Positions 1 through 52,334 of a stretch of DNA of 52,334 nt are shown in pieces. Made by a program: the position numbers and the translations under genes. Source of the DNA: Acidobacteriota bacterium (lineage in GTDB: Bacteria; Acidobacteriota; Blastocatellia; Chloracidobacteriales; JADJPF01); assembly GCA_016213785.1 (NCBI GenBank), contig JACQZQ010000093.1:1-52334 (forward strand). Direction: 5' to 3'. The stretch's first letter is position 1. Each line of letters begins with the position of its first letter. Under the pieces are notes generated by a model, which was not told the origin of the DNA, made no database searches, and was given only the letters and a program-made list of their open reading frames with translations.

Positions 1-197
1 GGCGTATGTGGGCAGAAGTTCCCGCTACGTACCGAGGATGCCGGTCACTCTCTCAGCTTGTGGCACTTTGCACTAGTTGCGGACAGTGAAGCCGCGACTA
101 CAACCGAAGCGTAGCGAGGTTTAGTCGTCGGAGCATTCACTTCTCCAAAACCTTAGAGTTGCGTTAACAATGACCCTCTTTCGCTCAGAAAGAATGA
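1..197 (+). ncRNA. HEARO / IscB-type omega-RNA, 3' portion (window-truncated)
   Basis: This stretch is visibly more GC-rich than its surroundings and strongly foldable. Positions 3-12 pair with 21-29 (CGTA-GTGGG with CCCGC-TACG). A long arm pairs 85-90 with 136-141, 92-94 with 129-131, 96-100 with 122-126 and 102-105 with 118-121. A terminal hairpin pairs 177-182 with 188-193 and is followed at once by ATGA (194-197). From memory of IscB omega-RNA/HEARO RNAs, the order GGG/CCC stem, GGATGCC-GT block (36-45), long arm, AACAAT-ACC (166-175) and terminal CTCT-type hairpin matches their 3' half. The 5' guide-bearing half would lie outside the window. No iscB follows; the next gene is cas6, so this would be a standalone copy or remnant. 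Another structured RNA or mobile-element end is possible. The assignment rests on eye-level similarity only. Confidence 0.5.
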
Positions 198-248
198 TTG
201 ATTGAAAAATTCTTTTGATTTATTTAGAAAGCTAGAAAAAGGATTTCT

Positions 249-1202
249 ATGCTGCTAGATAGTTTTGCTAGCTTAGAGCTTCTATCTATAGAATTTGAAC
301 TTTTAGCTTGTCAGCAAGTTTCTTTACCAAGTTTTCTTGGTACAAGTCTGCGAGGGGCTTTTGGCGAGTCTTTAAAACAAGTTACTTGTGTAAAAGGTAT
401 TATAAATTGTACTAATTATTGTACTTCAGAAGTGTTTTGTCCTTATGATTATCTTTTTGAAACAGCCTCGCGTAGTGGTGCTAAACACTTGCAGAAACAA
501 GAAGATACACCTAATCCTTATATGATAGTCCCTCCGTCACTTAATCCAAGTGAAAAACTTAAGCGATTTGCTGAAGGAGAAAAGCTAAGCTTTGGAATAA
601 AATTAATTGGAAAAGCTTGTGATTATTTACCTTATGTTATTGAGACAGTTAAAGAGTTATGTCAAAAAGGTTTAACAGTTAAACGAATACCTTTTCAGCT
701 ATCAGAAATTAAGCAAACCTCTAAGCCTGAAAGTCTAAAAAGCCTAATTGAAAAGCGTTTGGCAGACTTTAATAACCTAACACAACTTAAAGTAGAATTT
801 CTGACACCCTTAAGACTTCGTACAAGCAGAGATATTTATGTAGGGATGAATGCAGAAACTAAATTAACTTTTGATTTGCTAGTAAAAAATTTGATCCGTA
901 GATTTTCTTTATTATCTCGTTTTCATGGTAAGGAATTAAGCTTAAGAGAGATAGAGAGTTTTAATGGCTTACTTAGCCTAACATCTAGCATAAGTTCAAC
1001 AAATGAAAATATTTATTGGTTTGATACAGAACGCTACTCTAACCGACAAAGGGCTAGGTTAAGATTTGGTGGTTTGATGGGCCACATAAGTTTTATAGGT
1101 AAAGCATTAGAAGAATTTCTTCCTTTATTACTTGCAGGTGAATATTTAAGTATAGGAGCATCAACAACATTTGGGTTAGGAAGATTACAAATATTAGAGT
1201 AA
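249..1202 (+). CDS. cas6: CRISPR-associated endoribonuclease Cas6 (RAMP)
   Basis: Cas6 cleaves precursor CRISPR transcripts inside the repeat to release guide RNAs. At 317 residues this fits the larger Cas6 family (PF10040-like). Visible hallmarks are LRGAFG at residues 34-39, a cysteine set at about 47, 54, 58 and 64 ending in CPY (C-x6-C-x3-C-x5-CPY), the GGLMGHISFIG segment near residue 270, and a C-terminal glycine-rich RAMP loop, GASTTFGLGR, about ten residues from the end. The ATG has AAAGGA about 7 bases upstream. No other cas gene or repeat array lies downstream: the next gene is convergent and unrelated. It is therefore either the last gene of a locus lying to the left or an orphan. 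The omega-RNA-like element directly upstream is unusual. The catalytic residue cannot be assigned from sequence alone. Confidence 0.88.
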   Translation: MLLDSFASLELLSIEFELLACQQVSLPSFLGTSLRGAFGESLKQVTCVKGIINCTNYCTSEVFCPYDYLFETASRSGAKHLQKQEDTPNPYMIVPPSLNPSEKLKRFAEGEKLSFGIKLIGKACDYLPYVIETVKELCQKGLTVKRIPFQLSEIKQTSKPESLKSLIEKRLADFNNLTQLKVEFLTPLRLRTSRDIYVGMNAETKLTFDLLVKNLIRRFSLLSRFHGKELSLREIESFNGLLSLTSSISSTNENIYWFDTERYSNRQRARLRFGGLMGHISFIGKALEEFLPLLLAGEYLSIGASTTFGLGRLQILE

Positions 1203-1204
1203 GT

Positions 1205-1756
1205 TTACTTTAGATCCTCTTTTAGCGCTTGGCATTGTTCATTTGTTAAAAGAGCTTCTACCTTATATCCTTCAATATCAACACCTGCGGCAATTGGGGT
1301 TTTACCTTCAGTAGCAAACTTAAGAAATTGAACTGAACTAAGTTTTCCTTCTTCTCTTTGTCTTTCATCAAATTTGGCAAAAATACGAGTTTGATCTTCT
1401 AGGAGTAAATAGATTTTTTCAGGTAACTGCCACCATTCTTTAAGTTTTACTTGTCGAATTCTAGGATCGTCAATTTCTATTAGAAGTGTAGCGCCTAACT
1501 CTTTATTTTGTCCTAAAAGCTCATTATAAGTATTTATCTCATGGACAATATTAGATTCTTTAACTATTCGTTCAGCCCTCATCATTTCTTGTATTTGATA
1601 GCGGACTGTTAAATGATTTTCAAATAGTAGAGTTAGATTTTCTCCAATATGAATGCGCCTTACAGCTTTAGCCTTAAGAACTTCTGCTCTAAACAGTGGT
1701 CTAGTTTCTTCATAAGTTTGATAATCCACTATTTCGCTACGTTGAACTAATCTCAT
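1205..1756 (-). CDS. DUF3501 family protein
   Basis: A 183-residue soluble protein of unknown biochemical function. The segment IGENLTLLFENHLTVRYQIQEMMRAER (residues ~37-63) and the later IDDP...KLKEWW region are the recognisable DUF3501 signature. Members of this family are typically encoded with rubrerythrin and a two-cluster CCG-domain iron-sulfur protein, exactly as here, so a role in the same peroxide/redox pathway is inferred from context. Its ATG (1756-1754) overlaps the TGA of the upstream Fe-S gene in the ATGA arrangement, indicating translational coupling. It ends two bases from the stop of the convergent cas6. I see no membrane segment or signal peptide. Confidence 0.85.
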   Translation of the reverse strand: MRLVQRSEIVDYQTYEETRPLFRAEVLKAKAVRRIHIGENLTLLFENHLTVRYQIQEMMRAERIVKESNIVHEINTYNELLGQNKELGATLLIEIDDPRIRQVKLKEWWQLPEKIYLLLEDQTRIFAKFDERQREEGKLSSVQFLKFATEGKTPIAAGVDIEGYKVEALLTNEQCQALKEDLK

Positions 1757-3123
1757 TTATTTTCCTTTTCCTCTTTAACTTCTATTTTTTCCTTAAACCC
1801 ATCTTCACGATAAGCACGTGCAAGTATTGACATAGGATGCATTGGGCTTACACCAGCGTGTTGCTTAAATTGTATAGCGGCTAAGGGGCAGTCAGTAGCC
1901 CATATTTCGGCTGCTTTATTGTCTTTCATTCCATCAAAAGCTTTTTTCCCAATTCTTATTGAAGGTTCGAAACCTTCTTTTGTCATTGCATATGTACCGT
2001 TATGACCACAGCATTCCATAACTGTAGAAGGAATAAGCCCAGGAATTTTACGTAAAAGATCTCTTCCTTTAAAACCTACGGCTTGTGCTCTTAAATGACA
2101 TGGAGCGTGATAAGAAACAGCTTTTCCTGGGGTACTACGAAAATTTGTATTAAACCTAGGTTCGTTACGAATAGACCATAAGTATTCACTTGGATCCATA
2201 ACAGAGGCAGCAAGTTTTTCAGCTTGGGGTCTATCAATTGGGTCAAGAAGTGTTGGGTATTCTTTTCTCATCATCATTGAGCACGTTGGATTAATAGCTA
2301 ATACTTTAGCGCCTTTTTCTACAAATGGAATTAATATTTTAAGGTTAGCTTTAGCCTGTTTTTTTAAGGTTTCAAGGTCGCCATGTTCCCAAGATGGCAT
2401 TCCACAACATTGTAAACCGGCGCTACAACGTATATCAACTTTGTTTTTTTCAAGTACTTCAATCGTATCTCTACCTATTTCAGGTTGGTTATTTTGCACA
2501 TAACAGGTCTGGAAAAGAACAGCCTCGCCGCCTATTTCCTCTTTAATTTTTCCTGTCATTGCTGCCCATTTTTCAAAAGTGCTTGAAGCAAAATCTGGGA
2601 GTAGTTTATCTTTATGGATACCTAGGAAAAGTTCCATAAAAAATCTATGAAGTTTAACCCTATTTGCAACATTTGCCATTCCAAAGCTAGCACGAGCCAT
2701 TTTTCCAGCAGCATCAGGGCTACCTAGTATTTCTTCACGAAAACTTAAACCCTCGCGTCGTGCTTTTTGTGCTTTATAGCGATGGACTAATTTAGGAAAA
2801 TCTAACTTAAATTCATGTTTATCCCTAATGGTGTATGGACACTGGACTTCACAAAGTTTACATTGAAAACAAGCATCCATAACGCTTTTTGTATCATCAG
2901 GAGTAAGTTTTTTTAAATCACCATCATAATTATTATCTACTAGGGAAAATAGTATAGGGAAACTATCACAGTACTTAAAACAGAGCCTACAACCATGACA
3001 GATTTCAAAAGTACGCTGAATTTCTTTGTTTAAGGCTTTAGCATCCCAGTATTTATCTTCGCTTGGATCATAAGATAAGCCATCAGTAGGTTGATATGAA
3101 ATATTTTTATCTTTGGTACTCAC
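1753..3123 (-). CDS. (Fe-S)-binding oxidoreductase with two 4Fe-4S sites and two CCG domains (HdrD/GlpC-like)
   Basis: A 456-residue electron-transfer protein of the GlpC / heterodisulfide-reductase-D type. Two 4Fe-4S ferredoxin motifs are visible: CHGCRLC...YC (Cys 42, 45, 48, 52) and CFQCKLC...QCPY (Cys 85, 88, 91, 95). Two cysteine-rich CCG domains follow, the first ending in QCCGMP near residue 240 and the second in ECCGHNG near residue 370. It lies between rubrerythrin (upstream) and DUF3501 (overlapping start). The likely job, inferred from this conserved trio, is to pass electrons to rubrerythrin for peroxide reduction, in place of the rubredoxin domain that this rubrerythrin lacks. 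The protein is soluble, with no transmembrane segments. The 88-base gap to rubrerythrin contains a strong hairpin that may set unequal expression. Confidence 0.87.
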   Translation of the reverse strand: MSTKDKNISYQPTDGLSYDPSEDKYWDAKALNKEIQRTFEICHGCRLCFKYCDSFPILFSLVDNNYDGDLKKLTPDDTKSVMDACFQCKLCEVQCPYTIRDKHEFKLDFPKLVHRYKAQKARREGLSFREEILGSPDAAGKMARASFGMANVANRVKLHRFFMELFLGIHKDKLLPDFASSTFEKWAAMTGKIKEEIGGEAVLFQTCYVQNNQPEIGRDTIEVLEKNKVDIRCSAGLQCCGMPSWEHGDLETLKKQAKANLKILIPFVEKGAKVLAINPTCSMMMRKEYPTLLDPIDRPQAEKLAASVMDPSEYLWSIRNEPRFNTNFRSTPGKAVSYHAPCHLRAQAVGFKGRDLLRKIPGLIPSTVMECCGHNGTYAMTKEGFEPSIRIGKKAFDGMKDNKAAEIWATDCPLAAIQFKQHAGVSPMHPMSILARAYREDGFKEKIEVKEEKENK

Positions 3124-3168
3124 TTAAGACTCCTGATTTTGTAGGACTAGAGTCCAGGGTGTATTTAG

Positions 3169-3197
3169 TATCCCCAGAACTAGAGTTTCTGGGGATA
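3169..3197 (-). terminator. Hairpin between rubrerythrin and the Fe-S gene (attenuator or partial terminator)
   Basis: TATCCCCAGAA at 3169-3179 is perfectly repeated in reverse complement at 3187-3197, an 11-bp stem with a 7-base loop. On the minus strand it follows the rubrerythrin stop by 14 bases but is not followed by a T-run (CTAAAT). It is more likely an RNA-stabilising or attenuating structure than a full terminator. That would leave more rubrerythrin message than downstream message. The function is inferred. Confidence 0.6.
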
Positions 3198-3211
3198 TAA
3201 AGAGGTATTAC

Positions 3212-3631
3212 TTAAGAAATTGAGTCTAAGAGGTTTGAAAAGCGCCCTGCGTGGGATTTTTCAGCTTTAGCTAAAGTTTCAAACCAGTCGGCTATTTCAG
3301 AAAAACCTTCTTCACGAGCAGATTTTGCCATTCCAGGATACATATCTGTATATTCATGGGTTTCACCATGAACGGCGGATTTTAGATTAAGTGCTGTATC
3401 ACCAAAGGGTTGATCGGTAGCAGGATCTCCTACTTTTTTAAGGTAGTCTAAGTGACCATGAGCGTGTCCTGTTTCGCCTTCAGCAGTATCACGGAAATTT
3501 CCAGCTATTTCTGGGTAGCCTTCAACATCAGCGATTTTTGCAAAATAAAGATATCTACGGTTTGCCATAGATTCACCTGCAAATGCATCTTTTAAGTTTT
3601 GATGTGTTTTAGTTCCTTTAAGTTCGGCCAT
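3212..3631 (-). CDS. Rubrerythrin-like ferritin-fold diiron protein
   Basis: A 139-residue four-helix diiron protein expected to reduce hydrogen peroxide in the cytoplasm. Diiron ligand motifs are visible: E in GESMANRRY (~19), [10 protein letters not shown] (~52-61), E in HGETHEY and AEKSHAGR near the C-terminus, forming the two E-x-x-H half-sites. It lacks the C-terminal rubredoxin domain with its two CxxC pairs, so an external electron donor is needed. The adjacent Fe-S protein is the obvious candidate. The start has GGAG 8-9 bases upstream on the minus strand. It is divergent from the MerR regulator at 3867, which could control it, though I see no direct proof. Confidence 0.9.
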
Positions 3632-3831
3632 GTTAATTTCTCCTTTTTTATTTGATTTAATTTGAGGATGTATAAAAGTAGTAGTGCAAATACTATAGGG
3701 CGTTTTTTATCATATGAAATTAGCTTTGTCTATGGTTTTACTTCTTTATTTTCCTAAGTTATAGCATTTTTGATACTTTTAAGTTTAATAACTAAAGTAA
3801 CTAAAAATTTTTTAATAAAAGTGTTTTTATC

Positions 3832-3866
3832 TTGACAGCATTACAGTAAATCAATATTATGCTGTT
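3832..3866 (+). promoter_or_regulatory. Sigma-70-type promoter with overlapping dyad, apparently leaderless
   Basis: TTGACA (3832-3837), exactly 17 bases, then TATTAT (3855-3860), a near-perfect consensus promoter. Transcription would start around 3866-3868, on or next to the ATG at 3867. No ribosome-binding site fits between, so the message should be leaderless. An inverted repeat ACAGCAT (3835-3841) / ATGCTGT (3859-3865) overlaps both promoter boxes and is a plausible autoregulatory operator for the MerR protein. Confidence 0.7.
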
Positions 3867-4385
3867 ATGGTTACAAAAGATAACGAACAACAAAAATATA
3901 ATCTAGAAGAGCTATCGCAAGCTGTAACCAAGATGCTTGATGAGCAAGGGTTATTAGATGCACAGCAAGATAATCGTGTTTCTGCTGCACCTGATGCTAG
4001 AACTATTCGCTACTATACTACACTAGGACTCTTAGAGAGACCAAGCATCATTGGACGGCAAGCTTATTATGGGTATCGCCATTTATTACAGATAGTTGCC
4101 ATTAAAGCTCTACAGGGGTTATCTTTGCCACTCTCGGAAATACAAGCCAAATTATATGGTCGTAGTAATCAAGAATTAACAGCTATTCTTTCAGCCATTT
4201 CACAAAATCATGCCAAAAAGCCTATAGAAGTTCGCTTGTTACATTGGCAAGAAGTAACAATCGAGCCTGGGCTAAAGATTATGGTGGAAGAAGGCTGGAC
4301 ACCCTCACAAGATATAAACTCAATAATAGAAAAAGTCCATGCGGTTTTAACCACTCTAGCCAACTCCAAAAATAACCAAAATTAG
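3867..4385 (+). CDS. MerR-family transcriptional regulator
   Basis: A 172-residue regulator. The winged-helix MerR signature is visible at residues ~45-90: TIRYYTTLGLL followed by a YGYRHLLQI..IKALQGLSLPLSEI segment. The N-terminal ~40 residues are an extension, since MerR DNA-binding domains usually begin at residue 1-5. The C-terminal part (~110-172) is short and has no cysteine metal-sensing pattern, so the signal is unknown. It is divergent from the rubrerythrin cassette and convergent with the peptidase gene, 8 bases away. The promoter at 3832 has a 17-base spacer, not the 19-20-base spacer of classic MerR-activated promoters, so repression or autoregulation is more likely at its own gene. 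Confidence 0.82.
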   Translation: MVTKDNEQQKYNLEELSQAVTKMLDEQGLLDAQQDNRVSAAPDARTIRYYTTLGLLERPSIIGRQAYYGYRHLLQIVAIKALQGLSLPLSEIQAKLYGRSNQELTAILSAISQNHAKKPIEVRLLHWQEVTIEPGLKIMVEEGWTPSQDINSIIEKVHAVLTTLANSKNNQN

Positions 4386-4393
4386 AATGAAAA

Positions 4394-5248
4394 TCATTCA
4401 ATATCAGGAATCCAATAAACTCTATCACCTTTAGTTACTTTCTTTAGACCTAAAGTAGGTAATTTATCTTCTGTAACTCCTATATAGGTAAAGTGGGGTT
4501 CATCAGAAACTACTGTTTGAAACCAACCATAATTGGCTAAAAGACTGCGAACATTGGGATTAGCATGCTCTGTAACATCAAGAGCAAGCATTGAGATATG
4601 TTGAGATGTACCTACAGCAGCAACAGAATATAAAATAGATTTATCTAAGCTTTTACTAAAAAAATAGCCTTTAGATTCTAGCTTAAGGATTTCTGGAATC
4701 TGTTGTGAGGGAGAGAGTTTTTTAATTCTATCTACATCTTCTTGACTTATATGTTTTTGCCTAAGATGAAAACTTAAACCAGGGTCAACTCGGCTACGCC
4801 AGAGTTTAGCTGTATCTCTGTAGCTACGAGTAGATGCAGTTGTTCCATTAGGTGTAATGCTTAAAGCTTTCTTATGTGCTTCAGTTTGTGCTTCAATTAA
4901 TGCTTTCATTGCAGAAGATTGTAGGGTTACTAATATTCCATTCATTTTTTTTTGTTCAGATTTAATGCTACCTTGCCATTTGCTTACACTAGACTCATCT
5001 GGAAAAATTACATAAGGAGGGGCAATAGCTGGTTGTGTAGTAAATATGGCACCATATTCAGATAAAATTCTCATAAGAATTTTGTCATTTAGGTCATATG
5101 TGATTTTATTATTTTTTAGATGTTTTTCAAAAGCAGGGTTAATTTTATAATTTAGAGGTTGGTTACTAATAATACTACTATTTACAATGGTAGGTATTAT
5201 AAAAATAAATAGGCTAAATATAGCTAGCATAGAGTATTTATTAAACAT
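4394..5248 (-). CDS. VanY/LAS-type D-alanyl-D-alanine carboxypeptidase-like protein, exported
   Basis: A 284-residue protein with an N-terminal hydrophobic export signal (residues ~5-23). The C-terminal third carries LAS metallopeptidase hallmarks: GTSQHISMLALDV near residue 213-225 (the S-x-H-x(6)-D zinc-binding pattern with His and Asp kept, although the usual Gly after His is replaced) and DEPHF near residue 248-252 (the catalytic Glu-x-His pattern). Such enzymes cleave D-Ala-D-Ala or related cell-wall peptide bonds in the periplasm. The middle region (~60-190) is charged and unrecognised and may be an inhibitory or recognition domain. It is convergent with merR, and the upstream region is an AT-rich gap. 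Confidence 0.72.
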   Translation of the reverse strand: MFNKYSMLAIFSLFIFIIPTIVNSSIISNQPLNYKINPAFEKHLKNNKITYDLNDKILMRILSEYGAIFTTQPAIAPPYVIFPDESSVSKWQGSIKSEQKKMNGILVTLQSSAMKALIEAQTEAHKKALSITPNGTTASTRSYRDTAKLWRSRVDPGLSFHLRQKHISQEDVDRIKKLSPSQQIPEILKLESKGYFFSKSLDKSILYSVAAVGTSQHISMLALDVTEHANPNVRSLLANYGWFQTVVSDEPHFTYIGVTEDKLPTLGLKKVTKGDRVYWIPDIE

Positions 5249-5690
5249 TTAATTATTTATCCTATATCCTTAATTAATAGTTTTATTTACATAATATTTT
5301 GATATTTTCATTTTCTTCTTAGCCAGACTAAGGGTTATTGTTTTTAGATGCTGTAGTTTTAAATCACGAATAATTATTAGAAACTTATTTATAGATTAAA
5401 GGCTGTTAAAAGATTTTTAACAATACCGTTACAATGGTTTTGAAATCAAATTGTAGTTAGGTTAAACTCTGCCTACTGTTTTGAACTAAATAACTTAGTA
5501 ATAAGAATATATATAACAATGTCATATTCTAATCTTTTTCCGCAGCTAGCTTTAATCTTTATTTCTTATATTTCTAATAATTTAACCTTAAAAATAAAAA
5601 TTTTAGGTTGTTATAAATAGTTCTTAAATGGCTATAACTTATTGAAATGAAAATCCTTATACTAAATATATTTTTATAGGAAGCAAATAA
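5249..5690. other. AT-rich divergent intergenic region with two hairpins
   Basis: There is no credible gene here between the peptidase (-) and glutamate dehydrogenase (+). Two small palindromes are visible: GTTAAAA-GAT-TTTTAAC at 5405-5421, and AACCT...AGGTT with an A/T-rich inner stem at 5584-5609. AGGAAG at 5678-5683 is the likely ribosome-binding site for the gene at 5691. TATACT at 5658-5663 resembles a -10 box but has no well-placed -35. Confidence 0.5.
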
Positions 5691-8600
5691 ATGAGTAAAG
5701 AGAAAAAAACTAAAAAACTAGATCCTTCTTCATTAAACCCATTAGTATCAAGCTCACAAGCAACTACTTTAGATGATGAGAATGCTAACGAGAAAGTTAA
5801 TAGTAACGCTAGTAGTAGTGCTAGTAGTAGTGCTAGTAGTAACGGTAATAATAGTGCTAGTGAAAATAATAACCCAAGTAACACCAATGGCGATTTTATA
5901 AAAATTGAAAAAACAACAAAAACTCTACCAGATAATAATTTAGAGAAAAGAAAAAATCCAAAATCTTCTGCACGATTAACTGATGCTGCTAAAGCTTCAA
6001 AAAGTAACCACCTAGGAGAACCTATTAAAATGGCAAAAACCAAGAAAACTTCTGCTTTAACTACTCAACTTACTGAAAAGAGTGAAGAGAGTTCAAGTGT
6101 AAAAGCTACTACTATGCTTTCGCCTACATATCCTAACTCTGAAGAAGATACTGTTTTTTTTGGCAATAGTCCTACTGTTCTAGATACACAACCTAATAAA
6201 GCTCTTCTAGAAGATTTTTCGCAAATTTTCCTAAGAAGAGTTGAAGAGCGTTATACTAAGCGCCTTTCCCCTGATCAACTTCGACGCAATATAGCTGAAA
6301 TGCTTTCATTTATTTCTGAGCGTAAAGCTGGGGAAATAAAGATTCGTTCTATTTTTATGCATAAAGCTGGGCTTGATCCTAATGAAGAGCTTGTAGCAGT
6401 AGAAACTTGTATGGAGGATCAACCTTTTATTGTTGACACCATTAAGTTGGCTTTTGTTGAGCAAGGACTTGCAGTTGCCTATGCTGTTACTTTACTTGTT
6501 CCTGCACAACGTGATGCTAATGGGGTACTTTTATCTGTTAACCCTGATTCTAGTGTTCAAGTTGAATCAGTTACTCGCTTTTTACTGCAACGTGTTAAGA
6601 CATTGCAGATACGTCAATTTCTAGTTAATGATTTACATAACCGACTTTCGCTTGCACGTGCTACTACAAGTGCATTTTTAAGATTAAAGAAACTTGGTAG
6701 AGAAATTATTAATGAGTACCATTATTTAGGACAAATTTATTCAAGTCAAAAACATCTTTTCCAACAAGTTTCTGACTTTTTAAGCTGGCTACTTGATGAA
6801 CATTTTGTTTTCTTTGGAGCCTCATTCTATCAGCCTAAGCTATTAGCTAACAATAGTTTAGGTTCTGCCTACTCTTTAGTCAAAAACGGGAATAATTCTG
6901 TTACTGTTGCAGAGCGTTTCTTTTCTCCTAATCATTTTAATCGTGAGCGTTTTGGTGAGGGTGATTTAATTAAATTTCATAAAAGTGGCTCAGATTCACA
7001 AATACATCGTGCTGGTAAAATTCTAGATATAATGTTTCGTCGTTTTGATGATGCAGGAAATGCTAATGGTGGAGTTGTTTTCCATGGATTGCTTACTCAA
7101 AAAGCTATTAGCTCAACTGCTGGTGATATTCCTATGTTTTCTTCTCGTCTAGACACATTGCTTAATTCAGAGGAAGTAGGGCCAGAAAATCATCGTTATC
7201 GTGCAATGCGAAAAGCTTTTGATGCTATTCCAGTAGAGTTTCTTTTAGAAACTTCACCTGCTGGCTTAAAAGATTTAGTGACAGCCGCAATAAAAGCAGA
7301 ATCTACAGGTGAGGCTGTTACTCAGGTTGTTTTTAACCCTGATGAACAATCTGTTTCTGCTTTTATGCTAATTACTCAAGATGTTTTTACAGATAGTTTA
7401 AGGGAAACTCTTCAATCAGCCCTTAGTCAAGGAACTCAAGCACAATACAGTGATCGTCGAGTTACAGCAGGCTATGGTCGTTTAATAGGGTTATATTTTT
7501 ATCTAGCAGGTTGTCAACGTCTAGATTTATCTGTAGAGGAACTAGAATCTCAACTTCTTTCCCTTTGTACTCCTTGGCTTGAACAATTAGGTCATGCTTT
7601 AAGAGTTCGTTATGATCTTGATACAGCTAAACATCTTCAACATTATTTTGGCCCTGCATTTCCTGATTCCTATCAACGCTCAACTACCCCAGAACATGCT
7701 GTTAGAGATGTAGCGCTACTTGAAATGGCTGTAAACACTGATGAAATTAGATTTGATATTTTCCAAGAATCCGAAGATATTGCTGAAAACCATGCAAGAC
7801 TTCGCCTTTATTATAAAATTTCCTCTAAAGGTGAATTATTCCTATCAGATATTTTGCCTATTTTAGATAATTTTGGTTTTCGTATAGTTGATCAAGAGGG
7901 TATTTTACTTGATTTTGAAGACTCTAATAGAATGCAGATGGACACTTTCCGTTTTGTTTTGCAATCTAATTTTGAGCAGCTTTTTGATCGTAAACTACTT
8001 TTAGTTAACGCTCTTAGAGCAGTATTTCGCGGTGATGTAAAGAGCGGTAGACTTAATTATCTAACTCCACAAGCAGGTTTAAATTGGGAAGAAGTAGATA
8101 TGCTACGCGCCTATGTTGGTTATGCGTTACAAATTTGCCCAACCCTTGCTAGAGAGGCTGTTAACCGTGTTCTAAGACAAAAACTTGATGTAGTACGTGC
8201 TCTAGTAGATTTATTTAATGCTAAATTCCTTCCAGATGAAACTCGTAATCTTAATGGGATTACAACTGGTAGAACCGCTAGAGTTGACCAAGTTAGAGAA
8301 CGCTTAAATACAAAACTTAACTCTATTCAAGACGCAACCGAAGATAGAGTGCTTAGAACTGTAGCTAATTTAATTGAGTCCACAGTTAGAACAAACTTTT
8401 TCCGCACTGATAGAAAGAGCCATTATATTAGCTTTAAGATCAACTGTGCCAACCTTGAATCAGTCCCAGAACCTCGTCCAAAATTTGAAATATTTGTTCA
8501 TGCATCAACTGTTGAAGGTGTCCATTTACGAGGAGGCAAAATAGCAAGAGGCGGGTTGCGATGGTCAGACCGTATAGATGATTATAGAACAGAAGTATTT

Positions 8601-11000
8601 GGACTTATGCGCACTCAAATGGTTAAAAATGTGCTTATAGTCCCAGTAGGAGCAAAAGGCGGATTTATCTTAAAGCTGGAAAAACCTGGAATTGACCGTC
8701 GTGCTTTTGCTGACAAAATGTATGAAACCTTTATTCGTGGGCTACTTGATGTAACAGATAATATTATTGAAGGAAGAACTGTTACCCCTGCTCAAGTAGT
8801 ATGTTTTGATGAACCAGACCCATACCTTGTAGTAGCAGCAGATAAAGGAACTGCTCATTTATCTGACACCGCAAACCGAATAGCTCATGAATATGGTTTT
8901 TGGCTAGGTGATGCTTTTGCATCAGGTGGATCTGTAGGCTATGACCATAAAATCTACGCAATTACAGCAAGAGGCGCTTGGGCTTGTGCTCGCCACCATT
9001 TTTCTTTCTTAGGTGTTGATCCTGAGCGAGATGTTATTAGCGTAGTAGGTATAGGCGATATGTCAGGCGACGTATTTGGAAATGGGCTACTACTCTCTAG
9101 AACGATTAGACTTTTAGGAGCATTTGATCATAGACATGTTTTCTTAGATCCTAATCCAGACCCAGAATCCTCATTTGAAGAGCGCTCTCGCCTATTTAAT
9201 TTACCAAGATCTTCTTGGGCAGATTATTCTAAGAAAGTACTTTCTAAGGGCGGAGGTGTATTTTCAAGAACAGATAAAGAAATAGTTTTATCTGAAGAAT
9301 GTAAAGCTATGCTAGGAGTAACTGAGTCTGCCTTGCCTCCAGAAACCGTTATTAGAAAACTTCTTACCTTAAATGTAGATATGATTTGGAATGGTGGTAT
9401 AGGAACTTACTTTAAGGCAAGTGATGAAGAGCATGCTGCTGTTGGTGATAGAATAAATGATGCTTTACGTGTAAATGCTTCTGAAGTTAAAGCTAAGGTA
9501 ATAGCAGAGGGTGGAAACTTAGGTGCAACTCAAAGAGCAAGAATAGAATATGCTCGTTTTGGTGGAAGAATTAATACAGATGCTATAGATAATTCAGGTG
9601 GTGTGGATCTTTCAGACCACGAAGTTAACCTTAAAATTCTTCTTGCACCGCTAGTTGCCCAAGGATCACTTTCGGTTAATGATAGAAATGCTTTAATAAA
9701 AGAAGTAGCTCATGACATGTGCACAAAGGTAGTTGATAACAATAATGCACATGCATTACTTCTATCTTTAGATCAAATGCGTAGCAAACAAGACCCTCAT
9801 GCATTTATGAGAGTTGCTAATTTCCTTGCCGAGCAAAATGCTGGTATTCCTGAACAAGAACAATTTCCAAATACAAGCACCCTACTTTCAAGAGGTTCTC
9901 AAAATGGACTATATCGTCCTGAGCTAGCTAAACTAGTTGCTTATATTAAGATGTTTGTCTCTGATGAGCTACTTAAGGCTGATCCTTTACGTTTCCCTGA
10001 TAACGAAGGGTTATTGCATTCTTATTTCCCTGAGCTAATTTCAAAGAAATATCATGATGCAATAGAAAGACATCTTTTACTTAAAGAATTACTTGCAACA
10101 TTAAGAACAAGTGAAATAATTCAATACGCAGGAGCAACATTCTTCCCTGATTTAATGCTAGAAACCAATCGCTCAGTATCAGATGTGGCAATGGCATATT
10201 CTTTAGCAATGCATTGGTTAGGGGCTAGAGAATTACGCGCTCAAGTCCTAGCTCAAGATAATGTTGCTGCCGAAGTTCGCTATCAAGCAATAATAACAAT
10301 AGAAGAATCCTTAAGAGAATCAACAAGCTGGTTACTACATTTCTTACCAGGGGAATTACTGTGGAAGAGATCTTTATCACTATCTAAATCTAGAGCTAAG
10401 AAAGGTGAGACAGCTAAACTATCAGGTGCTTTATCAATGATAGATTATATGACAGCCTTAGCATCTCTAAGAGAGCACCTTCCAAGTCATGCTATAAAAG
10501 CTTGGAAGAGAGTAGAAAATGATTCTGCAAAACTTCAAGACTTAGGATTTTCTCAAGATCTAGCAATTAATATAGCTTTTACACATCAATGGCCTAAAGC
10601 ATTTCCTATAGCTGAATTAGGGGAGCGTTCACGCCGTCCTATTAATGAAGTAGCACAAACCTATCTTTCCTTAGGCCAACTTACTCAACTTAATGCTTTA
10701 ATACTTAGAATAGGTCGTCAGCCTGCTTCTGATATTTGGGAGGCACTTGCATTAAGATCCTTAAGGGCAGCTTTAGTTAAGATTCTCTTTGATTTTTCTG
10801 CAAAACTTCTTTCTTCTCGCTCAAACCCTGAAGAATTACTATCTCGTTATCCAGCATTTCTTTCTATTGCGGCTGATATTTCTCGTGCTCAACCTAATCC
10901 TGATGCAGCCGTTTCAGTTTCCGCACTTGTTGTAGTATCCGAAAAACTTCGCAAGGCATTAGATTCAATTTCTTTTGATTCTCCTTCGTCTTTTGCGTAA
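5691..11000 (+). CDS. gdhB: Large NAD-specific glutamate dehydrogenase (GDH-180 type)
   Basis: A 1769-residue enzyme that oxidatively deaminates glutamate to 2-oxoglutarate with NAD. It belongs to the large bacterial GDH class (Bac_GDH), whose members are usually about 1,600 residues. The catalytic core is plain: a GGLRWSDR segment followed by RTQMVKN and VPVGAKGGF near residue 985 (the substrate-binding lysine), a FDEPDPYLV segment, and a Rossmann-type region GIGDMSGDVFGNG near residue 1125. The recognisable family sequence starts only near residue 175. The first ~170 residues are a low-complexity tail rich in Ser, Asn, Lys and Thr, with an in-frame 12-base repeat at about 5812-5850. The start is supported by AGGAAG at 5678. 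A strong hairpin terminator follows. The gene is monocistronic. The symbol is a family-level label. Confidence 0.93.
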   Translation: MSKEKKTKKLDPSSLNPLVSSSQATTLDDENANEKVNSNASSSASSSASSNGNNSASENNNPSNTNGDFIKIEKTTKTLPDNNLEKRKNPKSSARLTDAAKASKSNHLGEPIKMAKTKKTSALTTQLTEKSEESSSVKATTMLSPTYPNSEEDTVFFGNSPTVLDTQPNKALLEDFSQIFLRRVEERYTKRLSPDQLRRNIAEMLSFISERKAGEIKIRSIFMHKAGLDPNEELVAVETCMEDQPFIVDTIKLAFVEQGLAVAYAVTLLVPAQRDANGVLLSVNPDSSVQVESVTRFLLQRVKTLQIRQFLVNDLHNRLSLARATTSAFLRLKKLGREIINEYHYLGQIYSSQKHLFQQVSDFLSWLLDEHFVFFGASFYQPKLLANNSLGSAYSLVKNGNNSVTVAERFFSPNHFNRERFGEGDLIKFHKSGSDSQIHRAGKILDIMFRRFDDAGNANGGVVFHGLLTQKAISSTAGDIPMFSSRLDTLLNSEEVGPENHRYRAMRKAFDAIPVEFLLETSPAGLKDLVTAAIKAESTGEAVTQVVFNPDEQSVSAFMLITQDVFTDSLRETLQSALSQGTQAQYSDRRVTAGYGRLIGLYFYLAGCQRLDLSVEELESQLLSLCTPWLEQLGHALRVRYDLDTAKHLQHYFGPAFPDSYQRSTTPEHAVRDVALLEMAVNTDEIRFDIFQESEDIAENHARLRLYYKISSKGELFLSDILPILDNFGFRIVDQEGILLDFEDSNRMQMDTFRFVLQSNFEQLFDRKLLLVNALRAVFRGDVKSGRLNYLTPQAGLNWEEVDMLRAYVGYALQICPTLAREAVNRVLRQKLDVVRALVDLFNAKFLPDETRNLNGITTGRTARVDQVRERLNTKLNSIQDATEDRVLRTVANLIESTVRTNFFRTDRKSHYISFKINCANLESVPEPRPKFEIFVHASTVEGVHLRGGKIARGGLRWSDRIDDYRTEVFGLMRTQMVKNVLIVPVGAKGGFILKLEKPGIDRRAFADKMYETFIRGLLDVTDNIIEGRTVTPAQVVCFDEPDPYLVVAADKGTAHLSDTANRIAHEYGFWLGDAFASGGSVGYDHKIYAITARGAWACARHHFSFLGVDPERDVISVVGIGDMSGDVFGNGLLLSRTIRLLGAFDHRHVFLDPNPDPESSFEERSRLFNLPRSSWADYSKKVLSKGGGVFSRTDKEIVLSEECKAMLGVTESALPPETVIRKLLTLNVDMIWNGGIGTYFKASDEEHAAVGDRINDALRVNASEVKAKVIAEGGNLGATQRARIEYARFGGRINTDAIDNSGGVDLSDHEVNLKILLAPLVAQGSLSVNDRNALIKEVAHDMCTKVVDNNNAHALLLSLDQMRSKQDPHAFMRVANFLAEQNAGIPEQEQFPNTSTLLSRGSQNGLYRPELAKLVAYIKMFVSDELLKADPLRFPDNEGLLHSYFPELISKKYHDAIERHLLLKELLATLRTSEIIQYAGATFFPDLMLETNRSVSDVAMAYSLAMHWLGARELRAQVLAQDNVAAEVRYQAIITIEESLRESTSWLLHFLPGELLWKRSLSLSKSRAKKGETAKLSGALSMIDYMTALASLREHLPSHAIKAWKRVENDSAKLQDLGFSQDLAINIAFTHQWPKAFPIAELGERSRRPINEVAQTYLSLGQLTQLNALILRIGRQPASDIWEALALRSLRAALVKILFDFSAKLLSSRSNPEELLSRYPAFLSIAADISRAQPNPDAAVSVSALVVVSEKLRKALDSISFDSPSSFA

Positions 11001-11010
11001 AAGTGTTTTT

Positions 11011-11048
11011 TACCCAATAACTCAAGTTGTATCTTGGGTTATTGGGTA
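11011..11048. terminator. Bidirectional hairpin between convergent genes
   Basis: TACCCAATAAC (11011-11021) pairs perfectly with GTTATTGGGTA (11038-11048). The stem continues inwards through CAAG/CTTG after one mismatch. It is preceded by a T-run and sits exactly between the stops of glutamate dehydrogenase (+) and the dioxygenase (-), so it probably terminates both. The T-tract after the stem on the plus strand is weak (ATTTAT). Confidence 0.8.
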
Positions 11049-11049
11049 T

Positions 11050-11712
11050 TTATGCTAACCTAAGTTTTATTCCTTCTTTTAGCTCCAAAGAATCCGTATA
11101 CTCGATATGTAAAACCCTACGAGGCTGATTAGTTTTAGCTTTTGACGAGGAATGGATTATTAAAGGACGCATAGCTAAAACACCACCTTTAGAAACTAAA
11201 CACTCTACAAACTCTGTTGTTTTAGCATAGTTAAACACCTGCTCGTCTGTTAATACACCTAATAAATGTGATTTTGGAATTACTCTTAAAGAACCGTTTT
11301 CTCTAGTTGAATCATCAAGATGAATACGTAAAGCTACTATACGAGATAGTGCCCAAGTAGGTGCATGAGCATAATTAATTCCCATCTTTTTTGACCAAGG
11401 CCCCCATTCGCTGCTTTCAAAAATATTTTCTAAAGGAAGTGCAGTATCTTGATGCCAAGAGACTAACCAATTCGATTCTATAGACTTATTAAAAAATGTA
11501 GCTCGAAATGCTATTGCAGGTTTTCCTAATATAAAACTTGCTAGCTTAATTAACCTAGGATCTTGAGCTAGACTAGATACTTTAGGATTAGACATTAAAT
11601 GCCTTGCTCCAGCACGTTTTGTGGAGGGATTTATAGAAGAGAGACTAAATATTAGTTCATCAGACTCTTTAGCAGTAATAATATTATTTTCAATAAAATA
11701 GCCTAAGTCCAT
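11050..11712 (-). CDS. Phytanoyl-CoA dioxygenase (PhyH) family protein
   Basis: A 220-residue Fe(II)/2-oxoglutarate-dependent oxygenase-like protein. SWHQDTALP around residues 85-93 gives the H-x-D iron motif (His 87, Asp 89). Near the end, IIHSSSKAK..QPRRVLHIEY supplies the distal His and the Arg expected to bind 2-oxoglutarate. The GSLRVIPKSH motif is typical of PhyH proteins. The substrate is unknown: the family includes lipid, halogenation and natural-product hydroxylases. It lies 12 bases downstream of the kinase gene on the same strand, so the two are probably co-transcribed, although no functional link is obvious. The N-terminus (DLGYFIENNIIT) is compatible with a complete start. Confidence 0.82.
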   Translation of the reverse strand: MDLGYFIENNIITAKESDELIFSLSSINPSTKRAGARHLMSNPKVSSLAQDPRLIKLASFILGKPAIAFRATFFNKSIESNWLVSWHQDTALPLENIFESSEWGPWSKKMGINYAHAPTWALSRIVALRIHLDDSTRENGSLRVIPKSHLLGVLTDEQVFNYAKTTEFVECLVSKGGVLAMRPLIIHSSSKAKTNQPRRVLHIEYTDSLELKEGIKLRLA

Positions 11713-11724
11713 AAAGTTTACGGT

Positions 11725-14478
11725 TTATCTTAACTTTAAGCTACGAAGTGCAATAGGATGGTTAGGAGATAGAGTTAAGCAATAATTAAACATTGCCTCG
11801 GCTCGATCTTTAAGATTAAGTCTCTGATAAAATAGTCCAAATTCTGCATAATAATCTGCATTGTTTGGCTCAAGTTCTAGGGCACGGTAAAACTCTAGTT
11901 CGGCGGCTTGAAACATTCCTGTTAGTTTTGAAAGTGCACGGGCTAAATAAAAATGATATTCAGCTAAATTGGGTTGAAGTTGTATAGCTGTTTCTAGAGC
12001 ATCTCTTGAAGCGGCATATCTAGCGTCTAGATAGAGGCTTTGACCATACTCAAACCACTCTTGAGCACTACGAGGGCTATTGCTATTTTTAGATTGACGA
12101 TTAATAGCACGTGCAGTAGCACGGGAATAAAAGGCTGTTGAATTTTCATCACTAGGATAAGTTTGAGGCTGGTTATTAGAGTTAAAGGAACTAGAGTTTT
12201 GTGTTTGTTCTTGAAATGGATTTCTAGAATAAAAGCCTGTTGTACGAGAATTACTTGATGATTGACGGTTTCTAGCTTCAGGACTCTTTAGCATTTCATA
12301 GGCTCTTGAGATTGCATTAAAGATTCTTTCTAATTCACTCTTAAGGCTAATATTATAGTTGAGTAGTTGAGAATTGCGGTCTGGATGAAACTTACGCGCT
12401 AGATTTGTGTAAGCTTCATTAATTTCTACCTCGCTAGAGTTACGAGGAATTTCTAGTATTCCAAAAGCGTCAGAACTTTCAATACCAGCTAGTTTACCTT
12501 CTACTTCATAACAAAAAGCTGCAACTGTAGAAAAATCTAAGTCCTGAGGAAGTGGATTTGGTTGTGATAAAACATTTGCAACATTTGCAACATTTGCAAG
12601 ATGTGGTTTTTCTTCTAATAGGCTTTCTTCTTTAGGTGCAAGTTCAAGCATTCCAATACTAATAAGACCACAAACTGTTCTTAGCGTCTCGTTTTCTGGC
12701 AATCCTCCAAGTGATAACAAATCTTCTACAGACATTGCAGAATCAATTCTAGAAACTATATAACCTTCATGTGGTTGAAGAGTAACAGCTTGATATAAAA
12801 GTAGAGGATCGTTAGTTGTACAAAGCGGCCTAGTAAAATCTCCTAGCCATTGTTTTATTAGCTCTAGATTATCTAAGCGACGAATTCCTTCAAAAATTAT
12901 ATCTGCTGTAGAAAAGGGCATCTTTATTGTTTCAACTACAGGAGAACTATTTAAGAATAAATATTTTCCATCTATCCAATCAAAAGTGGAATAAGTAAGA
13001 TGTGAAACATGTTCTACTACTATAGGAGTTAAATCTTCTAAAGAAATAATTCCTAATCTTAAAAGAACCCCTCCCATTCTTTGTCCAGTTTCATCAACAA
13101 CTTTAGTTGCGCGAGCTAAATTTTCAGAAGAAATCCGATTAGTTTGTAGTAAATGTTCGCCAAGCCGCTCTTGTCTTTGAGAGCTAGAGGCAAAGACTAT
13201 TGTGCCTTGATCAAAGAAAATAGTTTTATTGATATTTCCTCGACTAAGGACTAATTGACCTGAAAGACCTAAGTGATAACACCGAAAAAGCAGAGCCGGA
13301 ATAGGTATATCAGATAGAGAACCACTTTCTATAGTAGTTTCAGTAGCAATATGCTCTTTAAGTGCTGTAAGAATATCTGAAACAGGGACTACCAGTAAAG
13401 ATTCCATTAAAGCACCCATATTGAAGGAGCTAACATCAATGGGTTCTTCAGTGTAACTTTTTTCTAAATTATCTAGGTTATCTATAGTAGCAGTAGCAGG
13501 ATCATCGCCTAAATTACTAATAATAGGTGCTGGACGGCTACCTTTTGGCAAAGGAGGAATCCTTTCCATATCCTTAAGATGTTGTAGGATAGTTGTTGCA
13601 CTATCAATGCGAAGGTCTGCGTCTCTAACTAATATTCTGTTAAGTAGTTCACGAAATGGCTCGCTTGTAGCAGCATGTTGTTGCCATTCCACTCTTTGAG
13701 TTCGAGCATTAGTTAATTGTGAGGGGTGAATACCTGTAAGGAGTCTAGCAATTGTTGCTCCTGCGGCATAAAGATCGCTTTGTGGTAGAGGCTGACCAAA
13801 TGCTTGTTCAGGTGGAGCATAACCAGGAGAGCCTATTAAAGTCTGGCTGCTAGCTTTATTTGCTGCTCTACAAACTGCACCAAAGTCGATTAATAAAAGC
13901 CTTCCATCAGAATGACGCATTAAATTTTGTGGTTTTATATCACGATGAATAATAGGAGGGTTTTGATTATGCAAATAACTAAGAATTTCAGATATCTCTC
14001 TAAGTAATGTTCTGGCTTGGGCTTCGCTATAGGTTTCTCCACTCTCTGTGGCAGCCTCGGCTAAATTAACTCCAGGAATAAACTCTTGTAATAAATATGA
14101 ATAGGCATTTTCTATAAAGTATGCATAAAGCCTAGGAATACCTATATGATTAAGGTTAAGTAGGGTTTGAGCTTCACGCTTAAAAAGCCTTTCAGCCGTA
14201 GCTTTTCTATTTGCTGTATCATTTTCTGAATCATCTATTTCACTTGGGGATGCTGGTCTTAATTCTTTTAATATACGTGGTTCATCAAAACAATCTTGGT
14301 CTTCGACTAAATAAGTTGTTCCAAAACCTCCGCGACTTACTAACTGTTTTACTAGACATCGGTTACGTACTAAAGTACCAAGCAATAAGGAATTACAGCT
14401 AAGACAGCGACCAGAAGGCCCAGCTATTGGTTGGTTACATCGTGAATTTGAACATTTCTCTTCAGAATTTTCAAACAT
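11725..14478 (-). CDS. Ser/Thr protein kinase fused to zinc ribbon, DUF4388/PATAN, J domain and TPRs
   Basis: A 917-residue modular signalling protein. In order: a four-cysteine zinc ribbon (C-x4-C...C-x2-C, residues ~9-29); a Hanks-type kinase (~40-300) with GGFGTTY glycine loop, IHRDIKPQN catalytic loop near 178, DFG near 198 and a GYAPPEQ activation segment; a DUF4388/PATAN-type region (~390-515) with LSGQLVLSRG and IFFDQGTIVFA; a J domain (~670-760) with the HPD motif intact near 698; a Gln/Ser/Asn-rich linker; and two or three TPR units (~820-917). No membrane segment is seen, so it should be cytoplasmic. It is divergent from the PP2C phosphatase at 14895, a likely antagonist. A NVA triplet repeat (9-base unit, three copies at 12572-12598) precedes the J domain. 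Kinase with J domain in one chain suggests chaperone coupling, which is inferred. Confidence 0.9.
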   Translation of the reverse strand: MFENSEEKCSNSRCNQPIAGPSGRCLSCNSLLLGTLVRNRCLVKQLVSRGGFGTTYLVEDQDCFDEPRILKELRPASPSEIDDSENDTANRKATAERLFKREAQTLLNLNHIGIPRLYAYFIENAYSYLLQEFIPGVNLAEAATESGETYSEAQARTLLREISEILSYLHNQNPPIIHRDIKPQNLMRHSDGRLLLIDFGAVCRAANKASSQTLIGSPGYAPPEQAFGQPLPQSDLYAAGATIARLLTGIHPSQLTNARTQRVEWQQHAATSEPFRELLNRILVRDADLRIDSATTILQHLKDMERIPPLPKGSRPAPIISNLGDDPATATIDNLDNLEKSYTEEPIDVSSFNMGALMESLLVVPVSDILTALKEHIATETTIESGSLSDIPIPALLFRCYHLGLSGQLVLSRGNINKTIFFDQGTIVFASSSQRQERLGEHLLQTNRISSENLARATKVVDETGQRMGGVLLRLGIISLEDLTPIVVEHVSHLTYSTFDWIDGKYLFLNSSPVVETIKMPFSTADIIFEGIRRLDNLELIKQWLGDFTRPLCTTNDPLLLYQAVTLQPHEGYIVSRIDSAMSVEDLLSLGGLPENETLRTVCGLISIGMLELAPKEESLLEEKPHLANVANVANVLSQPNPLPQDLDFSTVAAFCYEVEGKLAGIESSDAFGILEIPRNSSEVEINEAYTNLARKFHPDRNSQLLNYNISLKSELERIFNAISRAYEMLKSPEARNRQSSSNSRTTGFYSRNPFQEQTQNSSSFNSNNQPQTYPSDENSTAFYSRATARAINRQSKNSNSPRSAQEWFEYGQSLYLDARYAASRDALETAIQLQPNLAEYHFYLARALSKLTGMFQAAELEFYRALELEPNNADYYAEFGLFYQRLNLKDRAEAMFNYCLTLSPNHPIALRSLKLR
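12572..12598 (-). repeat. In-frame 9-bp tandem repeat, three copies
   Basis: ACATTTGCA is repeated exactly three times. Within the kinase/J-domain gene it encodes an Asn-Val-Ala triplet repeat in the linker before the J domain. The copies are identical at base level, so slippage-driven length variation is plausible. Confidence 0.85.
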
Positions 14479-14894
14479 TCTTAAGTCGCAAAAATAGCGC
14501 CCCCTATGTTTTTAAGCTAACATTTTTAAGTTAAAATGACATATTTTTGATAATAGTCATATAATGTAGGTAATTTATATATGAGAATAAGAAATATTTA
14601 TTAATAAAGCAACAAAGTTGAATATTTTATTATAAGGAGAATTATTTTTCTTGTTAAAATCCCTTGAGAAAAATATATTCTTAATAAATAGTTAAAAATA
14701 ATTAGTTAAAAGTTTACATTTTGGAAAAATCAGATAATCTAATAATCTAACAATCTAATTAATTTAATCTAATTAATCTAAAAACATATTCTTTAAATCC
14801 CAAAACCATCTTCTAAACTATTAGGAAAATTTAGAAGTTACTTTTGGAATAGAAAATTACTCAAAATATTTACTTAAAGTAGTAAACTAGAATT
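14479..14894. other. AT-rich divergent intergenic region
   Basis: There is no gene here. The region separates the kinase (-) from the PP2C phosphatase (+). It contains a run of degenerate TCTAAT/TCTAAC direct repeats at about 14735-14785 and is otherwise plain A/T-rich DNA. It must hold promoters for both genes, but none is clear enough to place. No strong ribosome-binding site precedes the ATG at 14895. Confidence 0.45.
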
Positions 14895-16280
14895 ATGACA
14901 CTTATGGGATTTGTTACTTCTACTGTCATAGGGGTTACTGACATAGGTTCAGTACGTGAGCACAATGAAGATGCTTTTATAATAGCCTATCCAAAAACAG
15001 GACAGCGGCTAGCTGATAGGTGTCGAGTAACATTGCCTGCGGAAAATAATAGTTTGCTTCTTGCTGTATCTGATGGTATGGGAGGAGCAAGGGCTGGTGA
15101 AGTGGCTAGTGCAATGACTATTGAGAGCCTGATAACAGAATTATCTAGACTACCCAAAGTCCTTTCTCCTCATAGTCGTTTAGAAGCGGCTGTTGAGGCT
15201 GCTAATTATATTGTTTGGTATAAACAACAAGAAGATAAGTCTTTAGCAGGGATGGGAGCAACCTTAACATCAATTTTTATAGAACGTGATTGGGTTTATA
15301 TTTCTGAGGTTGGCGATAGTCGTGCTTATATTATTCGTAATGGTATTATGAGGCAGTTAACAAACGACCAAACCATACTACAATTTCTTTTAGATAATAA
15401 TGCAATTACTCCTGAAAACGCTTCAACAAGTTATTATAAAAATATGTTACTTCAAGCCATAGGCCAACAAGAATATTTACAAGTTGCTTGTAGCTCTATG
15501 CGCTTACGTAGCGGAGATGTTTTTCTATTATGTTCTGATGGTTTATCTGGAAAAATGTCTAAAGATGAAATGCACCAACTTATTAATGAGTCTGCTTCTT
15601 TAGATATTGCTGCCCATCGCTTGATTAATACAGCTAAAGAGCGTGGTGGGGAGGATAATATTACAGTAATTTTAGCTCAATTTGATGGACAGGTCTTAGA
15701 ACGTAGTAGCGAGACTATTAGTGACTCAATTCGTGTTCATACTCGTTTTGATCCTGATATAGAAACTAAAGCCCAGCCTATGCGAAAAATTAGAGAGGCA
15801 ACTTATCAGGATTGGTTAGCTATGGCTGTTGTTGGGTATTATGCTGAAACTGAACAACAAAAAATAGCTCTAATGTCTCTAGGTCGTTATGGGGATTACA
15901 TAGTATTTCGTAAAGGAGATGGACTTGTATTTCAAGGACAAAGAGGCCCTGATACTCAATATCATTACTGGCTAGTATCGGGGCGTTACCGCGTAGAAAT
16001 CGAGCTTGAGACTAGTGAACATAAGACTTTAGCTATTATTGTTCCTCCTACAGATATGCGTTCTAATTATGAGCTTACAGATGATTTAGGTTGTAATGTT
16101 CCTATTAAGAGACAGTTTTTTACTGCTTCTATAGCGATGCTTGAACAGACTAATCAAAGAACTGCTACAATTTGGTGTGAAGATAATGAAAATATTGCTA
16201 TTCGTGTACCAATGATGTTATATCAACGTGTTGCAGAAATTCTTGGTAGTCGTTTTCTTAATGCAGTAAAAAATTCTTAG
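14895..16280 (+). CDS. PP2C-family protein phosphatase with C-terminal cNMP-like domain
   Basis: 461 residues. The N-terminal ~255 residues form a PPM/PP2C phosphatase: SVREHNEDA (metal-binding Asp-Glu region), VSDGMGGARAGEVAS near 58-72, GMGATLTS, VGDSRAY near 139-145, CSDGLSG and GGEDNITV. It removes phosphates from Ser/Thr and is the natural partner of the divergent kinase. The C-terminal ~170 residues (from ~290) are an added domain. RKGDGLVFQGQ followed by YHYWLVSGRYRVEIE resembles the beta-roll of cyclic-nucleotide-binding domains, but the phosphate-binding cassette is not obvious, so it may be degenerate. Two tiny cysteine-containing genes follow on the same strand. There are no membrane segments. 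Confidence 0.88.
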   Translation: MTLMGFVTSTVIGVTDIGSVREHNEDAFIIAYPKTGQRLADRCRVTLPAENNSLLLAVSDGMGGARAGEVASAMTIESLITELSRLPKVLSPHSRLEAAVEAANYIVWYKQQEDKSLAGMGATLTSIFIERDWVYISEVGDSRAYIIRNGIMRQLTNDQTILQFLLDNNAITPENASTSYYKNMLLQAIGQQEYLQVACSSMRLRSGDVFLLCSDGLSGKMSKDEMHQLINESASLDIAAHRLINTAKERGGEDNITVILAQFDGQVLERSSETISDSIRVHTRFDPDIETKAQPMRKIREATYQDWLAMAVVGYYAETEQQKIALMSLGRYGDYIVFRKGDGLVFQGQRGPDTQYHYWLVSGRYRVEIELETSEHKTLAIIVPPTDMRSNYELTDDLGCNVPIKRQFFTASIAMLEQTNQRTATIWCEDNENIAIRVPMMLYQRVAEILGSRFLNAVKNS

Positions 16281-16312
16281 CTTTTAAACCTATAAGATTA
16301 AAGGAAAATTAT

Positions 16313-16522
16313 ATGCGTCAAACTGGCCCACCTTGCCCTATTTGTAGCAATCCTGTACGTGCTCTTGATTCTACGCGTAAACTTGTATTTCATAGTAAAG
16401 AGGAACTTTTACATAATCGGTGCTGGTATGAAAACCAAGATTTTATTGCGCTTTTAGAAGAGGAAAATAAGGACTTAAATTTAGCCGATGCAGTAAAAAA
16501 GGCCAGAGAAGCTAATTTGTAA
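16313..16522 (+). CDS. Small zinc-ribbon-like hypothetical protein
   Basis: 69 residues, 32 bases after the phosphatase and preceded by AAAGGA about 8 bases before the ATG. It begins with PPCPICSNPV (a C-x2-C knuckle) and has a later His/Cys pair, FHSKEELLHNRCW, which could complete one zinc site. The rest is an acidic helix. I do not recognise a family. Position and size suggest co-transcription with the phosphatase and perhaps an adaptor role, which is inference only. Confidence 0.62.
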   Translation: MRQTGPPCPICSNPVRALDSTRKLVFHSKEELLHNRCWYENQDFIALLEEENKDLNLADAVKKAREANL

Positions 16523-16602
16523 TGTCTAGGCTTTGAATATAAAAAATATAAATTAGCTTTTAGTAAATAAACCTAACACTTCCAAACAGTAGTCTTAAAT
16601 TT

Positions 16603-16812
16603 ATGAGTGAATTAAAAGGATATCATTGTAATACTTGTGGGGCTTGGTTACTTGTAGGAGAAAAACATACTTGTGATCCAGAAAAAATAGATATGATTGA
16701 TCGCATTGCTAATTTTTTAAGCCAACCTCATGAAGATGAACTAGATGCCGAAGAGCTACAAAAGAAAGCTTTTCCTTTTACTAGCTCAATTAAAGAAATC
16801 CCTAAAAACTAA
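16603..16812 (+). CDS. Small CxxC hypothetical protein
   Basis: 69 residues with YHCNTCGAWL (C-x2-C) and EKHTCD (His-x-Cys) within the first 25 residues, a plausible single zinc site, followed by an acidic helical tail. It lies 80 bases after the preceding small protein, has the same length, and may belong to the same transcript. No recognised family. The ATG has no strong ribosome-binding site. Its similar layout to its neighbour (N-terminal CxxC, acidic C-terminus) may reflect a shared role but not clear homology. Confidence 0.55.
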   Translation: MSELKGYHCNTCGAWLLVGEKHTCDPEKIDMIDRIANFLSQPHEDELDAEELQKKAFPFTSSIKEIPKN

Positions 16813-16988
16813 ACAACATCTAAATAAGCTTTAGCTAGTCTTTATCTCTGCACTTCCATTAAATGTCAGGGTTTTAATTTTTACCTACCATAAACAATTT
16901 GACCTTTCTCCTCTTAACTCCCATAATAATCAAGTAATAAAAATATACCCCTTTTGCCCCATCACCCAAAAAAAATTAGGAGAAAAAA

Positions 16989-19900
16989 ATGTATCAGAGA
17001 ATACGCAATCTGCTTTTATGTCTGATACTACTAGTAATGTACTTAGGCTTACCTGTTGCAGAAGTTAGAGCGCAATCTGGTGGGTCAACAACAGCAGGCA
17101 TTACAGGAGTAGTAATAGACGAAGAGGGAGCCGTAGTTGGAGGTGTAAGCGTTACAATAAAAAATCTAGAAACAAATGTTTCTAGAGAGTTGGTTTCATC
17201 AGAAGATGGCCGTTATTTAGCTGTCCAACTAGCCCCAGGTAACTATGAAATTTCAGCTTCAGTTGAAGGTTTTACTACTCAAACTTCTAAAGTAAATCTA
17301 GCCTTAGGTGTAAATACAGAAGTCAATTTTATAATGCGTATTGGCGCAACTTCAGAGATAATTGAAATTCAGGCTAGTAATTTAATGGAAGTTGGTAGAA
17401 CCGAAAATAGTACTAATATAGATCGTGGTAGAATAGATTCGCTTCCAATTAATCGAAGAAATTTTCTAGATTTTTCTCTTACTACGCCTAGAGTTACTGC
17501 TGATCGTGTTCCATCTCAAGGCGCTTCAAACACTTCTGGTTTATCAGTAAACGGTCAAACTGCTAGAGCTAATAATATTACGATAGATGGTCTAGATAAT
17601 AATGACCTTGCTTCTAACTCTGTACGCTCTACATTTAGCCAAGATGCTGTACAAGAGTTTCAAGTAGTTAGTGATAGTTATTCTGCTGAGTTTGGTCGTG
17701 CTTTAGGTGGTGTTATTAATATTGTAACGCGTGGAGGCGGTAATGAATACCGAGGGACACTCTTTTACTTTAATCGTAATGATGATACTAGTGCTAGAGA
17801 TGTTTTTGCTCCTTTTGAGCCAGAATTTCGACAATACCAATTTGGTGCTAGCTTAAGTGGCCCAATTAAGAAAAATAAAGCTTTTTATTTTGCTTCTTTT
17901 GAACGTCTTTCTGTTGCTCAAAATAATTTTGTTACTATTAGTAATGATACTATTAACTCAATTAGAAATGTTGGTTTTTCTATTAGTAATGGCCCACTTG
18001 GGCAAAGTATTGGTACAACCACAGGGCTAATTCGTACAGATTTTCAAATAAACTCTAAGGATAGTATTTATGTAAGATATAATTTTGGTGGCAGCACTAA
18101 TAGCGCATTAGAACCTTTTGGTGGGCTTGTAGCTCAATCAAATAGCGGGATCCAGCGTTTAGATGATAATTCTATTGCTTTTACCAATAATTATCTTAAT
18201 ACATCTTTAAATTTAGTTAATGAGACTCGTTTTTTATATGGAAGACGAAACCAAGAAATATCTGCTGTTGATCCTGGCCCACAGGTTAGAATAATTGCTC
18301 CTGAAGGACAAGTTACTTTTGGCCGTAGTACTTTTTTACCTCAATTTAGGCAACAACGTAACTATCAGATAGTTAATAATACTACTCTAACTCGTGGTCG
18401 TCAGACACTTAGGTTTGGTGTTGACTATATTTTTGCTGATTTACCAGATAAAAAAACTAATGTACCAATATTTCCTGGAGGACTTGCCTTTTTTGTTCCT
18501 ATAGACTTTTCTTCAGCTTTAGGTATTCCTAACCTTCCATTCTTTACAGGGATTGAGGCTTTTGACCCAAATAGGCGTTCTCCTGCACAAAAAGCTTTTT
18601 TAGCAGTTGCAGCAACACAACTGCCTTTACTTGTTCCAGGATTTCCTGTCTTACCCTTAGCTGATTTACCGCTTCCAGGCGCTTATATTCAAGGTTTTGG
18701 AGATACTTCCTTAATTGTTCCACAAAACCTTTTTTCTTTTTTTGTGCAAGATGAAGTTAAGTTGCGTCCAAATTTGCTTGTAAAAGCAGGACTACGCTAT
18801 GACTTAAACCGTGTTAGATTTCAACCTGATAATAGTGGTAATTTTAGTCCAAGAATTGGCCTTAGCTATCGCCCAAAATCTTTAGAAAGGCTTAATCTTC
18901 GTGCTTCTTATGGGATATTTTTTGCAGGTATCCAAGTCGCTGGTGCAGCATTTGCAGTACAAACTACTACAGGAACAAATCCACCTACTTTAACCCTTCC
19001 ACTTAATTTCTTTCCTATTTCAATACTTCCCTTTATTCAACAAGGAAGAAAATTCCCTGACTCTAATAGTGTTCCTGCTGGGCTTCCAGTACTTCCACAA
19101 CTTACTCAATCCTTTAGATATCAAAAAGGATTACGTAATAGCTATACTCAGCAAGCAAGCCTTGGAGTAGAATACTTAATAGGTCAAGATACTATTGTTT
19201 CTGCTGGATACCAATATGTTCGCGGGATTAAGTTATTTTCTGTAAGAAATATAAACACTATAGCAAATCCAACTACTGGTAATCCAACCTTAAATGCTTT
19301 AACAGGGCGAGTTGATCCTACTAAAGGAGATATATTTGAGTTTGAATCAGCTTTTGATAGCTATTTCCACTCGCTTACCTTATTAGTTAATCGTCGCTTT
19401 AATAAGCGTTTTGGAGTACTTGCTAGTTATACTTTTTCTAAGAGTATTGATAACTTTATTGATGTACGCACAGATTTACAAGAAACAGTAGATCCGCTTA
19501 ATCCACGTCAAGAAAGAGGACTATCACTTCAAGATACTAGAAGTCGTTTTGTTCTATCAGCTGTTGCTGATGTTGGTTATGGAAAAAGTCCTTTTTTAAG
19601 CGGTTATCAACTCTCAACCATTGTTAGTCTAAATTCAGGTCGTCCATATAATTTACTTGCTGGAGTAGATCTAAATCGTAATAATGATAACCCTGTAGGA
19701 GATCGGCCATTAATTGGTGGTACTCCTATTGCTCGTAATTCTGGACTCACACCTGGTTTTGCTAATGTTGATTTAAGGTTAACTAAAACAATTTCTTATA
19801 AAGAAAGATATAAATTCCAAGCTTTTGCAGAAATATTTAACTTATTTAACCGAGTTAACATTAATGATGTGTCTAGAATATTTCCACCTGATGCACAAGG

Positions 19901-20012
19901 TAATTTTAATTTACCTCCTAAAGATGGTGGTCGTTTTACTGCAACCCCTCAACAATTTGTATCAGCCTTCTCTCCTCGTCAAATTCAACTAGGCTTACGA
20001 GTTAGTTTCTAG
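16989..20012 (+). CDS. TonB-dependent receptor with N-terminal carboxypeptidase-regulatory domain (copy 1)
   Basis: A 1007-residue outer-membrane transporter of the Oar-like type common in Acidobacteriota. Residues 1-29 are a signal peptide ending in VRAQ. Residues ~33-115 are a carboxypeptidase-regulatory-like beta domain (GVVIDEEGAVVGGVSVTIKN). The plug follows (~130-250), with INRRNFLDFSL and a glycine-rich FGRALGGVINIVTRGG segment. The remainder is a 22-strand barrel, and the protein ends in Phe (LRVSF), the expected outer-membrane assembly signal. Substrate is unknown. The ribosome-binding site is GGAG before the ATG. It is followed 375 bases later by a close paralogue, and neither tonB nor a substrate-processing gene lies nearby. 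Confidence 0.93.
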   Translation: MYQRIRNLLLCLILLVMYLGLPVAEVRAQSGGSTTAGITGVVIDEEGAVVGGVSVTIKNLETNVSRELVSSEDGRYLAVQLAPGNYEISASVEGFTTQTSKVNLALGVNTEVNFIMRIGATSEIIEIQASNLMEVGRTENSTNIDRGRIDSLPINRRNFLDFSLTTPRVTADRVPSQGASNTSGLSVNGQTARANNITIDGLDNNDLASNSVRSTFSQDAVQEFQVVSDSYSAEFGRALGGVINIVTRGGGNEYRGTLFYFNRNDDTSARDVFAPFEPEFRQYQFGASLSGPIKKNKAFYFASFERLSVAQNNFVTISNDTINSIRNVGFSISNGPLGQSIGTTTGLIRTDFQINSKDSIYVRYNFGGSTNSALEPFGGLVAQSNSGIQRLDDNSIAFTNNYLNTSLNLVNETRFLYGRRNQEISAVDPGPQVRIIAPEGQVTFGRSTFLPQFRQQRNYQIVNNTTLTRGRQTLRFGVDYIFADLPDKKTNVPIFPGGLAFFVPIDFSSALGIPNLPFFTGIEAFDPNRRSPAQKAFLAVAATQLPLLVPGFPVLPLADLPLPGAYIQGFGDTSLIVPQNLFSFFVQDEVKLRPNLLVKAGLRYDLNRVRFQPDNSGNFSPRIGLSYRPKSLERLNLRASYGIFFAGIQVAGAAFAVQTTTGTNPPTLTLPLNFFPISILPFIQQGRKFPDSNSVPAGLPVLPQLTQSFRYQKGLRNSYTQQASLGVEYLIGQDTIVSAGYQYVRGIKLFSVRNINTIANPTTGNPTLNALTGRVDPTKGDIFEFESAFDSYFHSLTLLVNRRFNKRFGVLASYTFSKSIDNFIDVRTDLQETVDPLNPRQERGLSLQDTRSRFVLSAVADVGYGKSPFLSGYQLSTIVSLNSGRPYNLLAGVDLNRNNDNPVGDRPLIGGTPIARNSGLTPGFANVDLRLTKTISYKERYKFQAFAEIFNLFNRVNINDVSRIFPPDAQGNFNLPPKDGGRFTATPQQFVSAFSPRQIQLGLRVSF

Positions 20013-20016
20013 TTTC

Positions 20017-20054
20017 TATTGAGTAGAATAGGATTAATCTTATTCTACTCAATA
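20017..20054 (+). terminator. Hairpin terminator after receptor copy 1
   Basis: TATTGAGTAGAATA (20017-20030) pairs perfectly with TATTCTACTCAATA (20041-20054), a 14-bp stem with a 10-base loop that begins five bases after the stop codon. The following T-tract is weak, so termination may be partial. It would separate expression of the two receptors. Confidence 0.7.
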
Positions 20055-20160
20055 ATAATTACATTAAATAACAAAAATTGGTTGAACCTCTTTTGTCTCA
20101 TAGCTATACTAGCTTAGTTAAAAAACTTATAGATATAGATTTTTTTATTTACACATAATT

Positions 20161-20196
20161 TCTATAATTTCTATAATTTCTATAATTTCTATAATT
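20161..20196. repeat. 9-bp tandem repeat TCTATAATT x4
   Basis: There are four exact copies of TCTATAATT, with a partial copy before (ATAATT) and a decayed unit after. Each unit contains a TATAAT -10-like hexamer, so the array offers several possible -10 boxes upstream of the second receptor. Copy-number slippage could tune expression. That is inference; no -35 boxes are evident. Confidence 0.8.
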
Positions 20197-20386
20197 TTTA
20201 TAAAATTTAATAATCTTTAACCTAACTTAATATTGACCAACAAAATACCCAAAATCTTATACTTAAAAATAAATAAATTAAGTCTTTATCAGTTTTAATT
20301 AAATGGTCTTATAATAAAACAATAAATCTTAAGCCCCTAAGGCTCTTTAGTTTGTTTAGCCCTATTTTATTTTTTAGGAGGAAATA

Positions 20387-23386
20387 ATGTACCAAGCAAT
20401 GCGAGTACTACTTTCTAGGCTCACTTTGCTGTTTGTAACCCTAGGTTTTGGTTTTCACCTTCTAGTAATGGCTCAAGGAGGTGCTACTAGCTCTGGCCTT
20501 GCAGGTGTTGTAGCAGATGAACAAGGCGGTGCTATTGCTGGGGTAACAGTAAAAGCTAGAAATGTTGAAACTAATTTAATTCGTGAAACAACTACTGATG
20601 ATACTGGTAGTTATTTGCTTACGCAGTTAACCCCAGGAACTTATGAAGTAACAGTAAGTGCTGATGGGTTTACTACTCAAAGTTCAAAACTAGAATTAAC
20701 TTTAGGAACAAACCTAAAATTAGATTTTAGTATGCAAATTGGTAGTACTTCAGAAATTATAGAAGTAACTACTAATACAGTAATTGAAGAAGCTAAGACA
20801 GAAAATAGCACAAACATTGATACTCAACGTATACAAAGTTTGCCAATTAATAAACGAAGTTTCTTAGATTTTTCTTTAACTTCTCCTCGTGTAACTGCTG
20901 ATCGCGTACCTGCACAAGGTGCAGCAGCAACTTCAGGACTCTCCTTTAATGGTCAAAATGGTCGTGTTAATAACATTACTATTGATGGACTTGATAATAA
21001 TGACTTAGGTACTGGTTCAGTACGCTCTACATTTAGCCAAGATGCTATACAAGAATTCCAAGTAGTTAGTGATAGCTATTCTGCTGAATTTGGCCGTGCT
21101 TTAGGTGGTGTTGTTAATATTGTTACTAAAGGCGGTGGTAATGATATTCATGCTAACTTATTTGGCTTGGTTCGTAATGATAGTATTAGTGCTAGAGATG
21201 TATTTGCTCCTTTTGAACCAGAATATAGACAATATCAATTTGGTAGCGTTTTAAGCGGGCCAATTAAAAAAGATCAAGCTTTTTACTTTTTATCCTTTGA
21301 AAGATTAACCATTGCACAAAATAACTTTGTTACTATTTCTGATGATTCTATAAAAGCTCTAAATAGAAACGGGTTTACTACAGATCGCAATGGCCCAGTA
21401 CCTTTTTCTATAGGTAACACAACAATACTAGCTAGATCAGACCTAAGGGTAAATGACCGTGATACTCTTTGGGTACGTTATAACTATGGTGGTGCTTATA
21501 GCGGTTCATTTGAACCATTTGGAGCATTAATAGCTGAAAGCGGCGCTAGTCTTCAACGCTTAGATGATAATACTATTGCTGCTAATAATACTTATGTAGG
21601 TACAAAACTAGGATTAGTAAATGAAACACGCTTTATTTATACAAGACGTGATCAAGCTGTTGATCCTTTTAACCAAGGCCCACAAATTCGCGTAGTTGGC
21701 CCAGAAGGACTCTTCCAAGCTGGTCGTAGCACCTTCTCCCCTCAACCTAGAGACTTACGTGTTTATCAATTTGTTGATACAGTAACTCTTACTAAAGGTC
21801 GTTATACAGGTAAATTTGGATTTGATGTTAATTATTATAACACCCCAAATCTTAAAACTTCTGTACCTGTTTTTGGTGGTGGATTTGGTCTTTTTAACCC
21901 AATAGATTTTTCTGCTTTAACTGGCATTCCTAATTTACCATCTTTTACTGGTTTACAAGCCTTTGACCCAGGTTCTCGTACTCCAGCACAACAAGCTTTT
22001 CTTCAAGTTGCTTCTCAACAATTACCAGTACTTGTTCCAGGTTTTCCAGTATTACCATTAGCTCAACTTTCTTTACCCACAGCCTATATTCAAGGTTTTG
22101 GCGAACCACGTATTCAAGTTGATGCAACACAACTAAGTGCATTTGCACAAAATGACTTTAAGATTAAACCTAATTTTACATTAAAATTAGGGGTACGCTA
22201 TGATCGCAATACCCTACGCTTTATGCCAGAAAATAGTGGTAATTTTGCTCCTAGAATTGCCATTGCTTTTCGCCCAAATAAATTACCTAAATTAAGCATT
22301 CGTGCTTCTTATGGGGTATTTTTTGCATCTACTGTAACAGGCCCAGCTTTTGTAATTGGCCGTAGTGTAACAAATCAACTTCAACAACTATTCTTACCTT
22401 TCCCATTCTCAATTATTCCTTTTACCCAACCAAATCGTCGTTTTGAAGAATCTGTAAATATTCCTGCTGGTGTTAATTTTGTTCCACAACTTAATAGAAG
22501 ATTTACTTATGACGACGATGTAGTAAATAGCTATACTCAACAAGTTAGCTTAGGTTTTGATTATATAATTGGGAATAACACTGTAGTTTCTGCTGGCTAT
22601 AATTATGTTAGAGGTATAAAACTTCTTTCACAAAGAGATATTAATCCTATTGTACGCCCAGTAGCAAACCCAATAGATAGTGCTCTTAATGGTAGAGTTG
22701 ATCCAACAAATGGAACTAATTTTCAATTTGAGTCTTCTTTTGATAGCTATTTCCATGGTTTAACTTTATCTGTAAACAGAAGACTTGCTAATAATTTTTC
22801 TGTTTTCCTTAACTATACATTTTCTAAATCAATTGATAATTTTATTGACTTACGCTCTGACTTAAGCGAAATTAATAATTCTCTTAACATCCGTCAAGAA
22901 CGTGGTTTATCTTTACAAGATGTACGTAGCAGATTTGTAGCCTCTGGAACAGTTGATTTTAGTTTTGTAAAGAATCCTTTAACCAAAGATTTACAACTCT
23001 CCACAATTATGACGCTAAATACAGGTCGTCCATATAATATACTTGCTGGTCAAGACCTAAATTTTGATGGCGATCAACCTGCTGGAGATAGACCCTTATC
23101 CTTAGCTCGTAATGCTGGCGTTAGCCCAGGTTTTGCTAATGTTGACCTTCGTTTAACTCGTAGTTTAGTAATTAAAGACCGCTATAAAGTTCAACTAGTA
23201 GGCGAAGTCTTTAACCTCTTTAACCGTGTAAATATTAGTGAAATTAATCGTGTTTTTCCAAGACAAGCAGATGGTAGTTTTGGATTACCAACCCAAGATA
23301 ATGGCCGCTTTATTGCACCTAAAGAGCGTTTCCTTAATGCTTTTGCACCTCGTCAATTCCAACTGGGTTTCCGCTTTAACTTCTAA
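20387..23386 (+). CDS. TonB-dependent receptor with N-terminal carboxypeptidase-regulatory domain (copy 2)
   Basis: A 999-residue paralogue of the preceding receptor with the same architecture: signal peptide ending in VMAQ (~30), regulatory beta domain (~35-115), plug (~130-250, with FGRALGGVVNIVTKGG) and barrel ending in Phe (FRFNF). Long stretches match copy 1 closely (for example RSTFSQDA.QEFQVVSDSYSAEFGRALGG), while extracellular-loop regions differ, suggesting duplication followed by a change of ligand. GGAGG precedes the start. A perfect hairpin follows, shared with the convergent murB. The substrate cannot be told from sequence. Confidence 0.93.
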   Translation: MYQAMRVLLSRLTLLFVTLGFGFHLLVMAQGGATSSGLAGVVADEQGGAIAGVTVKARNVETNLIRETTTDDTGSYLLTQLTPGTYEVTVSADGFTTQSSKLELTLGTNLKLDFSMQIGSTSEIIEVTTNTVIEEAKTENSTNIDTQRIQSLPINKRSFLDFSLTSPRVTADRVPAQGAAATSGLSFNGQNGRVNNITIDGLDNNDLGTGSVRSTFSQDAIQEFQVVSDSYSAEFGRALGGVVNIVTKGGGNDIHANLFGLVRNDSISARDVFAPFEPEYRQYQFGSVLSGPIKKDQAFYFLSFERLTIAQNNFVTISDDSIKALNRNGFTTDRNGPVPFSIGNTTILARSDLRVNDRDTLWVRYNYGGAYSGSFEPFGALIAESGASLQRLDDNTIAANNTYVGTKLGLVNETRFIYTRRDQAVDPFNQGPQIRVVGPEGLFQAGRSTFSPQPRDLRVYQFVDTVTLTKGRYTGKFGFDVNYYNTPNLKTSVPVFGGGFGLFNPIDFSALTGIPNLPSFTGLQAFDPGSRTPAQQAFLQVASQQLPVLVPGFPVLPLAQLSLPTAYIQGFGEPRIQVDATQLSAFAQNDFKIKPNFTLKLGVRYDRNTLRFMPENSGNFAPRIAIAFRPNKLPKLSIRASYGVFFASTVTGPAFVIGRSVTNQLQQLFLPFPFSIIPFTQPNRRFEESVNIPAGVNFVPQLNRRFTYDDDVVNSYTQQVSLGFDYIIGNNTVVSAGYNYVRGIKLLSQRDINPIVRPVANPIDSALNGRVDPTNGTNFQFESSFDSYFHGLTLSVNRRLANNFSVFLNYTFSKSIDNFIDLRSDLSEINNSLNIRQERGLSLQDVRSRFVASGTVDFSFVKNPLTKDLQLSTIMTLNTGRPYNILAGQDLNFDGDQPAGDRPLSLARNAGVSPGFANVDLRLTRSLVIKDRYKVQLVGEVFNLFNRVNISEINRVFPRQADGSFGLPTQDNGRFIAPKERFLNAFAPRQFQLGFRFNF

Positions 23387-23407
23387 ATAGTTAAAAACTA
23401 AACATAA

Positions 23408-23442
23408 AATAAATAGGGAGGAGAATTTCCTCCCTATTTATT
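23408..23442. terminator. Bidirectional hairpin terminator between receptor 2 and murB
   Basis: AATAAATAGGGAGGA (23408-23422) pairs perfectly with TCCTCCCTATTTATT (23428-23442), 15 bp with a 5-base loop. The murB stop codon lies inside the right arm. The A/T flanks on both sides suit termination in both directions. Confidence 0.85.
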
Positions 23443-24507
23443 AAATCCTATATAAATAGCTTCGGGTTCAAGCCAAATATCAAATTTTTCTTTTACTTTT
23501 TCTTGAATTTCTTCTGCAAGTAAACATATTTCTTTAGCCGTCCCATTTTCTTTATTTATAAGTGCTAAAGCATGTTTACTAGAAATAGCCACTCTACCCT
23601 TTTGATAGCCTTTCTTAAAACCTGCTTTTTCAATTAACCAAGCTGCCGAAAGCTTAACCATTCCTTCTCTAGCTGCAAATTCAGGGATATTATCATTAAC
23701 TCCTTCTTTTAATAGTTTTTCTTTTATTAAATTTAATTTTTTTTCTTCAATAATTGGATTCATAAAAAATGAACCAACACTTCTAGAGTTCGGGTCTTGA
23801 GCATCTATTACCATTGACTTACTACGTCGTAGCCTTAAGACACTTTCATGAATATCTAAGAGTGTTGGGGTTGAAGAAATATTTTCTAATACATACTTTT
23901 TTAACTCAGGATAATTAAGTCTTGGAGGAGTATTAAGACTTAAAGAGTAAGTAACTTTAAGAATAACATAGCGATCCTTAGCTTGAGACTTAAAAAAACT
24001 TTGACGATAGGAAAAATCACACTCTTGGTTAGAAAATGAGACTAGCTTTTCTAATTTTCTATCATAAGCTTGGACTTCTGTTATAGTGTCTTTTACTTCC
24101 TGTCCATAAGCACCAACGTTTTGAATTGGAGTTGCTCCAACTTTTCCAGGAATACCAGAAAGACATTCAATTCCTTGCCAGTTATTTTTTACTGCTAAGG
24201 CAACAAAATCATCCCAATTTTCTCCTGATGCTAGAGTTACGAAAACTTTATCATCTTTATAATTACTCTCTATTGCTCGAGTATTTATATGTAGTACTAA
24301 ACCAGAAAAACCACTATCAGCAACTACTAAGTTACTACCTCCTCCAAGTACAAAAAGCTCTTTTTCTTCTTTATTTGCCCATTTAATAGCCTCAAAAATT
24401 ATTTCTTCTCTATCTGCATCAACAAAATAACTAGCTAGACCACCTATGCCTAAAGTGGTATAGGGTTTTAACAAAACATTTTCTTTAAGCTTTTCCTTAA
24501 AATGCAT
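23434..24507 (-). CDS. murB: UDP-N-acetylenolpyruvoylglucosamine reductase MurB (type I)
   Basis: A 357-residue FAD enzyme that reduces UDP-GlcNAc-enolpyruvate to UDP-MurNAc in peptidoglycan synthesis. Visible motifs: NTxGxG-type start (PYTTLGIGG), the FAD-binding VLGGGSNLV, GIPGKVGATPIQNVGAYG, FSYRQS, and SVGSFFMNP, which carries the catalytic Ser. A C-terminal LEPEA carries the catalytic Glu. The extra loop with FSYRQSFFK places it with E. coli-type (type I) enzymes. Its start overlaps the end of the upstream dus gene by 11 bases, so the pair is translationally coupled. No other mur genes are nearby, so murB has left the usual division/cell-wall cluster. Confidence 0.96.
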   Translation of the reverse strand: MHFKEKLKENVLLKPYTTLGIGGLASYFVDADREEIIFEAIKWANKEEKELFVLGGGSNLVVADSGFSGLVLHINTRAIESNYKDDKVFVTLASGENWDDFVALAVKNNWQGIECLSGIPGKVGATPIQNVGAYGQEVKDTITEVQAYDRKLEKLVSFSNQECDFSYRQSFFKSQAKDRYVILKVTYSLSLNTPPRLNYPELKKYVLENISSTPTLLDIHESVLRLRRSKSMVIDAQDPNSRSVGSFFMNPIIEEKKLNLIKEKLLKEGVNDNIPEFAAREGMVKLSAAWLIEKAGFKKGYQKGRVAISSKHALALINKENGTAKEICLLAEEIQEKVKEKFDIWLEPEAIYIGFNK

Positions 24508-25507
24508 AACTAAGTTCAGATTCTTGAGGCTCTATCATAGTAAAATATTCATTTATTCTATCTATAAGCTCAGCTACAGTGTTTGAATGAAAAATTTGAT
24601 TACGGAAAATAGCCCCTCCAGGAAGACCTCTAGTAAAATGACCACAAAGCTGTTTTACTTTTCCTAATGCAGCTTTTTCTGTAGACATTTCCTTAAGCAT
24701 AACATCTAGATAGTCTATTAAAAAAATTCTTTTTTCTTCCAAAGTTGGTTGGTGAGGGGTTATCTTACGCATTAGTTCATCAGCTTGGCGAAAAATCCAA
24801 GGATTAGCCATTGCTCCACGTCCAATCATTACACCATCAACATCTGTTTCTCTAAGCCTTTGTAATGCTTGTTCTGCTGTAGTAACATCACCACTACCAA
24901 CTACAGGAATTTTTACAGCCTGTTTAACTTGTGCAATAGTATTCCAATCAGCAAAACCACTATAGCCTTGCATACGGGTACGGCCATGAATTGCTAATTG
25001 CTCAATCCCACAATTTTCTGCCATTTTGCCTACTTCAATAGCATTAATAGAATTTTCATCCCATCCAATACGGTATTTTAATGTAAGAGGGATTTTGATA
25101 GCTTTTCGAGTTTCTCTTAAGATTTTTTCCATTTTAGGCAAATCTTTAAGCAAACTAGAACCGCCTCCACCATTAACCACTTTTTTAGCAGGGCAACCAC
25201 AATTAATATCAACAATATCTGCTCCTGCTGCCTCTGCAACTTCGGCTGCGGCTGCCATTCTATCAGAGTTATGACCAAAAAATTGGATTGAGATAGGCTT
25301 TTCTTCTTGCTCAAAATACATTAATTTATGGGTTTTTAAGTTATTTCTTGTTAAGCCTTCAACGCTAATAAATTCAGTAACAATAAGCCCAACTCCGCCA
25401 CATCGCTTTATTAGTTTGCGAAAAGCTGAATCTGTCACCCCTGCCATAGGAGCAAGTATTAAATTAGGCTTAATTCTTACATTACCTATATAATATTCTG
25501 TTTTCAT
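24497..25507 (-). CDS. dus: tRNA-dihydrouridine synthase (DusB/NifR3 type)
   Basis: A 336-residue FMN-dependent enzyme that reduces specific uridines of tRNA to dihydrouridine. Signatures: LAPMAGVTDSAFR near 20-32, DINCGCPAKKVV near 99-110 with the catalytic Cys, KYRIGWDE, IHGRTRMQGYSG, and PVVGSGDVTT with the later VMIGRGAMANPW FMN-binding segment. The length is typical. It is the first gene of a two-gene operon with murB. The start ATG is followed by KTEYYIGN, the usual N-terminus for this family. Confidence 0.95.
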   Translation of the reverse strand: MKTEYYIGNVRIKPNLILAPMAGVTDSAFRKLIKRCGGVGLIVTEFISVEGLTRNNLKTHKLMYFEQEEKPISIQFFGHNSDRMAAAAEVAEAAGADIVDINCGCPAKKVVNGGGGSSLLKDLPKMEKILRETRKAIKIPLTLKYRIGWDENSINAIEVGKMAENCGIEQLAIHGRTRMQGYSGFADWNTIAQVKQAVKIPVVGSGDVTTAEQALQRLRETDVDGVMIGRGAMANPWIFRQADELMRKITPHQPTLEEKRIFLIDYLDVMLKEMSTEKAALGKVKQLCGHFTRGLPGGAIFRNQIFHSNTVAELIDRINEYFTMIEPQESELSYAF

Positions 25508-25856
25508 AATTATTACCTAAAACCTTGATAAACTCAGAGAAACGCTAATTATAACATTAAAATAAACTTGTGGAATTGAAGAAAACACTACTATATACAG
25601 TAGACCAATTTTTTAATACTACTATATATATGTTTTGGACTCTCTTAACTAAAGCTGTCCAATGAGTCTTTGTAAGCTATTGATTTAATTAGTATGTAAC
25701 AAAATTTTTATTTTTTTGTTACATAGTTTTTACTTGTCTGAGATAATAGAAAAAATCAATAATGTTTATAAGAAAAATAAATCTTTAACAATAATATAAA
25801 CAAGGACTTACAAGAATGGAAAAACTCTATTCTTACTCTAAGTGTGAGGTAAATTT
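25508..25856. other. Divergent intergenic region rich in inverted repeats
   Basis: There is no gene. The region lies upstream of both dus (-) and the MNIO cassette (+). It carries TATGTAACAAAA / TTTTGTTACATA (25693-25704 and 25714-25725, a perfect 12-bp inverted repeat), TTGGAC / GTCCAA (25635-25640 and 25657-25662), a small CTACT...AGTAG palindrome near 25590, and two copies of an ACTACTATATA motif. Being upstream of both genes, these are better candidates for regulatory sites or mobile remnants than terminators. Confidence 0.6.
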
Positions 25857-26861
25857 ATGGAATGGTTAACAAATAATCCAATAGCCAATTTACATGGTTT
25901 TGAGTTTTTAGGTTTTTACCTATGTTTTGCAGTTTTAACAGTTGTAACTTGTTGGTTACTAATAAAAAATACTGATCAAAGTAATAGTCTTCCTCCATTG
26001 GAAATACCACAAATTCCAGATCCTTACGAGATAGCCTATTTAAGGGGCAAAGAAAACGAAGTGATTCGTCTAGCGATATTTAGCTTAATAGATAAAGGGT
26101 ACTTAAAACTAGGAACTGATTATATAGAAAAAAGAGAAGGTCATCCTGATCCTAGTTTACTTCCTAATTTAGAAAAAAGTTTATTTGGTTGGATTTCACA
26201 GCAAAGTACAACTGTAACAGAAAATTCTGTTACTAAAACTATTAGTGGTGTTAAGCCATATGAGCTTTTTAGTATTAAAAATGGAATGCCTAGTCGAGCA
26301 AAGGTTTACTGTGAGTCCTATCAAAATCTTTTAGAGAAAAAACGCTTAGTTACTTCTGAAAAAGTCAAGGAAGTTGCTTGGAAAGTTGGAACCTCTGGAG
26401 TATTAATTTTAATGGGCTTAACAGGATATAAAATTGCTATTGCTTATAGTCAAGGACGGCACAATGTTGGGTTTTTAATAGCCTTAACAATTTTCTCTAT
26501 AATAGCTTTAATAATAGCTAGTGTTCCATCCCGTTTAAGTAGGCGTGGAAAGCTTTATCTAAAAGAACTACAACAAGCTTTTGCCAACATTGCTAAAACC
26601 GACAAGATGAATGTAAGTTCTCCAAATTATGACTCTCAAGTACCAACATTAGCAATGGCAATTTTTGGTGTGGGAATCTTGGCAGGCACGTCATTTAGTC
26701 TTTTTGAACAAATTTTTCATCGTTCAACTTCAAATAGTAGTTATGCGGGTAGTTACTATGGTAGTGGTTGTGGTAGCAGTAGTTGTGGTAGTGGTAGTAG
26801 TTGTAGTGGTGGCGGCGGTTGCGGAGGTGGCGGTTGTGGTGGTGGCGGCTGTGGTGGTTAA
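25857..26861 (+). CDS. TIGR04222-type membrane protein with Gly/Cys-rich C-terminal tail (putative MNIO substrate)
   Basis: 334 residues. Membrane segments are predicted by eye at ~17-36, ~176-196, ~204-222 and ~262-283. The domain between the first two (including IPDPYEIAYLRGKENEVIRLAIFSLIDKGYL) is the recognisable TIGR04222 region. The C-terminal ~40 residues are almost only Gly, Ser and Cys, with six cysteines spaced mostly by GGGG. Positive charges (SRLSRRGK after the third segment) suggest that the 37-175 domain and the 223-261 loop are cytoplasmic, putting the Cys tail outside. It is followed by a DUF692/MNIO gene and a partner gene. MNIO enzymes modify cysteines in peptide substrates, so the tail is the likely substrate. 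From memory, TIGR04222 proteins often have such tails and DUF692 neighbours. The function is unproven. Confidence 0.82.
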   Translation: MEWLTNNPIANLHGFEFLGFYLCFAVLTVVTCWLLIKNTDQSNSLPPLEIPQIPDPYEIAYLRGKENEVIRLAIFSLIDKGYLKLGTDYIEKREGHPDPSLLPNLEKSLFGWISQQSTTVTENSVTKTISGVKPYELFSIKNGMPSRAKVYCESYQNLLEKKRLVTSEKVKEVAWKVGTSGVLILMGLTGYKIAIAYSQGRHNVGFLIALTIFSIIALIIASVPSRLSRRGKLYLKELQQAFANIAKTDKMNVSSPNYDSQVPTLAMAIFGVGILAGTSFSLFEQIFHRSTSNSSYAGSYYGSGCGSSSCGSGSSCSGGGGCGGGGCGGGGCGG

Positions 26862-26913
26862 TCAAAGACTAAGATAAATTCTTAAAGATAAAAGATAGTT
26901 AATGGGTTAATAT

Positions 26914-27765
26914 ATGATTTTAGATAACTTACCAACTTTAGGCGCTGGAATTGGATTTCGAGATGAGTTTATAGGAGAACTTTTCCTTAATCGTAACAAA
27001 GTTGATTTTTTAGAGATTATCTCTGACCACTATATTGACCCACATCCAATAAAAACAGAGGAATTAGCATTGATTAGAAAGTATTTTACGCTAATTCCTC
27101 ATGGAATAAATCTTTCCTTAGGTAGCGCTGAAGGCTTAGATAAAAATTATGTTAAAAAACTAGCTAAGCTAATTAATGACTTAAACCCGCCTTGGTGGAG
27201 CGAACATATTTGTTTTACTCAAGCAGGTGGTGTTGATATTGGACATCTATCCCCACTACCCTTTACTTGGGAAGCTATTAATGTAATAGTGAAAAACATT
27301 AAAGAGGTTAAACAGCTTATAAATTCTCCTTTAATTTTAGAAAATATTACTTATATGCTAAAAATTCCTGGTGCTGAAATGAGTGAAGCCGAGTTTATTT
27401 CAGAAATCCTAGAACAAACCGACTCAGGAATGTTACTAGATATTACCAATTTATATATAAATTCTATTAATCATAAATTTGATATAGAAGAATTTTTAGC
27501 TCAAATACCTTTAGAAAGAATAGTTCAGCTACATTTTGTTGGAGGATATTTTCATAGAGGAATGCTAATTGATAGCCATTCTCACCCAACTCATAAAGAA
27601 GTTTGGCAGCTTATGGAAAGACTATCAAAAATTACTAAGCTAAAAGCCACAATCCTAGAACGTGATGAAAACTTTCCTAAATTTACTGAACTTTTAGAAG
27701 AATTAGAACATGCTCGCTCTATAGCCTTTAATCCTTCTAAAGAAAGGGCTATGTCGTGGGTTTAA
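26914..27765 (+). CDS. DUF692 family multinuclear non-heme iron-dependent oxidase (MNIO)
   Basis: A 283-residue TIM-barrel enzyme of the MbnB/TglH family. These bind two or three irons and oxidatively rearrange cysteine (or other) residues in ribosomal peptides. Family signatures are all present: GAGIGFRDEF at the start, LEIISDHY, PHGINLSLGS, WWSEHICF, LENITYML, LLDITNLYINSINH, LHFVGG, IDSHSHPTHKEVW and ILERDENFP, supplying the His, Asp and Glu iron ligands. It sits 52 bases after the Gly/Cys-tail membrane protein, and its stop overlaps the next gene by 10 bases. By analogy with MbnB-MbnC and TglH-TglI, the next gene is the expected partner subunit. The chemistry on this substrate is not deducible from sequence. 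Confidence 0.9.
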   Translation: MILDNLPTLGAGIGFRDEFIGELFLNRNKVDFLEIISDHYIDPHPIKTEELALIRKYFTLIPHGINLSLGSAEGLDKNYVKKLAKLINDLNPPWWSEHICFTQAGGVDIGHLSPLPFTWEAINVIVKNIKEVKQLINSPLILENITYMLKIPGAEMSEAEFISEILEQTDSGMLLDITNLYINSINHKFDIEEFLAQIPLERIVQLHFVGGYFHRGMLIDSHSHPTHKEVWQLMERLSKITKLKATILERDENFPKFTELLEELEHARSIAFNPSKERAMSWV

Positions 27766-28340
27766 CAGAAGTTCAAAAAACACTTGCACTGCTTTATACA
27801 AACCGCGAATTGCGGGAAAAGTTTTTGTCTAACCCCCAAGAAATAGCAAAAGATTTTAGTCTAACACCTGTAGATATTGAGCACCTTACAGCCCTTTCCG
27901 CTTTTCATTTAGATGAATTTGCAAACTCTTTACAATATAAACGCTTAGGTGAAGTAATTAAGGTTTTAAGCTTGACTGAAAAAAGCTTAAAATCAGAATT
28001 TTCTGACCTATTTCTTGAGTTTACTAATAATTACCTACCTTCAGGAGTTAAAAAACATCGTGATGATGCACTTGCTTTTACTAAATTTATAATGAGTAAA
28101 AAAAATATCCCTGACTGGTGCAAGGAAATTGCTGAGTATGAAGCTACACGTATTGAACTAGGAGAGGCTAATAAACTACTGGTAATAAAAGTATTTCGCT
28201 ACCCATTAAAACAAATTATCCAAGCACTTTTTCAAAATGAAGAGATAAATATCAGAAAAAAAAGGACTTTGGCTATTTGGTTAAAATTACCTAGTCAAAC
28301 TAAATGGTATCACCGGTTTTTAACTCTTTTTGGTTCCTAG
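27756..28340 (+). CDS. Putative MNIO partner protein, third gene of the cassette
   Basis: 194 residues, starting at GTG inside the end of the MNIO gene (10-base overlap), a strong sign of coupled synthesis. The N-terminal segment LALLYTNRELREKFLSNPQEIAKDFSLTPVDIEHL (residues 9-43) looks like the short helical module seen in peptide-recognition or Nif11-like proteins. The rest is alpha-helical and basic towards the end, with no signal peptide or membrane segment. I do not recognise a named family. Other MNIO systems pair the oxidase with a substrate-binding subunit (MbnC, TglI, HvfC-like), and this gene occupies that position. The partner role is an inference from context. Confidence 0.65.
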   Translation: MGLTEVQKTLALLYTNRELREKFLSNPQEIAKDFSLTPVDIEHLTALSAFHLDEFANSLQYKRLGEVIKVLSLTEKSLKSEFSDLFLEFTNNYLPSGVKKHRDDALAFTKFIMSKKNIPDWCKEIAEYEATRIELGEANKLLVIKVFRYPLKQIIQALFQNEEINIRKKRTLAIWLKLPSQTKWYHRFLTLFGS

Positions 28341-28494
28341 CCTTCCAAATTTTCTAAAAAACAAGTAGATTAATTTTGGTCTGAGGAAATTGCTAGCATC
28401 AGACTAGAACACTATGTTATTTTGAAATATCTTCAAACCTATCAACATAATCTAATCATTCAATAGTAGGTTAGCTAAATGGACGGTTAAGCAC

Positions 28495-29766
28495 ATGGCA
28501 AAAGCTAAATCTCTAGTTGTTACTTCACTTTTTGCTTCTTCTGATATTGGCAATGTTCGTGATAATAATGAAGATAACTTTATTGTTGCTAATTTAATGA
28601 ATGGTGAGTCTTATAATTTTCCTCAAAGTGTTAAACATCAAATAGAAAAAAATCGACTTTTAATTGCTGTATCTGATGGGATGGGAGGAGAGCAAGGTGG
28701 TGAAATTGCCGCAGCAATAGCCGTTTACGGCCTAAAGCTAGAATTAATGCGTTTACTTAAGTCTCAAAATGATGATAGCGAAGTAGATTTACTAATTAAA
28801 GCTTTAGAAAAAGTAAACCAAATTATTTGGCAAACTAGCCAAGAAATAGAAAAATTAAGAGGGATGGGTGCTGCTATCACTGCTGTACTAATTTTAGGTA
28901 CTCGTGCTTATATTGCAGAAGTCGGTGATTCTCGTGCTTATGTAATTCGTGAAAGAAAAATTAAGCAAATTACTACTGACCAATCACTTTTTGAAATGCT
29001 ATCTCAAACAGGTTCTTTTGAAGGAAAAGTGCCATCAGAAAACACACGTAATATTATCCTACAGTCAATGGGAGGTCAGGAAAAGATTCATGTTGCGGTT
29101 ACTACTTTAGAAATACAATTAGGGGATTATTTATTGCTATGTTCAGATGGTTTATCTAATATGCTTACTTTATCAGAAATATGTGAGTTTATTTCTCAAT
29201 CTTCCAACCTAGAAAGAGCCGGGGCTAAAATGATTGACCTAGCAAAAGAAAGAGGTGGAGATGATAATATAACTCTAGTAATTGCAAACTTTGAAGGTAC
29301 AGCTTTGTCAAGAATCGGAAATAAAAGTATTACCCAATCTATAGAAGTACTTACAGCTTTTAATCCATTAACAAGAGATGTTGAACGTCGAGTGCGTCGT
29401 ATAACTCAACAAATGGGGTCAGGAGAACTAAAGCAGAACCCTAGTCTTATATTTCGTTCTACTCTAGGGATTATGCCGCCATCAGAATACCCTAATCGCA
29501 GTCAGGCATTAAATGAGAGTGATAAATCTATAGAACATCTTTATAATGCTGGTAAACAATTATCATCTGTAATTAATCAAGTGCAAGAATTGGAATCTTG
29601 GTTAGAAAAACAAGGTCGTCTTGACCCAACTCTACAAAAAGCTATTGTGCATCTAGAATATGCAATAAAAAATACTCAAAAAATAGAAATCGTTGCACGT
29701 AAAGCACGCTCTTTAATAGAGCGCTTAAGTGCAAAACCTAGTTACCCTATAGATAAAAAAACTTAG
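28495..29766 (+). CDS. PP2C-family Ser/Thr protein phosphatase (second copy)
   Basis: 423 residues. A complete PPM phosphatase domain covers residues ~10-270: NVRDNNEDNF, AVSDGMGGEQGGEIAAA, GMGAAITAV, VGDSRAYV, CSDGLSN and GGDDNITLV carry the metal-binding acidic residues. The C-terminal ~150 residues differ from the first PP2C of this window. They are helical, contain no cNMP-like fold, and end in a stretch that may form a coiled coil (~345-410). The spacing of both catalytic domains and the long insert after NNED (NLMNGESYNFP...) are alike, so the two are probably paralogues. It lies between the MNIO cassette and clpX with a 154-base gap upstream. There are no membrane segments. Confidence 0.88.
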   Translation: MAKAKSLVVTSLFASSDIGNVRDNNEDNFIVANLMNGESYNFPQSVKHQIEKNRLLIAVSDGMGGEQGGEIAAAIAVYGLKLELMRLLKSQNDDSEVDLLIKALEKVNQIIWQTSQEIEKLRGMGAAITAVLILGTRAYIAEVGDSRAYVIRERKIKQITTDQSLFEMLSQTGSFEGKVPSENTRNIILQSMGGQEKIHVAVTTLEIQLGDYLLLCSDGLSNMLTLSEICEFISQSSNLERAGAKMIDLAKERGGDDNITLVIANFEGTALSRIGNKSITQSIEVLTAFNPLTRDVERRVRRITQQMGSGELKQNPSLIFRSTLGIMPPSEYPNRSQALNESDKSIEHLYNAGKQLSSVINQVQELESWLEKQGRLDPTLQKAIVHLEYAIKNTQKIEIVARKARSLIERLSAKPSYPIDKKT

Positions 29767-29836
29767 TATATCTGCTAGTAGACAGAAAAAATCTGTTTCA
29801 ATCTTTTAGGGTTCGATTTAGAATAAGCAAAATTTT

Positions 29837-29843
29837 AAGGAGG
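29837..29843 (+). promoter_or_regulatory. Strong ribosome-binding site deciding the GTG start of clpX
   Basis: AAGGAGG lies five bases before a GTG codon at 29849. No ATG is nearby in frame upstream, and the conserved N-terminus ([12 protein letters not shown]) begins right after, so the GTG is the real start. Confidence 0.85.
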
Positions 29844-29848
29844 TAGCA

Positions 29849-31093
29849 GTGAGATTTACTGAAGAAGTTCCGCGATGTTCGTTTTGTCATAAATCGAACA
29901 GAGAAGTAAAAAAATTAATTGCTGGCCCATCTGTTTATATTTGTAATGAATGTATTAATATCTGTAATGATATCCTAGCAGACAATACTAAGGAAGTTGA
30001 ACAGCAACAATCTGGCCTTCCTGCTCCAATGGAAATTAAACGATTTCTTGATCAATATGTAATTCAACAAGACGAGACTAAAAAACGCTTAGCTGTTGCT
30101 GTCTATCAACATTACAAACGAATTGCCATTGCTAAGAAAAAAGCTAATAACAATAAAAAAGCTGATGTTGAAGTTCAAAAGAGTAACGTTTTATTAATTG
30201 GGCCAACAGGTACAGGAAAAACCCTACTTGCACAAACCTTGGCTAGAATGCTGGATGTACCTTTCTGTATTGCGGATGCTACCACTTTAACCGAAGCAGG
30301 CTATGTTGGCGAAGATGTAGAAAATATTATTAGTAAACTACTTGAAGCTGCTAGCGGCGATGTAGAGCAAGCTCAAATTGGAATAGTCTATTTAGACGAA
30401 ATTGATAAAATTTCTCGTAAAGATGATAACCCTTCTGTTACAAGAGATGTTTCTGGCGAAGGTGTCCAACAGTCTTTACTAAAAGTCTTAGAAGGCACAG
30501 AAATTTTTGTCCCTCAAGCTCGTGGCGCTCGCTATGTTCAACAAGAAAGAGTTAAAGTAGATACTACTAACATTCTCTTTATCTGTGGAGGCGCTTTTGT
30601 TGGTTTAGATAAAGTAGTTGAACGTCGTTTAGGAGGAAAAACCTTAGGTTTTCAAGCTGATATTAATAAACGTAGGTTTAGCGCTAGGTCTAATTTACTT
30701 TCACATGTTGAACCCCAAGATTTAATTAAGTTTGGAATGATTCCTGAGTTTGTAGGTCGGCTTGCCTCGGTAAGCTCTTTACATGAATTAGATGAAGCTG
30801 CACTAGTAGAAATTCTTACAAAACCCAAAAACTCTTTAATGAAACAGTATCAAGCACTTTTTGAACTTGATGGTATTCGCATGACTTATACTGATTCATC
30901 TGTAGAAGCTATTGCACGTAAAGCTATAGAATTAAAAGTAGGTGCAAGAGGCTTAAGAATGGTGCTTGAGAAAATTATGTTAGATGCTTTTTATAATTTA
31001 CCGTCACAACGTAAGATAAAGAAATTTGTTCTTACTAGTGAAATGGTTGAAAGTGGAACATTGTCTTTACAGGCTTTAGAGCAAGTTAGCTAG
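29849..31093 (+). CDS. clpX: ATP-dependent Clp protease ATP-binding subunit ClpX, divergent
   Basis: A 414-residue AAA+ unfoldase that feeds proteins to ClpP. The N-terminal zinc domain is intact (Cys 10, 13, 32 and 35), as are Walker A GPTGTGKT (~116-123), the GYVGEDVE pore loop (~149), Walker B IVYLDEID (~179) and the sensor-2 region GARGLR. Two functional loops differ from the usual sequence. The RKH pore loop (normally GGRKHP) reads GARYVQ near residue 226, and the ClpP-docking IGF tripeptide reads LGF near 266 in a modified context. It stands alone, without clpP or tig beside it. It may be the sole ClpX or a second, specialised copy. It starts at GTG with a strong ribosome-binding site. 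Confidence 0.9.
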
Positions 31094-31435
31094 TAAAAAT
31101 AATCTAAGAAAATAGTTAGAGTTATTAAAATCTAATATAGTTTACTAGCTAGCTTTTTCTAGCTGTTGTTTGTTTTATTAACATCATTTTCTAAGTAATC
31201 CTAATATAGCTATAAGTCTTGTCTAAGCATATTATTTCTAAATTTAATCCTAGTAGGTTTTCCACAAATTTTTCCTAAAAATCATCGGTAAATTTTTCTA
31301 GTTTCGTTTTAGCTTTGAAACGCCAATTTGGGAAGCTTTATATTAAAGCTGGTGGTTAAAACTATTAATTAAATCAAAAACATAGTATTAATAGCAGCAT
31401 GTTTTAATTTCTAATTTCTTAAGAGAGGCTAAGAG
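31094..31435. other. Intergenic region with terminator and a 17-bp palindrome
   Basis: There is no gene. A hairpin AGCTAG / CTAGCT at 31147-31164 followed by a T-rich run probably terminates clpX. A palindrome AGCTTTA-TAT-TAAAGCT (31334-31350) lies about 85 bases before the next gene and could be an operator. GAGAGG shortly before the ATG at 31436 serves as ribosome-binding site. Confidence 0.5.
31147..31164 (+). terminator. Probable clpX terminator
   Basis: AGCTAG (31147-31152) pairs with CTAGCT (31159-31164) over a CTTTTT loop, followed by GTTGTTTGTTTT. The stem is short at 6 bp, so termination may be modest. Confidence 0.45.
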
Positions 31436-32383
31436 ATGCAAACTCTATATGATCCTATTGAACCCTTTGATCAAGGGATGCTTACGGTTTCATCAATCCA
31501 TAAAATCTATTATGAACAAAGCGGTAATCCAAATGGTAAGCCAGTAGTTTTTCTACACGGTGGCCCTGGCGGAGGTACTGACCCAATGTATAGAAGATTT
31601 TTTGACCCTCAGGCTTATCGAATTATAATTTTTGATCAACGAGGCTCAGGTAAAAGCGAGCCATTTGCTTGCCTAGAAGAAAATACTACATGGGACTTAG
31701 TTGCAGATATTGAAAAATTACGTGAGCACTTAGGTATTGAGCATTGGGTAGTGTTTGGAGGATCCTGGGGAAGTACCTTAAGTTTAGCTTATGCTGAAAC
31801 TCACCCAGATAGAACAGTAGCTTTAGTTTTACGAGGCATCTTTTTATGTCGCCCTAAAGAAATAAAATGGTTTTATCAAGAAGGGGCAGATGCTATTTTT
31901 CCTGATGTTTGGGAAGATTACTTAAATTTAATTCCAGTAGAAGAGCGCGCAGATATGTTAACAGCTTATCATAAACGTCTTACTAGCGATGATGAAAAGG
32001 TGCGTTTAGATGCAGCAAGAGCTTGGAGCATTTGGGAAGGCAGTACTTCTAAATTAATTCCTTCTCAATCTCTAATAGATAGTTTTGGTGAACCAGAAAA
32101 AGCCCTACCTCTAGCTCGTATTGAATGCCATTATTTTATGAATAATGCGTTTTTCTCATCAGATAATTACTTAATTGAAAATATAGGGAAAATTCGACAT
32201 ATTCCTGCGGTAATTGTACAGGGTAGATATGATGTTGTTTGTCCAATAATGAGTGCATGGGAACTACATAGAGCTTGGCCTGAGGCAACACTAGAAATAA
32301 TCCCTAATGCAGGACACTCTGCAACAGAGCCAGGGATTATTGACGGACTTGTTAGAGCAACAGACAAATTTAAAGATTTATAG
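31436..32383 (+). CDS. pip: Proline iminopeptidase (alpha/beta hydrolase, S33 family)
   Basis: A 315-residue cytoplasmic peptidase that removes N-terminal proline from peptides. The family signature is clear: HGGPGGGTDPMYRRFFDP oxyanion region near 40-57, DQRGSGKS, and the nucleophile elbow GGSWGSTLSLAYA near 108-120. Catalytic Asp is in GRYDVVCP near 264 and His in NAGHSATEPG near 292. The length is typical of the TIGR01249-type enzyme. The sequence YDPIEPFDQGML at the start matches the usual N-terminus. It is convergent with the lipid-kinase gene and probably monocistronic. Confidence 0.95.
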   Translation: MQTLYDPIEPFDQGMLTVSSIHKIYYEQSGNPNGKPVVFLHGGPGGGTDPMYRRFFDPQAYRIIIFDQRGSGKSEPFACLEENTTWDLVADIEKLREHLGIEHWVVFGGSWGSTLSLAYAETHPDRTVALVLRGIFLCRPKEIKWFYQEGADAIFPDVWEDYLNLIPVEERADMLTAYHKRLTSDDEKVRLDAARAWSIWEGSTSKLIPSQSLIDSFGEPEKALPLARIECHYFMNNAFFSSDNYLIENIGKIRHIPAVIVQGRYDVVCPIMSAWELHRAWPEATLEIIPNAGHSATEPGIIDGLVRATDKFKDL

Positions 32384-32394
32384 GATGCTTTACT

Positions 32395-32437
32395 AATAGC
32401 TAAAAATTGAGCACAAAATACTTAGTTTTTAGCTATT
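32395..32437. terminator. Inverted repeat between convergent pip and lipid-kinase genes
   Basis: AATAGCTAAAAA (32395-32406) pairs perfectly with TTTTTAGCTATT (32426-32437) with a 19-base loop, spanning the gap and overlapping the stop codon of the minus-strand gene. The right arm itself supplies a T-run, so it can act as a bidirectional terminator. Confidence 0.65.
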
Positions 32438-33371
32438 CTGTTTGTTTAGGGCATCTAACCATCAGCTTTTTGGCTTTTAGCTCAAATGTTGCAGGTAATT
32501 GACCAGCATACTCTCCGTCCATCTCAAGACGGACTAAAGTTTTTGAATTAATAGGTTTAGCTATGATTTTTTTAACTCTTGTAGTTGCAACATAAGGTAA
32601 GTCTAAATGTGTGCCTGAATAAAGATGATGTGCATTAGATAGTATAGCTATTTTACTTAATTCTTTTATTACAATTACATCAAGAAGCCCATCTGTTAAG
32701 CTTGCTTTTGGCGCAATTTTCATCCCTCCACCAAAATAACGACCATTACCGATTATTACACTAGCTATTGTCCATCTTTGAGGCGACTTATCATCACATT
32801 CTAGAAAGATTTCTGGGCATTCATAGGATAAAGTAGTAGCTAAAGTAGCATAAGCATAAGCTAAAGTTCCACCAAAGGTTTTATTAGAAGATTCTGAACG
32901 CTTTACTACTTCTCCACCCATACCAAATGAAGCAACATTTATAAAATAGCGAGATTCTTCTTTTAGTTTAGTATTAAGAAAAGTTGCTTGCCCTACATCT
33001 ATTAATTCAGATTTTCCTTTTGCTAAAGCTAATGCAGCATCTTGAAAACGTTTAGGTAGATTTAGGCTTTTAGGAAAATCCCCTCCACTTCCATGTGGTA
33101 AAATTCCTAGTTCTGTATTAGCCCCTGAATTAATAATTCCATTAGTAACTTCTGATATTGTGCCATCGCCTCCACAAGCAATAATAAATTTTCTTCCCTC
33201 ACTAGCAGCATTAGCCGCAATTTCTTTAGCATCACCAGCTTTTTTAGTAAAAGCACAAGTAAATTGACCAAAATAAGAGCTAATACAAGCAGCAAGCCCA
33301 GGCCAACTACGCCCAGTTGCCCCATTAGCCGAAGCAGGATTTACAATTATTAATGGCAAGGAGTTATTCAT
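32433..33371 (-). CDS. Diacylglycerol kinase family lipid kinase (DagK/YegS-like)
   Basis: A 312-residue lipid kinase of the DAGK catalytic-domain superfamily. Visible: IVNPASANGATGR at residues 8-20 (NP and glycine-rich nucleotide site), ACGGDGTISEVTNGI with the GGDGT motif near 66, GILPHGSGGDFPKSL near 92-106 (the usual G-T-x-N-D is replaced by GSGGDFPK), and LLDVIVIKELSK in the C-terminal beta domain with a terminal FELKAKKLMVRC. It probably phosphorylates diacylglycerol or a related lipid in membrane lipid turnover. It has no membrane segment, typical of the soluble group. The substrate is not decidable here. Confidence 0.88.
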   Translation of the reverse strand: MNNSLPLIIVNPASANGATGRSWPGLAACISSYFGQFTCAFTKKAGDAKEIAANAASEGRKFIIACGGDGTISEVTNGIINSGANTELGILPHGSGGDFPKSLNLPKRFQDAALALAKGKSELIDVGQATFLNTKLKEESRYFINVASFGMGGEVVKRSESSNKTFGGTLAYAYATLATTLSYECPEIFLECDDKSPQRWTIASVIIGNGRYFGGGMKIAPKASLTDGLLDVIVIKELSKIAILSNAHHLYSGTHLDLPYVATTRVKKIIAKPINSKTLVRLEMDGEYAGQLPATFELKAKKLMVRCPKQTE

Positions 33372-33707
33372 TTATAATGCGCTCGTCTTGATTAAATTTT
33401 AGGTTTATCATTTTTTTTTGGCCTTTGCTTATATTTTTTACTTTCACAGCATAGCCTTTTCTGTCTTAAATGAAAATCACTTCCTACTCCCATTCACAGT
33501 ATAGTTTACAGGATTACATTTTGTGCACTATCAGAATTTTTATTCTGAGTTTCCAGGAACTTTGAATGATATGTTTTTATAAAACTATCACTAGTGTGTA
33601 GGGAAGTTTATGGGTTGTGTATAAAACTAATAATATTTTGTTTAAGGGAACAGCAATAGCTGAGTATTAAATATTTTAGAAGATGTAATGCAACTAATTT
33701 TTTCTTT

Positions 33708-33785
33708 ATGTGGAATGGGCTTACTGGATCTGGGTCGTCTAATGATGTGAATGACGATGATATTATGGAAGGTATGTTTGGTTAA
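33708..33785 (+). other. Possible tiny reading frame (25 codons) with acidic end
   Basis: ATG at 33708 opens a 25-codon frame ending in TAA at 33783-33785. It has a Gly/Ser start and an acidic stretch NDVNDDDIMEGMFG. No ribosome-binding site precedes the ATG. The frame extends upstream without a stop to about 33660, where a CTG follows AAGGGAA at a loose distance. It could be a remnant of a longer gene or chance. It matters because the following inverted repeats begin within its last codons. Confidence 0.2.
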
Positions 33786-33838
33786 AGTATAACTATAAAA
33801 ATACCTATTTAACCAAACTAACCAGTATTTTTATAGTT
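33776..33838 (+). repeat. Interlocked inverted repeats (A-B-A'-B'), pseudoknot or switch-like
   Basis: Arm A GTTTGGTTAAA (33776-33786) pairs perfectly with A' TTTAACCAAAC (33808-33818). Arm B AACTATAAAAATAC (33791-33804) pairs perfectly with B' GTATTTTTATAGTT (33825-33838). The order A-B-A'-B' means the two helices either exclude each other or form a pseudoknot. The layout recalls an antiterminator/terminator pair but lacks a final T-tract. The function is unknown. Confidence 0.75.
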
Positions 33839-33998
33839 GGCTTGCAAGTATCAAATTTAATTCCTTTCATTGCTTCAAACTTGATGCGCAAACTTTCTTA
33901 GTTTTTGAGCTAGCTCATTGTTACTAGCACAATGAACTAGTTGCTAGTGTCTATACCTATAAGATAGGAATTTTATAATTTATTATGGAGTAGAAAAA

Positions 33999-35579
33999 AT
34001 GTTTTTTAGTAAATCAAAATTTACCAAAATAATAGCAATTTTTAGCATAATGTTAATGCTAATGATGAATGTAACTGTTAATTTAGCACAAGAATTACCC
34101 TCACCACCTAACTTACCTCCAGTACTTGATCCAAAAGGAGCGTTCCAAGAACCATTAAAATCATTTCTTAGCACGGTTTTTCGTCTTTCTAACAATAGCT
34201 ATAAAGATCCTTTTATTAGTCTGGCTGTTAACTCTGCTCAAGGGTTGCAATACTCGCAAGTAAAATTTGGAAATGGTGTTGGCAACGGAAGTATTTCTCT
34301 TTGTTTAGGTTTACCAGGTCGATCACCTATAGGCACACGCAATCTAAATGACTTACAAACACCTTTTCCTCCTACTGTTATAGCAGAAATTCCCAGAGTA
34401 ATATTAGATCCTGAAGGAGTATTAACTTATGCTGCTAGTAGTTCTGCTTTAACAACAGATCAAAAAAATGCGATTGATTTTTTATATAAGGTTGATAAAA
34501 AATCTCGTGGTAACTATGCAGCAAATCTATTAAATTTAGCTAGGATTTTAACTGTACTAAAAAACAGTGCTAGTAGCGATGACGTGGTAATACGTGGAAT
34601 TATTGATGAGACCATCGGATTTTTAGGAAATGCCTATGCTACATTAGCAAATTTTAATGCTAATGCCCCAGACCCAGATTTAGTTTATGGAGTAGTGGCT
34701 ACTACTCTCAGACAAGTATCTACTAGTAACAGTATTAATAAAGCAACAGTTACAAATGCATTAAATATTCTTGGTATTGGTTACTCCAATTATATGTTTA
34801 ACCGTTTACCTATAAATGGTAGTAATAACGCTACCTCCTCTGAACGGGATCCTTTACCAGCATTTACCCCAAACGCCCAATTAAGCCCTGCTCAAGCTAA
34901 TCCAGATGCAGTTTTTGGTTCAAGAATGTTGTCCTATTTATCTTCAATAGGTATACAAGTTTTGGCTAGTAAAATAACTTATCAGGTAACTTCTGACGAT
35001 AAACTACAGGCTGCAATAGTTACACTTGATAATCAGACAATGACTATATTCTTTAATAGCGCCGAATTTCCGTCTCCTAATAATAACCCCCCACAGATTG
35101 TTTTTAGTACTGTTCCAAATACATTTCCATTTATTAGAACAGGCTCAAGCCAATATACAAAACTAGCCACAAATGATCCTGTGGTAGCACAAAGAATACA
35201 AAAGTTTTTTGCTAATAATTCTTTACCACGCGCTGCTTATTTAGCTAATCTTAATAACTTACTCTATGGGTTTACTGTGTTAGATTCTAACCCTAACCTA
35301 CCCCCTAAAGTGCGTTTTGCTGTTCAAGATGCTAAAGAACAACTACAAACAGCTATAAATGGGTTAAATCAAACCCCTGTGGTTATCCCTGATGTTTTAG
35401 CCCTTTATAAGCAAGTTAGCGGAGATTTTGACGATACAATTTCAGGACTAACTTCAACTACAAATCGCCTAAACTTTACTCAAGCGCAAACAACAGCACT
35501 CGTTACTTTAGGATCTTCTACTTTACCCATAGGACTAATAAACTATTACACTAGAGCCGTACTATTATCTCAAGTCTAA
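33999..35579 (+). CDS. Secreted hypothetical protein
   Basis: 526 residues with a typical signal peptide (residues ~1-31, cleaved near NLAQE). No family is recognised. After a Pro-rich start (LPSPPNLPPVLDP) the protein is Asn/Ser/Thr-rich with helical stretches. A central region NAQLSPAQANPDAVFGSRMLSYL and a C-terminal helix-rich part end in RAVLLSQV. It is not obviously a beta-barrel: there is no terminal Phe. There are no cysteine clusters or catalytic motifs. The ATG has GGAG about 9 bases upstream. It is monocistronic, with a palindrome-rich leader before it and a strong terminator after it, which suggests its own regulation. It is probably periplasmic or extracellular. Confidence 0.75.
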   Translation: MFFSKSKFTKIIAIFSIMLMLMMNVTVNLAQELPSPPNLPPVLDPKGAFQEPLKSFLSTVFRLSNNSYKDPFISLAVNSAQGLQYSQVKFGNGVGNGSISLCLGLPGRSPIGTRNLNDLQTPFPPTVIAEIPRVILDPEGVLTYAASSSALTTDQKNAIDFLYKVDKKSRGNYAANLLNLARILTVLKNSASSDDVVIRGIIDETIGFLGNAYATLANFNANAPDPDLVYGVVATTLRQVSTSNSINKATVTNALNILGIGYSNYMFNRLPINGSNNATSSERDPLPAFTPNAQLSPAQANPDAVFGSRMLSYLSSIGIQVLASKITYQVTSDDKLQAAIVTLDNQTMTIFFNSAEFPSPNNNPPQIVFSTVPNTFPFIRTGSSQYTKLATNDPVVAQRIQKFFANNSLPRAAYLANLNNLLYGFTVLDSNPNLPPKVRFAVQDAKEQLQTAINGLNQTPVVIPDVLALYKQVSGDFDDTISGLTSTTNRLNFTQAQTTALVTLGSSTLPIGLINYYTRAVLLSQV

Positions 35580-35612
35580 TACAGCTTTTTATTCAAATCT
35601 AGTTATTTACAG

Positions 35613-35653
35613 TAAAGGCTAATACTAGCAGTCTAAACTAGTATTAGCCTTTA
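35613..35653 (+). terminator. Strong intrinsic terminator after the secreted-protein gene
   Basis: TAAAGGCTAATACTAG (35613-35628) pairs perfectly with CTAGTATTAGCCTTTA (35638-35653), 16 bp with a 9-base loop. The last bases of the right arm and the following TTAAAAATT give a weak T-tract. It lies 34 bases after the stop codon. Confidence 0.8.
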
Positions 35654-35783
35654 TTAAAAATTCTCCCAACTCCCTATACCTTTAAAATGGATATTCTCCA
35701 ACATAAACACCAAAAGTCCCATAGATTACTACAATACTTAAGTAACTATACAGACTGTAGAAAATTTGCCTAATAAAGCCATT

Positions 35784-36692
35784 TTATGGGTAGGTAGTTG
35801 ACTTTGCTAGTGATTCTTCTTTTGATCCTCTTAAAGCCTTAGTTTCAGGAGCATAAAGTGCTCGGTCATTTTCCCCAAGCTCAGCAACTTTTGTCATTAT
35901 ATAATCAGAGATTGCTTTATAGGTTCTGACATGGTTTTTCATTGCATAAAACTCAGTCATATCTAAACAAGCTCCAAAATGAATACGAATCTTAGGGCCT
36001 CCAGTCCAGTTTCCTAAAACTTGTTTAGATAAATTGTCGGCTCTAAGCCCAGCAATAAAAATAGGTAAAACTTGTGGTTGAGTTTCTTTAATTATTTTTC
36101 CTGCACCAGGTTGTGCAGGTAAAAAGCTATAAGGATCAGGATTTTTATTACGTGTGCCTTCTGGATGAAACCCTATTACGTTACCAGCCCCATTTCTACA
36201 TAGTTCCATAAGGCAACGAGAAGAATATTGATCAAAAAGACGTTTTTTAGGATCTTGGAAAATAGGAGGATACATTGACCAGAGTCCCATAACTAAATTG
36301 ACAAACATTCCTAACCAAGAATCATAAAAAAACCGTGATCTTACAGGAAAATAAAGATGCTTTTTCCAAGCAGTGTTTTTATAGAGCATTGCTGAGACTA
36401 CATACATATCAAAAAAAGAGCGATGATTAGCCACTAAAAGAACAGGACGAGTAGGGTCGATAGTATTTAGGTTTTCTAACCCATAGAGTTTCATAAGGTT
36501 ATAAGTACATATATCAATCCAAAGCCTGCCAAATAGCATTTGGCACCAAGTCCAGAAATCTTTTAAGCGCCCTTGGTTCATTCTATGAACAAAGCGGAAA
36601 AATCTTTGCTCTTTAGGTGAAAGTACTGTTAATTCCTCCAAAGAAGGATAAAGAGAAGATGCTAATGGAACAAGGTTTTTATTTTCTGTCAT
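35784..36692 (-). CDS. 1-acyl-glycerol-3-phosphate acyltransferase-like protein (PlsC family)
   Basis: 302 residues. The PlsC acyltransferase motifs are visible: VANHRSFFD (catalytic His 90 and Asp 95), a PVRSRFFYD block in place of motif II, IGFHPEGTRNKNP near 170-182 (the FPEGTR motif with His for the leading Phe-Pro context), and QVLPIFIAGL as motif IV. Such enzymes transfer acyl groups to lysophospholipid acceptors at the inner membrane face. It has an N-terminal region of ~60 residues (charged, with two Trp-rich helices) before the domain, longer than minimal PlsC. It is divergent from the hydrolase at 36806. The exact acceptor is unknown. Confidence 0.85.
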   Translation of the reverse strand: MTENKNLVPLASSLYPSLEELTVLSPKEQRFFRFVHRMNQGRLKDFWTWCQMLFGRLWIDICTYNLMKLYGLENLNTIDPTRPVLLVANHRSFFDMYVVSAMLYKNTAWKKHLYFPVRSRFFYDSWLGMFVNLVMGLWSMYPPIFQDPKKRLFDQYSSRCLMELCRNGAGNVIGFHPEGTRNKNPDPYSFLPAQPGAGKIIKETQPQVLPIFIAGLRADNLSKQVLGNWTGGPKIRIHFGACLDMTEFYAMKNHVRTYKAISDYIMTKVAELGENDRALYAPETKALRGSKEESLAKSTTYP

Positions 36693-36805
36693 AACGAAAT
36701 AAATTTTAATGCTGGCTTATCTAAACAGTTGATTTTAATAGCTGTATAAGCCAAAATCTTAATTACTATAATTTAATTAAATTTCAAAAATTAAAGGACA
36801 TTATT

Positions 36806-37693
36806 ATGACCGAATCTAATGAGCCAATTAAAAAAAGACTTTTGCGTTTATGTTGGCGCTTATTTCGGTCTTTTATGTTGGTGTATCTAATTGTGTTAGC
36901 GCTACTCTATTTTTTTCAAAGCATGCTAATTTTTCCTGGTCGCACTACACAAGGTCGTGTTGAAGCCAATTTTATTCCACCAAAGGGTACAGAACTAGTC
37001 AAACTCACCACCAAAGATGGCGATCAAATAGTGGCACTTTTTGGTGCTGCTATGGACAAAGAAGCTAAACCCTTACTAGATATAGCTAATCGTCCTACTA
37101 TGATTTATTTTTATGGTAATGGAATGTGCTTAAGAGATTGCTTAATTGAATTTCAACGCTTCCGAATGTTAGGGGTTAATGTTTTAATCCCTGAATATGT
37201 TGGTTATGGCTTAAGCTCAGGAAAAGCTAGTGAAAAAGCTTGTTATGCTACTTCAGAAACAGCTTATGAGTATTTACTAACACGTAAAGATATTAACCAT
37301 AATAAAATAATAGCTAGCGGTTGGTCATTAGGTTCATCAGTTGCAATAGACTTAGCTTCACGTAAACAAGTTGTTGGTTTAATTACACTTAGTGCTTTTA
37401 CAAGTATGGTTGATATGGCAAAACAACTCTATCCTTTTCTACCCTGGCCGGGTTTAATTCTTGCATATAAATTTGAGAGTGAGAAAAAAATAGGTAAAGT
37501 TAACTGTCCTGTTTTTCTTAGCCATGGAAAAATAGACCCGCTTATTCCTTGGGAAATGACTGAACGTTTGGCTAAATCTACTCAGGGAAGTAAAACAATT
37601 CTTTACATTGATAATGCAGATCACTTAATCTTTTTACCTGATGGTGAAAAGCTTTTTGCAGAATTGGGTAAATTTTTGCAAACCCTTCAATAA
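36806..37693 (+). CDS. Membrane-anchored alpha/beta hydrolase (BEM46/ABHD13-like)
   Basis: 295 residues. One transmembrane anchor near residues 19-41 is followed by an alpha/beta-hydrolase domain. The nucleophile elbow GWSLGSS lies near 171-177, the acid is in SHGKIDPLIP near 237, and the His is in NADHLIF near 273. YFYGNGMCLRDC and EYVGYGLSSGKAS fit the BEM46-type family. The substrate is unknown; esterase or thioesterase activity on lipids is plausible. The start ATG has AAAGGA upstream (AAAGGACATTATT). It stands divergent from the acyltransferase and in line with nuoB, though with a 112-base gap, so a shared transcript is uncertain. Confidence 0.82.
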   Translation: MTESNEPIKKRLLRLCWRLFRSFMLVYLIVLALLYFFQSMLIFPGRTTQGRVEANFIPPKGTELVKLTTKDGDQIVALFGAAMDKEAKPLLDIANRPTMIYFYGNGMCLRDCLIEFQRFRMLGVNVLIPEYVGYGLSSGKASEKACYATSETAYEYLLTRKDINHNKIIASGWSLGSSVAIDLASRKQVVGLITLSAFTSMVDMAKQLYPFLPWPGLILAYKFESEKKIGKVNCPVFLSHGKIDPLIPWEMTERLAKSTQGSKTILYIDNADHLIFLPDGEKLFAELGKFLQTLQ

Positions 37694-37805
37694 TATTAAC
37701 AATTCTAGTTTCAACGATTAGACATTGCTCTAAGCCTTGGCTATGATTCTATAGAAATCTAATAAATAAATAAAATTTAAGTAAGACTAAAAGGAGTCTA
37801 ATAGA

Positions 37806-38333
37806 GTGGAAGGCTCAAGCAGTTTTGTTACTACACAAATAGACTATATTTTTAATTGGGCAAGAAAATCAGCAATTTGGCCTATGACTTTTGGCTTAGC
37901 TTGTTGTGCTATAGAAATGATGGCAAGTGGCGCATCTCGCTTTGATATGGATCGTTTTGGAGCAGGTGTTTTTAGACCTAGCCCTAGGCAATGCGACCTA
38001 ATAATTGTTGCAGGAACAGTAACATTAAAAATGGCTAAAATTGTTCGTCGAGTTTATGATCAAATGCCTGAGCCTAAATGGGTTATTTCTATGGGTTCAT
38101 GCTCAAATGTTGGAGGCCCATTTAATAGTTACTCTACTCTCCAAGGTGTAGATAGGGTTATTCCTGTTGATGTTTATATTCCAGGTTGTCCTCCACGTCC
38201 TGAGGCTCTAATTTATGGATTAATGCGCTTACAAGATAAAATAATGAAAGAACATCCTAGCAAATATTTTTTAGGTAGAGGAGATGTTTTGCCTCCTGTT
38301 CTAGAAGAAGAATCATCTGTTACTAATGAATAA
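37806..38333 (+). CDS. nuoB: NADH-quinone oxidoreductase subunit B (NuoB)
   Basis: The 175-residue complex I subunit that carries the N2 iron-sulfur cluster next to the quinone site. Hallmarks: [10 protein letters not shown] with the paired Cys near 36-37, [35 protein letters not shown] with its Cys near 101, and [15 protein letters not shown] with its Cys near 131. The start is GTG, chosen because AAGGAG (37791-37796) is 9 bases upstream and the N-terminus then matches the short form of the family. No nuoA or nuoC flanks it: nuoB is normally inside a long operon, so this is an isolated copy or a split locus. Confidence 0.95.
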
Positions 38334-38599
38334 ATATTAGCAGTTACTTATCTAGGATACTGACATAAGCAATCAGTCTTTTACAACTGATTTTGTCTTT
38401 TCCTTTTTTAAGTAAGCCTAAAATGTAAGATTGACAATATAGCTTTCTATTAGGATAATGGGATTGATAGACATAGATTTATTGGTTTTTTAAGAACACC
38501 AAAATTCTAAATTAAGCTAATATAGTCTATTAAATTTTCTTCTAGCCAAATTAATTTATAGCAATTTAATAACTACCCTATTTTTGGGAGGCTGTTTCC

Positions 38600-40648
38600 A
38601 TGGGCGATTTTGAAAACAAATTGCAGGAGCAACTAAAAAATCTTGCTAATGCTCATATTGATGATCTTGAAAAAGAAGTGGCAACTCTGCAAGAATCCTT
38701 TCAAGATTTAGTAAAAAGTAGTTTTGGTAAAGTATTAAAAACAGCTTCTCAAACAATGGAAGCAGTAGCTAAAAGTGATAGTATCGCTAAGTTAGCTAGT
38801 GATATGAGCGCACAACTTGTTGCTGAAAAATCCCAATTAGAGACTTCACTAGCAACACTTAAAACAGAGAATGAAAAGCTTTTAGCTGAGAAAACTGAGC
38901 TAGAAAATAATACAAAAGACCTTAAATCAAAAAATAAAAAACTATCGAATTCAAAAACAGAACTAGAGACTACAATAACCGACCTTAAAACAGAAAATGA
39001 AAAAGTTTTAAGTGATCTAAAGATAGAAAACGAAAGACTTTTAGCTGAAAAAAAGGCTTTAGCAACTAATCAAGCTACAAAGGCTAGCGAAAACAAAACA
39101 AGTACTAGTTTAGCAATTCTAAAAGCCGCTATTAATGAAATTCAGACTAATAAAACCCAATCCGATGTTCTTTCGGCTTTAGTTAGTCAGGCATCCAGTT
39201 TTTCTCCTAGAATTGCACTTTTTATTGTAAAAAGCGGCAATGCCATTGGTTGGATGGCGCGAGGCTTTGACAGTGAACAAGTTAATAATTCTATAAAAGG
39301 GGTATCCATTCCTTTACAAGCAGATACAGTGTTAAGAGCCGTTTTAGGAAAACAAGTTGTTTTTGTTGGTAGCCCTAGCGCTCAAGCAGAAAATCAAATT
39401 TTATTTTCCCGTTTTAATAATAGCATTCCAACTCAAATTTTAGGTGTCCCTTTACTTGTAAGGGGTAAAGCTGCGGCTGTTCTTTATGCAGACTCTAGTA
39501 ATTTAGAAGGTGATGTAATTAATGCTGAAGCTTTAGAAATTTTAGTTAATATGGCTGGGCTTGCTATAGAGTTAATTTCTGTTCGTCCTCGTCCAGTAGA
39601 AACTGCAACACAACCAGCAGTCGCTCCCCAACCTCTAGCAGTACAAAATGCACCAGCTATAGAAAAGCCTTCTGTTATACCTTCCCAAAACCCTATAGCT
39701 GCTATTCAATCTCCTCTACCAGCCGCACCTCTAACAACAACGGCTTCTACTCCTGTAGTATCAACTCCTTTACCTGTCCAAATACCAGAAATAGAAAAAC
39801 CTGCTAAAGCTGCAAAACCAGAAAATTCAATATCTTCACCTGTTCCAGTTCTAGATACTAAACCTAAACCAGAAAAGATTGAAAAAGTAGAAAAAGTAGA
39901 AAAAGTAGAAAAGACAGGAAAAATAGCAAGACCAGAGGAAGTAAGATTAAGTTCACCTCCGCCATTTCCAAGAATAGATTCTATAGAGCCAGCTAAAAAA
40001 GTAGACCTACCAGAAATTTCAGCCTATGCTGCTCCACCTGATGCAAAAGCCCCTCCAATAATGCCTATGCTAAAATCTTCTGAAAAGTCTACAGAACCTA
40101 GTTTTTCTTTTAAGGAAGAAAATTTACTAAAAGGTTCTTCTGCTGGAGTAAAAGCTAATGCTCCAAATCCTTTTGCATCTGAGCCTCCCTTGCCAAAACT
40201 ATCTCCTCCTGATTGGCAAGCACCAATAGATTTTTCTAAACCCCCAACAAAACCTTTACCTCCAATAACACCACAAAGTATTCCTGTTCCAATCTCTCAT
40301 CCAGGCCAATCTAGTGCAGGGCAAAAAGTCCAACAGGTTAAACCGGTTCCTGCTAATGATGAAGAACAAAAACTCCATAATGATGCACGTCGATTTGCTA
40401 GGCTACTAGTCTCAGAAATTAAACTTTATAATGAACAAAAAGTTTTAGATGGCCGTAAACATAGCGATCTTTACGATAGATTAAAAGAAGATATAGATAG
40501 ATCCCGTCAAATGTATGATAAGCGCGTAAGTGCTTTAGTAGCAGCAAAATACGATTATTTTTATGATGAGCTTGTAAATACTCTAGCTGAAGGCGATGCA
40601 GTAAAACTAGGACGTGATTGTCCTGGCCCCTCAGTTCAAGTAGCTTAG
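38600..40648 (+). CDS. Coiled-coil / GAF-like / Pro-rich protein
   Basis: 682 residues. Residues ~10-165 are a long coiled coil with heptad-like LAEKTELENN...LKTENEK repeats. Residues ~170-325 look like a GAF domain (ALVSQASSFSPRIALFIVKSGNAIGWMARGF ... GVPLLVRGKAAAVLYADSS). Residues ~330-590 are a Pro/Ala/Lys-rich linker with a KVE triplet repeat near 430. The last ~85 residues are helical and charged, with the motif DARRFARLLVSEIKLYNEQKV, which I associate with GAF proteins of Acidobacteriota. It is soluble and probably a sensor or scaffold. The ribosome-binding site is GGGAGG at 38586-38591. It is followed by an intrinsic terminator and is monocistronic. Confidence 0.72.
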   Translation: MGDFENKLQEQLKNLANAHIDDLEKEVATLQESFQDLVKSSFGKVLKTASQTMEAVAKSDSIAKLASDMSAQLVAEKSQLETSLATLKTENEKLLAEKTELENNTKDLKSKNKKLSNSKTELETTITDLKTENEKVLSDLKIENERLLAEKKALATNQATKASENKTSTSLAILKAAINEIQTNKTQSDVLSALVSQASSFSPRIALFIVKSGNAIGWMARGFDSEQVNNSIKGVSIPLQADTVLRAVLGKQVVFVGSPSAQAENQILFSRFNNSIPTQILGVPLLVRGKAAAVLYADSSNLEGDVINAEALEILVNMAGLAIELISVRPRPVETATQPAVAPQPLAVQNAPAIEKPSVIPSQNPIAAIQSPLPAAPLTTTASTPVVSTPLPVQIPEIEKPAKAAKPENSISSPVPVLDTKPKPEKIEKVEKVEKVEKTGKIARPEEVRLSSPPPFPRIDSIEPAKKVDLPEISAYAAPPDAKAPPIMPMLKSSEKSTEPSFSFKEENLLKGSSAGVKANAPNPFASEPPLPKLSPPDWQAPIDFSKPPTKPLPPITPQSIPVPISHPGQSSAGQKVQQVKPVPANDEEQKLHNDARRFARLLVSEIKLYNEQKVLDGRKHSDLYDRLKEDIDRSRQMYDKRVSALVAAKYDYFYDELVNTLAEGDAVKLGRDCPGPSVQVA

Positions 40649-40667
40649 ATATTTTATATTTGCAAAA

Positions 40668-40711
40668 ACTTTAGCCACAGAGAATTTATTTTCTTTGTGG
40701 CTAAAGTCTTT
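40668..40711 (+). terminator. Intrinsic terminator after the GAF-like gene
   Basis: ACTTTAGCCACA (40668-40679) pairs with TGTGGCTAAAGT (40696-40707). The stem continues inwards through AGAA/TTCT with one G-U pair and has a 6-base loop. It is preceded by an A-run and followed by CTTTTATT, a textbook rho-independent form. It also rules out the upstream GTG start for the next gene. Confidence 0.85.
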
Positions 40712-40733
40712 TATTAACAAAGGAAAATTTTTA

Positions 40734-41165
40734 ATGGAAACCAAAAAAGGTGATTTTTTAATTAGTACAGATAACTCTTCTTTAGACTTAAGTGTTATTC
40801 ATAGTTTTTTAACTAATTCTTATTGGGCTAGTGGTATTCCTATAGATATAGTAAAAAAATCAATAGAAAATTCCTTATGTTTTGGGCTATATAACCAAGG
40901 AAACCAAGTAGGATTTGCTCGTGTAATTAGCGATTATGCGACTTTTGCATATTTGGCAGATGTTTTTATTTTACCAAGTGAACGTGGAAAAGGTTTATCT
41001 AAATGGCTAATGGAGACTATTAAAACACATCCTAAGTTACAGGGTTTAAGGCGTTGGATGCTTGCTACTAGAGATGCTCATGGACTCTACAAACAATTTG
41101 GTTTTGAACCTATAGCAAATCCAGAAAGATTAATGGCTATTCTAAACTCAAATGTCTATGAATAG
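40734..41165 (+). CDS. GNAT family N-acetyltransferase
   Basis: 143 residues from the ATG at 40734, chosen over the GTG at 40695, which falls inside the preceding terminator stem. AAAGGA lies 9 bases before this ATG. The GNAT fold is seen in VGFARVISDYATFAYLADVFILPSERGKGLSKWLMETI: the beta4 strand, then the R-G-K-G-L acetyl-CoA pyrophosphate loop near residue 87. The C-terminal GLYKQFGFEPI is the usual GNAT end. The substrate is unknown. It probably shares a transcript with the DUF2278 gene 34 bases downstream. Confidence 0.85.
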   Translation: METKKGDFLISTDNSSLDLSVIHSFLTNSYWASGIPIDIVKKSIENSLCFGLYNQGNQVGFARVISDYATFAYLADVFILPSERGKGLSKWLMETIKTHPKLQGLRRWMLATRDAHGLYKQFGFEPIANPERLMAILNSNVYE

Positions 41166-41199
41166 TAGAGCTTAGAAGCTAGAAATTTAATAAATTTTT

Positions 41200-41817
41200 A
41201 TGCCAATTAAATATGCACTTTTAATAGGAAGAGTACTACAAGGTGAGCGAGATGATGAGTTTTTAGAGTCACCTCATTACCGTATTTTTGTTGATGCTGA
41301 TGGTGAGGCTTATCGTATTGTTGTTAATATTCAGTCTAAGGATGGTTCCGAAGTACTTTTCTTTATTGATGAAAATTTTGATCGACCAATAATTGATCGT
41401 ATGATTTCACTTGATGATGGGCTACATCGTGTTAAGAAAAGACCTAATGCTTTGGCAATAGATTATTTACGCTCACATTATTTTGAAAAAGAAGAAATGA
41501 CGACTCTTCCTCCAAGTGTAGAGGGTGAAAATAATGATGTTCAGGATTTTCTTGATCGTTTAGTAAAAAAAGCTGCTTTAGAAAAAGATTTAGGAAGTAG
41601 AATTTATATTTGGGGCGCTCCTTTTCCAAATGGAATGCATGATGTACATATGAACCAAGGTAATTTTGGTAATTGGAAACAAGATAATGCTACTTGGCAA
41701 GATGGGGCAATAATTTTTTATTTTCCTCAAGAAAATATTTATAAAGCTTTCTTTTTAGCTTTTCAGAATCAAAGTTGGAATACTGATTCTGATGGCAATC
41801 CAGTTAAATATAGATAA
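41200..41817 (+). CDS. DUF2278 (YukJ-like) family protein
   Basis: 205 residues. It starts directly with the family pattern YALLIGRVLQGERDD, followed by HYRIFVDADGEAYRIVVNIQSKDGS and later RIYIWGAPFPNGMHDVHMNQGN, which carry the conserved Gly, His and Asp positions of the YukJ family. The biochemical function is not known; the family is found scattered in bacteria and eukaryotic microbes. It is a soluble protein of near-typical length (about 200-220 residues). It follows the acetyltransferase at a short gap on the same strand. The downstream gene is convergent. Confidence 0.82.
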   Translation: MPIKYALLIGRVLQGERDDEFLESPHYRIFVDADGEAYRIVVNIQSKDGSEVLFFIDENFDRPIIDRMISLDDGLHRVKKRPNALAIDYLRSHYFEKEEMTTLPPSVEGENNDVQDFLDRLVKKAALEKDLGSRIYIWGAPFPNGMHDVHMNQGNFGNWKQDNATWQDGAIIFYFPQENIYKAFFLAFQNQSWNTDSDGNPVKYR

Positions 41818-41849
41818 TTAAACTTAAAAAATATTTTTAATAAATATTG

Positions 41850-42461
41850 TTAATATTCTTGCCACTCAATACGAAATTCACAAAATAAGTCATTTTGTCT
41901 TTGACAGCTAGTTTTACGTACTAACGCATTTTTACCACCACAAAGTTCTACAGCACGACGAAAATAACCTAGTCCACTACGGCAGAAATTCTCTGGAGGA
42001 ACTACTGGGTATTGGAATTGTACAAGTGCAGCATTATTAGCAAGTTTGAGATATTGGGCATCACCAAAATCTTGATAAGTTTTATGCAAAACTGCTGTAA
42101 GTTCTAAAAACTCCTGAATGTTTTTTCTAGTTAACGGTTCATAAGCGCCGCTAAGGTTTACTCCTGCTGAAAAAGTACCTAAATCTTCAAACACTTTATC
42201 ACTACCTGAGGCAAGGACATTACTAATGGCACGGTCTAAGAGCATCAAGGCCGCAATTGGATACCATTCACCAATATATATAGGTTTACTTAATAGTTCT
42301 TTAGTTTCTTGAGGGAGTGTTTCTAGGACTTGTTTAACGGCTACTGCACCATGATTAACATGGATATAGAGCATTCGGGCTTTTAGTAGGCTACCTTGAA
42401 TATTATAGCCTTGATATTTTTGTATTTCTTCTTTTGGATCAATGGCAGACATTGCAAACAT
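41850..42461 (-). CDS. DUF2378 / V4R-like domain protein
   Basis: 203 residues. The region YNIQGSLLKARMLYIHVNHGAVAVKQVLETLPQETKELL, then WYPIAALMLLDRAI, matches the N-terminal pattern of DUF2378 (myxobacterial-type) proteins, related to heme-NO-binding/V4R folds. The C-terminal GLGYFRRAVELCGGKNALVRKTSCQRQNDLFCEFRIEW carries the V4R-like Cys pair and end strand, often a small-ligand or zinc site. It is presumably a cytoplasmic sensor or adaptor. No effector domain is attached. Family membership is a judgement by pattern. The ATG at 42461 is followed by two more Met codons, so the true start may be a few residues in. Confidence 0.62.
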   Translation of the reverse strand: MFAMSAIDPKEEIQKYQGYNIQGSLLKARMLYIHVNHGAVAVKQVLETLPQETKELLSKPIYIGEWYPIAALMLLDRAISNVLASGSDKVFEDLGTFSAGVNLSGAYEPLTRKNIQEFLELTAVLHKTYQDFGDAQYLKLANNAALVQFQYPVVPPENFCRSGLGYFRRAVELCGGKNALVRKTSCQRQNDLFCEFRIEWQEY

Positions 42462-42683
42462 TATTCCTCCACAGAGCTTTTTATTTTGCTTATTATGTCT
42501 GTCTAAGCCTATTAGAGCAACCTATTCCAACTTGCTGCTATTATTACTCTATATAGATCGACTAAGTTATAAATTGGGTATCAAGAAAAAAAATTTAAGA
42601 TTATATCGGGTAAAAAAGCTTTTGTTTGATAAGCTTAGTAGTTAGAATTGACTCCCTATCTTGAAAATTTGTAGGAATTTATA

Positions 42684-43514
42684 ATGGCAGAAGATCGTAA
42701 AACAACAAAAGCATATAATAATTTAGAGTTTCTTAACAGCCCTGACGCTAGGTTAATTCGGATTCTAGCTGAATATTTAGAACCAGCACGCCGTTTTCGC
42801 CAGTATCGTATTCAAGACACAATAGTTTTTTTTGGTTCAGCACGTATTAAAGCTAGAGAAGTTGCTGAGCCTAACTTACGTGACTTAGAAGAAGAGGCCG
42901 CTAGAAGTGAGAAAGTTTCAGAGGAACTAAAAAGCCGTATTAGAATTGCTCAAAATGAGCTAAAAATGTCCCGTTACTATGAAGATGCAGAAGAAATTGC
43001 TCGGCTTCTCACTGAATGGTCAAAGAATATGCGGGGTAGTAAACATAGATTTATTATTTGTTCAGGTGGCGGCCCAGGAATTATGGAAGCAGCTAATCGA
43101 GGGGCTGCGGCTGCAAGAGGCATTTCTGTAGGGCTTAATATTGAAATCCCTTTTGAACAAAGCGCTAACCCTTATATTTCCCGTGAGCTTAGCTTTGATT
43201 TCCATTACTTTTTTATGCGTAAGTTTTGGTTTACTTATTTAGCTAAGGCTCTAGTGATTTTTCCAGGCGGCTTTGGGACATTTGATGAACTAATGGAGGT
43301 CTTAACCTTAGTCCAAACTAATAAGCTTCATAAACCGATGCCAGTAGTAATTTATGGTAGTGAATATTGGAAAGAAGTCCTTAATTTAGATGCAATGGTA
43401 AAGTGGGGAACCATTAGCCCTCAGGATATAAACTTAATGCATTTTGTTGATAGCCCACAAGAAGCTTTTGAGTATTTATCTTTACGTTTAGATGAACTCT
43501 ACCCATCAACTTAA
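42684..43514 (+). CDS. LOG family (lysine-decarboxylase-like Rossmann) protein
   Basis: 276 residues. The LOG motifs are clear: CSGGGPGIMEAANRGA near 130-145 and PGGFGTFDELMEVL near 194-207, the nucleotide-binding PGGxGTxxE of cytokinin-nucleoside 5'-monophosphate phosphoribohydrolases and purine/pyrimidine nucleotidases. The family hydrolyses nucleoside monophosphates. This longer, ~275-residue type has a helical insert (~45-95, rich in Glu/Arg) between the first Rossmann strand (IVFFGSARI) and the glycine-rich loop. The physiological substrate is unknown. It is monocistronic and divergent from the DUF2378-like gene. Confidence 0.88.
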   Translation: MAEDRKTTKAYNNLEFLNSPDARLIRILAEYLEPARRFRQYRIQDTIVFFGSARIKAREVAEPNLRDLEEEAARSEKVSEELKSRIRIAQNELKMSRYYEDAEEIARLLTEWSKNMRGSKHRFIICSGGGPGIMEAANRGAAAARGISVGLNIEIPFEQSANPYISRELSFDFHYFFMRKFWFTYLAKALVIFPGGFGTFDELMEVLTLVQTNKLHKPMPVVIYGSEYWKEVLNLDAMVKWGTISPQDINLMHFVDSPQEAFEYLSLRLDELYPST

Positions 43515-43629
43515 AAAATAGCTCTTAAGATAAAAAGTTATTTTTGTTAAATATAACAAACTTAATATTTTGTGTAGTTTAAAAACCCTTACAGAGCTTT
43601 TGATAATAGCCTTGCCTTTTAAGGCACGG

Positions 43630-44625
43630 CTATTTTTCAGGTGGAACTCTATTAGCATTTTGTCTACGCATTCTGCTACGAATTACTCGAAATACAATAT
43701 ATAGTGGTGTTCCTAAGAATACTACTACAGGAACTAAAACTCCCATTAAACGAATTAGACCAAAGACTATTGATTGAGAGATTTCTATTCCATCTGAGAT
43801 AGCAGCTTTAAACTCAGAGAAAAAGCCTCGGCTAGATTGTGTAACTAAAGGTTGAGGGGTTTGTAGGCTTAAAGTAATCGTAGATAAACTAGCTTGATTT
43901 TCTAGAAATCGAAGCCGTCCTTCAATTTGCTCAATTTCTGTACGTACAGCATTTAAGCTATTTTGGACTTCTAACATATCAGAAACTTTTATGGCTTTTT
44001 TTAGAATTTCTAAAAATTGGTTTTCTAATGCTACTTTAGCGCGGAGCCTTGCTTGAAGGTCAACAAACTCTTCTGTTACGTCAAGACCCGTAGCTTTTTC
44101 TCTTAATACTCTACCATTACCAACAAGCGCTCGAATATCTTTCATTGCTTGGTCAAATTTACTAGCAGGGACTCTTACAACTACAGACATCCTTACGCCA
44201 TTTGCTCCTATTTGTTGGCTTTCAGACGTTACAACAAATCCACCTAAAGAATTGGCAAGGCTAGAAATTTGGTTAGCAATTTCAGCAGGTTTTTCCATCT
44301 CAAGATCAAGTTCCCCATTACGAATAATTTTTCGCTCAATAGGTGCTTGTTCTTGGTTGGAAGGACTATTTTCACTAGCTTTAAGAAGTTTAGCTTGGTT
44401 TAGTTTTCCATCAATATCACCTGCAACACCGCCTAAAACCCTAGCTTCTTCTGCTGGTACTGCTTGTCTAGCCCCACCACCACCGCCACCACTAGCGTTA
44501 TAAGCAAGTTTTTGTTCTCTTTCTGGTGCTGGCATTTCAGACGGAGAAGAGCGGTAAGAATTATATGAAGCTTTTCCGCAGGCCATAAAAAATAAAAGTG
44601 CGACAAATAAAATAAGATGTTTCAT
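43630..44625 (-). CDS. DUF4349 domain lipoprotein
   Basis: 331 residues. The signal sequence has a lipobox ending FMAC, Cys 16, so the mature protein is lipid-anchored. A Gly-rich segment follows (~44-52). The DUF4349 domain (~100-260) shows the usual IIRNGELDLEMEKP start, VRVPASKFDQAMKDI, a VTEEFVDLQARLRAK coiled region and EIEQIEGRLRFLENQASLSTITLSL. A membrane segment near ~285-310 and a basic tail (RVIRSRMRRQN) close the protein. The family probably acts at the envelope but its function is unknown. It is divergent from trpC and the start is preceded by GGAGGC on the minus strand. Confidence 0.88.
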   Translation of the reverse strand: MKHLILFVALLFFMACGKASYNSYRSSPSEMPAPEREQKLAYNASGGGGGGARQAVPAEEARVLGGVAGDIDGKLNQAKLLKASENSPSNQEQAPIERKIIRNGELDLEMEKPAEIANQISSLANSLGGFVVTSESQQIGANGVRMSVVVRVPASKFDQAMKDIRALVGNGRVLREKATGLDVTEEFVDLQARLRAKVALENQFLEILKKAIKVSDMLEVQNSLNAVRTEIEQIEGRLRFLENQASLSTITLSLQTPQPLVTQSSRGFFSEFKAAISDGIEISQSIVFGLIRLMGVLVPVVVFLGTPLYIVFRVIRSRMRRQNANRVPPEK

Positions 44626-44782
44626 GTTGCCTCCATAAGGCGGTTGGTTGTAACCTGATTATCTCAAATTAAGTATCAGGCTTACATTGAATTATTAAAA
44701 AAATATTAAGGTAAATTTATTCTCTGTTGTTTATTTTATCGCAGGACTTAGCTTTCAGTTCCTTTACTTGGAGATTTTATTT

Positions 44783-45550
44783 ATGGATATATTGAAAAAA
44801 ATTGTTGCCAAAAAGAAAGAAAGGCTAATTTTAGCTAAAGAAAAATTACCACTAGAAAGATTACGTCAAGAGTGTATAAAGCGTTCTGCTGGAAGGTTTT
44901 ATGCTGCATTAGCAAAACCTGGGACTAATATAATTTCTGAAATAAAAAAAGCCTCACCCTCTAAAGGGCTTATTTGTAAGGATTTTAACCCTATAGCTAT
45001 TGCTCAAGCCTATAAAGAAGGTGGTGCAGCAGCAATTTCGGTTTTAACAGAAGAAGATTTTTTTCAAGGCTCGCTTGAAATTCTAAAATCAGTTCGCCAT
45101 AGCGTAGAGTTACCATTACTAAGAAAAGATTTTATAGTTGAACCATATCAAGTCTATGAAGCTTCTTATAATGGCGCAGATGCTTTTTTATTAATTGCAG
45201 CGCTTTTAGAAACACAAGAAATGGTTGAACTTGCTTTGTTAGGAGAAGAATTAGGTTTAGATGCCTTGGTTGAAATTCATACTGAACAGGAATTAGAAAA
45301 AGTGCTAAACTCCAAACTAAAGATAATTGGCGTTAATAACCGTAACTTAAAAACTTTTAATGTTGATCTTGACACTTCTATAAAACTAGCCTCACTGATG
45401 CCTAAAGAAGCCATTTGGGTAAGTGAGAGTGGGATAAATACAGCATTAGATATAGAGAGACTAAAAAAAGTAGGCTATAAGGCTTTTTTAGTTGGCGAAC
45501 AGCTAATGCGGGCAAGTGATCCTAAAATGGCTCTAAGTAAGTTATTATAA
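44783..45550 (+). CDS. trpC: Indole-3-glycerol phosphate synthase TrpC
   Basis: 255 residues from the ATG at 44783, preferred to the upstream TTG because GGAGA (44770-44774) is 8 bases before it. It closes the indole ring from CdRP in tryptophan synthesis. Motifs: SEIKKASPSKG near 55-66 (catalytic Lys), LLRKDFIVEPYQVYEA near 113-128 (catalytic Lys and Glu), LVEIHTEQEL, IIGVNNRNLKTF and VSESGI near 214, giving all the substrate and phosphate ligands. It is the first gene of trpC-F-B-A here, so anthranilate must come from trpE/G/D elsewhere. No leader peptide or attenuator was seen upstream. Confidence 0.95.
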   Translation: MDILKKIVAKKKERLILAKEKLPLERLRQECIKRSAGRFYAALAKPGTNIISEIKKASPSKGLICKDFNPIAIAQAYKEGGAAAISVLTEEDFFQGSLEILKSVRHSVELPLLRKDFIVEPYQVYEASYNGADAFLLIAALLETQEMVELALLGEELGLDALVEIHTEQELEKVLNSKLKIIGVNNRNLKTFNVDLDTSIKLASLMPKEAIWVSESGINTALDIERLKKVGYKAFLVGEQLMRASDPKMALSKLL

Positions 45551-45584
45551 AATACTTAGCAATTTATCTGCTTAAGGAGCAAAT

Positions 45585-46277
45585 ATGGTAAAGGTAAAAA
45601 TTTGTGGGATAACAAGTTATGATGATGCCGTTGCAGCCTTAGACCAAGGCGCTGATGCAATAGGCTTTAATTTTTATAGTAAAAGCTCTAGATATATAGC
45701 TCCAGCAGATGCCCGGGAAATAGTTGATAAACTTCCTCCCTTTGTAAACATTGTAGGAGTTTTTGTTAATGAGTTTAACTTAGATGCAGTAAAAAGTATT
45801 GCTGGAATGGTTAAATTAAGCGCAATTCAATTGCATGGAAACGAGAGTCAAGAATATTGTGCTCAGTTAACAGCTTGGCGAATAATTAAAGCTTTAAGGG
45901 TTAATGAAAATTTTAACCCCGAGCATGTAAAAGATTTTCGTGTTAGTGCAATTCTCTTAGACGCTTATTCAGCAGATACTTACGGAGGAACAGGAACACT
46001 TTTTGACTGGAGACTAGCTTTAGCTGCTAAACATTATGTTCCAAGAATAATTTTAGCTGGTGGTCTTAAGCCAGAAAATGTTGTTGCTGCGATTAGAACT
46101 GTAAAACCTTATGGTGTAGATGTTTGTAGTGGTGTAGAAGAATCTCCTGGGCGTAAAGATAGGGTTTTGCTTCAAACCTTTATGCAAGAAGTCCAGCGAG
46201 GTCGGCAAGAAATGATGAAGTCCACAACATCTAAACTCTCACGAGCATTAATAGAGGACACGCTAAATAAGCGCTAA
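45585..46277 (+). CDS. trpF: Phosphoribosylanthranilate isomerase TrpF
   Basis: 230 residues, catalysing the PRA to CdRP Amadori rearrangement. The start VKVKICGITSYDDA has the catalytic Cys 8. GADAIGFNFYSKSSRYI, the VGVFVN strand, IQLHGNESQEYC, ILLDAY with the catalytic Asp, LAGGLKPENV and GVDVCSGVEESPGRKD (phosphate site) match the family throughout. There is an unusual C-terminal extension of about 25 residues after the last conserved motif, basic and Ser/Thr-rich, of unknown role. It is separated from trpC by 34 bases with AAGGAG before the start, in one operon. Confidence 0.94.
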   Translation: MVKVKICGITSYDDAVAALDQGADAIGFNFYSKSSRYIAPADAREIVDKLPPFVNIVGVFVNEFNLDAVKSIAGMVKLSAIQLHGNESQEYCAQLTAWRIIKALRVNENFNPEHVKDFRVSAILLDAYSADTYGGTGTLFDWRLALAAKHYVPRIILAGGLKPENVVAAIRTVKPYGVDVCSGVEESPGRKDRVLLQTFMQEVQRGRQEMMKSTTSKLSRALIEDTLNKR

Positions 46278-46354
46278 TTTTTATAACTTAAAGCTTACAT
46301 TAAAGCTTTTACTAAATTTTTAGAAAGTAAGATCATTATAGGAAAATCTATTAA

Positions 46355-47605
46355 ATGGAAAACTTAAAAGAACCACAAGAATCTCTAGATACTGTTGATG
46401 ATACTATTAGCTGGCCTGATTCTAGAGGGCATTTTGGTGATTATGGTGGTTGTTATGTACCAGAAATCTTAATGTATCCTTTGGAAGAATTAATTGCTGC
46501 TTATAAAGAGGCTAGGCAAGATCAAGGTTTTATTAATGAGCTAAAAAGTTTACTAAAAAACTATGTTGGCCGTCCAACACCGCTTTTTTTTGCTAGTCGA
46601 TTAACTGAGTATGTTGGAGGAGCAAAAATCTACTTAAAACGAGAAGATCTTAACCATACTGGAGCACATAAGATCAATAATGCATTAGGACAAATTCTAC
46701 TTGCACAAAGAATGGGCAAGAAAAGAATAATTGCCGAAACTGGTGCAGGTCAGCACGGCGTTGCTACTGCAACTGTATGTGCCTTAATGAATACAGAATG
46801 CCGTATTTATATGGGTACTGAAGATATGAGGCGGCAAGCCTTAAATGTCTTTCGTATGAAGCTTTTAGGCGCAGAAGTAGTTGGTGTTGATTCAGGAAGT
46901 CGTACATTAAAAGATGCAATTAATGAAGCTTTAAGAGATTGGGTAACTAATATTAATACTACGTATTATTTACTTGGCTCAGCTTTAGGCCCTCATCCTT
47001 ATCCCCAAATGGTTAGGGACTTTCAGGCAATAATAGGTCAAGAAGCACGCTCACAAATCTTAGAGCTAGAAGGAGTTTTACCTAATTTGCTTATTGCTTG
47101 TGTTGGGGGCGGAAGTAACGCGATAGGGCTATTTTATGAGTTCTTAAAAGATTCAAATGTTGAAATAGTTGGAGTTGAAGCAGGTGGGCGAGGCCAAACA
47201 TTAGGTGAACATGCTGCTAGGTTTCACTCTGCTGGAGGTGGTCGCCCAGGCGTATTACAAGGGACTTTTAGCTATATCTTACAAGATAGTGATGGTCAAA
47301 TTGCTTCTACACATTCAGTCTCAGCAGGGCTTGATTACCCTGCTATTGGGCCTGAACACGCTTATTTACATGACACGGAAAGAGTTAGCTATGTATCTGC
47401 TTCTGATAATGAAGCTTTAGAAGCTTTTCAGCTACTTGCAAAGCTAGAAGGGATTTTGCCAGCTTTAGAGTCATCTCATGCGGTGGCTTATGGCTTAAAA
47501 GCCGCAGCAAAATTAAGTAAAGATAAGGTTGTAATTGTAAATTTATCTGGTCGTGGTGATAAGGATGTACATACGGTTGCAGATGTGTTGGGGGTAAGTT
47601 TATGA
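46355..47605 (+). CDS. trpB: Tryptophan synthase beta chain TrpB
   Basis: 416 residues. This PLP enzyme joins indole and serine. [16 protein letters not shown] opens the family domain at ~25-40; the preceding ~25 acidic residues are an extension. [30 protein letters not shown] (PLP Lys ~108), [30 protein letters not shown] (phosphate-binding) and LSGRGDKDV are intact, as is the [11 protein letters not shown] loop. This is the TrpB1 type that pairs with TrpA. The stop overlaps the trpA start by 4 bases (ATGA), the classical coupling that keeps alpha and beta subunits equal. It is 77 bases after trpF. Confidence 0.96.
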
Positions 47606-48387
47606 GCCGAATAGCTGAAAAGTTTCAGGCACTTAAGAAAGTAGAGCGTAAGGCTCTAATCCCTTATATTACCGCTGGAGATCCTGATTTAGCTATTACA
47701 GAGCAGTTAATAATTAAAATGGCTGAGTGTGGGGCGGATATAATTGAGTTAGGGGTTCCATTTTCAGATCCAATGGCAGATGGGCCGGTAATTCAAAGGG
47801 CTACCGAACGTGCGTTGACAAAAGGGATTAAATTAGTAAATATTCTCGACCTAGTTGGCCGAGTTAGAAAAGTTAGCCAAATTCCAATAGTTTTATTTAG
47901 CTACTTTAACCCATTACTTCAATTTGGGTTGGAGAATTTAGCAAAAAAAGCTAAGGAAGTTGGTATTGATGCTATTTTAGTAACAGATCTTTCTCCTGAA
48001 GAATCAGAAAATTTTCTTAACATACTGAAAAAGCATAACTTAGATATGATTTTTCTTCTTGCGCCTACTAGTAGTGATGAACGTATGGCAAAAGTAGCAA
48101 AACTTGCTAGTGGGTTTATCTACGCAGTATCTCGCACAGGTATTACTGGTATGCAGCAAAAGCTTTCAGACACAGTTAAGCCACTGGTATCACGAATTAG
48201 AAACCATACTAATTTGCCTATTGCCGTAGGGTTTGGTATTTCAAATAGAGAGCAGGTAAAAGAAGTTTGTTATTATGCTGATGGTGCAGTGGTTGGGAGT
48301 AGGATTGTTGCTGAAATAGAAGTTTCTAGAGATCAAAGTGAGTTAGTAGAAAAAATTGGTAATTTGGTAAAAGAACTTTCGTCTTAA
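47602..48387 (+). CDS. trpA: Tryptophan synthase alpha chain TrpA
   Basis: 261 residues. It splits indole-3-glycerol phosphate and passes indole to TrpB. Signatures: [12 protein letters not shown] at ~19-30, [24 protein letters not shown] near 49-72 with the catalytic Glu and Asp, [21 protein letters not shown] (loop 6 normally D-x-P-x-E-E), RTGITGMQ near 180 and [12 protein letters not shown] with GAVVGSRIV for phosphate. It starts with an ATGA overlap on trpB. It is the last gene of the cluster; a 277-base gap with no obvious strong terminator separates it from the kinase. Confidence 0.95.
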
Positions 48388-48664
48388 AATAGTTAATATT
48401 TTAAATAAAAAGATTAAAAAGAAATGACTTTTAACATAAATTAATTATAAGTTTTTGTAGTAATTAATATAAATTAATTTTCTAGGAGAAGATGGCTAGA
48501 TTTTTCTCGCTATTAGGCAGAAAATAGGCTAAATTTTCAGGCAAAATCTAAAGCAAAAAATTGCGCAATAGTTAATTGGACGTACTGCTAGGAATAGTTT
48601 ATAGTTCCAAAAGCATCTAACCGCTAGTAGCTTTGCACAAAGAAAAACAGACTTTAATTCTCAT

Positions 48665-51193
48665 ATGACCGGTAAACAAATCTTAAACTACAAGATTGGC
48701 AGAAAACTAGGTGAAGGTGGGCAAGGACAAGTTTACGAAGCTGAAGATATTAAACTACGTAGAAAAGTAGCTCTTAAGATTCTTCCTGCCGAACTAGTTG
48801 CTGATGAGAAGTCCCGTAAACGCTTTCTTCGTGAGGCTCAGCTTGCATCTGCTTTAGATCATCCTAATATCTGTACAATTTATGAAATAAACGAATTTGA
48901 AGGTATGCATTTTATTGTAATGCAATATTTAGAGGGTAAACGCCTTAAACAAATGGTAAGAGGCACGGCCTTAGAACTAGATTTTGCTCTCTCTATTGCA
49001 ATGCAAATGGCTGATGCTTTAGGTACAGCACACCAAAGAGGCGTAATCCACCGTGATGTTAAAGCTACAAATATTATGGTTAATGATCGAGGACAAGCTA
49101 AAATCCTAGATTTTGGCTTAGCTAAAGGTACTACAGATATTGGAGATCGTGCAGTACAAGACTTAACTCAACAAGGTGTGCCTTTTGGGACTGCTGGTTA
49201 TATGTCTCCAGAACAAGCTCGCGGTTCTAATATTGACCTAAGAACAGATGTATTTTCGCTAGGTGTAGTACTATATGAAATGGTAACAGGAAGATTACCC
49301 TTTCCTGGTAAAAGCAGCGTAGAAATAATGCATGCTGTTTTACATGATGAGCCTGTTCCAGTAGTTCAAATAAATAACACTTTACCTCTACGTTTAGAGC
49401 AAATAATTGAAAGAGCTATGACTAAGGATGTCAATCAGCGTTACCAAAACATGGCAGACTTCTATAATGATCTTAAAGCTCTTTCAAGAGAATTACAGGT
49501 TCGCCCAGGTAAATATTATGAGCCTACACCCTTAGTTGCTCCAAAATCAAAGAAAAGTTCTTGGCTACGCGAAGGGATGATGGGATGGTTATATAAAAGA
49601 TTTCGCCCACGTGAATCAACCTTACCATCTCAATCACCAACCCCAACCCCCTCAGGAGCTACAAGTAATATTCCTGGAACTACAAATAACCGTTCTACAA
49701 TCGATGAAATACCAGCAATACTAGATTCTAGCCCTCCATCACAAGTTAGAACTAATGAGCGTACAGAAAAACGTCGTACAGTTGCTATAATGCCGTTTAA
49801 GAACTTAAGTGGAGATATTGAGACAGATTTTTATAGTTTTTCTCTTGCTGATAGCGTAATAACCGAATTAGCTTCACTAAAATCCTTAGTTGTGCGGCCT
49901 TCTAGCTATATTGCTCGTTATCAAAATCAAGAAGTTGACCCTCAACAAATAGGAAAAGAGCTTGCTGTAGATGCTGTTTTAATTAGCACTTACTTAAAAG
50001 CAGGGAGTCGGTTTCGTGTTACTCCACAACTAGTTGATATTGGAACAAATGAAATCTTATGGAGTGATAAGATTGATGTTGACTACGAAGATATTATTAC
50101 CATTCAAGATAAAATTTCTCACCATATAGTACGCGGCCTATGTATCAATATTAGTGATGCAGAAAAAGGTAATTTATTTAAGGCTAGTACTAATAATGCT
50201 GAAGCCTATGAACTTTACTTAAGAGGTCGTAGTAGCTATTATAAATTTGTTTCTCAAACACTTAATAAAGAAGATATTGATGCAGCTATAGATCTTTTCC
50301 AAAAGGCCATTAACCTTGATGAATCTTTTGCTCTAGCCCATTCGGGGCTTGGTAACTGCTATGTAGATTACGTATTAAAAGGTATTGGCGGGGCAAGCTA
50401 CTATGAACTAGCAGAAGAAGAGTTTAATCGCGCTCTAGAGCTAGATTCACGGCTAGTTGAGCCACAACTAGGTATGGTTTATGTATCACTGCTTAAGGGG
50501 CGCAAGGCTCGTGCTCGTGAGCAAATAAGGGTGCTTGTTCGTACAGCTAGTAATGATTCAAATGTTCATTCAACAGCAGCAGATATTTTCCGTATTGATG
50601 GCCTTTATAAACAGGCAATGAGTGAATATGGACAAATGCTTAGAATGAATCCTAATGATATTGTAATGGTAAGTTATAATCGGGCAAGAATTTTCCTTTA
50701 TCAACATATGTTTGAAGATGCAGAAAGAGAGCTAGAAGCCTGTTTAGCAATTGAGCCAGGACATGGTTTTGCTAGAATGTTTCTAGGGCAAGTTCTTTAT
50801 CATAAAGGAGAATTAGCAAAAGCTATTGAGATTTTAACCGATGTATTAGATAAAAATCCTGCAATGTATGGTATGAGGCCACTACTCTCAGCCTGTTATT
50901 CTGTTGAAGGCGAACATGATAAGGCTAAAGCATTAATTATTCCACAAGTTATAGATGCTGCTTCGGCTGACCAAGACGTATCTTATTGGTTAGCTTCATT
51001 CTATGCTTTAGAAAAAGCAAAAGATAAAGCGATAAAATGGTTAAAAAAAGCTGTTGAATTAGGAAATGAAAATTATCCTTGGTTTTCTAGAGATCATAAC
51101 TGGGAAAGTATGCGTAACGATCCAGAATATAACCAAGTTATGGAAGACTTAAAGCTTCGTTGGGAACAACTTAAAATAGAATTTCCTGATTAA
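48665..51193 (+). CDS. Ser/Thr protein kinase with TolB-like and TPR regions
   Basis: 842 residues. The kinase domain covers ~8-275: GEGGQGQVYEA glycine loop, VALKILP, VIHRDVKATN near 128, LDFGLAKG near 149 and GTAGYMSPEQARG. A linker (~285-365, Pro/Ser/Thr-rich) follows. Next is the TolB-like/FlgO-type segment VAIMPFKNLSGDIETDFYSFSLADSVITELA and GKELAVDAVLIS (~372-500), often seen in adenylyl-cyclase-associated and Acidobacteriota kinases. TPR repeats (~515-820) occupy the rest. No transmembrane helix joins kinase to sensor, so this looks cytoplasmic, unlike typical PknB proteins. No strong ribosome-binding site precedes the ATG. It may act with the downstream phosphatase. Confidence 0.9.
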   Translation: MTGKQILNYKIGRKLGEGGQGQVYEAEDIKLRRKVALKILPAELVADEKSRKRFLREAQLASALDHPNICTIYEINEFEGMHFIVMQYLEGKRLKQMVRGTALELDFALSIAMQMADALGTAHQRGVIHRDVKATNIMVNDRGQAKILDFGLAKGTTDIGDRAVQDLTQQGVPFGTAGYMSPEQARGSNIDLRTDVFSLGVVLYEMVTGRLPFPGKSSVEIMHAVLHDEPVPVVQINNTLPLRLEQIIERAMTKDVNQRYQNMADFYNDLKALSRELQVRPGKYYEPTPLVAPKSKKSSWLREGMMGWLYKRFRPRESTLPSQSPTPTPSGATSNIPGTTNNRSTIDEIPAILDSSPPSQVRTNERTEKRRTVAIMPFKNLSGDIETDFYSFSLADSVITELASLKSLVVRPSSYIARYQNQEVDPQQIGKELAVDAVLISTYLKAGSRFRVTPQLVDIGTNEILWSDKIDVDYEDIITIQDKISHHIVRGLCINISDAEKGNLFKASTNNAEAYELYLRGRSSYYKFVSQTLNKEDIDAAIDLFQKAINLDESFALAHSGLGNCYVDYVLKGIGGASYYELAEEEFNRALELDSRLVEPQLGMVYVSLLKGRKARAREQIRVLVRTASNDSNVHSTAADIFRIDGLYKQAMSEYGQMLRMNPNDIVMVSYNRARIFLYQHMFEDAERELEACLAIEPGHGFARMFLGQVLYHKGELAKAIEILTDVLDKNPAMYGMRPLLSACYSVEGEHDKAKALIIPQVIDAASADQDVSYWLASFYALEKAKDKAIKWLKKAVELGNENYPWFSRDHNWESMRNDPEYNQVMEDLKLRWEQLKIEFPD

Positions 51194-51220
51194 TTGCTTG
51201 TAATTGCTTATAATTGCTTA
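51191..51220. repeat. Three tandem decamers overlapping the kinase stop codon
   Basis: TAATTGCTTG, TAATTGCTTA and TAATTGCTTA follow one another exactly. The first TAA is the stop codon of the kinase gene. A further looser copy (TAATTGCTAA) lies near 51275. Slippage would leave the stop codon intact, so the repeat affects only the untranslated region. Confidence 0.85.
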
Positions 51221-51375
51221 AAAACAAGTATAAAATACTAATACTTTTATTTAAGCAATAATTTTTCGTGCAATAATTGCTAAAAACCATTAAAATAATA
51301 TTAACTATCCAAAATTTTCTATAAAATTCAAATAAAATCTATTTTATTAGTTTATTTATACTTGGGGACTCCTAC

Positions 51376-52113
51376 ATGAAAACCTATGTAATTGGTGATA
51401 TTCACGGTCGATTAAGTCAATTTAAAGCGTTAGTTGAAAGTTTAGATTATGACCCATTAGAAGATAGGATTATTTTATTAGGAGACTTAATTGACAGAGG
51501 AGAAGATTCCCCAGGCGTAGTTAATTACGCTCTAGAATTACAAGAACAAAGTCCTAATTTTATTTGCTTAAGAGGCAATCATGAGCAAATGCTTTTGGAT
51601 TTAATTGAATATGGTGATTTACTTTGGCTTGTGCCAGAAAATGGCGGTGCTGTAACAATTGCCCAATATGGTTGTAAATATATTGAAGAAACCTCAACTT
51701 TAAGCTTGCAAATCCCTGTTGCCCACCTAGAATTTTATAGTAATACCCTACCTTATTTTGAAGACGATAATGCCTATTATGTACATGCAGGAATTACATT
51801 AGGTAGACACCCTTCAGAATGTGACGATGAAACTTTAAGGTGGAAGCGAGATCCAGTGTTTTTCCGTCGTTATAATGGTAAGCCTTGTTTTTTTGGACAT
51901 ACTCCGACACGTTATTTACCGCCTAATGGACGTAAGGCGCAAGATGTTTATATTTGTGGCTCAGCAATTGGGGTTGACACAGGGTGCGGGCCTGATGATC
52001 CGCTAAGCTGTGTTCAGGTTGAGACTATGATGGTTTATCAATCCTATCTTGATGGGCGTATAGTTACCTATCAAGCTAAATTAGGTAGTGTGACTAGTCT
52101 AGCAATGCGTTAA
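51376..52113 (+). CDS. Metallophosphoesterase, PPP-family serine/threonine phosphatase-like
   Basis: 245 residues. The PPP/metallophosphatase motifs are present: GDIHG at 7-11, GDLIDRG near 36-42, RGNHEQML near 64-71, YVHAGI near 136-141 and FFGHTP near 176-181 (metal-ligand His). This resembles bacterial PrpA/PrpB or ApaH-type enzymes, which dephosphorylate Ser/Thr/Tyr or cleave diadenosine polyphosphates. Length and motifs favour the PrpA-like type. It follows the TPR kinase (182-base gap), so it may oppose it. GGGGA lies about 8 bases before the ATG. A strong terminator follows. Confidence 0.9.
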   Translation: MKTYVIGDIHGRLSQFKALVESLDYDPLEDRIILLGDLIDRGEDSPGVVNYALELQEQSPNFICLRGNHEQMLLDLIEYGDLLWLVPENGGAVTIAQYGCKYIEETSTLSLQIPVAHLEFYSNTLPYFEDDNAYYVHAGITLGRHPSECDDETLRWKRDPVFFRRYNGKPCFFGHTPTRYLPPNGRKAQDVYICGSAIGVDTGCGPDDPLSCVQVETMMVYQSYLDGRIVTYQAKLGSVTSLAMR

Positions 52114-52142
52114 ATTATATCTAGATAAAAGAAAATGAAAAT

Positions 52143-52180
52143 AAAAAAGACTGAGGAAAAATTTTTTCTCAGTCTTTTTT
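52143..52180 (+). terminator. Strong rho-independent terminator of the phosphatase gene
   Basis: AAAAAAGACTGAG (52143-52155) pairs perfectly with CTCAGTCTTTTTT (52168-52180), and the loop A/T run extends the stem. It is followed by another T. It ends about 15 bases before the mobile-element-like hairpins. Confidence 0.9.
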
Positions 52181-52194
52181 TATAGGTGATTTTG

Positions 52195-52271
52195 TTGAAG
52201 CCTCTTGGCAAACGCAATCTCGGCTTCTTCAGAGCCGAGTCAAGTTTGCCATCACGCCTTTAGGTGTGATG
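52195..52271 (-). mobile_element. Putative IS200-type right end (hairpins downstream of the transposase-like end)
   Basis: Two foldable blocks with higher GC than the flanks are visible. TGGCAAAC (52206-52213) pairs with GTTTGCCA (52244-52251), enclosing CTCGGCT (52219-52225) / AGCCGAG (52233-52239). CATCAC (52250-52255) pairs with GTGATG (52266-52271) through GCCTTTAGGT. They lie downstream of the minus-strand partial gene. IS200/IS605 elements carry subterminal hairpins and insert at short tetra- or pentanucleotides. TTGA at 52195-52198 reads TCAA on the minus strand, like the right cleavage site known for IS608. The mobile-element reading is an inference. Confidence 0.45.
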
Positions 52272-52279
52272 AAAAAGGA

Positions 52280-52334
52280 TTAAGAAGGACGACGTTGTTG
52301 GTCAATATAATCTTTAATAATAGCTAAAGGAGCA
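52280..52334 (-). CDS. C-terminal fragment of a minus-strand gene, possibly IS200/IS605 TnpA
   Basis: Only the last 17 residues are in the window: APLAIIKDYIDQQRRPS, then TAA (52282-52280). The motif I-I-K-x-Y-I-x-x-Q resembles the extreme C-terminus of IS200-type Y1 transposases. The adjoining hairpins support that reading. The rest of the gene lies beyond the window end, so neither the catalytic Tyr nor the HUH motif can be seen. The identity is a guess from the C-terminus and context. Confidence 0.4.
   Translation of the reverse strand, partial: APLAIIKDYIDQQRRPS

Follow-up and report, generated by a model that had tools for sequence, protein, structure and literature searches.

The DNA analysed here, a stretch of 52,334 nucleotides (the window), carries a three-gene cassette that we consider, with moderate confidence, to be a membrane-anchored MNIO substrate cassette. 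The cysteines in the C-terminal tail of a membrane protein would be oxidised in place by the MNIO together with the gene 3 product as its partner, yielding a metal-binding tail. Gene content, conservation, selection, active-site residues and tail composition are supported by direct analysis. The idea of in-place tail oxidation is already in print for this family; TIGR04222-MNIO-(PME-type 2) clusters were described, and the tail proposed as the MNIO substrate, by Antoine et al. (2025; PMC12452194). The original prediction, which made the same proposal, is partly supported as a whole, and the locus is not new in kind. The window is part of a 6.4-Mb draft genome of a soil-type bacterium. Among named relatives, the Blastocatellia MAG of isolate nzgw73 comes closest; its contig matches the same-genus genome G001. 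The cassette has the following parts.

25857-26861, + strand: gene 1, TIGR04222 integral membrane protein, putative MNIO substrate, 334 aa
26745-26858, + strand: Gly/Ser/Cys tail of gene 1, likely modification site, 38 residues (20 Gly, 9 Ser, 6 Cys)
26914-27765, + strand: gene 2, MNIO oxidase (DUF692, PF05114), 283 aa
27756-27765, + strand: overlap of genes 2 and 3, exactly 10 nt
27756-28340, + strand: gene 3, putative MNIO partner (PME-type 2-like) positioned after the MNIO, GTG start, 194 aa

The three reading frames, the six tail cysteines and the overlap are all as originally predicted. The overlap is likewise 10 nt long in G001, where gene 3 has an ATG start, which supports the GTG start of gene 3 in the window. 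All three genes are under purifying selection, with dN/dS values against G001 of about 0.15 for the body of gene 1, 0.11-0.12 for gene 2, and 0.17 for gene 3. The cassette is flanked upstream by genes for outer-membrane barrel proteins, MurB and Dus, and downstream by genes for PP2C, ClpX (29849-31093) and an alpha/beta hydrolase of the S33 type (31436-32383). Comparison of the relatives' loci shows that conservation beyond the genus is limited to the three cassette genes, none of these flanking genes being found beside the cassette there. The predicted lack of a nearby protease or exporter holds in the sense that none is conserved beside the cassette; for proteases it is only approximately right, as ClpX and the hydrolase lie 1.5-3 kb downstream. 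A promoter and terminator scan returned signals at chance level only.

Gene 1 scores 82.2 bits against NCBIfam TIGR04222 (near_uncomplex; cut-off 43) and has the low-complexity C-terminal tail that belongs to this family. Most of the tail cysteines are followed by glycine, and three further cysteines lie outside the tail. As a 334-aa polytopic membrane protein, the gene 1 product differs from the small Sec-signal precursors of bufferins, and its architecture supports the predicted anchored, rather than released, substrate. The tail is built from GGT and AGT codons, which are one step from TGT, so its cysteine codons might be meaningless products of drift within repeated Gly/Ser codons. This explanation is already disfavoured and we give it hardly any credence, because cysteine lies far above the other one-step neighbours of these codons. 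Specifically, it accounts for six of the seven one-step Gly/Ser-codon neighbours in the window tail (17% expected, p 1.5e-4) and for 124 of the 216 one-step residues in 19 MNIO-linked tails (13% expected), the 216 residues not being independent because the tails are related. Moreover, cysteines are retained in every MNIO-linked member, while the Gly tails of DUF2207-type proteins have none.

Gene 2 matches PF05114 over its whole length with 299 bits (cut-off 25, E 3e-89). Its residues H63, H98, E143, D176, N179, H207, D220, H222 and E249 correspond to all nine iron ligands of TglH (PMC10880893), and alignment of the ligand columns with TglH and MbnB identifies D251 as the catalytic Asp. The catalytic Asp is Asp240 in MbnB (PMC8888699) and Asp249 in FonB, where it is needed for thiooxazole formation (PMC13097082). 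D251 is equated with FonB Asp249 by its position after the last Glu ligand, the FonB sequence not being part of the alignment. The nine ligands and the catalytic Asp are invariant across all TIGR04222-linked MNIOs examined. Hence, judged by its residues, gene 2 appears to encode a catalytically complete MNIO, as had been predicted. It falls below the equivalog cut-offs for BufB (245.8 vs 310), HvfB (223.9 vs 360), MbnB (49.7 vs 325), ApyH (108.7 vs 400) and ChrH (63.6 vs 600).

Besides gene 2, the genome of the window encodes two more MNIOs, both in different surroundings. One, on contig C71 (L041 6383-8472), is in an operon with a 101-aa protein and a DUF2063 partner; the 101-aa protein is Tat-signal-like, has SCKG repeats, and matches BufA2 weakly (18.8 bits vs 60). 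The other, on the minus strand of contig C130 (L042 4270-6014), is divergent, with Asp for His98 and His for Asn179 at iron-ligand positions and Glu for the catalytic Asp. It lies beside a gene for a 297-aa partner that has an NHLP-like N-domain (weak Os1348/NHLP match). The MNIO tree, which leaves out the C130 row, separates the phylum's bufferin-like MNIOs, as a distinct group (100/98), from those linked to TIGR04222, and joins gene 2 with five other MNIOs (96/93). The TIGR04222-linked MNIOs, including two actinobacterial rows confirmed as such, share the same side of a weakly supported branch (73/40), by which a single origin is neither shown nor rejected. A tree with the C130 row, which is very long, and with the two actinobacterial rows counted as unlinked had hinted at several origins.

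We surveyed 58 relatives and a set of 396 Acidobacteriota genomes. TIGR04222 proteins are encoded in 15 of the 58 relatives, and in 13 of these an MNIO gene follows directly downstream on the same strand. The remaining two (G028 and G043) have DUF2207-type proteins with Gly/Ala tails lacking cysteine, and no MNIO. In the phylum set, TIGR04222 is present in 18 genomes and MNIO in 105. An MNIO occurs in 14 of the 18 TIGR04222 genomes, adjacent in all 14, compared with 91 of the 378 others (Fisher p 5e-6, a value that ignores relatedness). Altogether, Acidobacteriota have 19 TIGR04222 genes with an MNIO directly downstream, and the gene order is constant in the 19 loci. Every MNIO-linked copy with readable downstream sequence is followed by a third-gene-like open reading frame, which in one case is fused to the MNIO. 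The predicted co-occurrence of the three genes is therefore borne out within this phylum. The arrangement of TIGR04222, MNIO and a small open reading frame is also annotated in Tsukamurella. On the Tsukamurella plasmid NZ_LR134462.1, one annotated TIGR04222 CDS (L075 2055-3986) seems to be two joined tandem copies; its middle resembles an out-of-frame Gly/Cys tail, and a frameshift or mis-annotation is likely.

This constancy bears on whether the MNIO has another protein as substrate, gene 1 being just an adjacent gene that might serve as a membrane anchor or a product sensor. In favour of this, the link between the MNIO and gene 1 is a genomic and not a physical one, and the genome does encode two more MNIOs elsewhere. 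Nevertheless, the three genes alone are conserved, in constant order, and the loci have no other conserved small Cys-rich open reading frame; we regard this explanation as improbable. Aside from the cassette genes, some loci have a nucleotidyltransferase-like gene directly upstream of TIGR04222, with weak ANT/MntA matches in L050 (1638-2384), L053 (6704-7471) and L055 (631-1422), and assigned by eye, with no family match, in L036 (4451-5218). A gene that looks TrkA-N-like by eye follows in L050 and L053. On a plasmid of Streptomyces sp. NBC_01527 (L074 2693-8786), a possible separate RiPP cluster encodes a 56-aa Cys-containing open reading frame, a 275-aa partner-like protein, an MNIO, an FAD/NAD(P)-binding protein, a 2OG-Fe(II) oxygenase and an ABC transporter.

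All 19 MNIO-linked TIGR04222 proteins have 5-9 cysteines within their last 38 residues. Cysteine tails also occur in genomes that have no MNIO at E 0.001, namely G115 (7 Cys) and G112 (3 Cys). G188, which likewise lacks an MNIO, encodes a 916-aa DUF2207-like membrane protein (L054 3927-6677; a weak TIGR04222 match under the cut-off) with a tail of Cys-His-Ser-Ala (CHSA) repeats. Tail cysteines are thus not strictly MNIO-dependent. They might act unmodified, as metal ligands, in thiol redox or in cross-linking; the target of the MNIO would then be a small number of them at most, or a different residue of gene 1. G115 and G112, which also count against in-place oxidation, speak for this, as does the report that a third of TIGR04222 genomes lack an MNIO (PMC12452194); for G115 and G112, loss of the MNIO, which could have happened in both lineages, or a free-thiol role could each explain the tails. 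Set against it are the cysteine-rich tails of all 19 MNIO-linked proteins, the complete lack of tail cysteines in the two DUF2207-type relatives without MNIO, and the adjacency of MNIO and partner kept across wide distances. We consider unmodified cysteines unlikely and prefer in-place oxidation.

A partner role for gene 3 is suggested by its position, as it follows the MNIO, lacks a DUF2063 signature and is TIGR04222-linked, as expected of PME-type 2. It matches no curated NCBIfam or Pfam family above its cut-off. With DUF2063 (PF09836) it gives neither a Pfam hit nor a profile match to DUF2063 proteins, which sets it apart from PME-type 1. A search of PDB sequences gave chance matches only, and Foldseek found no match for a single-sequence AlphaFold2 model that was too poor (pLDDT 57) for a comparison of its fold with NGO1945 or TglI. 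The recognisable part is at the N-terminus.

27768-27935, + strand: N-terminal domain of gene 3 (residues 5-60), NHLP/Os1348/LigA-like, the sole part retained in short relatives

This domain scores 27.6 bits against NF038399, a resemblance only, under the cut-off of 40. The Os1348/NHLP model is matched by all ten third-gene members scanned (E 0.1 or better, best 4e-11) and TIGR04509 by six of the ten; one short form weakly matches LigA and Frankia_peptide. The third gene has a long form of 159-196 aa in the window, G001, G051, G276, G336 and G379, and a short form of 71-103 aa in many relatives, including G012, G373 and G081. Profiles of the two forms match at 98% over the first 70 columns. 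More divergent small open reading frames occupy the position in G021 and on the Tsukamurella plasmid. In G096 (L051 351-1517, minus strand), a Pro-rich linker joins the C-terminus of the MNIO to a third-gene-like domain that is degenerate. Across the 58 genomes, strong hits of the third-gene profile adjoin MNIOs, with the exception of a fragment in G013, which yielded no MNIO. MNIOs of another subfamily stand directly beside the weak hits in G022 and G050.

The matches to the Os1348/NHLP precursor model and to TIGR04509 would also fit gene 3 being a RiPP precursor, with an NHLP-type N-terminal leader and the remainder as core, and gene 1 serving export or tethering. We think this very unlikely: between 71 and 196 aa, the third-gene proteins share neither a conserved cysteine (the window copy has a single one, C122) nor a conserved core motif, in G096 the domain and the MNIO make up a single fused protein, and the C130 partner of the same genome has it inside a 297-aa protein. 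As a partner, gene 3 may be compared with TglI, in which the enzyme is held by a helical N-terminal domain, while recognition of the leader falls to an RRE at the C-terminus (PMC10880893). If the analogy holds, an enzyme-binding domain would have been kept in the short third genes, with the RRE absent. That they are too small for an RRE, the substrate-recognition domain of TglI, counts against in-place oxidation by MNIO and partner; so do the missing sequence link between gene 3 and DUF2063 and the lack, in the relatives' loci, of a conserved gene for a metal regulator or transporter adjoining the cassette.

We then considered on which side of the membrane the tail is located. Insertion energies were recalculated with a published scale, for which poly-Leu, poly-Ala and a Leu/Ala segment served as controls.

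25905-25967, + strand: TM1 (residues 17-37), predicted insertion energy -2.65 kcal/mol, N-terminus predicted outside
26373-26525, + strand: TM2 and TM3 (residues 173-195 and 204-223), predicted +0.87 and -1.86 kcal/mol
26646-26705, + strand: pre-tail hydrophobic segment (residues 264-283), predicted +0.49 kcal/mol, marginal

Among the TIGR04222 proteins examined, the energies of TM1-TM3 are clearly favourable for most segments, and the equivalents of TM2 have negative values in most relatives. The 17-aa N-terminus has no Lys or Arg, and the Lys/Arg-rich loops flanking TM2 and TM3 are predicted to be cytosolic. By its distribution of positive charges, gene 1 would thus have an external N-terminus, with both the 140-aa domain and the 42-aa loop on the inner side. 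The membrane side of the tail is determined by the pre-tail segment, which ranges from +0.16 to +3.25 kcal/mol in all 20 TIGR04222 proteins examined. As this is too weak for a confident membrane helix, the tail may be cytosolic. In DUF2207 relatives, the equivalent C-terminus would be cytosolic, because a predicted signal peptide and an ectodomain fix the orientation. An AlphaFold2 model of gene 1 with one homologue was poor (pLDDT 36). Different from this predicted topology, in which the 140-aa domain looks cytosolic, the tails of TIGR04222 proteins have been assigned to the periplasm, together with large periplasmic domains (PMC12452194). We slightly favour a cytosolic over a periplasmic tail; on a cytosolic tail, a cytosolic MNIO could act without an export step. 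A more specific scheme is a leaderless anchored product, whose cytosol-facing tail is oxidised under guidance of the partner's NHLP/LigA-type leader-like domain in trans, and not by way of a substrate leader and a partner RRE. This scheme is possible, and we hold it only tentatively.

For in-place oxidation, we infer the identity of the substrate, the chemistry, the partner binding and the role of metal as follows. Gene 1 would provide a membrane protein with a flexible C-terminal tail carrying six cysteines. Gene 2 would be a multinuclear-iron, O2-dependent oxidase, to which the tail cysteines become iron ligands before being oxidised. Given the full set of iron ligands together with the catalytic Asp, the likeliest chemistry would be a four-electron reaction that forms rings of the thiooxazole or oxazolone type. 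As the partner, gene 3 would bind the oxidase via its presumably helical N-terminal domain, which resembles leader domains of the NHLP/LigA type. After modification, the tail would remain on the membrane protein, probably binding a soft metal such as Cu(I).

Comparison with known systems places the cassette closest to the clusters of PMC12452194, with which it shares both families, the gene order and the Cys-rich Gly/Ser C-terminal tail; the window locus differs in that it comes from Blastocatellia and its third gene is of the long form. Such clusters are common: in that study, TIGR04222 proteins make up 40% of the more than 1,000 Cys proteins that lack a signal peptide and are encoded ahead of an MNIO. 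Partner genes are present in at least 10% of the TIGR04222 clusters there, whereas here a third-gene-like open reading frame follows every readable MNIO-linked copy. Bufferins and captophorins (BufA/BufB/BufC, HvfABC, FonABC) likewise combine an MNIO with a partner, act on repeated Cys motifs and, in characterised cases, involve thiooxazole and Cu binding. Their precursors, however, are small exported signal-peptide peptides and their partner is a DUF2063 protein. TglH/TglI also pairs an MNIO having the same nine iron ligands with a partner protein, but TglH removes a carbon from a Cys that a tRNA-dependent ligase has attached to the C-terminus, and no such ligase is encoded beside this cassette. 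MbnB/MbnC has the iron ligands and the catalytic Asp (ERD motif) in common with gene 2, and differs in its free peptide substrate with a leader and in the MbnC partner, which is unrelated to gene 3. DUF2207 membrane proteins are distantly homologous to gene 1 in the membrane domain and have a Gly-rich C-terminal tail, but they differ in having an N-terminal ectodomain, in the cysteine-free tails of G028 and G043, and in lacking an MNIO.

In the literature found, neither a characterised TIGR04222-MNIO cluster nor a modification of any TIGR04222 protein is reported. What is new here is the Acidobacteriota survey with its counter-examples, the near-universal third gene with a leader-like domain, the fusion of third gene and MNIO, the active-site check, and the reasoned doubt on tail topology. 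As a compact three-gene locus with a small partner, the cassette is a good test case for TIGR04222-MNIO clusters. If the proposed mechanism is true, MNIO chemistry would extend beyond peptide natural products to protein modification, with a membrane protein gaining unusual sulfur heterocycles in place.
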